A program made the position numbers and the translations under genes. A stretch of 64,000 nucleotides of DNA, taken from contig CADCFN010000002.1 of NCBI GenBank assembly GCA_902800715.1, positions 1-64,000 of the forward strand. Direction: 5' to 3'. Numbering within the stretch: the first letter of the stretch is position 1; each line of letters opens with the position of its first letter. Under the pieces are notes generated by a model, which worked only from the letters and a program-made list of their open reading frames with translations, was not told the DNA's origin and did no database searches. The DNA is from an uncultured Bacteroidales bacterium (GTDB taxonomy: Bacteria; Bacteroidota; Bacteroidia; Bacteroidales; Muribaculaceae). Below are positions 1 through 64,000 of this stretch, one piece after another.

Positions 1-1
1 G

Positions 2-211
2 CACACCTGCCGCGCTAAGCAGTGCAAGGCCCTTGTGACCTACAGCATTGAAGCCTCCAAGTGTAAGGGTTGCGGCGCCTGCGCCCGCAAGTGCCCCGCT
101 AACGCCATCATGGGCGACATGCGCAAACCTCACATTATTAACCCCTTCGAGTGCATCCGCTGCGGTATGTGTAAGTCTAATTGCCGCTTCGACGCCATCT
201 CGGTTTATTAA
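2..211 (+). CDS. hydB: HydB, NuoF-like hydrogenase subunit, C-terminal end (5' part outside window)
   Basis: Only the last 69 residues are inside the window. They form a two-cluster [4Fe-4S] ferredoxin: C-x2-C-x2-C-x3-C in KCKGCGACARKC, followed by a second C-x2-C-x2-C-x3-C in ECIRCGMCKSNC, then a stop codon. This is the characteristic tail of NuoF/HydB subunits, which in full length carry a thioredoxin-like [2Fe-2S] domain, an FMN/NAD(P)H core and this ferredoxin tail. The identification as HydB is inferred from the tail plus hydA beginning 14-29 bases downstream and hydC after that. In bifurcating hydrogenases this subunit couples NAD(P)H and ferredoxin oxidation. The FMN core lies outside and was not seen. 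The tail is closely similar to an internal segment of the second hydrogenase in this window. Confidence 0.85.
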   Translation, partial: HTCRAKQCKALVTYSIEASKCKGCGACARKCPANAIMGDMRKPHIINPFECIRCGMCKSNCRFDAISVY

Positions 212-240
212 ATTTCGATAGCATCATGGAAGAAAAGAAT

Positions 241-1995
241 ATGATCACTTTGACGATTGATAAACACGAGGTTACTGTTCCCGCAGGGACCATGCTGCTT
301 GATGCCGCCAAGACCGTAGGCATCAGCATTCCCACCCTGTGCCACATCGACCTGGAGGGCACCTGTGTTCAGAACATGCCCGCATCGTGCCGCATTTGTG
401 TTGTTGAGATCGAAGGCCGTCGCAATCTGGCTCCCGCCTGCGCTACCCGCGTGACTCCGGGTATGGTGGTTCACACCAACAGCGGCCGCGTTATCCGTGC
501 CCGCAAGACCGTTGCTGAGCTGATGCTTAGCGACCACCCCAACGATTGCTTGACCTGCCCCAAGTGCAGTGATTGCGAACTTCAGCGTCTGGTTATGCGC
601 TTCAACATCCGTCAAATGCCTTACAATGGCGGCGAACAGAGCGAGCGCAAACAGGAGTTGACTCCCGCTATCTCCCGCAACATGGAGAAGTGTGTTTACT
701 GCCGCCGTTGCGAGAGTGTCTGCAACAACGTGCAGTCGGTAGGCGTGTTGAGCGCTATCCGTCGTGGTTTCAACACCACCATCGCTCCCACCTTCGACAA
801 GATGTTCACCGACACCAATTGTACCTACTGCGGCCAGTGCGTCGCTGTATGTCCTACCGGTGCATTGACCGAGCATGACTATACCAACCAGCTCATGGAC
901 GACCTGACCAACCCCGACAAGGTGGTTGTTGCTCAGCCCGCTCCCGCCGTTCGCTTCGCTCTTGGCGAGGAATTCGGCATGAAGCCCGGTACCATTGTTA
1001 CCGGCAAGCTGGCTACCGCATTGCGTGACCTCGGCTTTGACTATGCATTCGATACCGATTTCGCTGCCGACCTTACCATCATGGAGGAGGGCACCGAAAT
1101 CCTGCAACGCCTCAACAAGTTCCTTGGTGGCGATAAGGATGTGAAATTGCCGATTATGACCTCGTGCTGCCCAGCTTGGGTTAACTTCTATGAGCATGAG
1201 TATCCCGACCTGCTCGAGTATCCCTCGACTGCCAAGTCGCCCGCTCAGATGTTTGGTGCTATTGCCAAGACTTACTGGGCCGAGAAGATGGGTATCCCCC
1301 GCGAGAAACTCGTGGTCGTTTCCATTATGCCCTGCTTGGCCAAGAAGTATGAGGCTGGTCGTGAAGAGTTCAAGGTGGACGGCAATCCCGATGTTGACTA
1401 CAGCATCTCGACCCGCGAGTTGGGCCGCCTGATCAAGCGTGCCAACATCGACTTCGTAAACCTGCCTGACAGCGACTTTGACTCGCCCCTCGGCGAATCG
1501 ACCGGTGCTGGTGCCATCTTCGGCATCACTGGCGGTGTGATGGAGGCAGCTTTGCGTACCGTCTATGAGGTACACACTGGCAAGACCCTGCCGCACCTCG
1601 AGTTCAACGACGTGCGCGGTTTTGAGGGCATCAAGGAGGCTACCATCGACCTGAACGGCTTCGAACTGAAGGTCTGCGTGGCTCACACCCTGAGCAATGC
1701 CCGTAAGGTGATGGACGCCCTGCGTGCCGGCAAGCTCAACTACCATGTGGTTGAGGTGATGGCATGTCCCGGTGGTTGCATCGGCGGTGCTGGTCAGCCC
1801 TATCACCATGGCAACATCGAGGTGCTCAAGGCACGTGCAGCAGCCGTTTATCGTGAGGATGAAGGCAAGGCCCTGCGCAAGAGCCATGAAAACCCCGATA
1901 TCCAGAAGCTCTACAAGGAATTCCTGGGTGAGCCCTGTGGCGAGAAGTCGCACCATCTGCTTCACACGCATTATTTCGATAAATCCATTCATTAA
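241..1995 (+). CDS. hydA: [FeFe] hydrogenase catalytic subunit HydA (bifurcating, multi-cluster type)
   Basis: Cytoplasmic enzyme reducing protons to H2 (or the reverse) at an H-cluster. From the chosen start (584 aa) the domains are a NuoG-like [2Fe-2S] domain (Cys34, 50, 53, 67), a His-ligated cluster motif H-x3-C-x2-C-x5-C (His99, Cys103, 106, 112), two [4Fe-4S] clusters (Cys151-161 and 194-204), and the H-cluster domain with all three signatures: TSCCPAW (307-313), MPCLAKKYE (363-371) and EVMACPGGC (505-513). An in-frame ATG at 226 would add five residues; ATG 241 is chosen because MITLTIDKHE is the usual family start. It sits between hydB and hydC, so it probably works as a HydABC complex with NAD and ferredoxin as electron partners (family knowledge). 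No promoter is visible; transcription presumably enters from hydB. Confidence 0.95.
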   Translation: MITLTIDKHEVTVPAGTMLLDAAKTVGISIPTLCHIDLEGTCVQNMPASCRICVVEIEGRRNLAPACATRVTPGMVVHTNSGRVIRARKTVAELMLSDHPNDCLTCPKCSDCELQRLVMRFNIRQMPYNGGEQSERKQELTPAISRNMEKCVYCRRCESVCNNVQSVGVLSAIRRGFNTTIAPTFDKMFTDTNCTYCGQCVAVCPTGALTEHDYTNQLMDDLTNPDKVVVAQPAPAVRFALGEEFGMKPGTIVTGKLATALRDLGFDYAFDTDFAADLTIMEEGTEILQRLNKFLGGDKDVKLPIMTSCCPAWVNFYEHEYPDLLEYPSTAKSPAQMFGAIAKTYWAEKMGIPREKLVVVSIMPCLAKKYEAGREEFKVDGNPDVDYSISTRELGRLIKRANIDFVNLPDSDFDSPLGESTGAGAIFGITGGVMEAALRTVYEVHTGKTLPHLEFNDVRGFEGIKEATIDLNGFELKVCVAHTLSNARKVMDALRAGKLNYHVVEVMACPGGCIGGAGQPYHHGNIEVLKARAAAVYREDEGKALRKSHENPDIQKLYKEFLGEPCGEKSHHLLHTHYFDKSIH

Positions 1996-2019
1996 TCGAC
2001 AAAAAACAACAATAACGAT

Positions 2020-2514
2020 ATGAAGAAGAAAGAAGAAATCAAACTGGCGTGTACCGTTGTTCAACAGGTTGAAGAAATCTGCGACAAGCACGGCAATAAG
2101 CCCGGTGAACTGATTAACGTCCTGCATGAGTGCCAGGCTTTGCACGGCTATCTCCCCGAGGAGATGCAGCGCATTATCGCCCGCAAGTTGGGCGTGCCCG
2201 CATCCAAGGTTTATGGCGTGGTGACGTTCTACTCGTTCTTCACCATGACCCCCAAGGGCAAACACCCGATTTCGGTGTGCCTGGGTACCGCTTGCTACGT
2301 GCGCGGTTCCGAGCGCCTGCTTGAGGAGATCAAGCGCATCCTCAACATTGAGGTGGGTGAGACCACTCCTGATGGCAAGTTCTCGCTTGACTGCCTGCGC
2401 TGCGTGGGCGCTTGCGGTTTGGCTCCCGTTGTCATGATTGGCGAGCACGTCTATGGCCGTCTCGACGTCAAGGACGTTCGCAAGATTCTTGATGATGTAG
2501 CCGCTCAAGACTAA
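2020..2514 (+). CDS. hydC: HydC, NuoE-like thioredoxin-fold [2Fe-2S] subunit
   Basis: A 164-residue NuoE/24-kDa family protein: an N-terminal helical bundle (about 1-75) and a thioredoxin-like ferredoxin with the four ligands in C-x4-C (VCLGTAC) and C-x3-C (CVGAC). In bifurcating hydrogenases this subunit relays electrons to the HydB flavin. It starts 24 bases after hydA with no promoter between, and a strong intrinsic terminator follows, so it is the last gene of the hydB-hydA-hydC operon. Having hydC last is unusual, since many characterised operons run hydC-hydB-hydA; a second NuoE-like gene upstream of the window cannot be excluded. Confidence 0.92.
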   Translation: MKKKEEIKLACTVVQQVEEICDKHGNKPGELINVLHECQALHGYLPEEMQRIIARKLGVPASKVYGVVTFYSFFTMTPKGKHPISVCLGTACYVRGSERLLEEIKRILNIEVGETTPDGKFSLDCLRCVGACGLAPVVMIGEHVYGRLDVKDVRKILDDVAAQD

Positions 2515-2539
2515 GACGTAAACATCATTTATTACACGA

Positions 2540-2580
2540 AAAACGGGAGGACTTACATAATAGAGCCCTCCCGTTTTTTT
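2540..2580 (+). terminator. Intrinsic terminator after hydC
   Basis: An 11-bp perfect stem (AAAACGGGAGG at 2540-2550 pairing with 2567-2577) is followed by a run of T. It closes the hydBAC operon and isolates it from the AT-rich gene downstream. Confidence 0.92.
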
Positions 2581-2744
2581 GCCTGCTTGTCTTGAATGGA
2601 AGTTGTTGTGAATTTTGATACAATATGAATTGGCCCGAGGACGACATTATCTGATAACACCATGATAGTGTTAATGTTTGTGGATTTTGGTGTGCAAGCC
2701 ATGGATTTATGAGCAAAGACTATCGGACTCGAGTATTTATATTG

Positions 2745-2752
2745 TATATTTG
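2745..2752 (+). promoter_or_regulatory. Bacteroidetes -7 box before the membrane-protein gene
   Basis: TATATTTG matches TAnnTTTG. A convincing -33 TTG is not seen at the expected distance. The box lies inside a possible longer reading frame (ATG at 2709), which argues that the ATG at 2775 is the real start. Confidence 0.55.
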
Positions 2753-2774
2753 CAGCATAATAGAAGCATGGTCT

Positions 2775-4610
2775 ATGAGAACCTTGATTAATCATATCAG
2801 AGTAAGTTATGCTGGCCTTATTACAGGTTCGCTTTTTCTTGTCGTTTGGCTTCTTTTTTCATATCTGACAGGATATAACATTGGAATAAGGTATTATGTG
2901 TATTCTTTGCTAATACCCTTTGTGCTTCCATTGATGAAAAAATGGACTAAAGATTCTGATCGATTGATGAAGTGGTTATCAATTGCTATGGCAATCTTTT
3001 TTGCTGCTTGCTGCACTTTGGGCTACAGCATATATAGAACCTGCTCTCTTGATTTGTGTTTCGGGTCTAAAGCGCTTTTTGCCTTGACTTTTTTTAAAAT
3101 GGCAGTTTATAGCTATATCTTTTATAAGATTATATTATGTGCTTTTTCCAATGTGATTTGGTACAATGACAATAATTTGTGTGAAGGAGAGAAAAAGTTA
3201 GGCATAAGCAATATCGTTCTTTTTGTTTTTTTTGTCATCTGCCGCATCCCTTATTTGATGGCATTTTATCCATGTATATTTGATCCTGATGCAGCAACTT
3301 CTTTGAGCATTTTTGGAGAAGGTAGAATTCTAATTAATCATCATCCTTTTCTTGTTACTTGTCTGCAGAAGATGTTCTTTGAGTTGGGTGAATTTTTGGG
3401 TGATCCATCTATAGGGTTAGCATTGATGTCATTACTCTTTATACTACTTGTGTCAGCACTTCTTGTTTATGTCATCAGGTTATGTGGTAGGATAGGTGCT
3501 GGTTTGGGCTTACAGAAATGGCTGGTCTTACTGTTCGCGTTATTACCATTCTTCTCACTGCTTAACATTTATGATACCAAGGATGGGATTTTTGCTTATT
3601 CTTCACTGTTCTTCGTCGCTACTTTGGCTGATATCTTGTGGCATAGCAAAAAAGGAGAGAAACCTGAAATAAAATTACTTTTGATGCATGGAATGGCTGT
3701 GATATTGCTTTGTTTTTCCCGTCATCAGGGGATTTATTTCGTATTGGTTCAATATTTGTTGCTGGTTATATTTTCCCGTTCCTTGATAAAGAAAATGTCA
3801 TGTGTGTATCTGCCGGGTATAGTAGTATATTTATTTATAGTCCGAATGCTTTATCCTTCTATTGGTGTCCTCCCGGTTGGTAAGCAACAAATGGTTGGAG
3901 TAATGCTACAACAATCGGCTCTTTGTATGATTACACATCCCGATAAGATTACTGATGAAGAGAAACAGGCGTTCACAGCACTCGTTGCTCTTAACCCTGA
4001 TACGCTCAACAGTCTTTATGACTATAGTAAGACCGACCCCATTAAGATACGATATCGTTTTAAGCCAGAAGATAAGTTTTATAACAATTATTCAGATATC
4101 GAGGAAAATGAAGCTTTATATGCTTATATGAAGTCTTGGCTAACTACTTTTTCCAGGTTGCCAGGTACATGTGTTTTGGCTAGTATGAACCTCATGAATG
4201 GTTTCTTTTACAATACAGAAGGTATCTTTTATGTCGATGATTGGAAGTCATGTCGTTTTCTCCTTCCTGAGTATGATTTTTATTGTAGGACTACTTTTTC
4301 ATCTTTTACCAACCGCATGACAGAAATATTGTCAAAGGCTCCATTGTCGGAATTTATCTTCTCTAAGGCATACTATACGTGGCTATATATATTCTTCTTA
4401 GTGGTATTTATCTATCGTCGCGATAAGATGGCGTTGGTAATTTTCGCCACAATGTTTTTAACACTAGGCTTTTTCTTTATATGTCCGATGTCAACATTCA
4501 GATATTCTTTTCCGCTCATGGTAAATGCAGTGTTAATCGTGTTTTATTCGACACATGCATATGGAAAGAAAAAACAAAAGAATTGCGGTGCCGATACCCT
4601 GTTACAATAG
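2775..4610 (+). CDS. Large polytopic membrane protein, possibly DUF6020/GT-C-like
   Basis: About 611 residues with roughly a dozen hydrophobic segments and an extended soluble loop in the C-terminal third. The general form resembles DUF6020-like or GT-C glycosyltransferase-type membrane proteins; an acidic pair in FDPDAATS (about residue 170) and the NHHPFL that follows shortly after are of the kind found in extracytoplasmic loops of such enzymes, but I cannot assign a substrate. ATG 2775 is chosen because a -7 promoter box lies at 2745-2752; an in-frame ATG at 2709 would give 633 residues. Its codons are visibly AT-rich compared with the GC-richer hydrogenase genes on both sides, suggesting separate acquisition. 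It is flanked upstream by a terminator and downstream by a new promoter, so it is an independent unit with no evident role in hydrogen metabolism. Confidence 0.6.
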   Translation: MRTLINHIRVSYAGLITGSLFLVVWLLFSYLTGYNIGIRYYVYSLLIPFVLPLMKKWTKDSDRLMKWLSIAMAIFFAACCTLGYSIYRTCSLDLCFGSKALFALTFFKMAVYSYIFYKIILCAFSNVIWYNDNNLCEGEKKLGISNIVLFVFFVICRIPYLMAFYPCIFDPDAATSLSIFGEGRILINHHPFLVTCLQKMFFELGEFLGDPSIGLALMSLLFILLVSALLVYVIRLCGRIGAGLGLQKWLVLLFALLPFFSLLNIYDTKDGIFAYSSLFFVATLADILWHSKKGEKPEIKLLLMHGMAVILLCFSRHQGIYFVLVQYLLLVIFSRSLIKKMSCVYLPGIVVYLFIVRMLYPSIGVLPVGKQQMVGVMLQQSALCMITHPDKITDEEKQAFTALVALNPDTLNSLYDYSKTDPIKIRYRFKPEDKFYNNYSDIEENEALYAYMKSWLTTFSRLPGTCVLASMNLMNGFFYNTEGIFYVDDWKSCRFLLPEYDFYCRTTFSSFTNRMTEILSKAPLSEFIFSKAYYTWLYIFFLVVFIYRRDKMALVIFATMFLTLGFFFICPMSTFRYSFPLMVNAVLIVFYSTHAYGKKKQKNCGADTLLQ

Positions 4611-4687
4611 GGCAATACAGTGGCAAAAGAAGTTGCTCACTATATAGATTTTCTTTTTCATCGAACTCATGTTAGTTAATCATTTTA

Positions 4688-4718
4688 TTGCAGGATTAGT
4701 AGAAAATTCCTAAATTTG
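4688..4718 (+). promoter_or_regulatory. Promoter of the chimeric hydrogenase gene
   Basis: TTG at 4688-4690, a 20-base spacer and TAAATTTG at 4711-4718 match the Bacteroidetes -33/-7 consensus. The predicted leader is about 60 bases. I saw no clear Rex-type operator (TTGTTAA inverted repeat) in it. Confidence 0.75.
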
Positions 4719-4784
4719 TGAGTTGATTTGGGCCGATATCCAGCATTATTCCAAGCCTTTGAATGATTAATCAGCTAACTGTCA

Positions 4785-6590
4785 ATGGATTCTCAACAAA
4801 ATGAAGCATTAAATAAGACGAATGGCAAAGTGCCGTCAGACAATGCCCCCGAGGTATACGGTTTGATTGGTCACAGCCATCTTCAGGTCTTGTGTTGTAG
4901 TGGGTCGGCTTGCTACAATTCTGGCAGCCTGAAAATCATCGATAATTTTATCCGCGTCATTGCCGAGTACGGTCTGGGTAGCCGTGTTGATGTCGTTGCT
5001 ACCGGATGCTTCGGCTTCTGTGCCAAGGGACCCATTGTCAGGATTATGCCCGACAATACGACCTATGTTCAGGTCCATCCTGAGGATGTCGAGGACATTG
5101 TCAAGACCCATATCATTGACGGACGTCGGCTCGAGCGCCTGCAATATGTGGACTTCACGGCTCATCAGCTGATGGATGACTCCAAGCACTGGAGTTCCTA
5201 TCCCAAGCAGCTGTCGATGGACGCCATGCTCCATGACTACATCTACGAGATTGGCGGCAAGAAGTTCCTGTCGGTGATGTCCTACATGATTGATGCCGAC
5301 AAATGCAAGGGCTGTGGCGCTTGCAAGCGCGGTTGCTCCAGCCAAGCCATCGTGGGCGATTTGCGCCATCCTCATGTGGTCAATCCTTACAAGTGTACAT
5401 GCTGCGGTCATTGCACGACCAAGTGCAAGTTTGGCGCTATCCATGGACCCGTTGGAGCCCTCAACGAGCGCAACTATGTTGAGGACCTGTTGGTCGATGT
5501 CGCCGACCCTGATAAGGTGGTCGTCGCTCAGACAGCTCCTGCAGTGCGTTATGCCTTGGGCGAGGAATTCGGTATGCCACCGGGTACTATTGTTACAGGC
5601 AAGATGATTACAGCGCTGCGCAAAGTGGGTGTGGATTATGTATTTGACACCGATTTTGGCGCCGATATCACCATCATGGAAGAAGCTGCCGAGATTGTTG
5701 ACCGGCTCAGGAAATTCATGGCGGGTGACAAGACCGTGAGGATTCCGATTACCACCTCGTGCTGCCCGGCATGGGTCAACTTCTTTGAGAACGATTATCC
5801 TGACCTGCGTGAATATCCCTCAACCTGCAAGTCGCCAGCCCAGATGCTGGGTGCCGTCATCAAGGACTATTGGGCACAGCGCATGGGCATTCCGCGCGAC
5901 AAACTGGTGATGGTTTCGGTTATGCCTTGCTTGTCCAAGAAGTATGAATGTGCCCGTGACGAGTTTATCACCGACGGTAACCCCGATGTGGATTACTCTA
6001 TCACGACCATCGAACTCGCTGAACTCATCAAGCGGATGAATATCAATTTTGACAGGCTTCGTGATGGTGAATTTGACTCTCCATTGGGCGACTCATCGGG
6101 TGCAGGTGCGATTTTCGGCACTACGGGTGGCGTGATGGAGGCCGTGCTGCGCACTGTCTATGAGGAGTTTACGGGGAAGACACTGCCACACATCGAGTTT
6201 GAGCAGGTGCGTGGTCTCGATGGTATTCGCGAGGCCGTTATTGAACTTAACGGCTTTGAACTGAAGGTGTGTGTGGTAAATACCTTGAGCAACGCACGCA
6301 TTGTCATGGACAAACTGCGTGCCGGGGAGCTGGATTATCATGTGATTGAGGTGATGGCTTGTCCCGGTGGCTGCATCGGTGGCACAGGTCAGCCCTACCA
6401 CCATGGAGATGTCCAGGTTATTATGGCGCGTCAACGAGCCATCTACAGCGAGGATGTAGGCAAGAAATTGCGCAAGAGCCACGAGAATCCTGTCATCCAG
6501 CGGATTTATAATGAATTCTTGGGCAAGCCGTTACATGGTAAGGCCCACGAGATACTTCACACCAAGTACCGCGATAAGTCTATCCTCTAG
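4785..6590 (+). CDS. Chimeric [FeFe] hydrogenase: TrxFd [2Fe-2S] + HydB-type 2x[4Fe-4S] + H-cluster domain
   Basis: 601 residues in three modules. Residues 30-120 are a NuoE/HydB-type thioredoxin-like [2Fe-2S] domain (Cys38, 43, 75, 79). Residues 165-221 are a two-cluster ferredoxin (Cys174-184 and 204-214) with about 30 of 54 positions identical, by eye, to the HydB tail at the window start. From residue 222 the protein is a close paralog of the HydA catalytic domain, with TSCCPAW (324-330), MPCLSKKYE (380-388) and EVMACPGGC (522-530). It is therefore HydB without its FMN/NAD core joined to the HydA H-domain. With no flavin core it probably does not use NAD(P)H directly; a sensory, ferredoxin-linked or partner-dependent role is inference. 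It has its own promoter. Its stop overlaps the convergent hydF stop in the sequence CTAG. Confidence 0.9.
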   Translation: MDSQQNEALNKTNGKVPSDNAPEVYGLIGHSHLQVLCCSGSACYNSGSLKIIDNFIRVIAEYGLGSRVDVVATGCFGFCAKGPIVRIMPDNTTYVQVHPEDVEDIVKTHIIDGRRLERLQYVDFTAHQLMDDSKHWSSYPKQLSMDAMLHDYIYEIGGKKFLSVMSYMIDADKCKGCGACKRGCSSQAIVGDLRHPHVVNPYKCTCCGHCTTKCKFGAIHGPVGALNERNYVEDLLVDVADPDKVVVAQTAPAVRYALGEEFGMPPGTIVTGKMITALRKVGVDYVFDTDFGADITIMEEAAEIVDRLRKFMAGDKTVRIPITTSCCPAWVNFFENDYPDLREYPSTCKSPAQMLGAVIKDYWAQRMGIPRDKLVMVSVMPCLSKKYECARDEFITDGNPDVDYSITTIELAELIKRMNINFDRLRDGEFDSPLGDSSGAGAIFGTTGGVMEAVLRTVYEEFTGKTLPHIEFEQVRGLDGIREAVIELNGFELKVCVVNTLSNARIVMDKLRAGELDYHVIEVMACPGGCIGGTGQPYHHGDVQVIMARQRAIYSEDVGKKLRKSHENPVIQRIYNEFLGKPLHGKAHEILHTKYRDKSIL

Positions 6591-7789
6591 GGCAGAGATA
6601 CTTTGTCCAGGATTCCCTTGATGTGGGCGATGGTGATGCCGTAGTTGGTCATCGGTGTGCCTTGACGGCGGCATTGTTCCACGCGGGAAAGCATGAATTT
6701 GCGGTTAAACATGCAGCCGCCACAATGAATCACGAGGTCATAGCTTGTTACATCCTCAGGGAAATCTTTGCCTGCCACAATATCCACGGTCAGTCCTTGT
6801 CCAATGCGTTGGCGCAGCATGCGGGGAATCTTCTCGCGACCGATGTCCTCAGCTAGCGGGGCATGGGTGCAGGCCTCAGCAATGAGTACGCGGGATTGTT
6901 CGGTCATGCGGTCAATGGCCATGGCGCTCCTGACAAAGAAGCGGATGTCGCCCTTATGGGCTGCCATCAGCACCGAGAACGATGTGAGCAGGCTGCCTGC
7001 AGGCTTTTTCTTTTCCACGATGTCAAACACCTGGGAATCGGTGATAATCAACCGTGGAGGCTCGCGCAATGCTGCCAAGGAACTGTCGATGTCCTCGGTG
7101 GTGCAGCACACGGCGATGCAGCCTTTGTCCATCAGGTCGCGCAGCGTCTGCACTTGAGGCAGGATGAGTCGGCCTTTTGGGGCTTGCGGGTCTTGAGGCA
7201 TGACCAGCAGCACGGTGTCGCCTTTTTGGGCAAGACTGCCTGTGAGCGACTGTTTGTCGCTTTCGGGCATCAATCCTGCCAGCGTCTGGCGCAACACTTC
7301 AAGTCCAGTGCCATTCTGGGCACTTATGGGAATGACGTCGCAGCCCAGCCGTTTTGCCATGTCGGCGAGTAGTGTCGAGGGGACCTCCTTCATCAAGTCC
7401 ACTTTATTCAATACGGTTACATAAGGCACGTTGGCTTGTTTGAGCAGTCCTGCCCAACGCATTTCGTCGTCGAGTGAAGATGCATCGGTCACGATGATGG
7501 CGATGTCGGTCTGCTTGATGACTTCGCGGGTGCGCTCGACGCGCAGGTCGCCCACTTTTCCGGTGTCGTCAAATCCTGCTGTGTCGATGAGCACACAAGG
7601 GCCCAATGGCAGAATTTCCATCGACTTCATCACCGGGTCGGTCGTTGTGCCGGGCATATCACTGACCAGGGCAATCTGTTGTCCCGTGAGTGCGTTGATG
7701 AGCGATGATTTACCCGCATTGCGCCGTCCAAACAACGCAATGTGCAACCGCTCACTCTGTGGCGTGCTGTTCAAACTCTGATTAACCAT
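6587..7789 (-). CDS. hydF: [FeFe] hydrogenase maturation GTPase HydF
   Basis: Scaffold GTPase that receives the 2Fe precursor made by HydE and HydG and delivers it to HydA. The 400-residue protein has an N-terminal GTPase domain with P-loop GRRNAGKSS (about 21-29), switch DMPGTTTDP, DTAG, and NKVD, and a C-terminal cluster domain with the family ligands C-x-H (ACTHAP) and H-C-x2-C (HCGGCM), matching CxHx(46-53)HCxxC. Length is normal for the family. It lies downstream of hydG on the same strand, separated by a long AT-only inverted repeat, and meets the chimeric hydrogenase tail to tail with a 4-bp overlap. Confidence 0.95.
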   Translation of the reverse strand: MVNQSLNSTPQSERLHIALFGRRNAGKSSLINALTGQQIALVSDMPGTTTDPVMKSMEILPLGPCVLIDTAGFDDTGKVGDLRVERTREVIKQTDIAIIVTDASSLDDEMRWAGLLKQANVPYVTVLNKVDLMKEVPSTLLADMAKRLGCDVIPISAQNGTGLEVLRQTLAGLMPESDKQSLTGSLAQKGDTVLLVMPQDPQAPKGRLILPQVQTLRDLMDKGCIAVCCTTEDIDSSLAALREPPRLIITDSQVFDIVEKKKPAGSLLTSFSVLMAAHKGDIRFFVRSAMAIDRMTEQSRVLIAEACTHAPLAEDIGREKIPRMLRQRIGQGLTVDIVAGKDFPEDVTSYDLVIHCGGCMFNRKFMLSRVEQCRRQGTPMTNYGITIAHIKGILDKVSLP

Positions 7790-7806
7790 AAGAACGACAA
7801 TAATAA

Positions 7807-7883
7807 AAGGAAAACAACAAATACAATAATTACAACTGTTTGAAAATCACCAATTTGCAGTTATTGTATTTGTTGTTTTCTTT
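7807..7883. repeat. Long AT-rich inverted repeat between hydG and hydF
   Basis: A perfect 19-bp inverted repeat (AAAACAACAAATACAATAA at 7811-7829 against 7861-7879) extends outward to about 23 bp with one G-T pair, around a 31-base loop. It fills most of the hydG-hydF gap. The stem is almost pure A/T, unlike the GC-rich terminators elsewhere in the window. It could be a weak terminator or attenuator, or an mRNA-stabilising stem between the two maturase genes. Confidence 0.8.
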
Positions 7884-7893
7884 ATCTGATTCA

Positions 7894-9309
7894 TTAGAAG
7901 TAGAAGTCGCGCTTGCCGGCAGCGATTTCCTGGATATGCTGGCCTGCGATTTCGCGAACTCGTTGGTTGGTAATCTTTGCCAATTCCTTTTCTATCAAGG
8001 CATTGCCCTTGACGATAGTGTCCTCGCTGGCGAAGTCCATGAGATATTCCTTGAGCGTCATCAGTGCATTGGGCGTGCAGATGTCGCCAATCTTACCTGC
8101 TTTGCACAATTCCATGAAGCGGTCGCCTGTGCGGCCCGAACGGTAGCATGCGGTGCAGAAGCTGGGCAGGTAACCGATAGACAGCAGCCAGTTGATGACC
8201 TCGTCGAGGGTGCGCGTGTCGCTCACGTCGAACTGTGCCGTCTCGTCGTGGCGTTCTACCGTGGTGTAGCCGCCCACGCTGGTGCGGCTGCCGCCACTGA
8301 TTTGGGAAACGCCCAGGTCAAGCACCTTGGCGCGTACGCTCTGGCTCTCGCGGGTAGAGATAATCATGCCGGTATAGGGCACTGCAAGACGGATGACGGC
8401 GATGATGCGGCAGAAGATTTCGTCGGGCAGCACGTCGGGGAACTCGTCGAGGGTGATGTCCTCGGCAGGGCAGATGCGCGGCACGCTGATGGTGTGAGGT
8501 CCCACACCGAACTTGGCCTCGAGGTGCTCGGCGTGCATCAACAGTCCCACGAAGTCATAGCGGTAGGTCGTCAAGCCATACAGAACGCCGATGCCCACGT
8601 CGTCGCAGCCACCCATCTGGGCACGGTCCATGGCCTCGGTGTGGTAGCAGTAGTCGCTCTTGGGTCCCGTGGGATGCAGGGTCTCGTAGTTCTTGCGGTT
8701 GTAGGTCTCTTGGAACAGGATATAGGTGCCGATACCTGCGGCCTTCAGCTTCTCGTAGGCCTCGACTGTGGTAGCGGCTATATTCACGTTCAAGCGGCGG
8801 ATTTCGCCATTGCCCACCTTAGTGTTATAAATTGTGTGGATAGACTCCAGAATATACTCAAGCGGGTTCATCACGGGGTGCTCACCAGCCTCGAGGGCGA
8901 TGCGCTTGTGGCCCATCTTGACCAAGGCTTCGACTTCGGCACGGATTTCGTCCTGAGAGAGTTTCTTGCGGGGAATGGTCTTGTTTTTGGCATGGTAGGG
9001 ACAGTAAACGCACCCGTTGATGCAGTAATTGGACAGGTACAGCGGTGCGAACATCACGATGCGGTTGCCGTAGAAGCGGCGCTTCACATCTTTGGCAAGC
9101 TGCTCATAGCGCTCAATCAGGTCCGGTTGGTCGCAGTCAAGCAGCACGGCAGCCTCACGGTGGGTCAAGCCCTTGCATTTGGCTGCTTTTTCTATAATCT
9201 CCTCAATCAGAGCACGATTGCTCTTATTCTTCTCAGCGTAGGCTAAGGTTTCCAGTATCTCACTGTCGTCGATGAACTCATCGGCATGGTTTGACTTGAC
9301 GTTATACAT
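7894..9309 (-). CDS. hydG: [FeFe] hydrogenase maturase HydG, radical SAM tyrosine lyase
   Basis: Makes CO and cyanide from tyrosine on an iron centre for the H-cluster 2Fe subunit. The radical-SAM motif C-x3-C-x2-C is in NYCINGCVYCPYH (about residues 86-98), and the C-terminal auxiliary-cluster motif is CTACYRSGRTGDRFM followed by a third Cys, which separates HydG from ThiH. The chosen start (MYNVKSNHAD) gives 471 residues, the usual family size; an in-frame ATG 22 codons upstream would place the start before the predicted promoter and is rejected. It is the first gene of a hydG-hydF unit. No hydE was found in the window. Confidence 0.96.
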   Translation of the reverse strand: MYNVKSNHADEFIDDSEILETLAYAEKNKSNRALIEEIIEKAAKCKGLTHREAAVLLDCDQPDLIERYEQLAKDVKRRFYGNRIVMFAPLYLSNYCINGCVYCPYHAKNKTIPRKKLSQDEIRAEVEALVKMGHKRIALEAGEHPVMNPLEYILESIHTIYNTKVGNGEIRRLNVNIAATTVEAYEKLKAAGIGTYILFQETYNRKNYETLHPTGPKSDYCYHTEAMDRAQMGGCDDVGIGVLYGLTTYRYDFVGLLMHAEHLEAKFGVGPHTISVPRICPAEDITLDEFPDVLPDEIFCRIIAVIRLAVPYTGMIISTRESQSVRAKVLDLGVSQISGGSRTSVGGYTTVERHDETAQFDVSDTRTLDEVINWLLSIGYLPSFCTACYRSGRTGDRFMELCKAGKIGDICTPNALMTLKEYLMDFASEDTIVKGNALIEKELAKITNQRVREIAGQHIQEIAAGKRDFYF

Positions 9310-9340
9310 GATATCATTAGTTATTAGTCGTTTCAACATG

Positions 9341-9372
9341 CAAAGATAGTGCAAGCCGATAGGATATCCAAA
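9341..9372 (-). promoter_or_regulatory. hydG-hydF promoter
   Basis: On the minus strand TTTG (plus 9369-9372), a 20-base spacer and TATCTTTG (plus 9341-9348). The predicted transcript begins about 30 bases before the hydG ATG. Confidence 0.8.
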
Positions 9373-9515
9373 CAAAAAATTACTTTTGTTTATGCTGTTT
9401 GTGCTTTCTAGAGAGCCTGCTTGTATTATCTAGCCAATGCAACGAAAAATCATGAAAAAGGTATCACTTGCAATCATTGTCCCTGCTAAAAAAAGATAAT
9501 AAAACAAAAACTTGC

Positions 9516-9545
9516 TTGTAGTGCTAGTGATTTGCACTATCTTTG
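9516..9545 (+). promoter_or_regulatory. lptD promoter
   Basis: TTG at 9516-9518, a 19-base spacer and TATCTTTG at 9538-9545. It places the transcription start near 9549-9550, which rules out lptD start codons upstream of that point. Confidence 0.75.
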
Positions 9546-9571
9546 CATGTTTATTGGTAAAACTCGGCAGA

Positions 9572-12310
9572 TTGACGTTGAAGAGTGTCCATATCATCCT
9601 GGCTCTGGTGGCGGCGGTGACGCTGTTACCGCTTTTGTCACATGGACAGGTCGTGACAGGCAATACCCTTGACTTGACTCAGACTGTCGATTCCATCATC
9701 AGGGCCGAGGGTGACTCGGCAGAGGCACAATCAGTACAAGAAAATGCGCTGGTGCCGAGGGACACAAGCCGTTTTATCCGCGAGCGCGTGGATTTGGACC
9801 ATGTGGTGCAATTCAATGCCAAGGACAGCATCATCCTGTATGGACGCAGTCAGGCTGTAATGTACGGTAACGGAAAAATCCAGTATGGCGACATCGACAT
9901 GACGGCAGCCCAGATCAGCATGGATATGGACAGCAGTCAGGTGCAGGCCATCGGTGTACCCGACACTGTGGGTGATTTGGTCGGGAATCCGGTTTTCAAG
10001 GACAACAGTGGCGAATATGAATCCAAGGTGATGAAATACAACTTCAAGACCAAACGCGGTTTCATCACCGACATCGTCACCGAGCAGGGCGAAGGCTACC
10101 TCACGGGCGGTATCACCAAGAAGACCGAGGACGACTATTACTACATCAAGGACGGCCGCTACACCACCTGTGACGACCACGAACACCCGCACTTCTATTT
10201 CCAGCTCACCAAGGCCAAAGTCAAGCCCAAGAAGAATGTAGTGACAGGTCCCGCCTATATGGTGCTGGAGGACCTGCCGTTGCCCATTGCGGTGCCCTTC
10301 GGCTATTTCCCCTTCAGCGAGAAGTACCAGAGCGGTATCTTGATGCCCACCGTCGGCGAGGACTATAACCGCGGTTTCTACCTGCGCAACGGCGGCTACT
10401 ATCTGGCTTTGGGCCAGTATGCCGACCTTGCCTTGACGGGTGAAATCTATACGCGTGGTTCGTGGGGCCTGTCGGCGCAGTCGTCCTACTCCAAACGCTA
10501 CAAGTTCTCAGGTTCATTCAGTGTCAATTATCTCACAACGGTGACGGGTGAGAAAGGTGACCCTGATTACAGTAAGATGAAGAACTTCCAGGTCTTGTGG
10601 AACCACAGCCAGAACCAGAAAGCGAATCCTTATCTGACCTTCTCGGCTAGCGTAAACTTCGCCACCTCAGGCTATTCCCGCAACAGCCTGAACACCTATT
10701 ACACCAAGGCCTTTACCGAGAACACCAAGAGCAGTACTGTCAACCTGACCTATAAGATTCCTAACAGCAAATGGTCAATATCGACCAATGCCAACATCTC
10801 GCAGCGAACCGCCGACTCGACATTGACCGTGTCGTTCCCTAACGTGACAATCAGCATGAGTCAGACGGCGCCGTTCAAGCGCAAGCGGGCCGTAGGTGAC
10901 GAGCGCTGGTATGAGAAAATCAAGATAAACTATACTGGACGTTTCCAGAATTCATTGACAGCCAAGCAGAACGATTTCCTGCACAAGAGCTTGGTGAAGG
11001 ACTGGCGCAATGGCATGAGCCACACAATGCCCATTCAAGCGACATTTAATGTGTTTAAGTATTTCAACATCACGCCTAATATCACCTTGAATGACCGCAT
11101 GTACACCAGCAAGATTCTCCAGCAATGGGATCCTAATGCCAGTGCCGTTGTCAGGGACACGACCTATGGCTTTTACAACATTTTCGATTTCAATTTCGGC
11201 GTTTCTGTCAGCACCAAGGTCTATGGTTTCTTTAAGCCATTGAAGTTCTTGGGCAAATTGAGCGAGAAACTGCAGATGGTGCGCCATGTGATGACACCGT
11301 CGGTATCGTTCACGGCAACACCCGACTTTGGCGCCCCCTTCTGGGGATATTACGGCAATTATGAACGCGTGATGACCGACGGCACGGTGATGCCGGTGCG
11401 TTATAGCTATTTCCAGCACGGTCTATACGGCAGTGCCCCCAGTGGCAAGTCTGGAGTAATTTCGTTCAACATCGCTAACAACCTGGAAGCCAAAGTCAAG
11501 AGCGAGAGCGACAGCACGGGCTTCAAGAAGATTTCGCTCATCGAGAACTTTACCCTGTCCCAGTCGTGCAACCTCGCTGCCGACTCCCTGAAGTGGAGTA
11601 ACCTCTCGACCAGCATCATGCTGCGCTTGACCAAGGGGTTCAACCTTAACCTCAATGCCACATGGGATGTCTATAAATATGCTGTCAGTCCTACTGGCTC
11701 TCCAGTGAGAATCAACAAGTTGCGCTTGTTTAACGGCGGAGGATGGGGACGTCTGTCCAGCACGGGTACCTCGTTCTCCTATACCTTCAACAATGATACC
11801 TTCCGCCGCAAGCGAAACAAAGATAAGAAAGACAATGAGCAGCAGTCGCGTACCGATACTAACCGTAGCAATACCGATGAAAAAGAGGATGAAGGGAAGG
11901 ATTCGGGACAGACGACCGACCTGGAACTGGTCGACGGTTATGCCAAGTGGGAATGCCCATGGAGCCTGACGCTCAATTATTCAGTATCTTACGGGTACGG
12001 CTCCTTTAACTATAAAAAACTGGAATATAATGGCAAATGGACCCAGAATCTGAGCCTCAATGCCACTATACGTCCCACCAAGAACTGGTCGTTTAATGCA
12101 TCGGCGAGCTACAACTTTGATACCCACAAGATTGCTTACATGAACTGTACCATTTCGCGACAGATGCACTGTTTCGAGATGAGTGCTAGCTTTGTGCCTG
12201 TGGGTCCTTACAAGAGTTACAATTTCCACATTGCCGTCAAGTCGTCCATCCTCCAGGATGTCAAGTATGACAAGCATTCCAGCATGAACAATGGCGTCAC
12301 CTGGTACTAA
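9572..12310 (+). CDS. lptD: LPS assembly outer-membrane protein LptD (Bacteroidetes type), non-ATG start
   Basis: About 912 residues: a signal peptide (VHIILALVAAVTLLPLLSHG), an N-terminal OstA-like beta-jellyroll (DLDHVVQFNAKDSIILYGRS onward), then a long barrel rich in alternating aromatic strands and a low-complexity charged loop near residue 770 (RRKRNKDKKDNEQQ). It would insert LPS into the outer leaflet of the outer membrane. No ATG is available in frame near the signal peptide; candidate starts are TTG at 9554, 9572 or 9578. I chose 9572 because it leaves a leader of about 20 bases behind the predicted promoter; 9554 would leave about 5. An out-of-frame ATG at 9547 opens only a 40-codon frame. 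The 3' end overlaps the next gene by 20 bases. Confidence 0.85.
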   Translation: MTLKSVHIILALVAAVTLLPLLSHGQVVTGNTLDLTQTVDSIIRAEGDSAEAQSVQENALVPRDTSRFIRERVDLDHVVQFNAKDSIILYGRSQAVMYGNGKIQYGDIDMTAAQISMDMDSSQVQAIGVPDTVGDLVGNPVFKDNSGEYESKVMKYNFKTKRGFITDIVTEQGEGYLTGGITKKTEDDYYYIKDGRYTTCDDHEHPHFYFQLTKAKVKPKKNVVTGPAYMVLEDLPLPIAVPFGYFPFSEKYQSGILMPTVGEDYNRGFYLRNGGYYLALGQYADLALTGEIYTRGSWGLSAQSSYSKRYKFSGSFSVNYLTTVTGEKGDPDYSKMKNFQVLWNHSQNQKANPYLTFSASVNFATSGYSRNSLNTYYTKAFTENTKSSTVNLTYKIPNSKWSISTNANISQRTADSTLTVSFPNVTISMSQTAPFKRKRAVGDERWYEKIKINYTGRFQNSLTAKQNDFLHKSLVKDWRNGMSHTMPIQATFNVFKYFNITPNITLNDRMYTSKILQQWDPNASAVVRDTTYGFYNIFDFNFGVSVSTKVYGFFKPLKFLGKLSEKLQMVRHVMTPSVSFTATPDFGAPFWGYYGNYERVMTDGTVMPVRYSYFQHGLYGSAPSGKSGVISFNIANNLEAKVKSESDSTGFKKISLIENFTLSQSCNLAADSLKWSNLSTSIMLRLTKGFNLNLNATWDVYKYAVSPTGSPVRINKLRLFNGGGWGRLSSTGTSFSYTFNNDTFRRKRNKDKKDNEQQSRTDTNRSNTDEKEDEGKDSGQTTDLELVDGYAKWECPWSLTLNYSVSYGYGSFNYKKLEYNGKWTQNLSLNATIRPTKNWSFNASASYNFDTHKIAYMNCTISRQMHCFEMSASFVPVGPYKSYNFHIAVKSSILQDVKYDKHSSMNNGVTWY

Positions 12311-12953
12311 AATCTTCACCCTTATTGTTTTATTTTCCGTTGCCCTGACGACTGTGGGGCAATCGGTAAAGGATTTGCGCGAGGGAGACCTGCTCTTCTG
12401 CTGTACCGACACGGCTAACGCCATCACAGCGGTGACGAGTGGGGTAGAGGACCTGCCCATCGACCACGTGGCGGTATTCCACCGCATCGGCGGTGTGGAG
12501 GGTATCCCTTATGTAATCGAAGCGGTAAAACCAGCCGTTCGGCTCACGCCCGTCGATACGTTCATGTGTAACAATCCTCATGTGGTAGTTGGTCGCGTGA
12601 AGGTTGATTTCGACCTTCCTCAATCCGTCAGGCGATGCCTTGCGATGGTCGGTAAGCCATACGATGACCTCTATTTGCCCGGTGACAGCGCCATTTATTG
12701 CAGCGAGCTGGTGCAACTGAACTTCAGGTCAGTTTCAAACCAACCCGTTTTCGAGCCTGTGCCCATGTCATTTCATGACGTAACAGGCAGGGTGACCGAC
12801 TACTGGCAAGAATTCTATGCGCGACGAGGAATGACCGTGCCTGAGGGCGCCCCTGGCACCAATCCGGGTGAATTGTCACGACGTCAAGAAGTTAACATCA
12901 TAGGCAAGATACTCTATTCTGATCATGATATTCTATTTCACTGGTACAGGTAA
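12291..12953 (+). CDS. Secreted YiiX/YebB-like NlpC/P60-superfamily cysteine hydrolase
   Basis: 220 residues with a signal peptide (cleavage after about TTVGQ). The motifs fit the permuted papain-fold YiiX/YebB group: GDLLF near residue 33, catalytic His in DHVAVFH (about 58), and catalytic Cys in IYCSELV (about 137). Members of this group are thought to cut amide, peptide or lipid-amide bonds in the envelope; the substrate here is unknown. It begins inside the end of lptD (20-base overlap) and ends inside the next gene (29-base overlap), so the three are translationally linked. Confidence 0.75.
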   Translation: MASPGTKIFTLIVLFSVALTTVGQSVKDLREGDLLFCCTDTANAITAVTSGVEDLPIDHVAVFHRIGGVEGIPYVIEAVKPAVRLTPVDTFMCNNPHVVVGRVKVDFDLPQSVRRCLAMVGKPYDDLYLPGDSAIYCSELVQLNFRSVSNQPVFEPVPMSFHDVTGRVTDYWQEFYARRGMTVPEGAPGTNPGELSRRQEVNIIGKILYSDHDILFHWYR

Positions 12954-13701
12954 CACGGGCTTTGTCGCTTCCCGTTTGGCCGAAGAAACAGGCGAACGCC
13001 TGGTGTCTATCGCATCGGCAGTAGTCAAGGGGGAATATGACTACCAGCTGGCGGCTGATGAGCGCATCGGCTTCTGTTTCCCGATTCATGGTTGGCGGCC
13101 GCCATTCATCGTCAGGGATTTTGTCAAGCGTCTGCACTTGGATGGCTACAACGGGCAATTTTGCTATGCCTTTGCTACCTGTGGCGATGATGTGGGCTTG
13201 GCGTTTGATTACCTTCGTGACGATTTGCAACAGGTTGGCGTTAACCTCGACAGCGTCTATTCGGTCATCATGCCCGAAACCTACAATTTCCCCTTTATCG
13301 ACCAGATTGATACCCCCGAGACTGCCCAACGCAAGATTGCCGATGCACGCGAGCAGTTGGCAGCTATGATTCCGGGCATTGTGAATCGCGCGCGTGGCGA
13401 GAAGAACATCAACAAGAGCCGATGGCCCCGCACTAACAGTATTATGCTGGGCGGTTTTTTCCTCAAACATTGGGTTACCGATTGCAAGTTTACCGTTGAT
13501 ACCGGAGCCTGCATCCGTTGCGGCAAATGCCAGCAAGTGTGTCCCGTGGGCAATATCGACTGCGGCACCGGTAATCCTCCCGAGTGGCAGCACAATGGAC
13601 TGTGTACCACCTGCTTCTCCTGCTACCACCATTGCCCCGTTCATGCCATCGACTTTGCAGGCCGCACGCGAGGCAAGCGCCAGTACTATTTCAACCAGTA
13701 G
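12925..13701 (+). CDS. EFR1-family flavodoxin-ferredoxin fusion protein
   Basis: 258 residues. The N-terminus is a flavodoxin-like fold (FTGTGNTGFVA forms the FMN phosphate loop, residues 5-15), and the C-terminus has two [4Fe-4S] motifs: CIRCGKCQQVC (about 193-203) and CTTCFSCYHHC (about 222-232), each followed by Pro. EFR1 proteins are cytoplasmic electron carriers of unassigned pathway. It overlaps the preceding hydrolase gene, so it lies in the lptD operon; a link between the redox protein and the envelope enzymes is not obvious. Confidence 0.85.
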   Translation: MIFYFTGTGNTGFVASRLAEETGERLVSIASAVVKGEYDYQLAADERIGFCFPIHGWRPPFIVRDFVKRLHLDGYNGQFCYAFATCGDDVGLAFDYLRDDLQQVGVNLDSVYSVIMPETYNFPFIDQIDTPETAQRKIADAREQLAAMIPGIVNRARGEKNINKSRWPRTNSIMLGGFFLKHWVTDCKFTVDTGACIRCGKCQQVCPVGNIDCGTGNPPEWQHNGLCTTCFSCYHHCPVHAIDFAGRTRGKRQYYFNQ

Positions 13702-13810
13702 CACTCACCCTCGCCCTGCAACTCACGTTTACTATCTTTTTTATCCTCAACAATTGTACTTCAACAGTAAAAAAGCGTCGGCAATCCACGATTAAGTGAA
13801 AACAAATTAG

Positions 13811-13818
13811 TACCTTTG
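13811..13818 (+). promoter_or_regulatory. -7 box before the LysE-family gene
   Basis: TACCTTTG, 28 bases before the start codon; no good -33 TTG at the expected spacing. Confidence 0.6.
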
Positions 13819-13846
13819 TAGCTTGTAAACAGAATAACCTCCAGTA

Positions 13847-14503
13847 TTGGGTACTATCATATCCATATTAATCGGTTGTGTGTCAATAGGTATCATCCTG
13901 TCGGCACCCATGGGGCCTATTGGCATCTTGTGTATCCAGCGCACCTTGAACAAGGGGCGTAATTCGGGCTTTTTCACCGGTGTGGGTGCTGCCGCCAGCG
14001 ACCTGCTCTACTGTCTGCTGGTGGGGCTTGGCATTTCACTGGTGACCGATTTCATTGCCGACCATGTCAACATCCTGCAGATTCTGGGCAGCATCATCCT
14101 GATTGTCTATGCCCTCTACATGATTTTCCACAATCCCGTGAGCCAGATTAAGGAGAAACTGGACCAGCGTGATGACTACCTGCGAGATGCAGGCACGGGT
14201 TTCCTGTTCACCCTGAGCAATCCGCTCATTATGTTTCTGATTATCCCTTTGTTTGCCCGTTTCGGTTTCCCGTTGCCTGAATACAAGTTCTACCACATCA
14301 TTTTGGGGTATGCTTTTATTGTTTTGGGCGCTTTGATATGGTGGGCAGTCATTACCTTCTTTGTCGATAAGGTGCGCACTCACTTCAATATCCGCTCCAT
14401 GTGGCTTATCAACCGCATCATCGGCATCATCATCATCCTGCTTTCCTGCTACGGTCTTGTAACAGGCATTTACGCCTATCTCCAGCAGCTGCAAGTCATC
14501 TGA
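13847..14503 (+). CDS. LysE-family inner-membrane exporter
   Basis: 218 residues with about six hydrophobic segments and the N-terminal LysE/RhtB hallmark SAPMGPIGILCIQRTL (about residues 19-34). The family exports amino acids or other small metabolites; substrate unknown. The start is TTG at 13847, chosen because the family needs the preceding hydrophobic stretch and the only nearby ATG (the Met of APMGP) would remove it. It is a single-gene unit, with a promoter box before and a bidirectional terminator after. Confidence 0.8.
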   Translation: MGTIISILIGCVSIGIILSAPMGPIGILCIQRTLNKGRNSGFFTGVGAAASDLLYCLLVGLGISLVTDFIADHVNILQILGSIILIVYALYMIFHNPVSQIKEKLDQRDDYLRDAGTGFLFTLSNPLIMFLIIPLFARFGFPLPEYKFYHIILGYAFIVLGALIWWAVITFFVDKVRTHFNIRSMWLINRIIGIIIILLSCYGLVTGIYAYLQQLQVI

Positions 14504-14527
14504 CATCACAACTATTGATAATACAAC

Positions 14528-14558
14528 AAAAAGGGAGTTATTGAAAACTCCCTTTTTT
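14528..14558. terminator. Bidirectional terminator between the LysE gene and buk
   Basis: A 12-bp stem (AAAAAGGGAGTT pairing with AACTCCCTTTTT) with a short loop has A/T runs on both sides, so it can serve both convergent genes. Confidence 0.9.
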
Positions 14559-14585
14559 GTTTGCGCCATGCTATGGCGTGGAAAA

Positions 14586-15641
14586 TCAATATTTCTTGAC
14601 TTCAATCTCGCCCTTCAGAACAGCGGCTGCGTTCTCGGCAAGAGCCGACATCTCGTCCTCACCGGGATATACATGCACGGGTGCCATCCAGTCGACACGT
14701 TTCTTGAGCTCATCAACCATATAGTTCCAATAGGCGATACCGCCGGTAATGAGAATGGCGTCAATCTTGCCGCACAGGACTGCGCCCTTCTCGGCGATAG
14801 CCTTGGCAATATGGTAAATCATGGCATTGATGACGAGCTTGGCTTTCTCGTCGCCATTGTTCATCATCTTCTCGGCCTCAATCATGTCGGTAGTGCCCAG
14901 GTGCGAGAATACGCCACCCTTGCCCGATATCATCTTCAGAATCTCGTCTTTGGTGTACTCACCGCTGAAGCACAGGTTCACCAGCTCTTTAGCGGGAAGG
15001 CTGCCGGCGCGCTCGGGTGAGAACGGGCCCTCACCATCAAGAGCGTTGTTCACGTCAACGGCACGGCCATGGTCGTGAGCAGCTACCGAGATACCGCCGC
15101 CCAGGTGGGCAACGATGAGGTTCAGGTCCTCGTAGCGCTTGCCGTTCTCCTTGGCGAAGCGGCGGGCGATGGCGCGCTGGTTCAAGGCGTGCCAGATGCT
15201 CTCGCGCTTGAACATTGACAGACCGCAGACGCGGGCATAATCGTTCAACTCGTCGGTCACGACGGGGTCGGCGATGTAGCAGGGACAACCCAGACCCTTG
15301 GCAATCTCGTTAGCAATTACGCAACCCAGGTCGCATGCGTGCTGGTGTTCGCTGGCATAGGTAGCCTGAATCATGTTCTCGTCAACGGCATACACACCGC
15401 CAGGAAGCGGCTTGGTCAAACTGCCACGAGCAACAATGGCGTCAAACTCCACGGGGATGCCGGCTTTCTCCAACTCGCCAAGAATCATCTTGCGGCGGAA
15501 GTCAAACTGGTCGGTAATTTTGGCATACGGTGCAAGTTCCTCGGCTGCGTGACGGATAACTTTAATCAGTTTGGGTTCGCCGTTCTCAACGACAGCCATC
15601 TTGGTGGAGGTCGATCCGGGATTGATGACTAAGATTTTCAT
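14586..15641 (-). CDS. buk: Butyrate (branched-chain acyl) kinase
   Basis: Converts butyryl-phosphate and ADP to butyrate and ATP in the cytoplasm. The 351-residue protein has the acetokinase-family motifs NPGSTSTKMAV (7-17), the adenosine-binding HLGGGIS (about 179-185) and ITGG near residue 295; length matches butyrate kinases (about 355). It follows ptb on the same strand with 64 bases between, so together they form the Ptb-Buk route from acyl-CoA to acid with substrate-level ATP. In Bacteroidales the pair may act on branched acyl groups (inference). The gap before its ATG holds an array of five heptamers. Confidence 0.93.
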   Translation of the reverse strand: MKILVINPGSTSTKMAVVENGEPKLIKVIRHAAEELAPYAKITDQFDFRRKMILGELEKAGIPVEFDAIVARGSLTKPLPGGVYAVDENMIQATYASEHQHACDLGCVIANEIAKGLGCPCYIADPVVTDELNDYARVCGLSMFKRESIWHALNQRAIARRFAKENGKRYEDLNLIVAHLGGGISVAAHDHGRAVDVNNALDGEGPFSPERAGSLPAKELVNLCFSGEYTKDEILKMISGKGGVFSHLGTTDMIEAEKMMNNGDEKAKLVINAMIYHIAKAIAEKGAVLCGKIDAILITGGIAYWNYMVDELKKRVDWMAPVHVYPGEDEMSALAENAAAVLKGEIEVKKY

Positions 15642-15643
15642 AT

Positions 15644-15678
15644 GTTCTAGTTTTTAGTATTCGGTTTTTGGTTTTCAG
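15644..15678 (-). repeat. Heptamer array upstream of buk
   Basis: Five consecutive 7-bp units, on the plus strand GTTCTAG-TTTTTAG-TATTCGG-TTTTTGG-TTTTCAG, ending two bases before the buk ATG. On the buk sense strand they read CTGAAAA-like. Confidence 0.7.
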
Positions 15679-15705
15679 TTTGTGCTAGTGTCTTGAAAAT
15701 AGACC

Positions 15706-16617
15706 TTACTCGGCTGCCATCGTGGCAACGGCAAGGCTGTAGAACTTGGACTGGGCGCTGTCGGCACGCGAGGGTACCACAGCGGGGCACTTGGCACCCA
15801 GCAGCAGACCAGCAGTGCTGGCACCGGCAAACAGGGTGATGGCTTTATAGAACACGTTACCGGCCTCGATGTCGGGCATAATGAGCACGTCGCTGTCGCC
15901 CTGCAAGGGTGACGTCAGGCCTTTGGCCTCCATGGCGTGCATGCTGCAGGCGCACTTGGCATCCAGCGGACCGTCAACGATACACTTGCCCAGCTCGCCC
16001 TTGTTGGCCATGTCGATAATAACGGGATAGTCCTCGGTGAAGGGGAAGTGCTTGCCGTTGACCTTCTCGGTGCAGTGGATGAGCGCCACCTTGGGTACCT
16101 CAACGCCGAAGTTGCGTGCCACATTAGACATGTACTTCACCATCTCGATGCGCTGAGCCTGGTTGGGGTAGGGGATAACGGCAGCATCGGTGAAAATCAA
16201 CAACTTGTGATAGCTGGGAATGTCGGCAACAGCGGCGTGGGTCAGCACGTTGCCCTTGGGCAGAATGCCCGTCTCCTTGTTCAGGACGGCACGCAGCAGG
16301 TTGTCGGTGTTGATCAGACCTTTCATCAGCACGTCGGCCTTGTCTTCACGCACCAGTGCAACAGCCTTGGCAGCGGCGTCATCGGCATCGGTGGCATCGA
16401 CAAAAGTCATGTTGTCGGCAAAGGGCTTCAAGGCTTCATTGGCTTTGAGCTTCTCTTCACAGCCCACAAAGATGGCTTCGATAAAACCTGCCTCAAGAGC
16501 TTGGGCGCAGGCGGCGGGAGTTTTCTCATCGGCGGCCCATACAACGGCCACGCGTTTCTTCACGTTGTTCTCTTTGAGATGAGCAAGCAACTCATCAAAA
16601 TTCTTAATGGTGTTCAT
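15706..16617 (-). CDS. ptb: Phosphate butyryltransferase (PTA/PTB family)
   Basis: Transfers an acyl group from CoA to phosphate, giving the substrate of the kinase encoded next. The 303-residue protein belongs to the phosphate acetyl/butyryltransferase family: [17 protein letters not shown] near residue 98, the C-terminal [19 protein letters not shown] (about 245-263) and [17 protein letters not shown] (about 269-285). Length fits Ptb rather than the longer Pta. It is the first gene of ptb-buk and has its own promoter, divergent from tatA. Confidence 0.92.
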
Positions 16618-16655
16618 TAATTAATAGTATAAAGACGTTAATGGTTTTGAATGCC

Positions 16656-16687
16656 CAAAATTACTACTTTTTTACAACATACCACAA
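16656..16687 (-). promoter_or_regulatory. ptb-buk promoter
   Basis: On the minus strand TTG (plus 16685-16687), a 21-base spacer and TAATTTTG (plus 16656-16663). It is divergent from and overlaps the region just upstream of the tatA -7 box. Confidence 0.7.
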
Positions 16688-16716
16688 TTATTTTATAACA
16701 ACTGAAAAAAAAACCT

Positions 16717-16724
16717 TACATTTG
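16717..16724 (+). promoter_or_regulatory. -7 box of tatA-tatC
   Basis: TACATTTG, about 36 bases before the tatA ATG. A matching -33 TTG is not clear. Confidence 0.6.
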
Positions 16725-16760
16725 CAGTCACTAATCAACAAGAAATCAAATAATAGGATT

Positions 16761-17000
16761 ATGATATTGAACGGAATTTTAGCTTTTTTTAACCTGGGAA
16801 CGGGTGAGATAATCGCAATCGTTGTCATTGTGCTGCTGCTCTTCGGTGGCAAGAAGATTCCCGAACTCATGCGTGGTCTGGGCAAGGGCGTCAAGTCTTT
16901 CAAGCAGGGAATGAACGAGATTGAAGACGAGATTAAGAAGCCGATTGAAGACCTTGACAAGGACAAGCCAGGCTCTCGTCCCGATAACCCAATCAACTAG
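16761..17000 (+). CDS. tatA: Twin-arginine translocase TatA
   Basis: 79-residue TatA/E protein: one N-terminal membrane helix ([17 protein letters not shown]), the [20 protein letters not shown] amphipathic helix, and an acidic soluble tail. It forms the pore-like assembly of the Tat pathway for folded proteins. An upstream in-frame ATG at 16641 would add 40 residues ahead of the family start and lies before the promoter, so ATG 16761 is used. tatC follows after 12 bases; no tatB is present, as is common in Bacteroidetes. Confidence 0.95.
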
Positions 17001-17012
17001 TCTTGCCCGGTA

Positions 17013-17825
17013 ATGGCCCAGGAGCAGCCACAATTACAGGAAATGTCGTTCTGGGATCACATCGACGCATTGCGCTCGATGCTCATTCGTGTTGTGGTCT
17101 TTCTTGTATTGGTGGCTCTGGGGCTGTTCTTTCTCATGCCTTCCATCTTCGACTCGGTGATACTGGCACCGTGTCATGGCGATTTTGTTCTTTACCGCTT
17201 CTTTGCACGCATCACCTCATCGGCATCGTGGCTGCCACAGTTTTCTACCGAGGGGTTCAATGTTGAACTGATTAACATCAAGTTGGCGTCACAGTTCTTC
17301 ATTCACATGTCCACATCGTTCTGGCTGGCACTGGTGCTGTCTTTCCCGTTTGTATTGTATCAATTGTGGACTTTTGTCTCTCCAGCGCTTTATTCCAATG
17401 AAAAGCGAGGCGTCAAGTTGGCGTTTTTCATCGGCTGCCTGATGTTCTTCATCGGTGTGGCTGTGGGCTATTTCATCGTGTTTCCCGTTACCTTGCGATT
17501 CCTTGCCGACTATCATGTGAGTCAGATGGTTCCCAACCAGATATCGCTTGACAGCTACATGGATACCTTCCTGATGCTGATTTTTGTGATGGGGATTATT
17601 TTTGAACTGCCGCTCATGGCATGGCTGTTGGGCTCGTTAGGCGTGCTACATCGCGGCTTTTTCTCCACCTATCGTCGTCATGCCATTGTGGCGCTGCTGG
17701 TGCTTGCCGCTATCATTACCCCTACAGGCGACCCCTTCACGTTGACGGTAGTTTTCCTGCCCATCTATCTGCTCTACGAGTTCAGTGCCTACCTTGTCCC
17801 GAAATCTGCTGCCGTTGTCGAATGA
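17013..17825 (+). CDS. tatC: Twin-arginine translocase TatC
   Basis: 270-residue polytopic inner-membrane receptor of the Tat pathway. Visible family features are the N-terminal SFWDHIDALRSMLIR (normally F-x-x-H-L-x-E-L-R), six hydrophobic segments, the FVLYQLWTFVSPALY signature after the second, and FELPLMAW in the fifth. It forms a two-gene operon with tatA. The downstream gap begins a new transcription unit with a strong promoter. Confidence 0.95.
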   Translation: MAQEQPQLQEMSFWDHIDALRSMLIRVVVFLVLVALGLFFLMPSIFDSVILAPCHGDFVLYRFFARITSSASWLPQFSTEGFNVELINIKLASQFFIHMSTSFWLALVLSFPFVLYQLWTFVSPALYSNEKRGVKLAFFIGCLMFFIGVAVGYFIVFPVTLRFLADYHVSQMVPNQISLDSYMDTFLMLIFVMGIIFELPLMAWLLGSLGVLHRGFFSTYRRHAIVALLVLAAIITPTGDPFTLTVVFLPIYLLYEFSAYLVPKSAAVVE

Positions 17826-17914
17826 CCTCTGGCTGGGTGTTCCAGCGGTTTCGACTCATGGCGCTTTACAGATGTATTATTCCCCTGATGGGTGCAAAAA
17901 AGCATTTTTAAAAG

Positions 17915-17944
17915 TTTGATTTATTGTTTTTTTTGCTATCTTTG
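17915..17944 (+). promoter_or_regulatory. Promoter of the first dockerin gene
   Basis: TTTG at 17915-17918, an 18-base spacer and TATCTTTG at 17937-17944. The predicted leader is long, about 130 bases. Confidence 0.8.
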
Positions 17945-18082
17945 CACAATGATTAGTGCCTGTATCTGAATGAAAAGTGACTGACGTCCTGTTTCCGATT
18001 CATTATGGTGATTTAGCACTGACGCTTTGTAAGATAACTACTGTTTTTATTACTATATTATTAACTTAAAACTTAATGCGTT

Positions 18083-18727
18083 ATGAAGAAATTTTTCTTG
18101 CTTTTATCAGGTCTGTTTATTGCTGCCAATGCTGTAGCTGCTACTCCGGCTGATCCCACCAATGTATCATGGTATGACTGTGGTGATGAGAGCGGTTTTA
18201 GCCGTCTCATGTATTCCTTGCCTCAGGTGGACACCGAAGGCAATCCCCTCGTGTTGGAAAACATGGCCTATCGTGTTTATACCGACAACGACCAGTTGTT
18301 TACCTTTGAGAATGACGTTTACACCTATGATAACTTGTATGGTGACCAGACGGATATTTACTACTGGATTTTTAGTGAGGGTGTGGACTTCCGCGCCACT
18401 TATACCTATTTCTATCGCACCAATGCCGAGGGTTACGACCCCTTCTTCACTTGGCGCATTGGTATCCAGGTTGTTTACCTTAATGAGGACAACAGCAAGA
18501 CTTATTCCAACATTGTCTATACCGAGGTGTTCCCCCACGAAGGCATGCCCGGTGACGTGAATGGCGACAACGAAGTAAGTATCAGTGATGTGACCATTCT
18601 GATTGACTACCTGCTCAATGCCAATATTGCCATCAATGAGGCTAACGCCGACCTCGATGGTGATTCGAACATCTCAATCGCTGACGTCACTGCTCTGATT
18701 GATATGCTGCTCTCTGGTGCTGAGTAA
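18083..18727 (+). CDS. Small secreted protein with C-terminal type I dockerin (paralog of the gene at 20897)
   Basis: 214 residues: a Sec signal peptide (cleaved near AVAA), a roughly 125-residue beta-rich domain containing the motif WRIGIQVVYLNEDNSKTYSNIVY, and two dockerin/EF-hand calcium loops (GDVNGDNEVSISDV, about 153-166, and DLDGDSNISIADV, about 191-203), each followed by a helix ending DYLL or DMLL. The N-terminal domain is clearly homologous to that of the third gene in this cluster. Dockerins normally bind cohesins, but no cohesin is encoded here, and in gut Bacteroidales such modules occur on varied surface proteins. It is monocistronic: promoter upstream and hairpin downstream. 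Function unknown. Confidence 0.8.
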   Translation: MKKFFLLLSGLFIAANAVAATPADPTNVSWYDCGDESGFSRLMYSLPQVDTEGNPLVLENMAYRVYTDNDQLFTFENDVYTYDNLYGDQTDIYYWIFSEGVDFRATYTYFYRTNAEGYDPFFTWRIGIQVVYLNEDNSKTYSNIVYTEVFPHEGMPGDVNGDNEVSISDVTILIDYLLNANIAINEANADLDGDSNISIADVTALIDMLLSGAE

Positions 18728-18783
18728 GCGTCGTTTGCCGATGGAGCTTTGTCCTTTCGGCTAAACTGATGATATAATATACT

Positions 18784-18819
18784 AATGAATGCCTTGGCTA
18801 TCGAGCCAAGGCATTCATT
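18784..18819 (+). terminator. Hairpin after the first dockerin gene
   Basis: A perfect 16-bp stem (AATGAATGCCTTGGCT at 18784-18799 with 18804-18819) around a 4-base loop ATCG. The following T-tract is weak. Apart from this hairpin, the next promoter and a structured leader, the 377-base gap to the next gene shows nothing further. Confidence 0.8.
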
Positions 18820-18926
18820 GCTTGTGGTGTTTTAATGGGGCATTATAGAAAGATGACAGTACTACCGAAAATAGTAGTTATGTTATTTTTCCCCATTATT
18901 GTTAAAAAAAACATATCAAATTCAAA

Positions 18927-18955
18927 TTTGTTTTTAAAAAATAGTGCTATATTTG
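18927..18955 (+). promoter_or_regulatory. Promoter of the second dockerin gene
   Basis: TTTG at 18927-18930, a 17-base spacer (slightly short) and TATATTTG at 18948-18955, giving a leader of about 145 bases. Confidence 0.7.
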
Positions 18956-18975
18956 CAGAAATTTATACAAAGCCG

Positions 18976-19032
18976 CCAAATTCGAGTTTTTGCCTTACTG
19001 TCTCCTGACAGTGATTTGCCCCCTGAATTTGG
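18976..19032 (+). promoter_or_regulatory. Nested hairpin in the leader of the second dockerin gene
   Basis: An outer 8-bp stem (CCAAATTC at 18976-18983 with GAATTTGG at 19025-19032) encloses an inner 6-bp hairpin (ACTGTC-TCCT-GACAGT at 18997-19012). It lies between the predicted transcription start and the ATG, so it would be present in the mRNA. It matches no riboswitch I can name. Confidence 0.45.
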
Positions 19033-19104
19033 AAGCCGTATAAACCCAAACATGAAGATTACCTTTTTTATTCCAATTCATTATTAACCAAAATTAATTG
19101 TTTT

Positions 19105-20664
19105 ATGAAAAAATTTTTGTTTTTACTCTTAGGCATGGCAGTTGCTGTATCTGCCAGTGCAGGTATTACCAAATCTCAGCTTGAGAACAAGGTTTCAAAA
19201 CAGGCTACCAGCAAGGCTAAGGTTGAGCTGAATGCAAAGTACACTAATGTATTGTCTACCGCTAAGCCCATTGCATTCAGAGCTCCTGCAAAGGCTGATG
19301 TTCCTGAAGGTTATGCACAAGTTACTCTTGAAGCCCATCAAGTATGGAACACGGATCCTGATAATCCAGATTACAGCGGATACCAGATGCTGCTCGATGC
19401 CGATGCTACCGCTTATGGTGTTGAATTTGAGGAAGTTGGTGGTTCGGGTACTTTCGCTGGTGATTATGCCAATTTTGAGTACAAGATTCCTGAAAATGCC
19501 GACAACGATCTGAATACTGAGAACATTGTCTATGACGGCAGTGTGACTATTCTGATTCCCGCTGGCACCTATGACTATGTCATGGTTAACCCCACTCCTG
19601 GTGACAGGCTCTGGATTGCTTCTCAGAATGGTAGTGCTGGTGGCCGTGGTGATGACTTCGAGTTCAAGAGCGGTTGCGCATACCACTTCACCATTACATT
19701 AGGCTCCAATGGTAGTGACCAGACTGACGTGGTGATTGACGATCCCAATGCTCCTGTAGTTCCTGAAATTGCCGTTACTCCTGCTAGCACTTCTGCTTTG
19801 GTAGAGTGGGCTGCCGATGAGAATGCTACTGGTTGGAACCTCCGCTACAGGGAAAAATCCACCGGTATGGCGTGGACCTTCGCCCTCGATACCTATGAGA
19901 GTGAACTGGAAGGCTGGTGGGTATATGATGCTGATGAAGACAGCACCACCTGGAGTCTGTATTACTCAGACGATAGTCAAACTGACCTTTGCCTTGGCTC
20001 TGGTTCATACGTGAGCGGTGTTGGTGCATGCTCGCCCGATAACTGGATTGGTACTCCTGACCTGCCCTTGAAGGGTGAGCTCAAGTTTACCTTGTGGGGT
20101 AGATCAGACTATTATCCCGAGAACCTTATGGTTTATGCCATGATTGGTGATGAATTGACTCCTCTGTTTGATGAGGATCTCGTGTCAACAGTAGAGCCTG
20201 TTGAATATACCGTTAACCTGGATCAATTCGAGGGTGCTGAGGGTTGCATCGTCTTCCGCAACTATGGCACTTATGACCAGTGGATGCTTTACATCGATAA
20301 TATTTCGATTGGCACTGTTAACCCGTGGATTGAAGTAAATGAGATTACCAACACCAACTACACTATCGATGGCCTTACTCCCGAGACCACTTATGAGGTA
20401 GAGGTAATGGGTTACAACAATGAAAGCGAAAGCAACTGGTGCGAAACTGTTGAGTTCACCACGCTGGGCGAAAGCGAAATTCTCCTTGGTGACGTGGATG
20501 GTGATGGCGTAGTTGGTATTGGCGACGTAACCACTCTGATTGACTACCTGCTTGGTACTGATGTTCCTGTCTTCATCGAGGATAACGCTAACATCAACGG
20601 TGATGACACCATCTCGATCGGTGATGTTACTGCTCTTATCGACATGCTGAACAATGCCGAGTAA
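19105..20664 (+). CDS. Secreted gingipain-adhesin-like protein: DUF2436, FN3, choice-of-anchor J, dockerin
   Basis: 519 residues. After a signal peptide (ending about SASA) there is a DUF2436-like domain (about 70-210) with the hallmarks VTLEAHQVW, YQMLLDADATAYG, FEYKIPENAD, IPAGTYDYVMVNPTPGDRLW and WIASQNG, as in the hemagglutinin/adhesin repeats of Porphyromonas gingipains. A fibronectin-III-like domain (VTPASTSALVEWAADENAT onward) is interrupted by a choice-of-anchor J (cleaved adhesin) insert at about 255-405 (GWWVYDADEDSTTW, DNWIGTPDL, DQWMLYIDNISIG), with FN3 resuming afterwards. The C-terminus is a two-loop dockerin (GDVDGDGVVGIGDV and NINGDDTISIGDV) in place of a T9SS sorting domain. 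Probably a surface adhesin or binding protein; ligand unknown. Confidence 0.82.
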   Translation: MKKFLFLLLGMAVAVSASAGITKSQLENKVSKQATSKAKVELNAKYTNVLSTAKPIAFRAPAKADVPEGYAQVTLEAHQVWNTDPDNPDYSGYQMLLDADATAYGVEFEEVGGSGTFAGDYANFEYKIPENADNDLNTENIVYDGSVTILIPAGTYDYVMVNPTPGDRLWIASQNGSAGGRGDDFEFKSGCAYHFTITLGSNGSDQTDVVIDDPNAPVVPEIAVTPASTSALVEWAADENATGWNLRYREKSTGMAWTFALDTYESELEGWWVYDADEDSTTWSLYYSDDSQTDLCLGSGSYVSGVGACSPDNWIGTPDLPLKGELKFTLWGRSDYYPENLMVYAMIGDELTPLFDEDLVSTVEPVEYTVNLDQFEGAEGCIVFRNYGTYDQWMLYIDNISIGTVNPWIEVNEITNTNYTIDGLTPETTYEVEVMGYNNESESNWCETVEFTTLGESEILLGDVDGDGVVGIGDVTTLIDYLLGTDVPVFIEDNANINGDDTISIGDVTALIDMLNNAE

Positions 20665-20712
20665 AAATCCGATTATTGTTCACCCTATGGAATAGTTTTC
20701 TATAGGTAGTTC

Positions 20713-20773
20713 AATTCAATAAAAAGAAAAGAATGCCTTGCCATTACGGTAAAGGCATTCTTTTTATTGAATT
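20713..20773 (+). terminator. Long terminator hairpin after the second dockerin gene
   Basis: GAATGCCTT (20731-20739) pairs with AAGGCATTC (20752-20760); after a 5-base bulge the stem continues with AATTCAATAAAAA (20713-20725) against TTTTTATTGAATT (20761-20773). About 22 bp are paired in total. Confidence 0.88.
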
Positions 20774-20896
20774 AAACAAGGAAAAATTTGGATATTATCG
20801 GAAAAAGATGTTTTTTTTGCACTAAAATTAAACCAGAGAAGACCATTTTTCAAGAAACTAACATTATTTATAAATCATTTAATTCAATCATTGTTT

Positions 20897-21703
20897 ATGA
20901 AAAAGATTTCTTTACTTTTCGTGATGTTGCTGGCTCTTGCAGGCAATGCAATGGCTCAAAGCACAGTACCAGTTCCTGCTGACCCCGATGAATGGCAGTT
21001 GGACTGGATAGATGGTGTGCCTTATATTCACTCGGGAGACGGTGAGTGGAAATTCAATTCTGAGTTTATGGTTCATTATGGAATGGACATTATGTCCAAT
21101 CTGGTCGCCAATGACTATGATTTTGATATAGACTCGGTGTTCACTCACACGCTGGGATACACGATTCTGGATAAGGACAAATTCAGTTACAGCATCTACA
21201 CCGATTTTGATGAGATTTTTGTCTTCAATCCCGATGAGTATCCTGAGTTTGATGTGCCTACCACCAATGTTTATCCGTTCTTGCTCCTTTATGATGATTT
21301 TAATGATAAGGATACCTATCATACCACGCCTCACTTTGAGTACTGGTTTGTTCATTTCGAGAAAAAGACCAACAATGTGGATGCCCTTGCCGAGGAAGGC
21401 GTAATCATGGAGCCTTTCTTCCAGTGGCGCATCGGTATTCAGACCCACTACACCGTTGACGGCGTGACCACCAACTCTAATATCGTTTATCTCGAGGTGT
21501 TCCCCAAACCTGCAGCTACAGGAGACGTGAACATGGATGGTAATGTATCTATTGCCGATGTAACTGCTATCGCCGACTATCTGCTGGGTTATGAGATTTC
21601 CCCATTCAGCAAATTTAATGCCGACTTGGTTGATGACGCAAAAATCACTATCGCCGACGTGACCGCACTCATCGACATGTTGCTTTTAGCTCCTGGCAAG
21701 TAA
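20897..21703 (+). CDS. Secreted protein with C-terminal dockerin (paralog of the gene at 18083)
   Basis: 268 residues with a signal peptide (cleaved near AMAQ), a beta-rich domain ending in WRIGIQTHYTVDGVTTNSNI, and a dockerin pair. The match to the first gene of the cluster (FFTWRIGIQ / FFQWRIGIQ, SNIVY, EVFP) shows duplication with divergence. The first EF loop (GDVNMDGNVSIADV) is complete; the second (DLVDDAKITIADV) has Val where the third calcium ligand is expected, so calcium binding there may be weak. ATG 20897 is chosen over TTG two codons upstream. No clear -7 box was found in the 230-base gap before it, which otherwise holds only the preceding terminator; a terminator follows. Confidence 0.78.
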   Translation: MKKISLLFVMLLALAGNAMAQSTVPVPADPDEWQLDWIDGVPYIHSGDGEWKFNSEFMVHYGMDIMSNLVANDYDFDIDSVFTHTLGYTILDKDKFSYSIYTDFDEIFVFNPDEYPEFDVPTTNVYPFLLLYDDFNDKDTYHTTPHFEYWFVHFEKKTNNVDALAEEGVIMEPFFQWRIGIQTHYTVDGVTTNSNIVYLEVFPKPAATGDVNMDGNVSIADVTAIADYLLGYEISPFSKFNADLVDDAKITIADVTALIDMLLLAPGK

Positions 21704-21729
21704 GTATTAGCCCTAAACATCTATAAAAT

Positions 21730-21770
21730 AAGCCACTATGGATAAAAAAGTCCACAGTGGCTTGTTTTTC
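21730..21770 (+). terminator. Terminator after the third dockerin gene
   Basis: AAGCCACTATGGA (21730-21742) pairs with TCCACAGTGGCTT (21751-21763) with one mismatch, followed by GTTTTTCTTTCTT. It may also serve the convergent antiporter gene. Confidence 0.85.
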
Positions 21771-21802
21771 TTTCTTCCGCATGTGAAGGAGTGGGTAATT
21801 GA

Positions 21803-24046
21803 TTAGCCCTTGAGAGGGGCCATCTGTTTGGGGTCACCCACAATCCACAGGATGTCGCCGGCATCGAAGGTCAAGTCGGGGGTGGGGGAGATGTAATCAT
21901 CCTCGCCGCGTTGCACGGCAACCAGCAGTGCCCCATAGTCCTCACGCAACTTGGCGTTTTCGAGTGCTATGCCAACGAGGGGAGAGCGCTCGCCGATGGC
22001 AAAGTGGATGAACTTCACCTCGTTGCTTGGCGCTTCGGCCTGGTTGTGCTGAGCCTCGACCAGCGGCAGCATGCGTTGTATCTGTTCCTCATTGCCGATA
22101 ACTCCCAGCACGTCGCCAGGGAAGATGCGCATGTCGCCCGTGGGAACGGGATGCAGTTTATTACCGCGCTGGATATTGACAAGATTCACGCCGTAGCGCG
22201 ACCGCAGGTCCAGATTACGCAGCCTGTCGCCCACAAACGGACAGTCGTGACCCACAGTCATGTAAGCCACTTGCAGGTCGCTCACCAGGTTGTGCTCGCG
22301 TCCTGTGCGTCGGTTTTCTCGCTCGTTGATGTTGTTGATGAAGCGTTTCTCGATATTGCTCACGCGGCGGCGCAAGGGGGTGGGTACGGTCGAAATAAGA
22401 ATTAAAGCGATGACGACAAGAAGAATGGCGACCATGATGGAAACGGCACTGCTATAGACGCCGTCCAAGATGGATGTGAGATATATGGTGGAGAGTATTG
22501 CGCTCAGGATAGACATGAGCACCAGAGGAACGTAGGATACCGAGCCTGATGACTCGACAAGACGCTCCTGCTCGCTGCGCTTGACCGTGGGCAGGATGAT
22601 TGAAGTGATAAATGGTGCGACAATGGCTAGCGTGGCAGTAACACATGCCAGACGGCCCCAGGCGTTAGTGCCCAGGTACTTGAGAATGAGGGGCATCAGG
22701 TAGGTGCGGCACAGTGCAATCAAGGCGATAATCACTACCGAATAGATGACTAGCCTGATCAAGAAGCGCTTCACGATAGAACGCCACAACTGGCGGGTCT
22801 CGTTGCTCTCGCTCTCGCTGGCATTCTGGCTATAACCGTTCAACAGACGTGTCCAACTCTTGGGCAGGACCTTGTAGAGTGCATTATAGCAGGGCACTGC
22901 CTGCTTGATGAAGAACGGGGTGGTAAATGTCGTGATGACCGACACCGCCACAATGATGGGGTAGATGCTCTTGTCGAGCACGCCAAGACTGGTGCCCAGC
23001 GTGGCGATGATAAACGAGAACTCGCCGATTTGAGTCAGCGAGAAGCCTGACTCCATAGCCAGTTTGAGTGGCTGACCCGTGGCAATCATGCTGAACGTGC
23101 CAAATACTATCATACCCACGATGACGACAACGGCAAGCAGGGCGATAACGCTCCAGTGTTGTGTCATCACAGTGGGGTTGACCATCATGCCCACCGAGAT
23201 GAAGAAGACCGCTCCGAACAGGTCCTTGACAGGCGAGATGAGTCGCTCGATGCGCTCTGCCTCGATGGTGCCGGCAAGAATGGAACCCATCACAAAGGCG
23301 CCCAACGCAGCCGAGAAACCCGACATGATGGAGAACAACACCATTGCGAAGCACAGGCCCATCGAGATGATGAGCATCTGCTCGTCGCTGATATACCGCT
23401 TGAAGCGCTTGAACAGCGTCGGAATCATAAAGATGCCCACGGTGAACCACATGATAAGGAAGAACGACAGTTTGAGGATGCTGCTCACCATATCCTGGCC
23501 CTTGACGCTGTTGTTCAGCGCAATGGACGACAGGATTACCATCATTACCACGGCAAACAGGTCTTCGACTATCAGCACGGCAAAGGTCATGGGGACAAAC
23601 CGGCGCTGCCGCATGTTCAGGTCGGTCAACGCTTTAAGGATGATGGTTGTCGAGGACATGGAAATCATGCCGCCCAGGAAGATGCTGTTCACCAGCCCGA
23701 GTCCCAGGAATCTACCGACAATAAACCCCAAACTCATCATGCCCAGCACGATGATGAGGGCGGTGACGATTGCCGACCCGCCCACGTCAATCAGTTTCTT
23801 GAAACTGAATTCAAGTCCCAACGAGAACAACAGCACGATGATACCGATTTGTGCCCAGAATTCGATGTTGGACTCGATGGCAATCGACGGTAGCAGCTCA
23901 AAGTGTGGGCTTGCCAGAAAACCGGCTACGATATAGCCCAGCACGACAGGCTGTTTCAGCATCCTGAATAATACTGTTGCTACAGCCCCCAGCACCAGAA
24001 TGAGTGCCAAGTCGCTGATAAGGCTGTTGATATCAAGTGATTCCAT
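21803..24046 (-). CDS. CPA2-family monovalent cation:H+ antiporter with two RCK-C (TrkA-C) domains
   Basis: 747 residues. The first about 390 form a 12-13-helix Na+/H+ exchanger domain with CPA2 features (VLGYIVAGFLASPH, LLFSLGLEFSF, MSSTTIILKAL, VLIVEDLFAVVMM, SLTQIGEFSFI). Four further hydrophobic segments follow. The soluble C-terminus carries two TrkA-C/RCK-C modules (about 590-670 and 672-747: VGDRLRNLDLRSRYGVNLV and VGIALENAKLREDYGALLV). No Rossmann TrkA-N domain is present, unlike KefB/KefC, so nucleotide or glutathione control by that domain is unlikely. Probable role: K+ or Na+ homeostasis. It follows the MgtC gene on the same strand across a heptamer array. Confidence 0.85.
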   Translation of the reverse strand: MESLDINSLISDLALILVLGAVATVLFRMLKQPVVLGYIVAGFLASPHFELLPSIAIESNIEFWAQIGIIVLLFSLGLEFSFKKLIDVGGSAIVTALIIVLGMMSLGFIVGRFLGLGLVNSIFLGGMISMSSTTIILKALTDLNMRQRRFVPMTFAVLIVEDLFAVVMMVILSSIALNNSVKGQDMVSSILKLSFFLIMWFTVGIFMIPTLFKRFKRYISDEQMLIISMGLCFAMVLFSIMSGFSAALGAFVMGSILAGTIEAERIERLISPVKDLFGAVFFISVGMMVNPTVMTQHWSVIALLAVVVIVGMIVFGTFSMIATGQPLKLAMESGFSLTQIGEFSFIIATLGTSLGVLDKSIYPIIVAVSVITTFTTPFFIKQAVPCYNALYKVLPKSWTRLLNGYSQNASESESNETRQLWRSIVKRFLIRLVIYSVVIIALIALCRTYLMPLILKYLGTNAWGRLACVTATLAIVAPFITSIILPTVKRSEQERLVESSGSVSYVPLVLMSILSAILSTIYLTSILDGVYSSAVSIMVAILLVVIALILISTVPTPLRRRVSNIEKRFINNINERENRRTGREHNLVSDLQVAYMTVGHDCPFVGDRLRNLDLRSRYGVNLVNIQRGNKLHPVPTGDMRIFPGDVLGVIGNEEQIQRMLPLVEAQHNQAEAPSNEVKFIHFAIGERSPLVGIALENAKLREDYGALLVAVQRGEDDYISPTPDLTFDAGDILWIVGDPKQMAPLKG

Positions 24047-24064
24047 GTTATATAATCAATTTCG

Positions 24065-24127
24065 ACCTCTTAACTTTAACCTCTAACCTCTAACCTCTAA
24101 CCTTTAACCTTTAACCTTTAAACTATA
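24065..24127 (-). repeat. Heptamer array between the mgtC-like gene and the antiporter gene
   Basis: Nine 7-bp units on the plus strand: ACCTCTT, AACTTTA, ACCTCTA three times, ACCTTTA three times, AACTATA. It lies upstream of the antiporter start codon and reads TAAAGGT/TAGAGGT on the sense strand. It looks telomere-like, but is short and internal. Confidence 0.88.
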
Positions 24128-24134
24128 AACTCCC

Positions 24135-24851
24135 CTACATATTCATCTCATTGGTGATGGTGATGGACATGGGGTCGCCGTGCACCTTGATTTCGTTGAA
24201 GAGTGCAGGCACGTTCACCTTGTTCGGGCTGCGCACCATGAAGTTGACGACGGTGTAACCCTCGACGTAGTCAAATTTCATGAACTCGTCACTGATGTGG
24301 ACGTCATTCTTGGTGATAATGTCGCGCAAGGGCTGGATGTCGTCAAGAATGCCATGCATCTTGACGCGGATGATTTTGGACTCCCACAGGAAATTGTGGC
24401 GCATCTCGATGCGCTCGATGTTCACCAGGATGAAGATGATGAGCAAGGTGGCGATGATGCTGATGACGTACATTCCGGCACCGACAGCCAGACCGATGCA
24501 CGCCGCCATCCAGATGCCCGCCGCCGTCGTCAGACCGCGCACCGAGCCTTTCATCTGGATAATGGCACCCGCACCCAGGAAACCCACACCGCTCACCACC
24601 TGGGCGGCTATGCGCCCGGGGTCACCGTTTTTCAGGCCCATATACACTTGCGGTATATAGATAGAGATGAGCATGGTGAGTGTCGCACCCATCGAGATGA
24701 GGGCAAACGTGCGCAATCCGGCAATCTGACCCTTGCGTCGCCGTTCCAGACCGATGATAGCACCCAGCACCAGGCTAAGCACCAATTTGGCGATAGCCCC
24801 CACAGCATTGACGTCAGGACTATTGATGTCGTTAAGAATATTCTCGAGCAT
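24135..24851 (-). CDS. MgtC/SapB-family inner-membrane protein
   Basis: 238 residues. The N-terminal hydrophobic region has the family motifs LVLGAIIGLERRRKGQIAGLRT (about 28-49), ALISMGA, and RIAAQVVSGVGFLGAGAI (about 80-97) with about four to five membrane helices, followed by an ACT-like soluble C-terminal domain (about 150-238). The family includes the Salmonella virulence factor MgtC, which affects F-ATPase and Mg2+ or acid adaptation, and many housekeeping members of unknown role. It is the first gene of a unit with the antiporter, which suggests ion homeostasis. Confidence 0.88.
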   Translation of the reverse strand: MLENILNDINSPDVNAVGAIAKLVLSLVLGAIIGLERRRKGQIAGLRTFALISMGATLTMLISIYIPQVYMGLKNGDPGRIAAQVVSGVGFLGAGAIIQMKGSVRGLTTAAGIWMAACIGLAVGAGMYVISIIATLLIIFILVNIERIEMRHNFLWESKIIRVKMHGILDDIQPLRDIITKNDVHISDEFMKFDYVEGYTVVNFMVRSPNKVNVPALFNEIKVHGDPMSITITNEMNM

Positions 24852-24856
24852 AGCAG

Positions 24857-24870
24857 ATGTTAGTTTTCAG
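24857..24870 (-). repeat. Short heptamer pair upstream of the mgtC-like gene
   Basis: ATGTTAG-TTTTCAG on the plus strand, in 7-base phase and six bases before the start codon; the TTTTCAG unit is the same as in the lpxA, buk and prfA arrays. Too short to stand alone; listed because of that match. Confidence 0.4.
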
Positions 24871-24878
24871 TTTTACCG

Positions 24879-24906
24879 CAAAGATAATTTTTTTTTGCTA
24901 CTTTTG
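24879..24906. promoter_or_regulatory. Overlapping divergent promoters of mgtC-like and EEP-hydrolase genes
   Basis: A minus-strand -7 box TATCTTTG (plus 24879-24886) and a plus-strand -7 box TACTTTTG (24899-24906) are 12 bases apart. Each polymerase would cover the other's core promoter, so the two genes should exclude each other at initiation. Confidence 0.7.
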
Positions 24907-24929
24907 TGGCAAAATCAAAAAAGAATGTC

Positions 24930-25856
24930 ATGATGAAGAAATTTTTGTTAATCATTTTGTGTATAATAGGTGTATCGGTGCCGATGTCGGCGCAGATGCT
25001 GGTGGGTTCCTATAACATCAGGTTAAAAGTCAGCAGCGACAGTGTTAAAGGTAATGTGTGGCAGAAGCGCTGCCAGGTCATCTGTGACCAGGTGAACTTC
25101 ATGTCGCCAGATATCTTCGGCACCCAAGAGGTGTTGCATGTGCAGCTGCTGGATATGCTTCAGGGCCTTGACGGCTATGACTACATCGGTGTGGGACGTG
25201 ACGACGGCAAGACCGGTGGCGAGTATGCCGCTATATTCTACAAGCCTGACCGCTTGAGGCTGCTCGACCAGGGCAACTTCTGGCTCAGCGAGACGCCCGA
25301 CCGTCCGGGACTGGGCTGGGATGCAGCTTGTGTGCGCGTCTGCACCTGGGGGCGCTTTGCGGGACAGACCGCGACCGATGATGAAGCCTTCTACTTCTTC
25401 AACCTGCACATGGACCACGTCGGCGTGGTGGCCCGTCGCGAGGGCGCCAAACTCATTGTCAGGAAAATCCGTGAGATTGCCCAGGGTGCCCCTGTCATCG
25501 TCACGGGCGATTTCAACGTGGACCAGAAGGATGAGATTTATAGCATTTTCACCGAGTCGGGACTGTTGAAGGACAGTTATCTCGCGTCGCGCCTGCGCTT
25601 TGCCGAGAACGGTACGTTCAACTCCTTTGATACCGAACTTTATACCGATAGCCGCATCGACCACATCTTCGTTTCACCCGACACCGAAGTCGAGTCCTAT
25701 GGCGTGCTCACTAACAGCTATTGGATGCCCAACGACGAATCGGCTGCCAAGCTCAAAGGTCATGATGCCCCGCAGCAGATTGACTTCAGCAAATACACAC
25801 GCCGCCAGCCTTCAGACCATTACCCGGTTTTCGTTCGCCTATCACTCGGTCATTAG
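24930..25856 (+). CDS. Secreted endonuclease/exonuclease/phosphatase (EEP) family hydrolase
   Basis: 308 residues with a signal peptide (MKKFLLIILCIIGVSVPMSAQ). EEP-fold motifs: GSYNIRL (metal-binding Asn), FGTQEV (Glu ligand), FNLHMDHVG, VTGDFNVDQKDEIY (Asp/Asn pair), SRIDHIFVS and the C-terminal SDHYPVF (catalytic His). The family includes nucleases and sugar-phosphate or lipid-phosphate esterases; export suggests a periplasmic phosphodiesterase or phosphatase. ATG 24930 or the adjacent ATG 24933 is the start, 24 bases after the promoter -7 box. A monocistronic unit. Confidence 0.85.
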   Translation: MMKKFLLIILCIIGVSVPMSAQMLVGSYNIRLKVSSDSVKGNVWQKRCQVICDQVNFMSPDIFGTQEVLHVQLLDMLQGLDGYDYIGVGRDDGKTGGEYAAIFYKPDRLRLLDQGNFWLSETPDRPGLGWDAACVRVCTWGRFAGQTATDDEAFYFFNLHMDHVGVVARREGAKLIVRKIREIAQGAPVIVTGDFNVDQKDEIYSIFTESGLLKDSYLASRLRFAENGTFNSFDTELYTDSRIDHIFVSPDTEVESYGVLTNSYWMPNDESAAKLKGHDAPQQIDFSKYTRRQPSDHYPVFVRLSLGH

Positions 25857-25912
25857 CATTGCGATTAACTTTAATTAATGATGCATGTTGGGCCGATGTG
25901 GCGAAAAAGCGT

Positions 25913-25920
25913 TACCTTTG
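25913..25920 (+). promoter_or_regulatory. -7 box before the DHH phosphoesterase gene
   Basis: TACCTTTG with a TTG 22 bases upstream (25888-25890), slightly long spacing. An ATG at 25928 opens only a 4-codon frame (stop at once), so the gene starts at 25943. Confidence 0.6.
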
Positions 25921-25942
25921 CCGATTAATGCGTTTATAAATA

Positions 25943-26989
25943 ATGATTAGTCCGATTATTGACGATAAGGTGATTGAACGCCTGCGCGCCCTCATCAACG
26001 GCGTGCAGCGCATTGCCATTACCTGCCACAAGTCACCCGACGGCGATGCGCTGGGCTCCACCCTCGCACTGTGCCGTGTGCTGCGGCGGTTGGGAAAAGA
26101 TGCGGTTGTCGTCACTCCCGATATGGCACCCAAGTCATTGGAATTCGTCCCCGGAGTCCGTGAAATCGTGGTGCTGACCAAGCATGAGATGCGTGCGCGT
26201 CATGTGTTCAACGACGCTCAACTCATCTTCTGCCTGGATTTTAACTCCCTGAACCGAATCGACCGTCTTGCCGAGTTGATTGAACCGCTCAAGGCGCCAC
26301 GTGTGCTCATCGACCATCACTTGAATCCCGATGACAGTTTCGATGTCTCGATTTCGTTCCCCGAGCTGTCTTCGACGTGTGAGCTGGTTTTCCGCGTGCT
26401 CATGCAGATGGGCTTGTTGCGTTTCCTTGACCGCCAGGCGGCTAGCTGCCTGTATGTGGGCATGTTGACCGACACGGGCGGCTTTGCCTACAGTTGCGAT
26501 AATCCTGAGTTCTATGAGGTCATGGCATCCATCATGCGTCGCCGTTTTGACCGCATCACGCTCTATAACAAGGCGATGAACACGTTTAGCGCCGATAGCT
26601 TGCGCCTGCAGGGCTATGCCATCAACGAGAAGATGCAGCTCTTCCCCGAGCAGGGCGCTTCGCTCATCGTCCTGGACAAGTCGGAGCTGGAGCGCTTCAA
26701 TTACAACCGTGGTGACACCGAAACGCTGGTCAACAAGCCGTTGGCGATTCCTGGCATTTACTGGAGTGTTTTCCTGCGCGAGGACCCCGATAAAATCAAG
26801 GTGTCATGCCGTTCCCAAGGGGAGTTTTCGGTCAATGACATCTGCAGCCGTTACTTTAACGGTGGCGGCCACAAGAACGCCGCCGGGGGCGACTTCACCG
26901 GCACAATCGACGAGGCGGTGCAGGTATTCCATCAAGTGCTTGCCGACCTCTTTCCCGCTACTACCGAACAACAAACACAAGAACAATAA
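25943..26989 (+). CDS. DHH/DHHA1 phosphoesterase, NrnA-like oligoribonuclease/pAp phosphatase
   Basis: 348 residues, cytoplasmic. DHH-domain motifs: CHKSPDGDALGS (29-40), CLDFNSLNRID, DHH (about 121-123), and DTGGFAYS; the C-terminal DHHA1 substrate motif is GGGHKNAAGG. NrnA-type enzymes degrade nano-RNA, pGpG or pAp to nucleotides. The first motif has Cys where Ser/Ala is commoner. Its stop overlaps the next start (TAATG), so the two genes are coupled. Confidence 0.9.
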   Translation: MISPIIDDKVIERLRALINGVQRIAITCHKSPDGDALGSTLALCRVLRRLGKDAVVVTPDMAPKSLEFVPGVREIVVLTKHEMRARHVFNDAQLIFCLDFNSLNRIDRLAELIEPLKAPRVLIDHHLNPDDSFDVSISFPELSSTCELVFRVLMQMGLLRFLDRQAASCLYVGMLTDTGGFAYSCDNPEFYEVMASIMRRRFDRITLYNKAMNTFSADSLRLQGYAINEKMQLFPEQGASLIVLDKSELERFNYNRGDTETLVNKPLAIPGIYWSVFLREDPDKIKVSCRSQGEFSVNDICSRYFNGGGHKNAAGGDFTGTIDEAVQVFHQVLADLFPATTEQQTQEQ

Positions 26990-27561
26990 TGAAGAATTAT
27001 TTCAGTATCTTATTGGGGCTGCTGGCCCTCACGCTGCTGGCCGCGTGCAACAACGACCAGAGTTATGCCGACCGCTTGAACGATGAGCGCAATTCGGTGA
27101 ATGCTTTTCTCGCCGACCACAATGTGGTGATGTCCATCCCCGAGGATTCTGTCTTCCTGGTGGGTGAATGGGCACCCTATTACCGTGTCGACCCCGATGG
27201 CAACGTCTATATGCAGGTGCTCAAGGCCGGTGACCGCAAGAACGACCGTGCTAAGGTGGGCGAGACCATCTACTTCCGCTATTCCCGCTACAACCTCTCG
27301 ACATGGTATGCCGACGGCAGCTGGCGCATTTACAGCGGCAATGAGAACACGATGGATGACCTCTCATGCTCGTTCAACTTCAAGGATTACTCATTGCCCT
27401 CTTCGGCACAATGGGGCTACGGACTGCAATATCCGTTGTTGTTCCTGGGAGTGGAGTGTGAGGTGAACCTCATCATCAAGTCGCAGTTCGGCTTCACCAA
27501 CGAGATTTCCTACGTGTTGCCGTTCTTCTACCATGTGCGCTATTTCCACAGCCAGATTTAA
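26989..27561 (+). CDS. FKBP-like lipoprotein (DUF4827 type)
   Basis: 190 residues with a lipoprotein signal (LLGLLALTLLAAC, Cys19). The rest fits a DUF4827/FKBP-type fold: YADRLNDERNSVNAFLADHN after the lipid anchor, DRAKVGETIYFRY and a closing QYPLLFLGVECEVNLIIKSQFG stretch. A peptidyl-prolyl isomerase role in the periplasm is plausible but active-site aromatic residues were not checked. Start overlaps the stop of the DHH gene. About 125 bases without visible features separate it from the next start. Confidence 0.72.
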   Translation: MKNYFSILLGLLALTLLAACNNDQSYADRLNDERNSVNAFLADHNVVMSIPEDSVFLVGEWAPYYRVDPDGNVYMQVLKAGDRKNDRAKVGETIYFRYSRYNLSTWYADGSWRIYSGNENTMDDLSCSFNFKDYSLPSSAQWGYGLQYPLLFLGVECEVNLIIKSQFGFTNEISYVLPFFYHVRYFHSQI

Positions 27562-27688
27562 GGCATCTGCCTGCTAACTGCCGCTAACACATTTTTCAGT
27601 TTGATGTAGAAGCCTGTTGGCAGGTTTGTTCTATGCAGTGACACCTGTCATGGCAGTAATAATGCAATTAACCATTCTTAATAATATA

Positions 27689-29074
27689 ATGTCACTCATT
27701 AAGTCAATATCAGGAATCCGCGGCACCATCGGCGGCAAGGCTGGCGATGGATTATCACCGCTCGATATCGTTAAATTCACTTCGGCTTATGCTACCTTCA
27801 TGCGCCGCAACTCGCCCGTCAAGTCCAATGTCATCGTTGTGGGACGCGACGCGCGTCTGTCAGGCCGTATGGTCTTGAACACCGTCGTCGGCACCCTCAT
27901 GGGCATGGGCTTTGATGTGGTCAACATAGGACTCGCTACCACGCCGACGACCGAATTGGCTGTCGTGGGCGAGCACGCCTGTGGTGGCATCATCATCACG
28001 GCATCGCACAATCCCAAGCAGTGGAATGCGCTCAAGCTCCTCAACCACAATGGCGAGTTCCTTACCGATGCCGAGGGCAAGGAGGTGCTGCGTCTTGCCG
28101 AGGCCGAGGACTTTGATTATGCCGACGTTGACCATCTGGGCCGTGAGCAGAAGAACTACACCTGGCTGCGCCGTCACATCGAACAGGTGCTGGCACTCGA
28201 CCTGGTTGACGTGGAGGCTATCCGCAAGGCCGATTTCACCGTTGCTGTCGATGCCGTGAATTCGGTTGGTGGTATCGCTATCCCTCAGTTGCTTGAAGCC
28301 CTAGGCGTGAAGAAGGTCGAGAAGCTCTTCTGCGATCCCACGGGCAACTTCGGACACACGCCCGAGCCGATTCCCGAGAATCTGACGGCTATCAGCGATT
28401 TCATGCGTCAGGGCAAGGCTGATGTCGGCTTTGTCGTTGACCCCGACGTGGACCGTCTGGCTATCGTGATGGAAAACGGCGAGTTCTTTGTCGAGGAATA
28501 TACCCTGGTGGCAGTTGCCGACTATGTGCTGGCACACACGCCCGGCTCGACGGTGAGCAACTTGTCATCGTCGCGCGCCCTGCGTGACGTGACCGTCAAC
28601 CATGGCTGCACCTATACCGCAGCCGCAGTCGGCGAGGTGAATGTGACGACCGAGATGCGCCGCACGGGTGCCGTCATCGGCGGTGAGGGCAATGGCGGTG
28701 TCATCTATCCCGCCAGCCACTATGGTCGTGATGCCCTGGTGGGTGTGGCATTGTTCCTCTCGCTGCTCGCCAAGAGCGGCAAGACCGTCAGCCAGCTGAA
28801 GCAGACCTATCCGCAGTACAGCATCGCCAAGACCAAACTGGAACTCAAGCCCGGAATGGATGTGGACGCTATCCTCAAGGCGGTAGAAAAGCACTATCAG
28901 GGCGAGCAGATGACGACCATCGACGGCGTGAAGATTGATTTTGCCGACGGTTGGGTGCACCTGCGCAAGAGCAATACCGAGCCCATCATCCGCATCTACA
29001 GCGAGGCTCACTCCATGCAGGAAGCCGAGCGATTGGGTGAAGATGTGAAAAAGATTGTGCTGTCGCTCATCTAG
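27689..29074 (+). CDS. glmM: Phosphohexomutase, GlmM-like (phosphoglucosamine mutase)
   Basis: 461 residues with the alpha-D-phosphohexomutase four-domain plan: SGIRGTIGG at the N-terminus, catalytic phosphoserine loop TASHNPKQWN (about 101-110), metal loop DPDVDRL (about 249-255), sugar loop GGEGNGG (about 331-337), and phosphate-binding RKSNTEPIIRIY near the C-terminus. It most likely converts glucosamine-6-phosphate to glucosamine-1-phosphate for peptidoglycan and LPS, although Bacteroidetes homologs may also act on glucose or mannose phosphates. ATG 27689 begins the conserved sequence; an upstream TTG frame adds unconserved residues. It ends in CTAG, shared with the convergent comEC stop. 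Confidence 0.85.
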   Translation: MSLIKSISGIRGTIGGKAGDGLSPLDIVKFTSAYATFMRRNSPVKSNVIVVGRDARLSGRMVLNTVVGTLMGMGFDVVNIGLATTPTTELAVVGEHACGGIIITASHNPKQWNALKLLNHNGEFLTDAEGKEVLRLAEAEDFDYADVDHLGREQKNYTWLRRHIEQVLALDLVDVEAIRKADFTVAVDAVNSVGGIAIPQLLEALGVKKVEKLFCDPTGNFGHTPEPIPENLTAISDFMRQGKADVGFVVDPDVDRLAIVMENGEFFVEEYTLVAVADYVLAHTPGSTVSNLSSSRALRDVTVNHGCTYTAAAVGEVNVTTEMRRTGAVIGGEGNGGVIYPASHYGRDALVGVALFLSLLAKSGKTVSQLKQTYPQYSIAKTKLELKPGMDVDAILKAVEKHYQGEQMTTIDGVKIDFADGWVHLRKSNTEPIIRIYSEAHSMQEAERLGEDVKKIVLSLI

Positions 29075-31110
29075 AAGCTGATAGCTCCAGATACCGAATG
29101 AATGCCCAGGCTGTCGCACTCGTGCTTCAGCCTGGCGTTTTCATGATGGGCTCCTGAGATGATGAGCTGGTCAAATTGGTAAAGTTCCTGCAGTTTTTGG
29201 ACCGTTCCGTGATAGCGCTTGGTGACAATGATGTCATTTACCGCTATCCGACGGGTGGTGGTAGCGTGTTTCCACTTGCCACTGCCCACGGCGAGTATGC
29301 GATGACTCATCAGATGGGCGTATGGCGGTTTGATAAATGCGTGGTCGAGCCGCAGCGTGTCATCATTGGTGATGAATTGCAGGTCGCCGATGTTGTGCCG
29401 GGCAAGGAAGCCCGCATAATAGCGGGCAAAAGCCGATGAATCAGGCTCTTCATTATCGGGCGTCCACACATATCCGGTACCGTTGTCATAGTACATGACC
29501 GGTGTCTCGTCAAAGGAGTTGAAGACAATCAGCCCTTGTTTGGGCGTTCGAGCGTCAATCCACAGCGAGTGTGCCAGCATCATGACAAGGACGCAGCCTG
29601 ATGCCAGCAGATAGCGGTAATTGCGTCGATATAACCACATGATTACCAGTGCCATGACCACAAAATAGGCGATGACACCAAATGTACTAACATAAACGCC
29701 GCTGATGTGTGAACCTGGAATAGCATTGACTGCACCTGTCGCCCAATGGATGTAACAGTAGATACCGTCAATTGCCGCATTCAGGGGCAGCCAGTGCATG
29801 CCGGCTGCCGTGACCAGCAGGAACAATGCGCCCAGCACCATAAATACAGGCAACACCGGCAGAATCAGCAGGTTGGAAATGACTGACATCAACGAGACCG
29901 TGTGAAAGTAATGAGCTGCCAATGCGACAGTTGCCAGCATGGCCACCAACGAGGTGATGAGCGTAGTAGTCAGGTTGTTGACCCACTTGTGACGGCTCTC
30001 TAAAGACTGAGGCAGGCGGGCAAACAACAATACAGCGCCGACAGTGATGAAACTCAACTGGAACCCCACACTATACAGAGCCGAAGGCGTGAAAACAAGG
30101 ATGATGAGAGCTGCCAGTGCGAGCGCATTGAGTGATAGCGAGCGCCGATAGAATACCAATGACGCAAACACAAGCCCAATCATGATGGTTGCGCGCACTA
30201 CGCTGGGCGACAATCCAGTGAATACGGCAAACAGGATGATGACGGATAGGGTGATGAGGATCCGCAGTTTCTTAAGGCGAAGGTAATCCAATGGAAACAG
30301 CAGCCACCAGATAATGAGGGCAATAAATCCAACATGCAGACCGCTTAATGCCAGCACATGGGCCACGCCTGCTGCCGAGAATTCCTGCCGTGTCGCCTTG
30401 TCGATAAGCCTGCTGTTGCCAAGCAGTACCGCGACGACAAACTGTTGTGTTTCAGGTGACAAGCTGGTGTTGAACACCTTGAGTTGCAACGACCGTCTGG
30501 CAGTCGCCATGCGGGTTAGAAGGGTGGGGGATTGCCCGATTCTCTTGACTTTGTTCAAGGGCAGATGCTGTTGGTAACGAATGCCCTCGCTGTTCAGGAG
30601 ATGGGCTGCGTAGTCCATTTCGTCGGGATTGCCCCTATTGCCCACTTCGTTCAGGTCACCTTGCCATAAAACGACGTCTCCAGCCTGCATGGTATAGTCG
30701 CAGCCTCGTGTAGAAACCAGAACTTTACATGCGGGCACATCACGGTTTAACAGTTCTATCGTGAGCCGCATCGAGAAATCGGTGTACTCCAGATGGGTGA
30801 CGCGACCGGTAAGCATCTTGCCGGTGCGTTGCTGTTCGGTGAGTTGTGGCGGGCAATGGATGATGGCTGCCAGCCATCCCAGTGCCAATGCTGCCAGTGC
30901 CAGTGTGGCAGTGTAGTAAGCTCGCCAACGCATTCTGCCTGATGGCGTTCGCGATAATGATGCGAGTAGCCAGTAGCCTCCTGCTGCCATGGCGATAAGC
31001 GCCAGTGGAGCCCACCAGCAGTGCCATAATGCATGTGCCGCTATACCCAGCGCGAATGGCAGGAGTACACGTAGTAAGGGAATTCGGGAAAGACTGGATG
31101 ATACCGCCAT
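29071..31110 (-). CDS. comEC: ComEC/Rec2-family competence membrane protein
   Basis: 679 residues: two N-terminal membrane helices, a DUF4131 domain (about 95-200, with GRVTHLEYTDFSMRL and QAGDVVLWQG), the Competence domain with its hallmark HVLALSGLHVGFIALI (about 251-266) and several further helices (LSPSVVRATIM, SVGFQLSFITVGAVLLF), then a C-terminal soluble region of about 150 residues. The metallo-beta-lactamase active-site motif HxHxDH seen in long ComEC proteins is absent, as often in Bacteroidetes. Predicted to form the inner-membrane channel for single-stranded DNA uptake. It follows aroE by 8 bases on the same strand. Confidence 0.87.
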   Translation of the reverse strand: MAVSSSLSRIPLLRVLLPFALGIAAHALWHCWWAPLALIAMAAGGYWLLASLSRTPSGRMRWRAYYTATLALAALALGWLAAIIHCPPQLTEQQRTGKMLTGRVTHLEYTDFSMRLTIELLNRDVPACKVLVSTRGCDYTMQAGDVVLWQGDLNEVGNRGNPDEMDYAAHLLNSEGIRYQQHLPLNKVKRIGQSPTLLTRMATARRSLQLKVFNTSLSPETQQFVVAVLLGNSRLIDKATRQEFSAAGVAHVLALSGLHVGFIALIIWWLLFPLDYLRLKKLRILITLSVIILFAVFTGLSPSVVRATIMIGLVFASLVFYRRSLSLNALALAALIILVFTPSALYSVGFQLSFITVGAVLLFARLPQSLESRHKWVNNLTTTLITSLVAMLATVALAAHYFHTVSLMSVISNLLILPVLPVFMVLGALFLLVTAAGMHWLPLNAAIDGIYCYIHWATGAVNAIPGSHISGVYVSTFGVIAYFVVMALVIMWLYRRNYRYLLASGCVLVMMLAHSLWIDARTPKQGLIVFNSFDETPVMYYDNGTGYVWTPDNEEPDSSAFARYYAGFLARHNIGDLQFITNDDTLRLDHAFIKPPYAHLMSHRILAVGSGKWKHATTTRRIAVNDIIVTKRYHGTVQKLQELYQFDQLIISGAHHENARLKHECDSLGIHSVSGAISF

Positions 31111-31118
31111 TACAGGCC

Positions 31119-31889
31119 CTAGCGTGTCCAGATATCGTAGGAGTCAAATGCCTGCAGCAACAGCATCTCGATGCCGTTTTTGGTCTTGGCGCCGTATTGT
31201 GCCGCATTCTTCATGAACAGCGTCTCCTCGGGGTTATAGATGAGGTCGTAGCACAGGTGTTCGGGCGTCAGAAAACGGAAGGGGAAGTCGGGGCACAGAT
31301 AATCGTCGGGATATTTGCCCAGGGGAGTGGCGTTGACAATCAGCAGGTGTTCAGCCACCATCGCGCGTGTTATCTCCTCATAAAGCACTGTCTGCTCCGA
31401 CTTGCGTCTCGATACCAACTGCGTCTCGACACCGTGCTTCTGCAGTGCGGCGCGCACAGCTTTGGCGGCGCCACCGGTCCCCAGCACCATGGCTCTGGTC
31501 ATCTGTGGCATGAGGATGTCTTTCAGCGTCTTGTCAAAGCCCACGACATCGCTGTTGAAGCCGCGCAGGTCAATCAGGTCGTCAGTCTTGGGGTCGCGAA
31601 TGAACTTGATGACGTTGACGGCTCCGATTTCCTTGGCGTCGTCGTCGAGGGAGTCGAGGTAAGGGATAACCGCCTCCTTGTAGGGTGCAGTGACATTCAG
31701 GCCGTTCAGCTTGGGGTATTCAGCGATGAGTTCCATGAGTAATCCCAAGTCCTCAATCTCGAAGTTGATGTACACGGCATCGATGTCCTCGGCGATGAAC
31801 TTCTGGTTGAAGAAGTCATGGGAGAAAGAGTGGACCAGGGGATAGCCGATGAGCCCATAGATGGTTTTATTGTCAAGTGGAGATTCCAT
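31119..31889 (-). CDS. aroE: Shikimate dehydrogenase AroE
   Basis: Reduces 3-dehydroshikimate to shikimate with NADPH in aromatic amino-acid synthesis. 256 residues: substrate loop GYPLVHSFSHDFFN (15-28), catalytic Lys in NVTAPYKE, catalytic Asp in GFNSDVVGF, nucleotide loop LGTGGAAKAV (about 136-145), VSRRKSEQ and NATPLG. Length is near the family norm. The first gene of a pair with comEC; its own promoter lies upstream. Confidence 0.94.
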   Translation of the reverse strand: MESPLDNKTIYGLIGYPLVHSFSHDFFNQKFIAEDIDAVYINFEIEDLGLLMELIAEYPKLNGLNVTAPYKEAVIPYLDSLDDDAKEIGAVNVIKFIRDPKTDDLIDLRGFNSDVVGFDKTLKDILMPQMTRAMVLGTGGAAKAVRAALQKHGVETQLVSRRKSEQTVLYEEITRAMVAEHLLIVNATPLGKYPDDYLCPDFPFRFLTPEHLCYDLIYNPEETLFMKNAAQYGAKTKNGIEMLLLQAFDSYDIWTR

Positions 31890-31913
31890 AATCGCGTGAA
31901 TTTGTTAATTGTG

Positions 31914-31921
31914 CAAAAATA
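31914..31921 (-). promoter_or_regulatory. -7 box of aroE-comEC
   Basis: TATTTTTG on the minus strand, 24 bases before the aroE ATG; candidate -33 TTG elements are at non-ideal spacing. Confidence 0.55.
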
Positions 31922-32068
31922 GTCACAAAAGTTGTAACAATTACTGATTCTAGCCGTTTTTTTGTCTAAAAACAGTTTTTTTGCCCAAAGCATGGTCTTA
32001 AAGGCCGTTTAAGCTCTTAAAATTGTGTAAAAATGCCAAAATTGACAGCTTCTTATAGAACAAATTTG

Positions 32069-32076
32069 TAATTTTG
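32069..32076 (+). promoter_or_regulatory. -7 box of the MCE gene
   Basis: TAATTTTG, 43 bases before the ATG; the nearest upstream TTG is 24 bases away, so the -33 assignment is weak. Confidence 0.55.
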
Positions 32077-32119
32077 CCGTTTGTAAGAACGAGTAATACT
32101 GATATAGATTAACGAGAAT

Positions 32120-33022
32120 ATGAAGTTTTTAACCAAGAACGTTAAGATAGCGCTCACTGTACTTGTGGGATTGATACTGCTCTACTGGGGCATCAACTAC
32201 CTGAAGGGTATTAACCTGTTGACTCCTGCCAACCGTTTCTATACTGAGGTGGAGAGTACCGAAGGCCTGCTCCAGGCTGCCCCTGTCACCGTCAATGGTT
32301 TCCAGGTGGGGCAAGTGCGCGAAATCAACTACGATTACGCCAAGAACAAGATTACCGTCATGCTTTCCTTGAATAAGGAGATGACCGTCCCCGAGGGCAG
32401 TTCGCTGAACATGGTTACGGGATTAATGGGTGGTGCATCGTTTGTGCTCAATCTGGGACATGGACCAGCCATGAAGACGGGTAGCTATATTCCCACTACC
32501 GATGTCCCCGGCCTGATGGATCACGTGACCGAAAACGTCCTGCCCATGGTCACCGGCATGTTGCCCAAGGTGGACTCTATCCTGGGCAATGTGAACGGCC
32601 TCACTGCTGACCCCGCCCTTGCTGCATCGCTCACGCGCCTCGATGCCATCACTCGTCAGTTGCAAATCAGCGCACAACAGCTCACTGTGCTGATGAACAA
32701 CTTGAACCGCAGCGTTCCCGGTGTGATGAACAACGTCAATGGCATCACGAGCAACCTGAGTGGCGCTTCGGGTGACATCACCGAGCTGACCACCTCGCTC
32801 AAGCAGATGCCCATCGACGAAACGATGACCAGGCTCAACACCACGTTGGCCAATCTGCAGGCCTTGAGTGAACAGCTGAACGACAAGAATTCGTCGCTCG
32901 GTAAGATTGTGAACGACCGCGAGCTGTATGACAACGCCAACCATGCCATTGCCAGTCTCGACTCGCTGTTGAGCGACATTAAGGCCAATCCCAAACGCTA
33001 TATCAATATCAAAGTGTTCTAA
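32120..33022 (+). CDS. MCE-domain (MlaD-like) lipid transport protein
   Basis: 300 residues: one N-terminal membrane anchor (KIALTVLVGLILLYWGINYL), an MCE domain (about 38-115; YTEVESTEGLLQAAPVTVNG then QVGQVREI) and a helical C-terminal half with heptad-like hydrophobic spacing (LDAITRQLQISAQQLTVL, MTRLNTTLANLQALSEQL). Such proteins shuttle phospholipids between inner and outer membrane with an MlaE/MlaF ABC transporter. No mlaE or mlaF is adjacent in the window. It has its own promoter box and a terminator, so it is a monocistronic unit. Confidence 0.88.
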   Translation: MKFLTKNVKIALTVLVGLILLYWGINYLKGINLLTPANRFYTEVESTEGLLQAAPVTVNGFQVGQVREINYDYAKNKITVMLSLNKEMTVPEGSSLNMVTGLMGGASFVLNLGHGPAMKTGSYIPTTDVPGLMDHVTENVLPMVTGMLPKVDSILGNVNGLTADPALAASLTRLDAITRQLQISAQQLTVLMNNLNRSVPGVMNNVNGITSNLSGASGDITELTTSLKQMPIDETMTRLNTTLANLQALSEQLNDKNSSLGKIVNDRELYDNANHAIASLDSLLSDIKANPKRYINIKVF

Positions 33023-33095
33023 CATGCTAGTGCGTTTGAATTTAGCTGATTTAATTCATTCAATGAGGTCCAAAATGACCTCTTGAACACAGATA

Positions 33096-33132
33096 AAAAA
33101 CTCTATTTGGACTCAATCTAAATAGAGTTTTT
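33096..33132 (+). terminator. Terminator after the MCE gene
   Basis: A 13-bp stem (AAAAACTCTATTT at 33096-33108 with 33120-33132) followed by T8. A smaller hairpin GAGGTC/GACCTC lies just before it (33065-33082). Confidence 0.9.
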
Positions 33133-33445
33133 TTTGAAATTTATGGTTTTCGGGATTTGCAAAATCAAACCCTAGCAATAACAGCCATTTGCGAGTTTGA
33201 GAAATGAAATAGCTAAATCATGGAATGTTGCTAATTGATTGAATATGAATTAGATAATAAAAATTTTAGGCTATGAAATGTATAAAAATTTAAACGATGT
33301 TGTAACCCATTGTTTTTCAATATTGTTACACTTGAAATGAAATATCCAAATTTTTTGAGCACTTTTTTATAAAAAATTATTGACCGAAATTTGTACTGCT
33401 AAAAGCACGATTTATAACCAACCATTACTAAGAAAATATTACAAA
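33133..33445. other. AT-rich gap upstream of dnaA
   Basis: About 310 bases, strongly AT-rich, with no open frame, no clear TAnnTTTG box and no TTATCCACA-type DnaA box. The dnaA promoter must lie here but was not recognised. An origin role cannot be supported from sequence. Confidence 0.5.
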
Positions 33446-34849
33446 ATGTTTAACGTTGCACAACAGTGGAACCGTTGCCTTGACGTCATCAAGGCAAACC
33501 TCCCGGCCGAACAATATGATGTTTGGTTCGCTCCCATTGTTGCCGTTGACTTTGACCAGGAAAACAACCGTGTGACGCTTCGGGTTCCCTCGCAGTTCTT
33601 CGTGGAACAGATTGAGGGACGATACATCGATATCTTGTCGGCCGCTCTGAAGATGGTCTTTGGCGAGAATGTCAGGCTCACCTATAAATATAATGTGGTA
33701 GCTAATGATGACGCCAGCGCCGTCGAGCAGACCGATGACAACTCGAGTGTCAAACTCAAGCAGGAACTCAAGATTCGCAAGCCCCGTGTCGCCAACCCCT
33801 TTGAGCGTGAGGATACGCTTGAGGATATCGACCCCCAGCTCAATCCGCGATACACCTTCGAGAACTATTGCAGTAGCATGAGCAACAAGCTCGCGCTCAG
33901 CATTGGCCAGACGATAGCCGAGCACCCCGAGGTGAAGACCTACAATCCCTTGTTCGTCTTTGGCTCAACGGGTGTGGGCAAGACCCACCTCTTGCAGGCT
34001 ATTGGCGTGAAGCTCAAGGAGAATAATCCGCGCATGAGGGTGCTTTATGTCTCCTCGAGAGTGTTCGAGAGTCAGTACACGACAGCTGTTGTCCAGAAGA
34101 AAGTCAACGACTTCATTAATTTTTACCAGAGCATTGATGTCCTCTTGCTCGACGATATCCAGTTCCTGGCAGGAAAGGAGAAGACGCAGAATACGTTCTT
34201 CCATATTTTCAACCACTTGCATCAGCACCAGCGCCAATTGGTGATGTCCAGTGATTGTCGCCCGAGTGATCTCGACGGTATGGAGCCCAGGCTGATTTCC
34301 CGCTTCAAGTGGGGCATGACGGTGGAATTGGAGAAGCCCGACTTTGTGTTGAGGCGCAAGTTCCTTGCCATGAAGGCAGCTCAGGACGGACTGAACATCA
34401 GCGACGAAGTGCTCGACTTCATTGCCAACAATGTCACCGAAAGCGTGCGTGAACTTGAGGGCATCATGGTAGCCCTGCTGGCACATGCCACGATGCTGGG
34501 ACAGGATATCACCATTGACTTGGCACGCAGCGTCATCGGCAACACCGTCAAGGTGGCTGAAAAGCAGGTGACCTTTGAATCCATTGCCGAGACAGTGGCC
34601 GACTACTATAACCTGCCGACCGACGTCCTTTACGGCAAGTCACGCAAGCGTGAAATCAGTGACGCCCGCCAGTTGGTCATGTATCTGGCTAAAAAAGAGG
34701 CTCAGATGTCATCGACCAGCATCGGTGCCAAGTTGGACCGCACCCATGCTACCGTGCTTCATGCCTGCATCCAGATTGAGCAGCGCATGTCGATAGAAAA
34801 GGATTTCTCCCGTGAGGTCCAGGCTATTACTGCCAGCCTGACTCAATAA
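33446..34849 (+). CDS. dnaA: Chromosomal replication initiator DnaA
   Basis: 467 residues with the four DnaA domains: N-terminal DnaA_N (NVAQQWNRCLDVIKANLPAE), a variable linker (about 95-130), the AAA+ ATPase with Walker A GSTGVGKTHL (about 173-182), Walker B LLLDDIQF and sensor SSDCRPSDL, and the C-terminal helix-turn-helix with signature AKLDRTHATVLHA. It melts the origin and recruits the replicative helicase. ATG 33446 (MFNVAQQ) begins the conserved region; an upstream TTG would add 22 unconserved residues. A dispersed palindrome lies 57 bases after the stop. Confidence 0.96.
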   Translation: MFNVAQQWNRCLDVIKANLPAEQYDVWFAPIVAVDFDQENNRVTLRVPSQFFVEQIEGRYIDILSAALKMVFGENVRLTYKYNVVANDDASAVEQTDDNSSVKLKQELKIRKPRVANPFEREDTLEDIDPQLNPRYTFENYCSSMSNKLALSIGQTIAEHPEVKTYNPLFVFGSTGVGKTHLLQAIGVKLKENNPRMRVLYVSSRVFESQYTTAVVQKKVNDFINFYQSIDVLLLDDIQFLAGKEKTQNTFFHIFNHLHQHQRQLVMSSDCRPSDLDGMEPRLISRFKWGMTVELEKPDFVLRRKFLAMKAAQDGLNISDEVLDFIANNVTESVRELEGIMVALLAHATMLGQDITIDLARSVIGNTVKVAEKQVTFESIAETVADYYNLPTDVLYGKSRKREISDARQLVMYLAKKEAQMSSTSIGAKLDRTHATVLHACIQIEQRMSIEKDFSREVQAITASLTQ

Positions 34850-34905
34850 TTCAAGTCAAGAAAATCGACTATTAAGGAATGCCCTTCATGGTGCATCCGC
34901 ATTGG

Positions 34906-34933
34906 GTAGAGACGCAAAACCTTGCGTCTCTAC
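34906..34933. repeat. Dispersed palindromic repeat, copy 1
   Basis: A perfect 12-bp inverted repeat, GTAGAGACGCAA / TTGCGTCTCTAC, around loop AACC, between the convergent dnaA and exonuclease genes. A diverged copy is at 52027-52052. It could act as a terminator here but has no T-tract. Confidence 0.85.
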
Positions 34934-34972
34934 TGCTTTCATGCGATAACTCTATCAGTTGTCGGATTCTGT

Positions 34973-35464
34973 TCAGAGGAGCTGCAGGGCGATGTGTGCA
35001 CACGCTTCGGCATCGGCGAGCGCATGATGGTGGTGGCTCAGGTCGTAACCCAGATAGGTGGCGACGGTATCGAGCTTGTGGTTGGGCAACTGCTTGAGCA
35101 GGCGCCTGGCGGCTTGACAGGTGCAGAGGAACTCGTAGTCGGGATAATCCATCTGGTAGCAGCGGAATACGGCTTTCAGGCAGCTCTCGTCAAAGCTTTT
35201 GTTGTGGGCAATCAACGGCAAACCCTGAATGAGCGGTTCAATCTGTGCCCACACGCGAGGGAAAACCGGGGCGTCGTCGGTGTCTTTGTGGCCCAGCCCG
35301 TGTACACGCTGGCACCAGTAACTGTAGTAATTGGGTTCGGGCTGGATAAGGGAGTAAAAAGTATCAGTGATTTCACCGTTGCGCACCACGACCACACCTA
35401 CCGAACACACGCTGGTGCGCTCGTTGTTGGCGGTCTCAAAGTCTATAGCGGCAAAGTCTAACAT
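34973..35464 (-). CDS. DEDDh 3'-5' exonuclease (DnaQ/RNase T superfamily)
   Basis: 163 residues consisting of one exonuclease domain: FAAIDFETAN (Exo I, catalytic Asp and Glu), LIAHNKSFD (Exo II) and HHALADAEACAHI (Exo III, His and Asp). Such stand-alone domains proofread DNA or trim RNA; which one is not determined. The start MLDFAAIDFE is chosen because a longer frame begins upstream of the predicted promoter. Monocistronic, convergent with dnaA. Confidence 0.88.
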   Translation of the reverse strand: MLDFAAIDFETANNERTSVCSVGVVVVRNGEITDTFYSLIQPEPNYYSYWCQRVHGLGHKDTDDAPVFPRVWAQIEPLIQGLPLIAHNKSFDESCLKAVFRCYQMDYPDYEFLCTCQAARRLLKQLPNHKLDTVATYLGYDLSHHHHALADAEACAHIALQLL

Positions 35465-35490
35465 GACTCCAAATGTGTCTAAATCTAGGG

Positions 35491-35498
35491 CAAAATTA
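35491..35498 (-). promoter_or_regulatory. -7 box of the exonuclease gene
   Basis: TAATTTTG on the minus strand, 26 bases before the ATG; no clear -33. Confidence 0.6.
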
Positions 35499-35593
35499 CT
35501 CAATAAATGGGACAGAAAAGACCGTTTGTAGAAAAAACACATGCCAATTAAACATTTTATCTTCATTTCAGTCAAAAAGTGGCGCAAAACAAC

Positions 35594-35623
35594 TTGCCGT
35601 TTGAAAAATTATGCGTAAATTTG
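35594..35623 (+). promoter_or_regulatory. gyrA promoter
   Basis: TTG at 35594-35596, a 19-base spacer and TAAATTTG at 35616-35623. The leader of about 90 bases contains short palindromes (TAGGTTAAACCTA directly after the -7 box and GCACGCGTGC at about 35644). Confidence 0.78.
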
Positions 35624-35719
35624 TAGGTTAAACCTAATATCGTGGCACGCGTGCTAGCCTGGGGCGGAGTTTTGCCTGCGGTGCGGTGCCCGGAAAAGAT
35701 TTAAAACGTAAAAATACAA

Positions 35720-38290
35720 ATGGACAACGATCGAATTCTAGAGATCAACATTGAGAACGAAATGAAGACCAGTTACATCGATTATTCGATGTCGGTTATC
35801 GTTTCGCGTGCGCTACCCGATGTGCGCGACGGCTTCAAGCCGGTGCACCGCAGGGTACTCTACGGCATGGACAAGTTGCGCAACTATTCCAATGCCCCCT
35901 ACAAGAAATCGGCACGTATCGTGGGTGATGTGCTTGGTAAGTACCACCCTCACGGCGATTCTTCGGTTTACTTTGCCATGGTGCGTCTGGCCCAGGAATG
36001 GGCAATGCGTTATCCGCTGGTTGACGGCCAGGGTAACTTCGGCTCGGTCGACGGCGACAGCCCTGCTGCTATGCGTTACACCGAGGTGCGTCTCGACAAG
36101 ATGGGCGAGAGCATGATGGAAGACATGGACAAGGATACCGTGGACTTTGTGCCCAACTTTGATAACACGCTTGAGGAGCCTTCGGTGCTGCCCACCCGCA
36201 TTCCTAACCTGCTGGTGAACGGTGCTACCGGTATCGCCGTCGGCATGGCAACCAACATGGCACCCCACAACCTGGGCGAGTGCATCGACGGCTGTCTGGC
36301 TTTGCTCGAGGATCCCGAGATGGAGGTGAGCGACCTGATGAACTACATCAAGGCTCCCGACTTCCCCACTGGCGGCATCATTTACGGCTACCAGGGTGTA
36401 AGGGATGCTTTCGAGACCGGTCGCGGTCGCATTGTTGTGCGTGCCAAGGCCGAGATTGAGACCGAGCATAACCATGAACGCATCGTGGTCAACGAGATTC
36501 CTTATAATGTCAACAAGAAGGACCTCATCGAGAATATTGCCCGCCTTGTCGAGGAGAAGAAAATTGAGGGTATTGCCGACATCAACGACGAGAGCGACCG
36601 TCACGGTATGCGCATCGTCATTGACGTGAAGAAGGATTTCAACCCCAATGTGCTGCTCAACAAGCTTTACAAGATGACTGAACTGCAGTCTTCGTTTAGC
36701 GTGAACAACGTGTGTCTGGTCAACGGCCGACCCATGTTGCTCAACCTCAAGCAACTGTTGCACTACTTCCTGGAGCACCGCCACGAGGTGGTTATCCGCC
36801 GCACCCAGTTCGACCTCAAGAAGGCCAAGGAGCGTGCCCACATCCTGGAAGGACTGATTATCGCCAGCGACAACATCGACGAGGTCATCGCCATCATCAA
36901 GAGCAGCGACTCGACCGAGCACGCCATCCAGCGCCTGTGCGAGCGATTCAGCCTCACCGAGATTCAGGCCCGTGCCATCGTTGAGATGCGTCTGCGTCAG
37001 CTCACTGGCTTGGAGCAGGAGAAGTTGCACAACGAGTTGGCCGAGGTGCGCAAGACCATCGAGCACCTGCAGGCTATCCTCGACGATCCAGCCGAGTGCC
37101 GTAAGGTCATCGAGGAGGAATTGCTTGAAGTCAAGGCAAAATTCGGCGACGAGCGCCGAACACAGATTGTTTATTCGAGCGAGGAGATGAATGCTGAGGA
37201 CTTCTACAGCGACGATCCCATGATTATCACCATCTCCCACTTCGGTTATATCAAGCGCACCCCGCTCAAGGAGTACCGTGCCCAGGCACGCGGCGGTGTG
37301 GGTGCCAAGGGCAGCGACACACGCGATGAGGACTTCATCGAGTATGTCTATGAAGCCACCAACCATAATTACATGCTGTTCTTCACCGCTACGGGACGCT
37401 GCTTCTGGCTGCGTGTGTTTGAGATTCCCGAGGGTACCAAGAACAGCAAGGGACGTGCTATCCAGAACCTGCTTAACCTGGATGCCGAGAACCGCATCAT
37501 GGCCTTTGTTCGTGCCACTGCGCTCACCGATCCCGAGTATAACCAGTCACACTTCATCGTATTTGCCACCAAGAATGGTATCGTGAAGCGCACCAGCTTG
37601 AGTGCTTATTCACGTCCCCGTGCCAACGGCGTTCGTGCCCTCAACATCGCTGAGGACGATCAGCTCGTGGGCGCCATCCTCACCGAGGGCAACAGCGAGG
37701 TTATCCTTGCCAACAGCAAGGGTTACGCCATCCGCTTCCCCGAGACCAAGGTTCGTGCCATGGGACGCACCGCAACTGGTGTCAAGGGTATGGCATTGAG
37801 CGAGGGCGATGAGGTCATCGGTATGATTTGCATGCGTGCCGGCACCCGCGACGACGTGCTCGTCGTTTCAGAGCAGGGTATGGGCAAGCGCAGTGCCCTT
37901 GAGGACTACCGCGTGACCAACCGTGGCGGTAAAGGTGTTAAAACAATTAACATTACCCCCAAGACTGGCAAACTAATTGCAATTAAGAATGTGAACGACG
38001 ATAACGACCTTGTCATCATCAACAAGAGCGGCATCGCCATCAGGCTACGGGTTAGTTCACTGCGTGTCGTGGGACGTGCAACTCAGGGCGTAAGGCTCAT
38101 CAACCTTGAGAAGAAGAACGACGAGATAGCAAGCGTTTGCAAGGTGGATACCGAGCCCGAGACAACCGACGAGGAAAGCGTACGCGACGCTTTCAACGAG
38201 GTCCCCGAGACTCCCGAAATTTCTGAGAACACCGACAACACAGAGGTCTCAGAGGACGCAAACGATGAACAACAAAACGAGAACGAATAA
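35720..38290 (+). CDS. gyrA: DNA gyrase subunit A
   Basis: 856 residues. The breakage-reunion domain has [21 protein letters not shown], the quinolone-determining [14 protein letters not shown] (Ser at the E. coli Ser83 position, Phe at the Asp87 position) and catalytic Tyr in [10 protein letters not shown]. The C-terminal beta-pinwheel has repeated blades and a GyrA box, [10 protein letters not shown], marking it as GyrA rather than ParC. The tail (about 815-856) is highly acidic and rich in Glu, Thr and Asn. With GyrB it introduces negative supercoils. The TPR gene follows after 32 bases and may be co-transcribed. Confidence 0.95.
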
Positions 38291-38322
38291 ACATTATAAA
38301 CTAGATTAATTTGTTAATAAAA

Positions 38323-39456
38323 ATGAAAAAGATGATTCTTTTCGCCGCAGCCATCATGATGGCGTTCGGCGCATCGGCTCAGATGAGCCTCGTGAAGGAC
38401 CTCGCTAAGAAGGCTGGCACTGGCAACCCTCAAGCCTATGCTGAAGTGCTTCAGGCTATCGAGCCTGCATTCACCAATCCTGAGAGTGCTGGAGATGTGC
38501 TCACTTGGTATACTGCAGGTAAAGCTGCTTTTGGTCTCTTTGATGAGATGTATAAAGTGAAACTGTTGGGTCAAGCCGTTGATGACAACATGATGAACGA
38601 ATGCCTCAATGCTGCCTATCAGTTCTACATGACTGCTCTCCCCTTGGACAGCGTTCCCGAGGTTGACAAGAATGGTAACCCCAAGCTTAACAAGGACGGC
38701 AGCAAGAAAATCAAGGCCAAGTACAGCAAGGAAATCATCGGTGCGCTCACCTCACACATGGGTGACATTGCCAATGCCGGTAACATTTACTTGCAGAACA
38801 GTGATTGGGAGAATGCAGCTGATGCTTTTGGCAACTTTGCTGACATCGCATCGTCTGACTTTGCCATCAAGAACGGTGTTGCTGCTGCCGACAGCACGAT
38901 AGCCCAGGTACGTTTTTTCCAGGCTTACTCCCAGTATCAGGTGAAGCAGTTTGAAGAGGCTTACAACAACTTCACCATAGCTCGCAATCTGGGTTACACC
39001 CAAGATAATGTCGTTGAATTCCAGACTTCAGCATTGGCCAATCTGGTTCAGAGCATGATTGACAGCAACGAGTATGACAAGGCCAATAACTTTATTGCCA
39101 ATGCCCTCAAGGGTGACCCCAACAATGGTATCCTGCATGACATCAAGGGCTTCATCGTTGAGTTGAAGGATGGTGTTGACGCTGCTCTGCCCCTGTATCG
39201 CAAGGCTGTTGAGGTGGATCCCAACTATGCTGATGCTCAGCTCAACGTGGGACGTTGCCTCTACCTGCAGGCTCAGAAGATTATCGATGATAATCCCAAT
39301 GCCACCAACAAGGAACTGGTTCCCAAGCTGAAACCCATCTACGACGAGGCTATTCCTTATTTGAGGAAGGCTATGGAACTGAATCCCGATGATACAAAGG
39401 CTAAGAGTGTTCTCGATGACATCCTCTACAAGTTTGAAATCATGGGTGTGAAGTAA
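38323..39456 (+). CDS. Secreted TPR protein (paralog of the next gene)
   Basis: 377 residues with a signal peptide (MILFAAAIMMAFGASAQ). The mature part has tetratricopeptide-like helices, clearest at the end (AALPLYRKAVEVDPNYADAQ, then IPYLRKAMELNPDDTKAK), and a distinctive N-terminal region (EVLQAIEPAFTNPESAGDVLTW). It matches the following gene along its length (YSKEI..., linker with KNG..., two terminal TPRs), so the pair arose by duplication. Probably a periplasmic or outer-membrane-associated scaffold; partners unknown. No separate promoter seen; likely read through from gyrA. Confidence 0.8.
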   Translation: MKKMILFAAAIMMAFGASAQMSLVKDLAKKAGTGNPQAYAEVLQAIEPAFTNPESAGDVLTWYTAGKAAFGLFDEMYKVKLLGQAVDDNMMNECLNAAYQFYMTALPLDSVPEVDKNGNPKLNKDGSKKIKAKYSKEIIGALTSHMGDIANAGNIYLQNSDWENAADAFGNFADIASSDFAIKNGVAAADSTIAQVRFFQAYSQYQVKQFEEAYNNFTIARNLGYTQDNVVEFQTSALANLVQSMIDSNEYDKANNFIANALKGDPNNGILHDIKGFIVELKDGVDAALPLYRKAVEVDPNYADAQLNVGRCLYLQAQKIIDDNPNATNKELVPKLKPIYDEAIPYLRKAMELNPDDTKAKSVLDDILYKFEIMGVK

Positions 39457-39549
39457 TCATAACTGTATATTTTAATTGTCGCGGGCGGTGAAGCAAGGCT
39501 TTGCCGCTCGCTTTTTGAGCCTCTCGGCTTCAGGTCATGACACTTTCGC

Positions 39550-39580
39550 TTGCAGGGGAAATCAAAATGAACTATTTTTG
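39550..39580 (+). promoter_or_regulatory. Promoter of the second TPR gene
   Basis: TTG at 39550-39552, a 20-base spacer and TATTTTTG at 39573-39580. It sets the start codon downstream of about 39585. Confidence 0.72.
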
Positions 39581-39604
39581 CAGCGTTTTATTGGAGATAT
39601 CATT

Positions 39605-40846
39605 GTGAAAAGAATAACCATTATATTTTCAGCATTCGTGATGCTGGCGTTGAACGCGCATGCACAGCGAGCCAACATTGCCGAGGTCAAGAAAGACATC
39701 AGTGGCTTGACCATGACGGTTGACAGTTATAACAAGGCTTTCAAGAAGCTGGAACCGGCATTGGCCAACGACGAGACGCGTAACCGTGCCGAGACCTGGG
39801 CCCTTGCCAACCGCATCAAAATCGAACTCTATGACAAATACATGGACAACCGCCGTGTGGGCAAGAAAATCGATGCCAAGCTGATGGGCCACGCTTTGCT
39901 GGATGGCTACGATTACAGCCTGATAGCGCTCAAGTTGGATACCGTCTATATCCTCGACAATAAGGGCGAAAAAATCATTGACAAGAAATCCAAGCGTCCC
40001 AAGGTGAGGACCAAATACAGCAAGGACATCGCTAACCGCATGCTGGACCATCATGACGATTTCCGCCTAGTGGGCAGTGAATTGTATAATGTGAAGGACT
40101 GGAATGGGGCATACCAGGCTTGGGAGGCCTACTGCCAATTGGCAGCCCGGTCCGATGACCCCCGCTGGAGCAAACCTGACAGCCTGGTGGGCGAGGTGCG
40201 CTACTATCAGGGCATTGCCGCTTGGCAGAAGGCTGATACGCTCGATGCTGTGCGGCTGTTCGAGGTTGCACGCAACACAGGCTATGACCGCAAAGAAGCC
40301 TACGATTATGCATTGGTCTGCCTCAACGATATGGGCATGGAGCAGGATGTAGTGAAACTGGCTTGGGAAGCGTTTATCAAGTTCGGAACCAGTGACCCGC
40401 AGTACATCCGTATCCTGATTAATAGTTATCTGGCTCGTGAGGACTTCTCTGGTGCTAACGACCTGCTTGACGACGCTATGGCGGCTAACCCCAACGATGA
40501 TGAGTTGCTCAACCTCAAGGGACTCGTGGTCGAGAGCAAGGAGGATATTTATGAGGCATTCCCTTATTACCAGCGTTGCATCGAGCTCAACGACAGCAAT
40601 GCGTTGGGACTGTTCAACGTGGGACGCTACTTCTACAATAAGGCACAGGAGACCAGGCAGAACAGCCGCTTATATGGCAAGAAACTCGCCGCTCTGGTCA
40701 ATCCCATGTACCGTGAGGCGCTGCCATTTCTGGAGAAATCCTATGCTATCAATCCCAACAACCCCGACCTGGTGAACGCGTTGCGCGACATATACTACAA
40801 ACTGGGCGAGGCCGACAAGCTCCAAGCCATCGAGTCCGCACAATAA
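39605..40846 (+). CDS. Secreted TPR protein with GTG start (paralog of the previous gene)
   Basis: 413 residues. The start is taken as GTG 39605, which gives a proper signal peptide (VKRITIIFSAFVMLALNAHAQ); the frame is open for 43 more codons upstream, but those contain the promoter. TPR helices fill the second half (AGANDLL-type repeat, then EAFPYYQRCIELNDSNALGL and ALPFLEKSYAINPNNPDL). Similar in layout to the preceding gene, but with its own promoter. Function unknown beyond protein-protein interaction. Confidence 0.75.
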   Translation: MKRITIIFSAFVMLALNAHAQRANIAEVKKDISGLTMTVDSYNKAFKKLEPALANDETRNRAETWALANRIKIELYDKYMDNRRVGKKIDAKLMGHALLDGYDYSLIALKLDTVYILDNKGEKIIDKKSKRPKVRTKYSKDIANRMLDHHDDFRLVGSELYNVKDWNGAYQAWEAYCQLAARSDDPRWSKPDSLVGEVRYYQGIAAWQKADTLDAVRLFEVARNTGYDRKEAYDYALVCLNDMGMEQDVVKLAWEAFIKFGTSDPQYIRILINSYLAREDFSGANDLLDDAMAANPNDDELLNLKGLVVESKEDIYEAFPYYQRCIELNDSNALGLFNVGRYFYNKAQETRQNSRLYGKKLAALVNPMYREALPFLEKSYAINPNNPDLVNALRDIYYKLGEADKLQAIESAQ

Positions 40847-40878
40847 GGGCTGTCTGGACATCTACGGTAATAAAAAAG

Positions 40879-40919
40879 CAACTTGGGCAACAATTAGTGA
40901 AGTAATGTTGTCCAAGTTG
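40879..40919. terminator. Hairpin between the second TPR gene and lpxA
   Basis: A 14-bp stem with one G-T pair (CAACTTGGGCAACA at 40879-40892 with 40906-40919), with A-rich and T-rich flanks; it can serve both convergent genes. Confidence 0.85.
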
Positions 40920-40953
40920 TATTTTATGTGTTGTCCTGGTAGTCTGATGAAAA

Positions 40954-41727
40954 TCAGGGCTTGCGGACGATGCCGCGTTTGCTGGCGCGTACGAAGTCGA
41001 TGATGATGTCGCGTTCAGGGCTGGCGGGCAGTTTGACGGCCTCTTCTAGTGACTGGGTGATATTGAGACCCGAGTCGTAGATGGTGCGGTAAACGTCGGC
41101 AATGGCATCAATCTGCTCGCTGGTGTAGCCGCGGCGGTGCAGGCCCACCTTGTTCACGCCCTCATAGGCGATGGGGTAGCGAGCCGCCATGCAATAGGGT
41201 GGGATGTCTTTGTTAACCAAGGCGCCACCCTGAATCATCACGTGGCAACCAATCTGGGTGAACTGGTGAACGAGAGCGCCGCCACCGATGATGGCCCAGT
41301 CACCGGCTACCACTTCGCCAGCCAGCTGAGCAGAGTTGGACATGATGACATGGTCACCGACCACGCAATCGTGTGCCACATGGCAGTAGGCCATGATTAG
41401 GCAGTTGTTGCCCACAACGGTCTTGCCCTTGGAAGCGGTACCGCGGTGAATGGTGACAAACTCACGGATGACCGTGTTGTCGCCGATGATGGCCACGGTA
41501 TCTTCTCCCTGGAATTTCAGGTCTTGAGGCACATCGCCAACCACAGCATTGGCATGTATATGGCAGTTCTTGCCGATGCGCGCACCACTGCGCACTACGG
41601 CTCCGCTATCGATGATGGTGCCGTCACCAATCTCGACATTGGCATCGATGGTCACAAACGGACCGATTTTCACGTTTTCCCCAATTTTAGCGTCAGGGTG
41701 AACGACGGCAAACTGATGGATATCCAT
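40954..41727 (-). CDS. lpxA: UDP-GlcNAc acyltransferase LpxA
   Basis: Catalyses the first step of lipid A synthesis in the cytoplasm. 257 residues of left-handed beta-helix hexapeptide repeats (IGENVKIGPFVTID, IGDGTIIDSGAVV, IGKNCHI) with the catalytic His in MAYCHVAHDC (about residue 122), the IHRGT substrate loop and a C-terminal helical domain (HRRGYTSEQIDAI). Last gene of the lpxD-lpxC/fabZ-lpxA group. Its ATG is preceded, two bases away, by an 11-unit heptamer array in which no promoter box is visible. Confidence 0.95.
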   Translation of the reverse strand: MDIHQFAVVHPDAKIGENVKIGPFVTIDANVEIGDGTIIDSGAVVRSGARIGKNCHIHANAVVGDVPQDLKFQGEDTVAIIGDNTVIREFVTIHRGTASKGKTVVGNNCLIMAYCHVAHDCVVGDHVIMSNSAQLAGEVVAGDWAIIGGGALVHQFTQIGCHVMIQGGALVNKDIPPYCMAARYPIAYEGVNKVGLHRRGYTSEQIDAIADVYRTIYDSGLNITQSLEEAVKLPASPERDIIIDFVRASKRGIVRKP

Positions 41728-41729
41728 AT

Positions 41730-41806
41730 TTTTTAGTTTTCAGTTTTCAGTTGTCAGTTTTCAGTTTTCAGTTGTCGGTTGTCAGTTGTCAGTTGTCAGT
41801 TTTCGG
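41730..41806 (-). repeat. Eleven-unit heptamer array upstream of lpxA
   Basis: Eleven consecutive 7-bp units (TTTTTAG, TTTTCAG, TTTTCAG, TTGTCAG and variants ending CAG or CGG on the plus strand), 77 bases with no break in phase. It fills most of the lpxC/fabZ-lpxA gap and abuts the lpxA ATG; on the sense strand it reads CTGAAAA/CTGACAA. Confidence 0.92.
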
Positions 41807-41855
41807 TCGTTTGCGGCATCCGCTTTCAACCGAATCAGAAAACTGTAAAACTCAG

Positions 41856-43250
41856 TTATTCTTTGTTCTTAACGATTTGCGCCATGAATTCGGCCTCGGT
41901 AACGATTTTCTCGCCCACAAATGCGTATCCCTTCATCACGGCAGTGCCACGGCGGATGGGTGTCATCAGCGACAGGTGGAAAATGAGGGTGTCACCAGGC
42001 ACAACCTTGTTGCGGAATTTCACATTGTCAATCTTGAGGAAATAGGTTGAGTATTTCTCGGGTTCATCCACGCTGCTCAGCACCAGGATGCCACCCACTT
42101 GAGCCATCGCCTCGACTTGCAGCACGCCTGGCATGACCGGCTCGTCAGGGAAGTGTCCCTGGAAGAATGGCTCGTTGACCGTTACGTTCTTGATGCCCAC
42201 AACGTGTTTCTTGCCCTTTTCGATGATTTTGTCAATCAGGAGCATGGGATAGCGATGAGGCAACATCTTGCGTATCTGGTTGATGTCGTAGAGCGGTTCC
42301 TTGTTCGGGTCATAGATGGGAGCCTGAACATTCTGGTAACGCAACTCCTGGCGGATTTTCTTGGACAACTGGGTGTTGATGGTGTGGCCCGGACGGGTAG
42401 CGACGATGCGGCCCTTCAACGGGCGGCCAATCAGTGCCAAGTCACCCATCACGTCAAGCAGTTTGTGGCGGGCTGGCTCGTTCTTGAACGCTAGGGGCTT
42501 GTTGTTGAGGTAGCCCAGTTCGTTGGCGGGTTTGTGGGGCACATTCATCACGTCGGCCATGTGGTCCAGGTCTTCCTGTTTCATGGGCGAGTCATAGATG
42601 ACAATAGCGTTGTCAAGGTCACCGCCCTTGATGAGATTGAGCTGGATGAGAGGCTGTACTTCACGCACAAAGACGAAGGTGCGGCTGGCAGCAATCTGGC
42701 TCTTGAACTGACGGATGTCGGTCAGCGAAGCAAACTGGTTGCCCAGCACGGGTGAATCAAACTCAATCATGCAGTCGATGGAGAAATCATCATCGGGCAA
42801 GACAATGAGTGATGAGCCGCTCTCTTTGTCAACGACCTTAATGCGCTGCTTCACCACATAGTATTCCTTTTCGGCCTCCTGCTCGACGATGCCGGCTTTT
42901 TCGATTTCCTCACACCACTTGATGGCGCTGCCGTCAAGGATGGGTACCTCGCCGCAATTCACCTCGATGAGGCAGTTGTCGATACCTGCAGCATACAGGG
43001 CTGCCATCGCATGCTCGATAGTGCTCACGCGGGCTTCCTTGTTGCTCTTGCTGGCGATAACGGTGCCACGGGTGGTCTCGATAACGTGTTCGGCAAGTGC
43101 CTGGATGGTGGGCTGGCCCTCCATGTCAATGCGCTTGAACACATAGCCTGTATTCACTTCGGCAGGCTTGAATGTCACCGTTGACATTTGGCCCGTGTGC
43201 AATCCTTTGCCGCTCACGGTAAAGGCGTTCTTCAGTGTCGTCTGTTTCAT
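41856..43250 (-). CDS. lpxC/fabZ: Bifunctional LpxC deacetylase / FabZ dehydratase
   Basis: 464 residues. The N-terminal LpxC domain (about 1-300) starts [17 protein letters not shown] and has zinc ligands in [16 protein letters not shown] and in [14 protein letters not shown]; it removes acetate from UDP-acyl-GlcNAc, the committed lipid A step. The C-terminal FabZ domain (about 315-464) has hot-dog-fold motifs [10 protein letters not shown] and [20 protein letters not shown] with catalytic His and Glu; it dehydrates hydroxyacyl-ACP. The fusion is typical of Bacteroidetes and couples the two competing uses of hydroxymyristoyl-ACP. Confidence 0.96.
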
Positions 43251-43257
43251 TATTTTG

Positions 43258-43285
43258 TAAGCTGTAAGCTATCAGCTGTGAGCCT
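43258..43285 (-). repeat. Heptamer array upstream of lpxC/fabZ
   Basis: Four 7-bp units TAAGCTG, TAAGCTA, TCAGCTG, TGAGCCT (plus strand), seven bases before the lpxC ATG and just after the lpxD stop. A different unit from the CTGAAAA class, but the same period and position. Confidence 0.65.
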
Positions 43286-43294
43286 TTAGTGGAT

Positions 43295-44317
43295 TCAATT
43301 GTTGATTTTCTTTTTCAGGTCCTTGATGTCGCTGTACATCTCGCCAATACGTTTCAGGTAAACCACTTGGCGAGCAAATTCCATCGCGGGCTGTACGGGG
43401 GCTCCCAGCCACTTGCCGTTGCTGCCGATGCTGTTGTCAACGCCGGTTTGGGCACCGATGCCGTTCTTGTCGCCCACTGTGATGTGTCCGGCAAAGCCCA
43501 CCTGGCCGCCGACCATGTTGTACTTGCCGATTTTGGTGGAACCGGCAACGCCTACCTGGGCTGCCATCACGGTGCTTTCGCCCACCTCGACGTTGTGGGC
43601 AATCTGGATGAGGTTATCGAGTTTGGCACCCCTCTTGACAACCGTGGCACCCATGGTAGCGCGGTCGATGGTCGTGTTGGCACCAATTTCCACATCATCT
43701 TCGAGGATGACAATACCCACTTGGGAAATTTTCTCGTAGGTGCCATCCTCCTTGGGAGCGAAGCCGAAGCCGTCGCCACCGATGACAGCCCCGCCCTGCA
43801 CGATGCAGCGGTTGCCAATGCGGCAGCCATAATAAATCTTGACACCAGGATACAGGATGACATCATCGCCCAGCGTTACGCCGTCACCCACATACACCTG
43901 AGGATAAATCTTCACATTCTTGCCAATGGTCACACCATCGCCAATGTAAGCAAATGCACCGACATACACGTCCTCGGGCAGGGTAGTGCCTTGACCAACG
44001 TGGATGGGGCCTTCAATGCCTTGTTTGCTGGGACGCTGGCTGTTTACGAAGTTCAGCAGGTCGGCAAGCGTCTTATAGGGGTCGTCCACGCGGATAAGCG
44101 TAGTTTTGACCTCCTGCTCGGCCACAAAGTCCTTGCGCACCAGCACTGCCGATGCCTGGGTGGTATAGATGAAATGCGTGTATTTCGGATTGGCGAGGAA
44201 AGTCAGACAACCAGGCGTGGCCTCCTCGATTTTTGCATAATTGTTAATCACGGTCGAGGCATCACCATCAACCGTACCATTAACCATCGCTGCAAGTTGT
44301 TGTGCAGTAATCTCCAT
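43295..44317 (-). CDS. lpxD: UDP-3-O-acylglucosamine N-acyltransferase LpxD
   Basis: Adds the second acyl chain in lipid A synthesis. 340 residues: an N-terminal uridine-binding domain ([28 protein letters not shown]), a hexapeptide beta-helix (about 105-300) and catalytic His in [11 protein letters not shown] (about 238). A C-terminal helix ([14 protein letters not shown]) resembles a short coiled coil. First gene of the lipid A cluster, with its own promoter. Confidence 0.95.
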
Positions 44318-44361
44318 GATGTAGTTATATATTGACTAGTCTAATAATTCAAAATCGGGCG

Positions 44362-44369
44362 CAAAGGTA
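44362..44369 (-). promoter_or_regulatory. lpxD -7 box
   Basis: TACCTTTG on the minus strand, about 45 bases before the lpxD ATG. The place of the -33 element is occupied by a heptamer array. Confidence 0.65.
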
Positions 44370-44377
44370 CGAAAAAG

Positions 44378-44426
44378 TTTCTAGTTTCTAGTCCTTTATC
44401 CCTAGTTTTTACTCTCCGGTCCCTAG
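44378..44426 (-). repeat. Heptamer array upstream of the lpxD promoter
   Basis: Seven 7-bp units in phase on the plus strand: TTTCTAG, TTTCTAG, TCCTTTA, TCCCTAG, TTTTTAC, TCTCCGG, TCCCTAG. It begins eight bases upstream of the -7 box and therefore covers the -33 region. Confidence 0.8.
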
Positions 44427-44430
44427 TTTT

Positions 44431-44880
44431 TTATTTGGCGCTGTAATTGAGCAACTCGACAATATGTGCATCAATCACTGGAGCATCCTGATAACCCACA
44501 ATGGCCTTGTACTCGCCGCTGGGTGTAATAAACATCAGCATGGGAATGGCATCGATATGGAATTCCTGGGCCAATTCGGGGCTTTGGTCCACATCAATGC
44601 GCTGGAAAATAACCTTGCCTTCGTACTTTTTCTCAAGCTGGTCAAGCACGGGCGCCAACTCCTTGCAGGGAGGGCACCAGGTAGCATAGAAATCAACGAC
44701 CATTGGCTTGTTGGCCATGAGGGTCGTTTGCTTCATCCAGCCGTCTTGGCTCTCCTCGACAGCGGCAGCAGCCTCGGTCTCGGGCTGAGCCTCATTGCCT
44801 TCAACATTCTGGTTTTCACTCTTGTTATTGCAGGCTACGAGCGCCATCAGCGCTATCAGGCATAAAAATATCTTTTTCAT
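44431..44880 (-). CDS. Thioredoxin-domain lipoprotein
   Basis: 149 residues with a lipoprotein signal (LIALMALVAC, Cys17), an acidic Glu/Ala-rich linker (about 20-47) and a thioredoxin fold with the active site WCPPC (about 69-73) and the cis-Pro loop IDAIPMLMF. Likely a membrane-anchored disulfide reductase or oxidoreductase facing the periplasm. Follows the YrdC-family gene by 32 bases on the same strand; that gap contains another heptamer array. Confidence 0.9.
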   Translation of the reverse strand: MKKIFLCLIALMALVACNNKSENQNVEGNEAQPETEAAAAVEESQDGWMKQTTLMANKPMVVDFYATWCPPCKELAPVLDQLEKKYEGKVIFQRIDVDQSPELAQEFHIDAIPMLMFITPSGEYKAIVGYQDAPVIDAHIVELLNYSAK

Positions 44881-44890
44881 TCTCTAAACG

Positions 44891-44918
44891 ATTAAAAATC
44901 AACTATTAACTTTTAACT
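44891..44918 (-). repeat. Heptamer array upstream of the thioredoxin gene
   Basis: Four 7-bp units ATTAAAA, ATCAACT, ATTAACT, TTTAACT (plus strand), overlapping the stop codon of the preceding gene. The unit resembles the TAAAGGT/TTAACCT class of the antiporter gap. Confidence 0.55.
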
Positions 44919-45518
44919 AACCAGCTTTCCCTTGCCTTGACGGGTAATCTCCGGTTCACCACTGGTGCAGTCCACGATGGTCGAGGGCATGAGTTGGCCA
45001 CGACCGGCATCGATGACGATATCGACTTGAGACTCAAATGCTTCGGCCATCAATCCGGGCTCGCAACGGTAGTCCTCGTCATCACCAGGCACCGATGTCG
45101 TCAGGATGGGGCCACCCAGCGTGCGGACGATGGACAAAGCAATCTCGTTGTCAGGGATACGGATGCCCACGGTGCGGCGCCCCTTAAACGCCTTGGGCAG
45201 TTTCGACAGGGCGGGGAAGATGAAAGTAAACGGACCAGGCAGGTTGGCTTTCATCAGTCTGAACTGGGCGTTGTCAAACTTGGCGAACTGTGCCACCTGA
45301 GAGATGTCGTCACAGATGATGGACAGGTTGGTCTTGGCCGATTTCATCTCCTTCATGGAGCAGATGCGCTCGATGGCTTGATTGTTGAGTGCGTCACAGC
45401 CCAGAGCGTAAACGGTGTCGGTAGGGTAGATGATGAGTCCGCCGTCCTTGAGGGTCTCAACCACCTGATCGATGTAGCGTTGATTGATGTTTTTTTCAAT
45501 AATCTGTAATACTTCCAT
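44913..45518 (-). CDS. Sua5/YciO/YrdC-family protein (threonylcarbamoyl-AMP synthase-like)
   Basis: 201 residues, cytoplasmic, with the family core YPTDTVYALGCDA (about 32-44), KSAKTNLSIIC, LPGPFTFI and RRTVGIRIPDN. True TsaC/Sua5 enzymes make threonylcarbamoyl-AMP for the t6A modification of tRNA; short YciO-type paralogs have an uncertain role and cannot be told apart by eye here. It lies 12 bases after a B3/4-domain gene, whose fold occurs in phenylalanyl-tRNA synthetase, so a shared tRNA-related theme is possible. Confidence 0.85.
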   Translation of the reverse strand: MEVLQIIEKNINQRYIDQVVETLKDGGLIIYPTDTVYALGCDALNNQAIERICSMKEMKSAKTNLSIICDDISQVAQFAKFDNAQFRLMKANLPGPFTFIFPALSKLPKAFKGRRTVGIRIPDNEIALSIVRTLGGPILTTSVPGDDEDYRCEPGLMAEAFESQVDIVIDAGRGQLMPSTIVDCTSGEPEITRQGKGKLVS

Positions 45519-45530
45519 AATTATGTTGTG

Positions 45531-46205
45531 TTAATTGTTTGGGTCATATATTTTGGTTTCTACATTGACGGCATGAGCATACTTCTTGAGCAGCGATGCC
45601 ATCCATTCCACAGCCTCCTCGAGCGGCATCTCGGGGGCAAAGGCGTTGATGTTGATTTGAGCGGTGACGGTCTGCTCGGTGAACTTGGTGCGTTCCTCGT
45701 CGCTGGTTGGGGTAGCGATGGGACCTTTGGCATCACGATAGACGGGCATGCCCTCGATGTTGAGCAGTCCGCGCCCGATGCCGTTGTACACGTCATCGGC
45801 AGTGCCCACGCTCATGGTGAGGGTGTCGCCCTCGATGCGGTCGCCGTCAAGTCCGCTGATGGCATAGCCGCTCTTGATGGACACCAGGTTGACCACATCG
45901 ATGAGTGTGGTCAGACGATAGATGCCCAAACCGCGGATGATGCGTCGGCACAGCGCCTCGCTCGACACGCGGTAACGGCTGGGATCCTTGCCCAGTGACT
46001 TATAGAGGTGGCGCGTACCGGCAATAGCGGGTCGCTGGTTGATTTCCAACAACTCGTAGCGTTGCTTGATGTCCTCGGCTGTAGCTTCGATTTCTGCCCA
46101 TAGTTCGTCGCTCGTCGGTTCGTTGACGACGGTCGCGCTGATGAGCCCGATGCGGCATTCAGGACACGCTTCCAGTATCCTCGGGTCTATCTTTACTTGA
46201 AACAT
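45531..46205 (-). CDS. B3/4 (tRNA-binding-type) domain protein
   Basis: 224 residues forming a single B3/B4 domain like that of PheRS beta (GLISATVVNEP, GTRHLYKSLGKDPSRYRVSSEAL, NLVSIKSGYAISGLDGDRI). Stand-alone members (COG3382) may edit mischarged tRNA, but this is not established. ATG 46205 (MFQVKID) lies just downstream of a good -7 box; a longer frame would start before it. First gene of a unit with the YrdC-family and thioredoxin genes. Confidence 0.8.
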   Translation of the reverse strand: MFQVKIDPRILEACPECRIGLISATVVNEPTSDELWAEIEATAEDIKQRYELLEINQRPAIAGTRHLYKSLGKDPSRYRVSSEALCRRIIRGLGIYRLTTLIDVVNLVSIKSGYAISGLDGDRIEGDTLTMSVGTADDVYNGIGRGLLNIEGMPVYRDAKGPIATPTSDEERTKFTEQTVTAQININAFAPEMPLEEAVEWMASLLKKYAHAVNVETKIYDPNN

Positions 46206-46228
46206 TGCTATCGTTTTAAAAATCGGTG

Positions 46229-46236
46229 CAAAGATA
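46229..46236 (-). promoter_or_regulatory. -7 box of the B3/4-yrdC-trx unit
   Basis: TATCTTTG on the minus strand, 23 bases before the ATG. Confidence 0.62.
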
Positions 46237-46297
46237 CAATATTTTAGAGAATTGTTAATAGATAATGGTGAATAGATTTTTCTGTGACTGTACGCCA

Positions 46298-46325
46298 TTG
46301 ACGTCAAAGAAAAGCATTACCTTTG
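46298..46325 (+). promoter_or_regulatory. Promoter of the serine hydrolase gene
   Basis: TTG at 46298-46300, a 17-base spacer and TACCTTTG at 46318-46325. The predicted start of transcription (about 46329) is within five bases of the candidate ATGs at 46331 and 46334. Confidence 0.68.
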
Positions 46326-46330
46326 TGGCC

Positions 46331-47443
46331 ATGATGAAAAAGACCATATTAATGATTGTGGCGTTGATGGCTATTTTTGCCTCCGCCCATGCTGTTGACA
46401 TGAAAAATGACGTGACCAAGCGCATCGACGAGGTTTTCGGTGCAGTGTATAACAACCCCTACGAGCCTGGTGCTGCCGTGTTGATCATGCAGGGCAATGA
46501 CACGCTCTACAGCCGTTGCTTCGGTTTGGCCGATATGGTGACCAAAGCCCCTGTGACGTTTGCCACCAATTTCTGCATCGCGTCGGTGTCCAAGCAGTTC
46601 TCGGCAGTGGCATTACTCCAGCTGGCCGAGCAGGGGGTGCTATCGCTCAACGACCCGTTGTCGAAGTTTTTCCCTGAATTCCAGGCACCTTTCTTCAAGG
46701 ACATCACCCTGCATCACATCATGAGCCACACCTCGGGCATTCCCGATGCGCGCCCCCGCAACGACCGCAACTTTGTGCTCTACAGCAACGACGTTACTTC
46801 GGTGCAGTATATGCGCACGCTCAATCACTTGAATTTCCAGCCCGGTACACAATACGAGTACATCAACCCGACGTTCCAGCTCATTTACCAGATTGTTGAG
46901 CGCGCTACGGGTATTCCATTCGAGACTTATATGCAGAAGAATGTCTTTGGCAAGGCCGGAATGACGACTTGCCGTTATTTTGAGCCCGACCGTAACATTG
47001 CCTGTTTGGCTCACGGCTATGAGCGTGACGACAAGGGCGCCTGGCAGGAATATGACTATGGTGAGGAGAGCTTCTTTGGCACTAAGGCCGATGGCGCCCT
47101 ATACTGTTCCATCAACGATTTCGTGAATTGGGAACGCGCCTTGCGGGATAACAAGGTGTGGACTGCTGCCACCAAGCGTCTGGCATACAACCCTTGGATA
47201 CAGATTCCCGCCGATGCCGAGTACGGTTACCAGCCTCACACGGGCTATGGCTACGGTTTTTTCGTTCAGGACATGCCTAATCATCCCACCCATGTCTATC
47301 ACTTGGGCGACAACGGCGGTTTCACCATCTATGCCGGCAAGATTCCCGAGCGCGATGTCATTTTCCTGTTCTTCTCAACCCGTCCTGACATCGACCGCCT
47401 CGGTATGGTCAATAAGGTGTACAGCATTTTAGGATTCCAATAA
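46331..47443 (+). CDS. Secreted beta-lactamase-fold serine hydrolase (class C/AmpC-like family)
   Basis: 370 residues with a signal peptide (KKTILMIVALMAIFASAHA). Serine-hydrolase motifs: SVSKQF (S-x-x-K with catalytic Ser and Lys, about 81-84), YINP in the position of Y-x-N, and HLGDNGG near residue 332 in the place of the K/H-T-G motif. The family includes D-aminopeptidases, esterases and penicillin-binding proteins; a true beta-lactamase role is not implied. Either of two adjacent ATGs can be the start; the leader would be almost absent. Monocistronic with a terminator downstream. Confidence 0.85.
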   Translation: MMKKTILMIVALMAIFASAHAVDMKNDVTKRIDEVFGAVYNNPYEPGAAVLIMQGNDTLYSRCFGLADMVTKAPVTFATNFCIASVSKQFSAVALLQLAEQGVLSLNDPLSKFFPEFQAPFFKDITLHHIMSHTSGIPDARPRNDRNFVLYSNDVTSVQYMRTLNHLNFQPGTQYEYINPTFQLIYQIVERATGIPFETYMQKNVFGKAGMTTCRYFEPDRNIACLAHGYERDDKGAWQEYDYGEESFFGTKADGALYCSINDFVNWERALRDNKVWTAATKRLAYNPWIQIPADAEYGYQPHTGYGYGFFVQDMPNHPTHVYHLGDNGGFTIYAGKIPERDVIFLFFSTRPDIDRLGMVNKVYSILGFQ

Positions 47444-47475
47444 AAACAATTGGAACAGCAATTAGAACAGTAAAC

Positions 47476-47512
47476 ACAAGAAACACAAATCATAAATCAT
47501 TGTGTTTCTTGT
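47476..47512. terminator. Bidirectional terminator between the serine hydrolase and GH3 genes
   Basis: A 13-bp stem ACAAGAAACACAA / TTGTGTTTCTTGT (47476-47488 with 47500-47512), A-rich before and T-rich after. Just upstream is a tandem 12-mer (CAATTGGAACAG, CAATTAGAACAG). Confidence 0.85.
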
Positions 47513-47611
47513 TATTTTATGAGTTTGTATGCTGGTCTGATTGACTATTAGATCTGCAATTTTTGGCGCGGTAATGATTACAACCTGCGCAATGATGTCT
47601 TAATCTGATGG

Positions 47612-49972
47612 TTATTGGTCAATAATCGTTTCCGAGAAGTAATGCTCTCTTAGCGGTTTGGTGACGGGGTCGCCATTCAGGGCAACAGTTTGTTGCAGCC
47701 TGATATCGGCTGACGAAGCTCCCACTTTCACGATGTATGAGCCTGGGGCGATATTCCACTGGCGCTTGCCTTCGTGGCTGTAGTAGCCGAACTGTTCGGT
47801 ATAAATCTTTATTTTGACAGTCTTGCTCTCGCCGGGATTGAGCGACACACGGGCAAAACCCAGTAATTGAATCGGGCGAAGAGGCTGATTGCTGCTGGTG
47901 GGGGAAAGATAGACCTGTGTGATTTCATCTGCAGCCATTTTTCCTGTGTTATTAACCACAAACGTAAGGTTGACGCTCGGAGAGGCCGTAGAGAAATCAC
48001 CTTCGATTTTCAGGTCGCTGTATTCAAATGTGGTATAGCTCAAACCGTAGCCGAAGGGCCACTGTACGCGAGGATCGGGTTCAGCGCTATAGTTGTAGCA
48101 CAATGGCTCATAGACCTCTGTTTTGGGATAACTGACAGACAATTTACCTGAGGGAGAGACCTTCCCGTATAGGATGTCGGCCACTGCATGACCGCCTTCT
48201 TCACCCGGATACCATGCTTGAATGACGGCAGCACAACGGTCGGCGATGTCCGAGATAACTTGAGCGCGGCCACCGAACACAACAAGCACGACAGGCTTTC
48301 CTGTGGCCAGCAGTTCCTCGACAAATTGTTGCTGGCGACCAGGCAATCTAAGGCCTTGACGGTCGCGATTCTCGCCACAAAGCATCACGTTCTCGCCGAC
48401 GGCAGCCACGATAACATCACTACGTTGTGCCATATCCAACGCTTCAGCCTTATCGGCAGTTTCCCCTGCGTCCACCTTGCGGTGCAGCAGTCCGTACTCC
48501 CATGAACGCGGGTCGCCATTCTTGTCATATTTGGTTTCGATTTCCTCGGTCCAGTCGCAGCCGCGTGAATAAAGGATATTCACGCCCTCTGCCTTGTGGT
48601 CCTGCATACCCTCAAGCAAAGTCACGATATGAGGATGCTCATAACCGCTTTCCATCTGTTTCCAGAAATAGGACATGGCGGGGAAGGAGTAATCGCCACA
48701 CATGGCCCACATGGTGTTGGCATTGGGACCAGTCAAGAGTATGTTCTTAGCGTCCTTGAGCGGCAGGATGCCATTATTCTCCAGTAGAACCACCGACTGG
48801 GTAGCAATATCATAGGCTGTTTGTCGCTCCTCTGGCGAATCAAGGGTAATCTGCTCCTTGCTGTAAAGGTATGGGTTCTTATCAAACAGACCGGCACGCA
48901 TCTTGTGGCGCAACACGTTTTTTACAGCACGTTCAAGGGTATCGGGACTAACAAGGCCTTGATTGATAGCTTGCTGCAAGTGCTGGTAGCAGTTGCCGGT
49001 GGGGAAGTCCACATCATTGCCCGCATTTATGGCCAAAGCGGCCTTTTGGACGGGGTCTGTGAGTTCTGGAATCTGATCGATAGAGCTATAATCGCTCACC
49101 ACCATGCCATCAAAATCGAGATAACCGTGCAAGATATCCTGCAAAATCTCGGCATTAGCCACACAATTGACTCCATGAACGGCATGATAGCCCGGCATGA
49201 TTACGTGGCTGCCCGCAAGTCGGATGATAGCCTCATGAGGTAACAGTATCTCTTCCATAAGTTCCTTCTCGTCGGCATCGCCACCACCGCCATATCCCAG
49301 ATAATGCTTGGTACAAGCTCCTACACCTTTCTTGAGGTCGCCTTGCTGCATACCCTTGACAAAAGCCGTTCCCATCGCAGCCGACAGATAAGCGTCCTCA
49401 CCATAGGATTCCTCAAGACGATTGAAACTGGGAATACGGCAAACATCGACCATTGGCGAGAGGGCAAGAACAGCACCCATTTTTCTCATGGCTGTACTAG
49501 TTTGACGGGTCTTGAGTTCGGCCAATTGCGTGTTGAACGAGCAAGCTTGTCCTATCTGTTGAGGATAGATTGTTGCACCCATGGTGTTAATGCCCGTCAG
49601 GGCTTCCTCATGGCATAGTGCCGGTATTCCGTTGGGAGTATGATGAATCAGCCAGTCTTGGACAGCGGCCACACGGTCGCGCAGCTCGTTGGGATCGCGT
49701 GGTGCCTGCATGGCAAACTGTGAGAAGTGCCCGATGCCGTTTGGAATTAATTGGCGGCATTTAATCGTATCCAGTTGTCCTTGCTCATTGAACAATTCGT
49801 CCATGTACATGCTTTTCAACTGGGCGATGCGTTCTTCTTGCGACATCTTATTGTACAGTTCATTAACGCGCTGCTCGATATTGACCGACTTTTTGCAGCC
49901 CGCCAACAATAATGCGATGCACATGATGGGTAATACCATCAACATAATGTTCATTCTTGTCTGGTACATCAT
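47612..49972 (-). CDS. Glycoside hydrolase family 3 lipoprotein (beta-glucosidase/xylosidase type)
   Basis: 786 residues. A lipoprotein signal ends at LLLAGC (Cys26). The GH3 N-terminal TIM-barrel domain has KHYLGYGGGG and the nucleophile Asp294 in GMVVSDYSS; the C-terminal alpha/beta sandwich (about 385-600) contains VIVAAVGENVMLCGENRDR; a fibronectin-III-like domain closes the protein (VNLTFVVNNTGKMAADEITQVYLSP). Expected to hydrolyse beta-linked glucosides or xylosides in the periplasm or at the surface. Start could be any of three Met codons within the first seven. Follows the sulfatase-fold gene by 32 bases, probably as an operon; no SusC/SusD pair is adjacent. Confidence 0.9.
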   Translation of the reverse strand: MMYQTRMNIMLMVLPIMCIALLLAGCKKSVNIEQRVNELYNKMSQEERIAQLKSMYMDELFNEQGQLDTIKCRQLIPNGIGHFSQFAMQAPRDPNELRDRVAAVQDWLIHHTPNGIPALCHEEALTGINTMGATIYPQQIGQACSFNTQLAELKTRQTSTAMRKMGAVLALSPMVDVCRIPSFNRLEESYGEDAYLSAAMGTAFVKGMQQGDLKKGVGACTKHYLGYGGGGDADEKELMEEILLPHEAIIRLAGSHVIMPGYHAVHGVNCVANAEILQDILHGYLDFDGMVVSDYSSIDQIPELTDPVQKAALAINAGNDVDFPTGNCYQHLQQAINQGLVSPDTLERAVKNVLRHKMRAGLFDKNPYLYSKEQITLDSPEERQTAYDIATQSVVLLENNGILPLKDAKNILLTGPNANTMWAMCGDYSFPAMSYFWKQMESGYEHPHIVTLLEGMQDHKAEGVNILYSRGCDWTEEIETKYDKNGDPRSWEYGLLHRKVDAGETADKAEALDMAQRSDVIVAAVGENVMLCGENRDRQGLRLPGRQQQFVEELLATGKPVVLVVFGGRAQVISDIADRCAAVIQAWYPGEEGGHAVADILYGKVSPSGKLSVSYPKTEVYEPLCYNYSAEPDPRVQWPFGYGLSYTTFEYSDLKIEGDFSTASPSVNLTFVVNNTGKMAADEITQVYLSPTSSNQPLRPIQLLGFARVSLNPGESKTVKIKIYTEQFGYYSHEGKRQWNIAPGSYIVKVGASSADIRLQQTVALNGDPVTKPLREHYFSETIIDQ

Positions 49973-50004
49973 ATCTCTTGAATTTGGTATTAATGTACTT
50001 ATTT

Positions 50005-51990
50005 TTAATCCTTAATCACCAGTTGGTCGGTGGTCATGCGCTGCATGTATTGCTGGATGACTGACTTCATGTGGCGCTCCATGCGATTGCGTGTCGCGGG
50101 TGGTATCTTGCCTAACACATTGTGGGCGAACGTGGAATCGGTGCGGAAGGCGTAAGCCGAAGTAACTTCCTTTCCGTCAAATTGCAGGGCATAGTCCCCC
50201 CAGACGTATTCATAGCTGCTGGACTCGGGTAACCAGTGCAGGGCAAAACCGTCGTTAGCTTGACCGCTTATCATATCGCGCCCGAAGGCGATATAGGGTT
50301 TGTCATAGTGCAGATAACCGAGTACCGTGGGCATGATGTCAATCTGTTCCACCACCTGTTGCTCGTCATAACCATGCAATGACGGGTCACCTGGAGCATA
50401 GAGGATGATGGGTACACAATAGTTACCCAGGGTCGTGCAATAGAAGGGGTCAATCTGTTGGCTCACATGGTCGGCAGTGATGACAAACAGCGTGTTCTTG
50501 AACCACGGTTGCTTGCTCGCTTCTTCAAAGAAACGCTTCAAGGCGTAGTCGGTATAAGCGATGCACTCCTGCAGGGGACTCTCTCCTTGCGGGAAACGTC
50601 CTTTGTATTTCTCAGGAACGACAAACGGGTCGTGTGACGACGCACTGAAAAGGGCGGTCATGAACGGCTCTTTCATTGTGTTCATCTGCTGGGCATAGAA
50701 CTGGAAAAACTCCTCATCCCAGATGGCCCATGTGCCGTCAAAATCGTCGTCACCATGGAAGTTAGGGTCGGCATTGTACTCCTCGCGACCATAGTAGCGT
50801 TGGAATCCCGTAGCGCGAGCAAAGGCGTGAAATCCCATTGAACTGTTCTGTGCCCCGTGGAAGAAAGCAGTAGTGTAACCCTTATTATCACCCAATTCCC
50901 GTGCCAAGCCCGACATGACATTGAGCGAGGCAGGGGTGAGGAACAGCGGTTCTACGAAGTTGGGCAGCGACGACAATACAGAAGGCATACCCTCGATGCT
51001 CTTGCGACCGTTGGCATAGGAATAGCGGTAGGTCATCGCCCCATCAGTGATGAGCGAGTCCAAAAATGGCGTGAAACCGTGATAGGTGCCGTTCCTTAAG
51101 GTCTTGTTATAGAAGCCGATGTGTTGCTTGCTGAAGCTCTCCAAAATAAGCACCACGACATTGCGGGGAGTGAAAGCAGCACTGTCATTGGGCTGATGGA
51201 GTGGGGTATAGATAGCCGTAGCCTCCTCGTCGCTCATATAGTCAGGAACGACAAAAGGCGTCTTCTTCAGTGTCCTGAAAATGGAGAACGGCGTGTTCAG
51301 CACGATTCCCGTCTCGGCTGGACGGTTGACATACTGATTGGCATTACTGATGGTGATGGGGCGTGTTGACTTGGTGACGCCGCCGCGAATGGCAGCGATA
51401 CACAGGGGAATAGTCACAAAAAGCGAGATGACCTGGATTGTGTAGTATCGTGGCTTGTGGCTTGGGCGCTCAACCGATTTCGGAATAGGTCGGAACAACT
51501 TCCAGAACGCCCAGGTGACCAAAGCTGCCAGCAGCACCAGATACCAGTGGCTCAAGAACTGCCCGCCGAAGATTTTCAGCATTTCGCCTGTGCTCTCGTT
51601 GCTGAACTCGGCAAACACCGATGTCGTAGTGCGCTTGCCTGTGAACGGAAAATAGACACAGTCCATCAGGTTCATATACACGGCAATGCTGTTTACGATG
51701 GTATAAATCCAACGTGCCACACGGTAATACACGGGATGTTCTTTCCAATGTAGAGGCAACAGGAACATCACCAGGATGATGGCGTTGGTATAGAGAATGG
51801 CAGGGGTGTCAAATAGCAGTCCGGCACCGAACAATTTCATGCCGTGCCCCCACGTCAGCGTACCAGCATACAGTGACCAGTTGAGAATCAGAAAAACGCC
51901 ACGGCACAGAGTGTAGGCGATATAAGCCACCACTAGGTCCCACAGCGCGGCAATGAGCGGTATATCTGATATTGAAAAACGTCGTTTCAC
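50005..51990 (-). CDS. LTA synthase-family membrane sulfatase-fold phosphotransferase
   Basis: 661 residues: about five N-terminal membrane helices (to residue 170) and an extracytoplasmic alkaline-phosphatase/sulfatase domain with NVVVLILESFSKQHIG (nucleophile region, about 282-297), FHGAQNSSMGF, ASSHDPF and FVITADHVSQ (metal ligands). Gram-negative relatives transfer phosphoglycerol or phosphoethanolamine to glycans or lipid A. It starts with GTG; the -7 box ends only five bases before it, so the mRNA should be leaderless. Paired with the GH3 gene downstream. Confidence 0.85.
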   Translation of the reverse strand: MKRRFSISDIPLIAALWDLVVAYIAYTLCRGVFLILNWSLYAGTLTWGHGMKLFGAGLLFDTPAILYTNAIILVMFLLPLHWKEHPVYYRVARWIYTIVNSIAVYMNLMDCVYFPFTGKRTTTSVFAEFSNESTGEMLKIFGGQFLSHWYLVLLAALVTWAFWKLFRPIPKSVERPSHKPRYYTIQVISLFVTIPLCIAAIRGGVTKSTRPITISNANQYVNRPAETGIVLNTPFSIFRTLKKTPFVVPDYMSDEEATAIYTPLHQPNDSAAFTPRNVVVLILESFSKQHIGFYNKTLRNGTYHGFTPFLDSLITDGAMTYRYSYANGRKSIEGMPSVLSSLPNFVEPLFLTPASLNVMSGLARELGDNKGYTTAFFHGAQNSSMGFHAFARATGFQRYYGREEYNADPNFHGDDDFDGTWAIWDEEFFQFYAQQMNTMKEPFMTALFSASSHDPFVVPEKYKGRFPQGESPLQECIAYTDYALKRFFEEASKQPWFKNTLFVITADHVSQQIDPFYCTTLGNYCVPIILYAPGDPSLHGYDEQQVVEQIDIMPTVLGYLHYDKPYIAFGRDMISGQANDGFALHWLPESSSYEYVWGDYALQFDGKEVTSAYAFRTDSTFAHNVLGKIPPATRNRMERHMKSVIQQYMQRMTTDQLVIKD

Positions 51991-51994
51991 GGCA

Positions 51995-52002
51995 CAAAAT
52001 TA
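51995..52002 (-). promoter_or_regulatory. -7 box directly before the sulfatase-fold gene
   Basis: TAATTTTG on the minus strand, ending five bases from the GTG start. Confidence 0.6.
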
Positions 52003-52026
52003 GTAAAAAGTCATCAGTTTCGCTTT

Positions 52027-52052
52027 GTAGAGACACAAAATCTTGCGTCTCT
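52027..52052. repeat. Dispersed palindromic repeat, copy 2
   Basis: GTAGAGACACAA-AATC-TTGCGTCTCT: the same element as at 34906-34933, with one arm substitution and a shortened right arm. It lies between two divergent genes. Confidence 0.75.
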
Positions 52053-52073
52053 TAGGGACTTTCCCTAACTTTG
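52044..52073 (+). promoter_or_regulatory. Promoter of the metallophosphoesterase gene, -33 box inside a palindromic repeat
   Basis: TTG within the repeat's right arm (plus 52043-52045), a 20-base spacer and TAACTTTG at 52066-52073. The transcription start is expected about five bases before the ATG. Confidence 0.65.
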
Positions 52074-52081
52074 CACTCATT

Positions 52082-53458
52082 ATGAAATTCAGTAAAAGAA
52101 AAATCAAGACCTTAGCAGTCTTGTTGCTCCTGTTGGCATTGACAGTTTGGGTTGCAACAAGGTGGCACGTGTGGTTCTATAATCCCGAGGAAGTGGCTGT
52201 TGCGCCTCTCCATACGCCAGGACATGTCCTGCTTACCTTTGGTGACGAGGACGAGATGTCTCGCAACGTCAGTTGGCAGTGTGATACTGTGCTGCAGCCT
52301 TCTTCTTTGGAATTGGTGTGCCTTGAGGACAGCGATACTGCTCGCATCGAGGCTCAGGGTGAGGTGTTTGCCTCGCGCAAGGGCAAGGCTGCCTATTATG
52401 TGGCTCGTCTGCGCCAGTTGAAACCCGATAGGCATTACCGTTATCGCGCTGTTACGGGCGAAACACCATCCCCGTGGTTTGACTTCTGCACTTATGCTCC
52501 AAACCGCGACCGTTTCTCGTTTCTCTTTGTTGGCGATGTGCAAGATACCATAGGCGGTATTGCCAACCGATTGCTGATGGAGGCATGGGCACATCATCCC
52601 GAGGTAGAGTTCCTCGTGTGCGGCGGCGACTTGACCGAGCGCCCCGCCAACCAGTATTGGGCCGAGACCTTCCGTGATCTTGACAGCATCGGCCAGTCGA
52701 TTCCGATTCTCAATGTCACGGGCAACCACGATTATTTCAAGGGTGTTCCCCGTCGCTTGGAACGCCGTTTTCCGCTTGTTTTCTCCTATTTCCTGGACTC
52801 AAAGGTGGACGACAACATGGTCTATACCTTGAACTATGGTGATGTGCAGTTTTTTGTGCTCGACAGCAACCGTGAGTTTTTCTACTTGTGGACACAGCGC
52901 CAGTGGCTGAAAACGCAACTTGAACAAAGCAAAGCGAAATGGAAGATACTTGTCCTGCATCATCCGCTCTATTCCATCAAGAAAAAGAACAATAACCTGA
53001 TTCAGCGCTGGATGTTTGACGACCTGGTGCATCAGTATGGTGTCGACCTCGTTTTGCAGGGCCACGAACATGCCTATGCCCGCATGATAGGAGGCTTCTA
53101 TAAGAACGGTGCTCCGGCCGTGCCTGTTTACACCGTAAGCCATTGTTCTCCCAAGAATTATCGCATCCATTTTGACGACCGCTTTGACAAGTTCGGCATC
53201 TCCAGCCGCTATTACCAGACGGTGAGCACCAGTGGCGATACCTTGGCGATGGCGACATACGATGCCAACACCCATGCGCTCTACGACTCGCTGATTGTTG
53301 TCGTCTCGCCTGTGAATGCGCATCTCGTGACCGACCTGGGCAAGGATATTCCCGAATATATGGAATACACTCCCGATCCTAACAACAAAAAGGACCAGAA
53401 ATTCGCCAACCGCATCCAGGAATATATCAACCGCCACCCCGAGAGGATGAAGCGGTAA
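52082..53458 (+). CDS. Membrane-anchored metallophosphoesterase with purple-acid-phosphatase-like N-domain
   Basis: 458 residues: an N-terminal membrane anchor or signal (TLAVLLLLLALTVWVATRWHV), a beta-sandwich domain of the purple acid phosphatase N-terminal type (about 45-140), and a calcineurin-like phosphoesterase domain with GDVQDT, GGDLTERP, NVTGNHDY, HHPLYS and GHEHAYAR (all five metal-ligand blocks). It acts on phosphate esters outside the cytoplasm. ATG 52082 is chosen because the frame upstream contains the promoter. Monocistronic. Confidence 0.88.
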   Translation: MKFSKRKIKTLAVLLLLLALTVWVATRWHVWFYNPEEVAVAPLHTPGHVLLTFGDEDEMSRNVSWQCDTVLQPSSLELVCLEDSDTARIEAQGEVFASRKGKAAYYVARLRQLKPDRHYRYRAVTGETPSPWFDFCTYAPNRDRFSFLFVGDVQDTIGGIANRLLMEAWAHHPEVEFLVCGGDLTERPANQYWAETFRDLDSIGQSIPILNVTGNHDYFKGVPRRLERRFPLVFSYFLDSKVDDNMVYTLNYGDVQFFVLDSNREFFYLWTQRQWLKTQLEQSKAKWKILVLHHPLYSIKKKNNNLIQRWMFDDLVHQYGVDLVLQGHEHAYARMIGGFYKNGAPAVPVYTVSHCSPKNYRIHFDDRFDKFGISSRYYQTVSTSGDTLAMATYDANTHALYDSLIVVVSPVNAHLVTDLGKDIPEYMEYTPDPNNKKDQKFANRIQEYINRHPERMKR

Positions 53459-53468
53459 TCATAAAAAA

Positions 53469-53496
53469 CTGAAAACTGTCAACCGAAAACTGACAA
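53469..53496 (+). repeat. Heptamer array upstream of the prfA promoter
   Basis: Four 7-bp units CTGAAAA, CTGTCAA, CCGAAAA, CTGACAA on the plus strand, ending eight bases before the -7 box. These are the same units as at lpxA and lie in the same orientation relative to the gene. Confidence 0.78.
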
Positions 53497-53504
53497 CTTT
53501 ATAC

Positions 53505-53512
53505 TACCTTTG
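53505..53512 (+). promoter_or_regulatory. prfA -7 box
   Basis: TACCTTTG, 21 bases before the prfA ATG. The -33 position falls inside the heptamer array and no TTG is present on the plus strand there. Confidence 0.65.
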
Positions 53513-53533
53513 TGCCTAGAATTGAACGATATT

Positions 53534-54643
53534 ATGGCAGAAAACACTTTATTGCAACGCTTGGATGGTCTCGATGCCCGATTTGAAGAAATCGGCACAC
53601 TCATTACAGACCCCAATGTCATTGCCGACCAGAAACGATATGTCAAGTTGACCAAGGAATATAAGAGCCTTGAAACACTACTCAATGCCACCCACCGTTA
53701 CCGTAAGATGTTGGAGGATATTGAGCAGGCAAAGGCCGTGCTAGACGCCGAGACCGATGAGGACTTGAGGGCTATGGCGCGCGAGGAGATTGACGCCAAT
53801 CAGGCCGCTATCCCCAAATTGGAGGAAGAAATCAAGCTCCTGCTCATCCCCGAGGATCCCGAGGACAGCAAGAATGTCGTGCTCGAGATTCGTGGCGGCA
53901 CGGGTGGCGACGAGGCTGCCTTGTTTGCTGGAGACCTGGCACGCATGTATACCCGCTATTGTGAGACCAAGGGTTGGAACGTGCAGATGTCGAGTTGCAG
54001 CGAGGGTGCCGTTGGCGGCTTCAAGGAAGTGGTATTCAGTATCACTGGCGATAACGCCTATGGCACTTTGAAATATGAATCGGGTGTTCACCGCGTGCAG
54101 CGTGTGCCCGTCACCGAGACTCAGGGCCGTGTACATACCAGTGCTGCCAGTGTGGCAGTGCTGCCCGAAGCCGAGCCGTTTGACGTGCACATCAACGAGG
54201 GTGAAATCAAGTGGGACACCTTCCGTAGTGGCGGCGCAGGTGGACAGAATGTGAACAAGGTGAACAGTGGTGTTCGTCTGCGTTACATGTGGACCAATCC
54301 CAACACGGGTGAGCAGCAGGAAATCCTCATCGAGTGTACCGAGACCCGTGACCAACCCAAGAACAAAGAGAGGGCTTTGGCACGCCTGCGCACCTTCATC
54401 TATGACCATGAGCACCAGAAGTATATGGATGATATTGCCTCGCGCCGCAAGACTCTGGTTTCCACTGGTGACCGCTCGGCTAAAATCCGCACCTACAACT
54501 ATCCGCAGGGACGCATCACCGACCATCGCATCGGTTATACCATCTACAACCTGCCGGCTTTTATGGACGGTGATATCCAGGACTGCATCGACCACCTGAT
54601 TGTTGCCGAGAATGCCGAGAAACTTAAAGAAGCCGAGTTGTAG
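53534..54643 (+). CDS. prfA: Peptide chain release factor 1
   Basis: Releases completed peptides at UAA and UAG. 369 residues with the catalytic GGQ loop (SGGAGGQNVNKVNSGVRL, about 229-246), and the RF1-type segment VTETQGRVHTSAASVAVLPE, which supports RF1 rather than RF2. Domain 1 is the helical coiled-coil region at the N-terminus. ATG 53534 begins the conserved helix. First gene of a run of eight co-oriented genes with short gaps. Confidence 0.95.
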   Translation: MAENTLLQRLDGLDARFEEIGTLITDPNVIADQKRYVKLTKEYKSLETLLNATHRYRKMLEDIEQAKAVLDAETDEDLRAMAREEIDANQAAIPKLEEEIKLLLIPEDPEDSKNVVLEIRGGTGGDEAALFAGDLARMYTRYCETKGWNVQMSSCSEGAVGGFKEVVFSITGDNAYGTLKYESGVHRVQRVPVTETQGRVHTSAASVAVLPEAEPFDVHINEGEIKWDTFRSGGAGGQNVNKVNSGVRLRYMWTNPNTGEQQEILIECTETRDQPKNKERALARLRTFIYDHEHQKYMDDIASRRKTLVSTGDRSAKIRTYNYPQGRITDHRIGYTIYNLPAFMDGDIQDCIDHLIVAENAEKLKEAEL

Positions 54644-54695
54644 ATAAACTTTCTTGGCTTTTTTGAGTCATAAGAATGAATCTCTGCATTGGGAA

Positions 54696-55475
54696 ATGAA
54701 ACGAGTAGTGATCATAGGATCGGGAAACGTGGCAACCAGTCTGGCTCATGGATTGGCATCGTGTTGTGACGTGGCTCAAATATATAGCCGCCAACTTGCT
54801 CATGCCCAGGCATTAGCCGATGCAATTGGTTGTAAAAACGCTACCAATGATTTGCAGTCATTGGTGCCTGATGCCGATGCCTATATCATCGCGGTGCGTG
54901 ACGATGCCATTGCCGATGTCGTTCGTGCTACGGCTGATAACGGCGCCCTATGGGTACACACTTCGGGCAGCAAACCGATGGACTTATTCGAGGGACACCG
55001 TTCTCGCTATGGCGTTCTCTATCCCATGCAGTCGTTCTCCCGTCAGATGGTAGTTCCCCTCGACGATGTTCATTTTTTCATTGAGGCCCGTAATGACGAT
55101 GTCTTGGAAAATGTGCGCGAATTGGGCGAATTGCTCTCACGTCATGTGGTAGAGGCAGATAGCGAACAGCGCCGTCAGCTGCATGTCGCAGCTGTCTTTT
55201 CCTGCAACTTCGCTAACCACATGTGGACTCTAGCCGACGAGGTGCTGACCAGTGCCGGCTTGCCCTTTGACGCAATGAAGCCGCTCATCCGCACAACAGT
55301 CGAAAAACTTGAGCACTTGAAACCCGCTCAATCCCAGACCGGGCCGGCTGTTCGTCACGACACACAGGTCATTGACAGCCACTTGGCGATGCTCGATGAT
55401 GACAAACGCGATATCTACCGCTTGATTTCAGATTCCATTATGAACCGTAATCCGATTGATGACAATGCTCAATAA
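54696..55475 (+). CDS. DUF2520 Rossmann-fold NAD(P)-binding protein
   Basis: 259 residues. An N-terminal Rossmann fold (VVIIGSGNVATSLAHGL, 4-20) and a DUF2520 C-terminal helical domain (FSCNFANHMWTLADEVL, about 166-182; then PLIRTTVEKL). The family resembles short F420/ketopantoate-type reductases; substrate unknown. The start is taken at ATG 54696 rather than an upstream in-frame TTG because the Rossmann strand begins there. It ends 11 bases inside the maf gene. Confidence 0.85.
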   Translation: MKRVVIIGSGNVATSLAHGLASCCDVAQIYSRQLAHAQALADAIGCKNATNDLQSLVPDADAYIIAVRDDAIADVVRATADNGALWVHTSGSKPMDLFEGHRSRYGVLYPMQSFSRQMVVPLDDVHFFIEARNDDVLENVRELGELLSRHVVEADSEQRRQLHVAAVFSCNFANHMWTLADEVLTSAGLPFDAMKPLIRTTVEKLEHLKPAQSQTGPAVRHDTQVIDSHLAMLDDDKRDIYRLISDSIMNRNPIDDNAQ

Positions 55476-56040
55476 TCTGGAAAAATATGATGTAGTACTG
55501 GGCAGCAACTCGCCTCGTCGTCGCGAGCTGCTCAATGACATGGGCGTGACATTCCGTGTCGAGACCGTCAAGGGCATCGACGAGACCTATCCTGCCAGTC
55601 TGCCCATTGAGGAAATACCTGTCTATCTAGCCCGAGTCAAGGCCGAGGGACATCCACTCAAAGACAATGAACTGCTGATTACCGCCGATACCGTTGTGGT
55701 GCTCGATGAAACCGTCCTCGGCAAGCCTGAAGGCGAAGCTGATGCACACCGCATGCTACGAGCCCTTTCGGGACGTGCCCATCGCGTTATCAGTGGCGTG
55801 TGTGTCACCACAGTTGGCCGAAGCGAGTCTTTTGCTGACACAAGCATTGTCCATTTTGCCGACCTCACCGACGATGAGATAGCCTACTACATCAAGCATT
55901 ACCGCCCGCTCGACAAAGCCGGAGCATACGGTATCCAGGAATGGATTGGCAACATCGGCATCTCGGGTATCAATGGAGATTTCTATAACGTGATGGGCCT
56001 GCCCACACGCAAACTCTATCAATTACTCAAAACATTTTAA
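55465..56040 (+). CDS. Maf-family nucleoside triphosphate pyrophosphatase
   Basis: 191 residues, cytoplasmic. Family motifs SNSPRRRELL (15-24), ADTVV with the catalytic Asp (about 76-80), GKPEGEADAHRML, SGRAHRVISGVC and KAGAYGIQEW (about 150-159). It removes modified or non-canonical nucleotides (dTTP/UTP or 7-methyl-GTP subtypes). Starts could be ATG 55459 or 55465; both overlap the end of the preceding gene, so translation is coupled. Confidence 0.93.
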   Translation: MLNNLEKYDVVLGSNSPRRRELLNDMGVTFRVETVKGIDETYPASLPIEEIPVYLARVKAEGHPLKDNELLITADTVVVLDETVLGKPEGEADAHRMLRALSGRAHRVISGVCVTTVGRSESFADTSIVHFADLTDDEIAYYIKHYRPLDKAGAYGIQEWIGNIGISGINGDFYNVMGLPTRKLYQLLKTF

Positions 56041-56050
56041 TGATATTGAT

Positions 56051-56707
56051 ATGAAAACCAGTTTAAGATATTTTCTGATGATGGTGGTCTTGGCGACATC
56101 TTGCTCGTTACATGCTGCTACCAAAACACATACTAGGAATGACACGGTCTTCTTCTATAAGTCATGGCAGCAGGTGTTTGATTTGACTCCTGAAGTTTTC
56201 TTGGTAAACCCTTATATTGAAGCCGAAACGCCGTTCTCAATAAGAATCCTAACTGATGACGACAAGGCTGTTGATGTGCTTCAAAAGAGTGGCTTTATCG
56301 CTGTATCCTATGACGGGCTTTGGTATGCCAACAGTAGTTATCTCAAAAGTGAGTTTGAGTGCGATGCCTATTCATTTGAAAATTTAGTGCCATTATACTA
56401 TAACGAAAAAGTAGCATATATTACTAGTCTTGGTGACCCGAGCATTAAGGAGATACTCTTCGCCCATGACGATGAAATCACTTTTCCCATTGATTATTAC
56501 TATATTGATTTCAAAAACAATCGTGTGAGAAAAGTGACTTACCGTTACTTGAGCGAGTTGCTGGAGGATTACCACGACTTGCAAATGCGATTTGAGGGCA
56601 TGAAGGATTATAAGAAACGCTATATGGTCGAAGAATTTTTCTTCAATTATATCGAGCGCGCTACCGATGACGTCTTGCGGCCCTATATTCTTGACCTCGT
56701 GGAATGA
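56051..56707 (+). CDS. Exported protein of unknown function (paralog of the next gene)
   Basis: 218 residues with a signal peptide (LMMVVLATSCSLHA; a Cys within it may make it a lipoprotein). The mature part is acidic and Tyr/Phe-rich with no motif I recognise. It shares a frame with the next gene: VFFYKSWQQVFDL, SSYLKSEFECDA, VPLYYNEKVAY, YYIDFKNNRVRKVT, LEDYHDLQMRFEGMKDY and RPYILDLVE. It is 10 bases after maf and therefore probably in the same transcript as the ABC importer. Confidence 0.7.
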   Translation: MKTSLRYFLMMVVLATSCSLHAATKTHTRNDTVFFYKSWQQVFDLTPEVFLVNPYIEAETPFSIRILTDDDKAVDVLQKSGFIAVSYDGLWYANSSYLKSEFECDAYSFENLVPLYYNEKVAYITSLGDPSIKEILFAHDDEITFPIDYYYIDFKNNRVRKVTYRYLSELLEDYHDLQMRFEGMKDYKKRYMVEEFFFNYIERATDDVLRPYILDLVE

Positions 56708-56758
56708 AATTCACCAAAGAATGTCCTTTTTATTGAATTGCTTAAATCTTGATGAATC

Positions 56759-57397
56759 ATGAAGTGGTGGATACAACATATAGTGGCATTTGTCTTAGCT
56801 ATGGTCTCGTTTCAGGCGATGGCTTTTGACGAGTGCGTCACTTATTTTGATAATGTCTATTTCTATGACTCGTGGTCACAGATTTTTGAGCTGAATCCTG
56901 CTGATACAGTCAAGAGACCTATTATTACTAACGAGTCGCCTTATGAAACGACATTTGCTACTAAAGATGAGAAGCAAAAACTCGTATATATCAAGGATCA
57001 CCTTGCTGCCTCATTGAATGACAGCATCTGGGTTATCAATAGCAAGTATCTGCAGCGTGAATTCAAGGGTGATGCCAAGATGCTTAAGAGTTTTGTGCCG
57101 CTTTATTTCAACGAAAAGTTAGCTTATGTCTTATATTCCTATCCTTGGGAAGCCGAGTACAAGGTATTCTATTTCTATATTGATTTTAAGAAGCGCAAGG
57201 TGAGCAAGGTGACGTCTAAGGTTCTCATGGAACTGCTTGCTGACTATCCCGACTTGCTCAAGCGTTATGAGAGTATGAGGGATTACAAGTCTCCTATGAT
57301 AATAGAGGATTATTTCATTGAGTATGTAAAACGGGTGACAAATGATGAGATGAGGCCATACATATTGGACCTTGTTGAAGGAGAATCGCCCCGTTAA
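56759..57397 (+). CDS. Exported protein of unknown function (paralog of the previous gene)
   Basis: 212 residues with a signal peptide (HIVAFVLAMVSFQAMA). Aligns along its length with the preceding protein (VYFYDSWSQIFEL, SKYLQREFKGDA, VPLYFNEKLAY, FYIDFKKRKVSKVT, LADYPDLLKRYESMRDY, RPYILDLVE), by eye about 40 percent identical. It lies 18 bases before the substrate-binding protein of an ABC importer, so a role in uptake or in the envelope is possible but unproven. Confidence 0.7.
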   Translation: MKWWIQHIVAFVLAMVSFQAMAFDECVTYFDNVYFYDSWSQIFELNPADTVKRPIITNESPYETTFATKDEKQKLVYIKDHLAASLNDSIWVINSKYLQREFKGDAKMLKSFVPLYFNEKLAYVLYSYPWEAEYKVFYFYIDFKKRKVSKVTSKVLMELLADYPDLLKRYESMRDYKSPMIIEDYFIEYVKRVTNDEMRPYILDLVEGESPR

Positions 57398-57415
57398 CCT
57401 ATTGACCGTTTCATC

Positions 57416-58540
57416 ATGGTAATCAAACGATATCATTTCACATTACTTTTCGCTATATGCCTGTTACTGACCTCTTGCTTCAGGAGCGGTCATGGTGCTG
57501 GCAATCAGCTTGATTTACAGGATTCGGTAATTACCGCCGCCAAATTGTTATCCATACAGCGCACTCCGGATTATACCTTGGTAACAGTTGGGGACCCGTG
57601 GAAGGGTGGGGTATTACATCGCTATGTGCTGGTGCCCCGTGAGTCAGAACTGCCCAAAGATTTACCTGAAGGTACTATAGTGCGTACACCCATCAGCAAT
57701 GCACTGGTTTATTCCTCGGTGCACACTAGCCTGCTGGATGAACTGGGAGCAATCGATGCTGTGCGCGGTGTTGTGGATAAGCAGTATTTCACCGATTCGG
57801 TGATTACGACAGGAGTGGCTGCTGGCAAGATTGCTGATTGCGGCAATTCGATGAATCCCACTGTTGAGAAAGTCATTGAGATGCAGCCCGATGCCATTTT
57901 GTTGTCACCTTATCAGGATGCCAGCTATGGCCAGATTGCCAGTTTGGATATTCCTATTATCGAGTGTGCTGACTATTTGGAATATGACCCGTTGGGCCGT
58001 GCCGAGTGGGTGAAGTTTTATGGCGAATTAGTCGGCAAACGTGACGAGGCCGACAGCCTCTACAGCGCTGTCGTCAAGGCATATAACGACATGAAGGAAA
58101 AGGCGGCTGCAGCCAGCAACCGTCCTACTGTGGTGACCGAGATGGTCATTAGCGGGGTGTGGAATGTTCCTGGTGGCAAGAGCTATATGGCGCGCATTCT
58201 GGCTGATGCCGGCGGCAATTATTGCTGGGCAGATGACAAGAATACAGGGTCGCTGGCGTTGGATTTCAACCAGGTGCTTGCTGTTGCTCAGAATGCCGAT
58301 TTTTGGTTCATCAAGTGGACCAATATCAATTCACTCAAGGATTTGCAGGGCGCTTATGACTTGAACAAAGAGATGGCTGCGTTCCAGAACAAGCGTGTCT
58401 ATGTGTGTGACACCGACAAAACACACTTTTTTGACCGCATCCCGTTCCATCCCGAAGTGTTGTTGCGCGAGTTCGCAGCAATCATGCACCCTGAACTGTT
58501 TTCCGATATAGAGCCTCAGATGTATCACCATATAGAATAA
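57416..58540 (+). CDS. ABC importer substrate-binding lipoprotein (BtuF/FecB-like)
   Basis: 374 residues with a lipoprotein signal (LLFAICLLLTSC, Cys22). The periplasmic-binding fold of cluster type III is marked by IDAVRGVVDK, PTVEKVIEMQPDAILLSPY, and GGKSYMARILADAGGNYCW. The ligand may be a siderophore, heme or cobalamin; it cannot be chosen from sequence. It is followed 10 bases later by the permease and then the ATPase, a complete importer. There is no cobalamin riboswitch: the gap before it is only 18 bases. Confidence 0.88.
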   Translation: MVIKRYHFTLLFAICLLLTSCFRSGHGAGNQLDLQDSVITAAKLLSIQRTPDYTLVTVGDPWKGGVLHRYVLVPRESELPKDLPEGTIVRTPISNALVYSSVHTSLLDELGAIDAVRGVVDKQYFTDSVITTGVAAGKIADCGNSMNPTVEKVIEMQPDAILLSPYQDASYGQIASLDIPIIECADYLEYDPLGRAEWVKFYGELVGKRDEADSLYSAVVKAYNDMKEKAAAASNRPTVVTEMVISGVWNVPGGKSYMARILADAGGNYCWADDKNTGSLALDFNQVLAVAQNADFWFIKWTNINSLKDLQGAYDLNKEMAAFQNKRVYVCDTDKTHFFDRIPFHPEVLLREFAAIMHPELFSDIEPQMYHHIE

Positions 58541-58550
58541 AGATTTGATA

Positions 58551-59585
58551 ATGAACCATTGCCGCTATGTCATAACTGTGATTGCACTGACGTTGGTGCT
58601 GGTGCTGCTCGCACTGGCCTGTCTTGCCTTCGGCTCAGTGGACATCCCTGTGGACAGGATTGTTGACATCCTCTCGGGAAAGGGTAGTGGCAACAAGGCG
58701 TGGGATATCATCATACTGCAGTCCCGCATCCCCATGATTGCGACAGCTGCATTGGCTGGAGCGGCACTTTCTATCTCGGGTCTGCTGTTGCAGACGACTT
58801 TTAACAACCCGCTGGCAGGCCCCTCTATCTTGGGCGTCTCATCGGGTGCAGGGCTTGGTGTCGCCATTGTTATTCTGGCTTTGGGTGGTTCGCTGGGCGG
58901 ACTGCTGGGCGAGAATATGGGCAGCTATATGGCTATCCTTGTGGGGGCTTTGTTGGGTGCAGGTGCGGTGCTGGTGGTCCTCATCGCTTTCTCGGCGATT
59001 GTGCGCAGCAATACGATGCTGCTCATTATCGGTATCCTTGTGAGCTACCTCACATCGAGCGTCGTTCAGTTACTCAATTCGGTGGCGACCGAGGAAGGCG
59101 TTCACAACTATGTGGCTTGGGGGTTTGGCAATTTCTCGGGCGTGAGTGTGGCGCAGATGCCGGTCTTTGCGGGTATCATTGTTTTGGCTCTAATCGCTTC
59201 TGCGCTGATGGTCAAGCCGTTGAATGCCATGCTGCTGGGCTCACGTTATGCCCGCAACTTGGGCGTAAACGTGACGCGCTCGCGCAATGTTCTTTTGCTC
59301 ATTACCGGTGTGCTCACGGCAGTAGTTACCGCGTTTTGCGGTCCCATCGGCTTTATTGGACTGGCGGTGCCGCACATTGCACGCTTGTCCCTGGGCACGA
59401 GCAACCATAGCCGTTTGATACCTGCTACCATCCTTGCTGGAGCCGATATTGCTCTGCTGTGTGCTTTAGTAAGTGTGAACAATCCACATGGCATTATTCC
59501 CATCAATGCCATCACGCCCATCATTGGCGTGCCCATCATTCTCTATATTATTTTGAACCGTCGTCGTATCCAATATTTTAACTGA
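58551..59585 (+). CDS. FecCD/BtuC-family ABC importer permease
   Basis: 344 residues with about ten membrane helices. Family signatures are RIPMIATAALAGAALSISGLLLQTTFNNPLAGPSILGVSSGAG in the first third (read in pieces), the coupling-helix region ARNLGVNVTRSRN and the CGPIGFIGLAVPHIAR motif near the end. It forms the channel dimer of the importer. ATG 58551 is used over an upstream TTG two codons away. Its stop overlaps the ATPase start (TGATG). Confidence 0.93.
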   Translation: MNHCRYVITVIALTLVLVLLALACLAFGSVDIPVDRIVDILSGKGSGNKAWDIIILQSRIPMIATAALAGAALSISGLLLQTTFNNPLAGPSILGVSSGAGLGVAIVILALGGSLGGLLGENMGSYMAILVGALLGAGAVLVVLIAFSAIVRSNTMLLIIGILVSYLTSSVVQLLNSVATEEGVHNYVAWGFGNFSGVSVAQMPVFAGIIVLALIASALMVKPLNAMLLGSRYARNLGVNVTRSRNVLLLITGVLTAVVTAFCGPIGFIGLAVPHIARLSLGTSNHSRLIPATILAGADIALLCALVSVNNPHGIIPINAITPIIGVPIILYIILNRRRIQYFN

Positions 59586-60370
59586 TGAAAAACGAGAACA
59601 CTATATTTTCTACACATGACCTTGCGGTGGGCTATCGCAATGGCAGTGAGCAGGTGATTTTGCTTGAGGGTTTGAATCTGGCCCTTGAAAGAGGAAAACT
59701 TGTGGCTTTGCTTGGTCAGAATGGTGCAGGAAAATCAACGCTGTTGCGTACGCTCACTTGTGATGCACCCGCTATGGCAGGCCAAATCAAGGTCGATGGC
59801 AAGGACATCTCATCCATGAGTCAGAAAGACCGTTCACGTCTCATAGGCCTAGTTTCCACCGAGCGTATCCAGGCGGGTGCCTTGACTGTGACCGAACTGG
59901 TGGGTTTGGGACGCCAGCCCCACACCGGCTTCCTGGGTAGAATGGATGAAGACGACCGCAGAATTGTGCGTCAGGCAATGGTTGATGCAGGCATTATCGG
60001 CAAGGCAGATTCCTATGTCGCATCGCTCAGCGATGGTGAACGCCAAAAGGCGATGATCGCCAAAGCCTTGGCACAAGAGACTCCGATTATCATCCTTGAC
60101 GAGCCCACTGCGTTTCTCGATGTGGCTAGCCGCATCGAGACCATGCGACTGCTGCAGACTCTTGCTCATGACCGTGGAAAAGCCGTGTTACTCTCCAGTC
60201 ATGATATCTCCCAGTCACTGCTCCTTGCCGATGAGTTGTGGCTTATTACCACCGACCGCCAGGTGCTCACAGGCACCACCCAGCAGCTTGTCGCCGACGG
60301 GGCTATGGATAGCCTGTTCAATAACCGCGACATTCATTTCAATCCGAATATCCTCGACTACTCTTTTTGA
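59585..60370 (+). CDS. ABC importer ATPase (FecE/BtuD-like)
   Basis: 261 residues: Walker A GQNGAGKSTL (about 44-53), Q-loop region RSRLIGLVSTE, signature LSDGERQK (about 148-155, with D for G), Walker B IIILDEPTAFLD and switch His in SSHDIS. It energises the importer with the permease, to which it is translationally coupled. It closes the prfA-to-importer run; no clear terminator was seen in the 248-base gap after it, which holds a promoter near its end. Confidence 0.94.
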   Translation: MKNENTIFSTHDLAVGYRNGSEQVILLEGLNLALERGKLVALLGQNGAGKSTLLRTLTCDAPAMAGQIKVDGKDISSMSQKDRSRLIGLVSTERIQAGALTVTELVGLGRQPHTGFLGRMDEDDRRIVRQAMVDAGIIGKADSYVASLSDGERQKAMIAKALAQETPIIILDEPTAFLDVASRIETMRLLQTLAHDRGKAVLLSSHDISQSLLLADELWLITTDRQVLTGTTQQLVADGAMDSLFNNRDIHFNPNILDYSF

Positions 60371-60559
60371 TAGGGATTTTCATCGTTTATTTTTGAAGTC
60401 GTCTTTGCGCTTTTAGAGTGTGAATTTTGTAAAAATCGCAAAATTTTCCCAAGTTGAACGGTAAAAAGCCGGACTTGTGGCAAATCGCTCCAATCTCCCT
60501 GTTCGTGGGACTTCCACGACATTTACGCCCCTGTTTCACGGCATTTTATGAGTTGAAAA

Positions 60560-60591
60560 TTTGGTCAGTTCAAATGTTTTTTATACTTTTG
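60560..60591 (+). promoter_or_regulatory. Promoter of the 3D-domain gene
   Basis: TTTG at 60560-60563, a 20-base spacer and TACTTTTG at 60584-60591: the best consensus match in the window. Confidence 0.85.
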
Positions 60592-60618
60592 CAATGACGA
60601 ACCAATTACTAACAACTT

Positions 60619-61008
60619 ATGCTAAGACGATTTTTTTTAGCGCTTGCTGTTGTGATTGCTGTGTCTGCCGTGGGGCAGGATTTTAAACTGCATGCCACCA
60701 AATATCACCCGGGACAGGGTGGTGCTGGATGGGTAACAGCAAGCGGAGACCGAATCAATTATGATAAGTTGAAAAACTATCAGATTCGATGGGTCGCTCT
60801 CTCGCATGACATGTTCAAGCAACATGGATTCAAAATGGGCGACGTGATTATTGTGGAGAGTGAGTCCACTCCCGCCATCAATGGCGAATGGGTGGTGAAG
60901 GACAAGATGGGTCCGCGTCTGCGCAAACGCATCGATTTCCTCACTCCGCGTGGTGACAAGTACAACTTCCGCAACGGGTCGGTCACCATTCGAAAGAAGA
61001 AACAGTGA
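60619..61008 (+). CDS. Small secreted 3D/RlpA-like double-psi beta-barrel protein
   Basis: 129 residues with a signal peptide (FFLALAVVIAVSAVGQ). The mature part follows the MltA/3D double-psi-barrel pattern: ASGDRINYDK, RWVALSHDMFKQHGFKMGD, and INGEWVVKDKMGPRLRKRIDFL, where the Asp residues correspond to those named in the 3D motif. Such folds cut or bind peptidoglycan when attached to larger enzymes; this one stands alone. Monocistronic, with a strong promoter. Confidence 0.75.
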   Translation: MLRRFFLALAVVIAVSAVGQDFKLHATKYHPGQGGAGWVTASGDRINYDKLKNYQIRWVALSHDMFKQHGFKMGDVIIVESESTPAINGEWVVKDKMGPRLRKRIDFLTPRGDKYNFRNGSVTIRKKKQ

Positions 61009-61047
61009 ACTTTATGCCCCTCATTTTTGGGGTTCTAGAAATTTGAT

Positions 61048-61080
61048 GAGGACGGGACAGATAACATCTGCCTCGTCCTC
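61048..61080. terminator. Hairpin between the 3D-domain gene and the S41 protease
   Basis: A 15-bp stem with one mismatch and one G-T pair (GAGGACGGGACAGAT with ATCTGCCTCGTCCTC) and a 3-base loop, between convergent genes. No T-tract follows, so termination strength is uncertain. Confidence 0.6.
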
Positions 61081-61098
61081 TGCATTTAGAAGTAATGC

Positions 61099-62724
61099 TC
61101 ATTCAGTAACAGTGATTGGGAACGCGGCTTTATGCCTGTTCAATGCCTTGAGGGCCGTCTGAACAGTGTTATCGTTGCGATTTACTATGAAGGAATAGCC
61201 CTCAGGTCCAAAGATGTCGTGGGCGATAATTGCCTTAATCTTGGTCAATATCAGATTACGGGACTGATTGATGTAGAACCATCGCGGAGCTATGCCGTTG
61301 GCTGCGGCAAATTCGGCAAATTCCTTGACGATGTCATTATCAATCGGCGTCGTACGCAAGAATTGCTTGTAGTCGCTCATTTGCTCAAGAGTCGCACGGT
61401 TTTTCTCACAATAGGTAAAGGCAAAACGCTGTAGCAGACCTGCGTTTTCAACATCAATGTAGTAATTGGTGATTCCTGCTGTGTCGCGAGCAACAAAGAT
61501 GTCGGGGATGATGCCGCCACCGCCATAGACTGTTCGGCCGTGCAGCGTAGTAAATACCTGGCTCTTGTCAATCCTGAGGCTGTCTCTGTTGTAGAGTTCG
61601 CCGTGCTTAAGGCGTTCCAGCAGTTCATCATCATAGTAGCGGGTTTCCTGATACTTGTAATTCTTTTGGATGCAGCGGCCGCTTGGGGTGTAGTAGCGTG
61701 CTACAGCAAGTCGGAGAATACTGCTGTCAGGAAGGATGAAGTCGTTCTGCACCAAGCCTTTGCCAAAGGAGCGACGGCCCACGATGAGAGCACGGTCATT
61801 ATCCTGGAGAGCACCTGCAAAAATCTCACTGGCGCTGGCGCTGTACTCGTCGATGAGGACTGCAAGTTCGACATTCTGGAATTTCCCTTTTCCGTCACTC
61901 TTGTATGGGTGATTGTACTGCTTGCGCCTGCCGCGTGTGGTGACTATTGGTTGTCCTGCTGGCAAGAATTCGTTGGCCATGAGCATCGCAATTTCCATAT
62001 AGCCTCCACCATTGCCTCTTAGGTCAATCATGACGTGTTTGGCGCCTTGGTCTTGCAGTTGGGTTAAAGCCTGCACAAATTCTTTATAAGTGTTGCGTTC
62101 AAACTGGTTGACCTTGATATATCCCGTGTTCTTGTCAAGCAAGTAGTAGGAATCAAGGGTTTTCTTTATAATCTTGTTGCGCGTTACTGTGAAATCAAGG
62201 ACTTTGGGATAGCCATGGCGCTGCACGCTCAACGTGACTTTGCTGCCATTAGGTCCACTCAAGAGTTTGAAGATTTCACCTGAGGTTTGCTTGAGGTTGG
62301 CGGTAGGTTGCCCGTCAATCTTCACGATACAGTCACCCGGCAGGATGCCGGCGATATCGCTTGGGCCAGCGGGAACAATGCATTCAACGTGGATTGTGTC
62401 GTTGAAGACGATGAGGACAACGCCGATGTCAGGAATGACCCCATCGGGATGATTTCGAGTTATTTTAGAATTATGGGTGTCAAAGTAACTGGTGTGGGGG
62501 TCGAGTCCTCTCAAGATTGAAGGAATACTCCTTTCCATGAGGTCGTCGATGTTTACCGTGTCTACATATTCCTGAGCGATGAGGTCGAGAATCGCTTTAA
62601 CCTTGGGATCGTCGCTATCAAATCTAGATGTGGCATTCATGCCATAGCGGTCAATGAGAAAACCTGCCGCAAACGCAATCAAAGCGATGGCGACTGTAAG
62701 CCAGATGGGCAGATTCCTTCTCAT
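61099..62724 (-). CDS. S41-family C-terminal processing peptidase (tandem copy 1)
   Basis: 541 residues: a membrane anchor or signal (IWLTVAIALIAFAAGFLI), a helical region with LRGLDPHTSYFD, a PDZ domain (about 92-175, with GILPGDCIVKIDGQP), and the S41 catalytic domain with IDLRGNGGGYMEIA, Ser297 in SASASE and Lys322 in RRSFGKGLVQ, correctly spaced as a Ser-Lys dyad. Such proteases trim envelope proteins in the periplasm. A closely similar gene lies 21 bases upstream on the same strand, so this is the second gene of the pair. Confidence 0.93.
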   Translation of the reverse strand: MRRNLPIWLTVAIALIAFAAGFLIDRYGMNATSRFDSDDPKVKAILDLIAQEYVDTVNIDDLMERSIPSILRGLDPHTSYFDTHNSKITRNHPDGVIPDIGVVLIVFNDTIHVECIVPAGPSDIAGILPGDCIVKIDGQPTANLKQTSGEIFKLLSGPNGSKVTLSVQRHGYPKVLDFTVTRNKIIKKTLDSYYLLDKNTGYIKVNQFERNTYKEFVQALTQLQDQGAKHVMIDLRGNGGGYMEIAMLMANEFLPAGQPIVTTRGRRKQYNHPYKSDGKGKFQNVELAVLIDEYSASASEIFAGALQDNDRALIVGRRSFGKGLVQNDFILPDSSILRLAVARYYTPSGRCIQKNYKYQETRYYDDELLERLKHGELYNRDSLRIDKSQVFTTLHGRTVYGGGGIIPDIFVARDTAGITNYYIDVENAGLLQRFAFTYCEKNRATLEQMSDYKQFLRTTPIDNDIVKEFAEFAAANGIAPRWFYINQSRNLILTKIKAIIAHDIFGPEGYSFIVNRNDNTVQTALKALNRHKAAFPITVTE

Positions 62725-62745
62725 TGTTGCCAGTCGTTAGGTTAC

Positions 62746-64000
62746 TCAGTCGGTGATAGGAAAGGCCGCTTTGTGCTTGTTTAAGGCCTTGAGGGCAGCC
62801 TGGACCGTCTTGTCGTTGCTGTTGAGGATGGGATAGAATGCCTGATTGCCGAACGTGTCACGGGCTATCAGCGCCTTGAGGTTGGTTACTATCACATTCT
62901 GTGACAGGTTAATGTAATACCAGCGGGGAGCTATGCCGTTAGCGGCAGCATATTCGGCAAAGTCCTTGGTGAGGGCTTCATCACTGGGCGCAGTTCTCAG
63001 GAACTGGTTGTAATCTTCCATCTTGTTGAGGGCGTCACGGTGGTTGTTGCAGTAGTTAAAGGCATAACGCTGCAGCAGACCGGCGTTGGCGACCTCGATA
63101 TAGTAGCTGGAGATACCGCTGGTATCGCGGGCTACAAAGATGTCGGGAACGATGCCACCGCCGCCATACACAGTGCGGCCGTGCAGCGTGGTGAATACCT
63201 GGCTCTTGTCCACTTTCATGCTGTCGCGGCTATAAAGCTCACCATGGGTGTAGCGGTCGATGAGTTCCTTCTCGTAGTTGAGCATTCCCTCCTTGTAATC
63301 CTTCTGGATGCAACGGCCGCTAGGTGTGTAGTAACGCGCCGTGGTCAAGCGGATGGCACTGCTGTCAGGCAGTACAAACTCTTTCTGTACCAGTCCCTTG
63401 CCAAATGAACGGCAGCCCACAATCAAGCCTCGGTCATTGTCTTGCAGGGCTCCAGCAAAAATTTCACTGGCACTGGCGCTGAACTCGTCGATGAGCACAG
63501 CCACCTCGGCATCCTGGAATGAACCGTTGCCATCGCTCCACACCTCGCTGTCATCGCGTTTGTAGCGTCCCTTGGTGAACACGATAGGCTGGTCGGCAGG
63601 CAAGAACTCGTTGACCATGAGCACTGCCATCTCCATGAAACCGCCTCCGTTACCTCTCAGGTCAATCATATATCGCTTGGCGCCTTCTTCTTGAAGGGTG
63701 GCCATGGCGGTGATGAATTCGTCGTAGGTATGTCGTCCGAATTGGTTAATCTTGATATAGCCCGTGTTCTTGTCTATCATGTAGTAAGCGTCCACGGTGT
63801 TGACAGGAATGTCGCCACGTGTCACGGTGAAAGTTAGCATTTTGCTGGTATTCTGGCGTTTGATGCCCAGCTTGACTTTACTGCCCTTATCGCCACGCAG
63901 GCGTTTCATCACTTCACCGTTGCTCATTTTGGGGCCAGTGGCTACCGAGTCGTCAATCATGACGATTTTATCGCCCGCCATGATGCCTACTTTCTCACTG
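62746..64000 (-). CDS. S41-family C-terminal processing peptidase (tandem copy 2, 5' end outside window)
   Basis: About 418 residues are visible; the frame stays open to the window edge, entering within the PDZ domain (SEKVGIMAGDKIVMIDD), so the signal and N-terminal region are missing. The catalytic dyad is present (FSASASEIFAGALQ, then CRSFGKGLVQ). It matches the downstream gene closely (LHGRTVYGGGGI, IFVARDT, GIAPRWYYINLSQN), showing recent duplication. An in-frame ATG exists near the edge but begins mid-domain and is not the true start. Confidence 0.92.
   Translation of the reverse strand, partial: SEKVGIMAGDKIVMIDDSVATGPKMSNGEVMKRLRGDKGSKVKLGIKRQNTSKMLTFTVTRGDIPVNTVDAYYMIDKNTGYIKINQFGRHTYDEFITAMATLQEEGAKRYMIDLRGNGGGFMEMAVLMVNEFLPADQPIVFTKGRYKRDDSEVWSDGNGSFQDAEVAVLIDEFSASASEIFAGALQDNDRGLIVGCRSFGKGLVQKEFVLPDSSAIRLTTARYYTPSGRCIQKDYKEGMLNYEKELIDRYTHGELYSRDSMKVDKSQVFTTLHGRTVYGGGGIVPDIFVARDTSGISSYYIEVANAGLLQRYAFNYCNNHRDALNKMEDYNQFLRTAPSDEALTKDFAEYAAANGIAPRWYYINLSQNVIVTNLKALIARDTFGNQAFYPILNSNDKTVQAALKALNKHKAAFPITD

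Follow-up and report, generated by a model that had tools for sequence, protein, structure and literature searches.

The short tandemly repeated repetitive (STRR) heptamers of cyanobacteria are 7-bp tandem units located in non-coding DNA. The nearest precedent for the arrays described here, and a named one where the preliminary description of this DNA knew of none, is the TAACTGA repeats of Beggiatoaceae, Cyanobacteria and five Bacteroidetes (MacGregor, 2015; PMC4679880). The sections of that report used here present them as intergenic heptamers that mostly read forward and sit immediately ahead of start codons, with 7-nt indels between two close Cyanothece strains and related heptamers rarely or never repeated in the source genome; they already hint at arrays over the ends of open reading frames and past a stop (PMC4679880). 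The arrays studied here resemble them in being heptameric, intergenic, placed before starts and found in a group, the Bacteroidetes, that the TAACTGA repeats include, and the units at lpxA, AAACTGA and CAACTGA, are each one base off TAACTGA. A further likeness is to the REP/BIME elements with RAYT, which the part of the source used here portrays as small dispersed intergenic palindromes (PMC3733652).

The window, the whole stretch of 64,000 nucleotides that was analysed, comes from the genome of an uncultured bacterium (G000; 3.30 Mb in 27 contigs, 88.9% complete) whose nearest named relatives are metagenome-assembled genomes, many from the rumen, labeled Muribaculaceae, Prevotellaceae, Porphyromonadaceae or Bacteroidales. 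We scored each of the eight array gaps of the window at lag 7 against 1000 dinucleotide-preserving shuffles and ran Tandem Repeats Finder (TRF), which returned period 7 at 41730-41804 (10.7 copies), 24065-24132 (9.7 copies), 15649-15681, 43256-43283, 44376-44392, 44901-44919 and 53465-53498. The features, each with the evidence and the number of shuffles that matched its score, are as follows.

15645-15681, minus strand: array in the intergenic gap ahead of buk, with AACT polarity as before a start (TRF; 1/1000 shuffles; length differs by 7 bp from that in the sister species)
24065-24132, minus strand: array between the mgtC-like stop and the antiporter start, filling most of the gap, AGGTTAA/AGGTTAG in the gene sense (TRF; 0/1000)
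24857-24874, minus strand: two-unit remnant before the mgtC-like start in a divergent gap (weak, 47/1000; present in the sister)
41727-41810, minus strand: lpxA array of about 11 heptads, AACTGAA/AACTGAC in the lpxA sense, ending at the lpxA start codon (TRF; 0/1000)
41813-41823, no strand assigned: GCGGCATCCGC as read on the plus strand, the tip between both arms at lpxA, with the dispersed core of the family (sequence; family copies)
41824-41855, minus strand: short partner arm past the lpxC/fabZ stop, AGTT polarity in the gene sense (sequence; polarity rule)
43256-43283, minus strand: array of AGCTTAC units before the lpxC/fabZ start (TRF; 0/1000)
44376-44426, minus strand: array ahead of lpxD and of its promoter-like box TAnnTTTG, with the strongest part, of AACTAGA units, at 44376-44392 (TRF; 0/1000; near-identical in the sister)
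44898-44918, minus strand: array of AGTTAAT units between the threonylcarbamoyladenylate synthase and thioredoxin genes (TRF; 2/1000; 28 bp longer in the sister)
53465-53498, plus strand: array upstream of prfA and its promoter-like box (TRF; 0/1000; same length in the sister)

Seven of the eight arrays for which strict 7-base phase had been claimed thus outscore their shuffles, but the mgtC-like pair is weak. Significance (at most 1 in 100 shuffles) was reached at lag 7 in 7/35 window gaps, at lag 9 in 4/35 and at lag 14, a multiple of 7, in 5/35, with 0-2 gaps at every other lag from 4 to 13. Neighboring gene function was considered for the window arrays, and the earlier labels hold: butyrate kinase, CPA2-type antiporter, MgtC family, LpxA, bifunctional LpxC/FabZ, LpxD, thioredoxin and release factor RF1. 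The window gave no Rfam match at the gathering score.

Period 7 also exceeds the shuffled level in gaps well beyond the window. Genes were called with a codon-usage script in place of annotation, so that start sites and some gap ends are approximate, and gaps of 20-600 bp were used unless stated. Across the window and 38 further stretches of G000 (473 gaps and 730 kb of coding sequence, some stretches having been placed near known matches), a lag-7 segment was detected in 47 gaps, compared with 8 at lag 14, 6 at lag 9 and 0-2 at any remaining lag between 4 and 21; when each gap was shuffled three times, a single lag-7 case appeared in total. Stretches chosen blind contained 18 in 266 gaps (197 codirectional, 37 convergent and 32 divergent). 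No lag-7 segment was found in the 730 kb of coding sequence. The 80 loci around lpxC in related genomes gave 34 segments in 569 gaps, none in five shuffles and one in 846 kb of coding sequence. The claim that arrays never lie inside a gene is not borne out at the thioredoxin array (44898-44918), which overlaps the gene for threonylcarbamoyladenylate synthase (44913-45518) at its stop codon.

Arrays are commoner in the genus of G000 than in the other genera sampled, with genera delimited from lpxC/fabZ identity (loci L009-L042, at least 92%, taken as the same genus; L043-L088 as others). Stretches from 19 other genera of the family held 2 lag-7 segments in 140 gaps (20 stretches, one of only 387 bases), and exact 7-nt tandem pairs in gaps numbered 294 against 16 in shuffles for the genus set and 10 against 10.8 for the other genera. 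Within the genus, four of nine sampled members had no array in the 11-40 kb seen of each (G060, G079, G109 and G135). Outside arrays, two-unit 7-nt pairs were only twofold in excess (26 versus 13.8 in shuffles) and 8-, 9- and 10-nt pairs likewise exceeded shuffles, so birth by simple 7-nt duplication is nothing special. A general mutational bias toward 7 nt was rejected on the same excess of 8-10-nt pairs and because indels outside arrays between the window and its sister species showed, by eye, no excess of 7, although a net 7 separates the two species in one convergent gap that has no array. In another genus (G012 and G056; loci L142, L144, L146, L147 and L150) periods other than 7 occur as well: gaps there hold arrays of period 8 (CTCCTTTA) and period 9 (TTCCCGAAA), in some cases next to heptads of AACTGAA or AACTAGA.

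The unit consists of a four-letter core and a variable triplet. Among 256 arrays of the genus, 178 have AACT (or AGTT) in the consensus unit, followed by 26 different triplets. Letters depart from the consensus of their own array least in the ACT columns (second A 15%, C 12%, T 16%) and more in the first A (22%) and the triplet (27, 21 and 33%). The 81 arrays of AACTGA kind show the contrast sharply (ACT 12.5, 11.7 and 14.2% versus triplet 25.6, 17.7 and 39.0%) and the 97 with other triplets less so (17.3, 13.0 and 17.7% versus 28.9, 23.5 and 27.3%). The same columns stay low with anchors that overlap AACTG units, and the contrast is weak or absent with GTTA, ATTA, TAAA and CTAA. Low variability of the ACT columns counts against plain neutral decay, which does not predict it. 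Five consecutive AGTTNNN units match 51/61 genomes of the genus and the reversed pattern 8/61 (counted from the matches listed); across Bacteroidota the figures are 99/296 genomes (51/140 genera) and about 60 by eye, so AGTT is less special among heptad arrays outside the genus. Three AACTGAN units match 11/149 genomes of the family and 43/395 of the phylum.

All arrays had been placed directly upstream of a start codon or promoter, which captures only half of how they lie. The array at 24065-24132 spans most of a stop-to-start gap, the thioredoxin array overlaps a stop, and of the 180 genus arrays that carry one of AACT and AGTT (the other 76 have neither or both) the closest gene end is a stop for 75 and a start for 105. 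Their orientation follows one rule: AGTT is directed outward from the nearest gene end in 157 arrays and not in 23. The ratio of outward to other arrays is 88:2 on the start side and 47:15 on the stop side of codirectional gaps, 11:2 in convergent and 11:4 in divergent gaps, and several of the 15 stop-side exceptions occupy the entire gap. Codirectional gaps of G000 carry phased AACT mainly in the downstream half, before the start (40, versus 3 upstream), and phased AGTT in the upstream half, after the stop (34 versus 0). Non-array gaps after stops contain A at 0.305 and T at 0.300, so base composition does not account for the post-stop polarity. The rule is symmetric about the gap, and orientation alone cannot separate gene sense from palindromy.

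Gene ends differ in how they meet the arrays. With a lax threshold, 67 arrays begin at most 3 nt from a stop codon. Their repeat phase agrees with that codon at 1.96 of its 3 letters, versus 0.64-1.18 at other rotations; the codon is TAG in 24/67 compared with 163/990, and the four bases before the stop also match the array (1.64 versus 1.07, exceeding all 50 controls). Continuity into the start codon was absent in 67 start-touching arrays and was rejected. Arrays thus run over stop codons and halt at starts. The Bacteroidota -7 box, TAnnTTTG, occurs in 2/56 array gaps of 50-150 bp and in 38/149 other codirectional gaps, which suggests that most array gaps of this size are probably inside operons.

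Equal frequency between convergent genes had been named as evidence against an array family of gene-upstream gaps. In the blind stretches arrays of any unit do occur about as often there (4/37 convergent, 12/197 codirectional and 2/32 divergent gaps), but the AACTGA family that includes lpxA does not: BLAST places 54 matches to it in the genome, distributed over 40 gaps of which 38 are codirectional, 2 divergent and none convergent, with none in genes and a background codirectional share of 197/266. A codirectional-only rule for arrays of any unit, seen in the first stretches (33/190 versus 1/43 divergent and 1/40 convergent), was abandoned, since these had partly been placed near matches and the pattern was gone in blind gaps.

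Where both arms are present, as in 32 gaps of G000, the arrays often form palindromes. The median RNA folding z reached -5.0 in the 29 of these gaps no longer than 330 bp, compared with -1.9 where a single arm is present (37 gaps) and -1.1 where there is no array (60 gaps). Locus L091 holds at 8284 a perfect 30-bp inverted repeat, unit variants included. Matching of left and right units beyond polarity is weak (p 0.035 over all 32 gaps, p 0.11 over the 14 that lack the core). Selection for RNA hairpins was rejected, the stems showing no wobble bias (58 G.U versus 74 A.C pairs, p 0.19) in 55 of 116 codirectional array gaps of this and related genomes, at a stem score that 6/116 shuffled and 33/149 non-array gaps also reached. 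Between the arms lies a dispersed core. CAGCGGCATYCGC has 18 exact copies in the genome, 16 between arms in codirectional gaps and 2 in genes; with one mismatch there are 37 matches but also 22 for the reversed control, so the case for the core is its exact gap copies. Left arms of differing unit share a GGCATC(CGC) core and an AACTGA right arm, and L011 carries an identical cassette in two adjacent gaps. Many arrays are single-armed and lack the core, and some elements have arms of differing unit.

Other dispersed elements occur in the same genomes. The G000 genome has a gene for a RAYT-like Y1 transposase (roughly 330 aa) and one further, short Y1 match, at L199 (G000:C5, about 74914-75162) and L200 (G000:C3, about 135042-135149); both Y1_Tnp matches adjoin a different palindrome, GCCGTGGC..GCCACGGC, head-to-tail in L200, and neither locus (about 3 kb each) has lag-7 arrays. 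This REP-RAYT-like family is separate from the heptads, and an origin of the arrays in REP/RAYT was rejected because the Y1 genes sit with different palindromes. The two repeat families can adjoin, as GC-rich palindromes of GCCGTGGC..GCCACGGC type stand beside AACTATT-type arrays in two gaps of L206 (1383-1891 and 6704-6959). Palindromes of the type GTAGAGACGCAAAAyCTTGCGTCTCTAC, possibly another dispersed family, lie in one convergent and one divergent gap of the window (34905-34940 and 52025-52055), nearly conserved in the sister. A second dispersed element, of about four CTAAACT heptads with several copies joined to GCGAGCGCAGCGAGCAT, is found also in convergent and divergent gaps (L238 6485-7295 and 10496-10595; L240 19065-19398).

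In the sister species G149 (89-93% nucleotide identity in long matches), every one of the window's eight array gaps is likewise occupied by an array, so turnover is not visible at this distance. Array lengths, whose comparison between strains the preliminary description had proposed, differ here between species by 7 (buk), 42 (lpxA) and 28 (thioredoxin) and by 0 at lpxC, lpxD and prfA; the antiporter and mgtC gaps differ by 1 and 3 at their edges, one convergent gap by about 515 bp, and three other gaps were not comparable. Among 33-35 members of the genus, by contrast, one orthologous operon gap carries AGTTAAC, GAATTAG, AGATAAG, TTAGGTA, AGTTAGA or CAACTGA units, or none. Mapped on a quick lpxC tree, with a lax threshold that admits a few doubtful arrays, array presence changed 10 times for 11 array-bearing of 33 species in the synthase-thioredoxin gap, 9 for 11 of 35 in lpxD-lpxC, 9 for 10 of 35 in lpxC-lpxA and 3 for 3 of 33 in the gap before the synthase gene. 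Orthologous gaps acquire different units almost independently. Within genomes, units are shared: 9.5% of array pairs in one genome have a common unit versus 3.0% between genomes (permutation p 0.002, G000 left out), and 10.0% in G000. By eye we noticed no target duplication or clean empty site, and the gap sequence of array-free relatives is mostly unrelated.

We put at about an even chance the reading that these arrays are heptad satellites of gene gaps, neutral or mildly selfish, and not regulators of the adjoining genes. Arrays, most commonly of AACTNNN (AGTTNNN on the other strand), would arise in intergenic DNA, grow, be copied and disappear again, chiefly where the gap has no promoter box. 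Length would change in whole 7-nt units by slippage or unequal exchange; slippage in steps of 7, as proposed earlier, is supported by the differences of 7, 28 and 42 between the two sisters. The arm palindromes, one perfect over 30 bp, probably formed by template switching between arms, which the part of the source used here treats as an established mutation process that makes and repairs inverted repeats (PMC8794818). Units and composite cassettes (left array, GGCATCCGC core and AACTGA right array) are shared between gaps of one genome and were presumably copied there. Survival would be confined to sites where codons and promoters remain unbroken, consistent with the location of the arrays in promoterless gaps and at gene ends in phase with the stop.

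The arrays could instead be selected multi-copy binding platforms, a protein reading AACT/AGTT every 7 nt, whether in DNA or in the leader preceding the next gene, and so tuning translation or mRNA life, as MacGregor proposed for TAACTGA. The AACT found in 178/256 arrays with its least variable columns, the 88:2 polarity before starts, the scarcity of promoter boxes, which probably puts the arrays within mRNA, and the forward position before starts in Beggiatoaceae and Flexibacter, as given in the portion of that report used here (PMC4679880), all favor it. We still find it rather unlikely, because most orthologous genes of relatives have no array or other units, the RNA word before starts (AACU) is not the one after stops (AGUU), stems have no G.U excess, Rfam gave no match in the window, and convergent gaps of the blind stretches bear arrays as often. 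A gene-specific form of the selected spacer or binding site proposed earlier finds no support in the same orthologous gaps (33-35 species), where changes are about as many as array-bearing species. Transposase-moved cassettes of MITE or REP kind, with heptad arms as inverted ends, would explain the dispersed core, the composite cassettes (as in the adjacent gaps of L011) and the sharing of units within genomes, and to this extent the mobile-element footprint suggested earlier stands in its copy-and-spread part, through CAGCGGCATYCGC and unit sharing. Against such cassettes, no enzyme or insertion junction was found for the arrays, no target duplication or clean empty site was noticed by eye, arms can differ in unit, many arrays are one-armed and coreless, and both Y1_Tnp matches belong with GCCGTGGC..GCCACGGC in 3-kb loci free of lag-7 arrays. 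We therefore judge such mobile palindromes unlikely.

Heptad satellites also have to be weighed against polymerase slippage that is strictly local, has a 7-nt step of its own and involves no copying between sites. One survey reported that, for most of the genomes it covered, heptanucleotides formed the commonest class of long simple repeats, and a 7-nt polymerase contact was suggested (Mrazek, 2007, as relayed in the sections of PMC4679880 used here); the stop-codon phase lock fits seeding at gene ends, and lengths change in sevens. Yet units are shared within genomes at about threefold the between-genome rate, a common core exists, gaps of other genera lack an excess of exact 7-nt pairs and a fixed four-letter core over 26 triplets is unexpected, which weakens this reading and makes it improbable. 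A telomerase-like reverse transcriptase, as in DRT10, could write heptads from an RNA template: DRT10, in the part of the source used here, makes tandem-repeat DNA by short-anchor re-annealing (PMC12632851), and a conserved 4-mer beside a variable 3-mer would resemble anchor and template. RVT_1 matches occur in 23/62 genomes, including some array-rich ones (G017, G556, G557, G586 and G594), but not in array-rich G561, G563, G584, G585 and G591, whereas the single-contig G609 has three and no AGTT heptad match; many different units in one genome also speak against a template. G000 gave no RVT_1 match (in an assembly 88.9% complete, where diverged enzymes could escape), and such an enzyme was rejected as the writer here as far as the genome is assembled; we hold the idea to be extremely improbable. 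A dedicated copying activity, re-annealing a strand end at AGTT/AACT every 7 bases, error-tolerant at the other three and starting at gene boundaries, seems quite unlikely to us. It would amount to a bacterial satellite-writing system with an anchor rule, patchy over Bacteroidota, whose arrays point outward from genes and meet at the core, and the biased core and post-stop polarity are the best reason to keep seeking a writer or reader of the arrays.

From scattered reports of heptamer repeats the analysis arrives at rules that can be tested: a fixed four-letter core, a fixed polarity in the gap, a stop-codon phase and fast turnover. Why seven, and by what agent the arrays are copied, become tractable questions through strain resequencing in one genus. 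Such arrays should not be taken for promoters or leader elements of the next gene.

Set against known systems, the arrays share period 7 and tandem 7-nt repetition beyond chance with the long simple heptanucleotide repeats explained by slippage (Mrazek, 2007, via PMC4679880), although the summary in the portion of PMC4679880 used here makes no mention of polarity, conserved core or composite cassettes. They differ from REP/BIME elements in their heptad arms of variable length and lack of G.U excess, where the part of PMC3733652 used here notes frequent GT pairs, and the RAYT-like gene of this genome accompanies a different palindrome and not the heptads. Searches of the open-access literature, by titles and abstract openings, gave no description of an AACT core, two-sided polarity, palindromes or stop-codon phase. 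Relative to TAACTGA, the lpxA array has another unit (AAACTGA/CAACTGA), and TAACTGA itself occurs in arrays of genus relatives such as G040 and G122 and in at least one place in G000. The forward position before starts recurs here (88:2 on the start side), yet 75/180 arrays lie nearest a stop. Unlike in the TAACTGA genome, related heptamers are repeated, with 26 triplets after AACT in the genus set and several units in one genome. The arrays differ further in their four-letter core with a variable triplet, in the common arrays of opposite orientation after stops, in the change of unit between orthologous gaps, in the palindromes around a GC-rich core and in their phase with stop codons.
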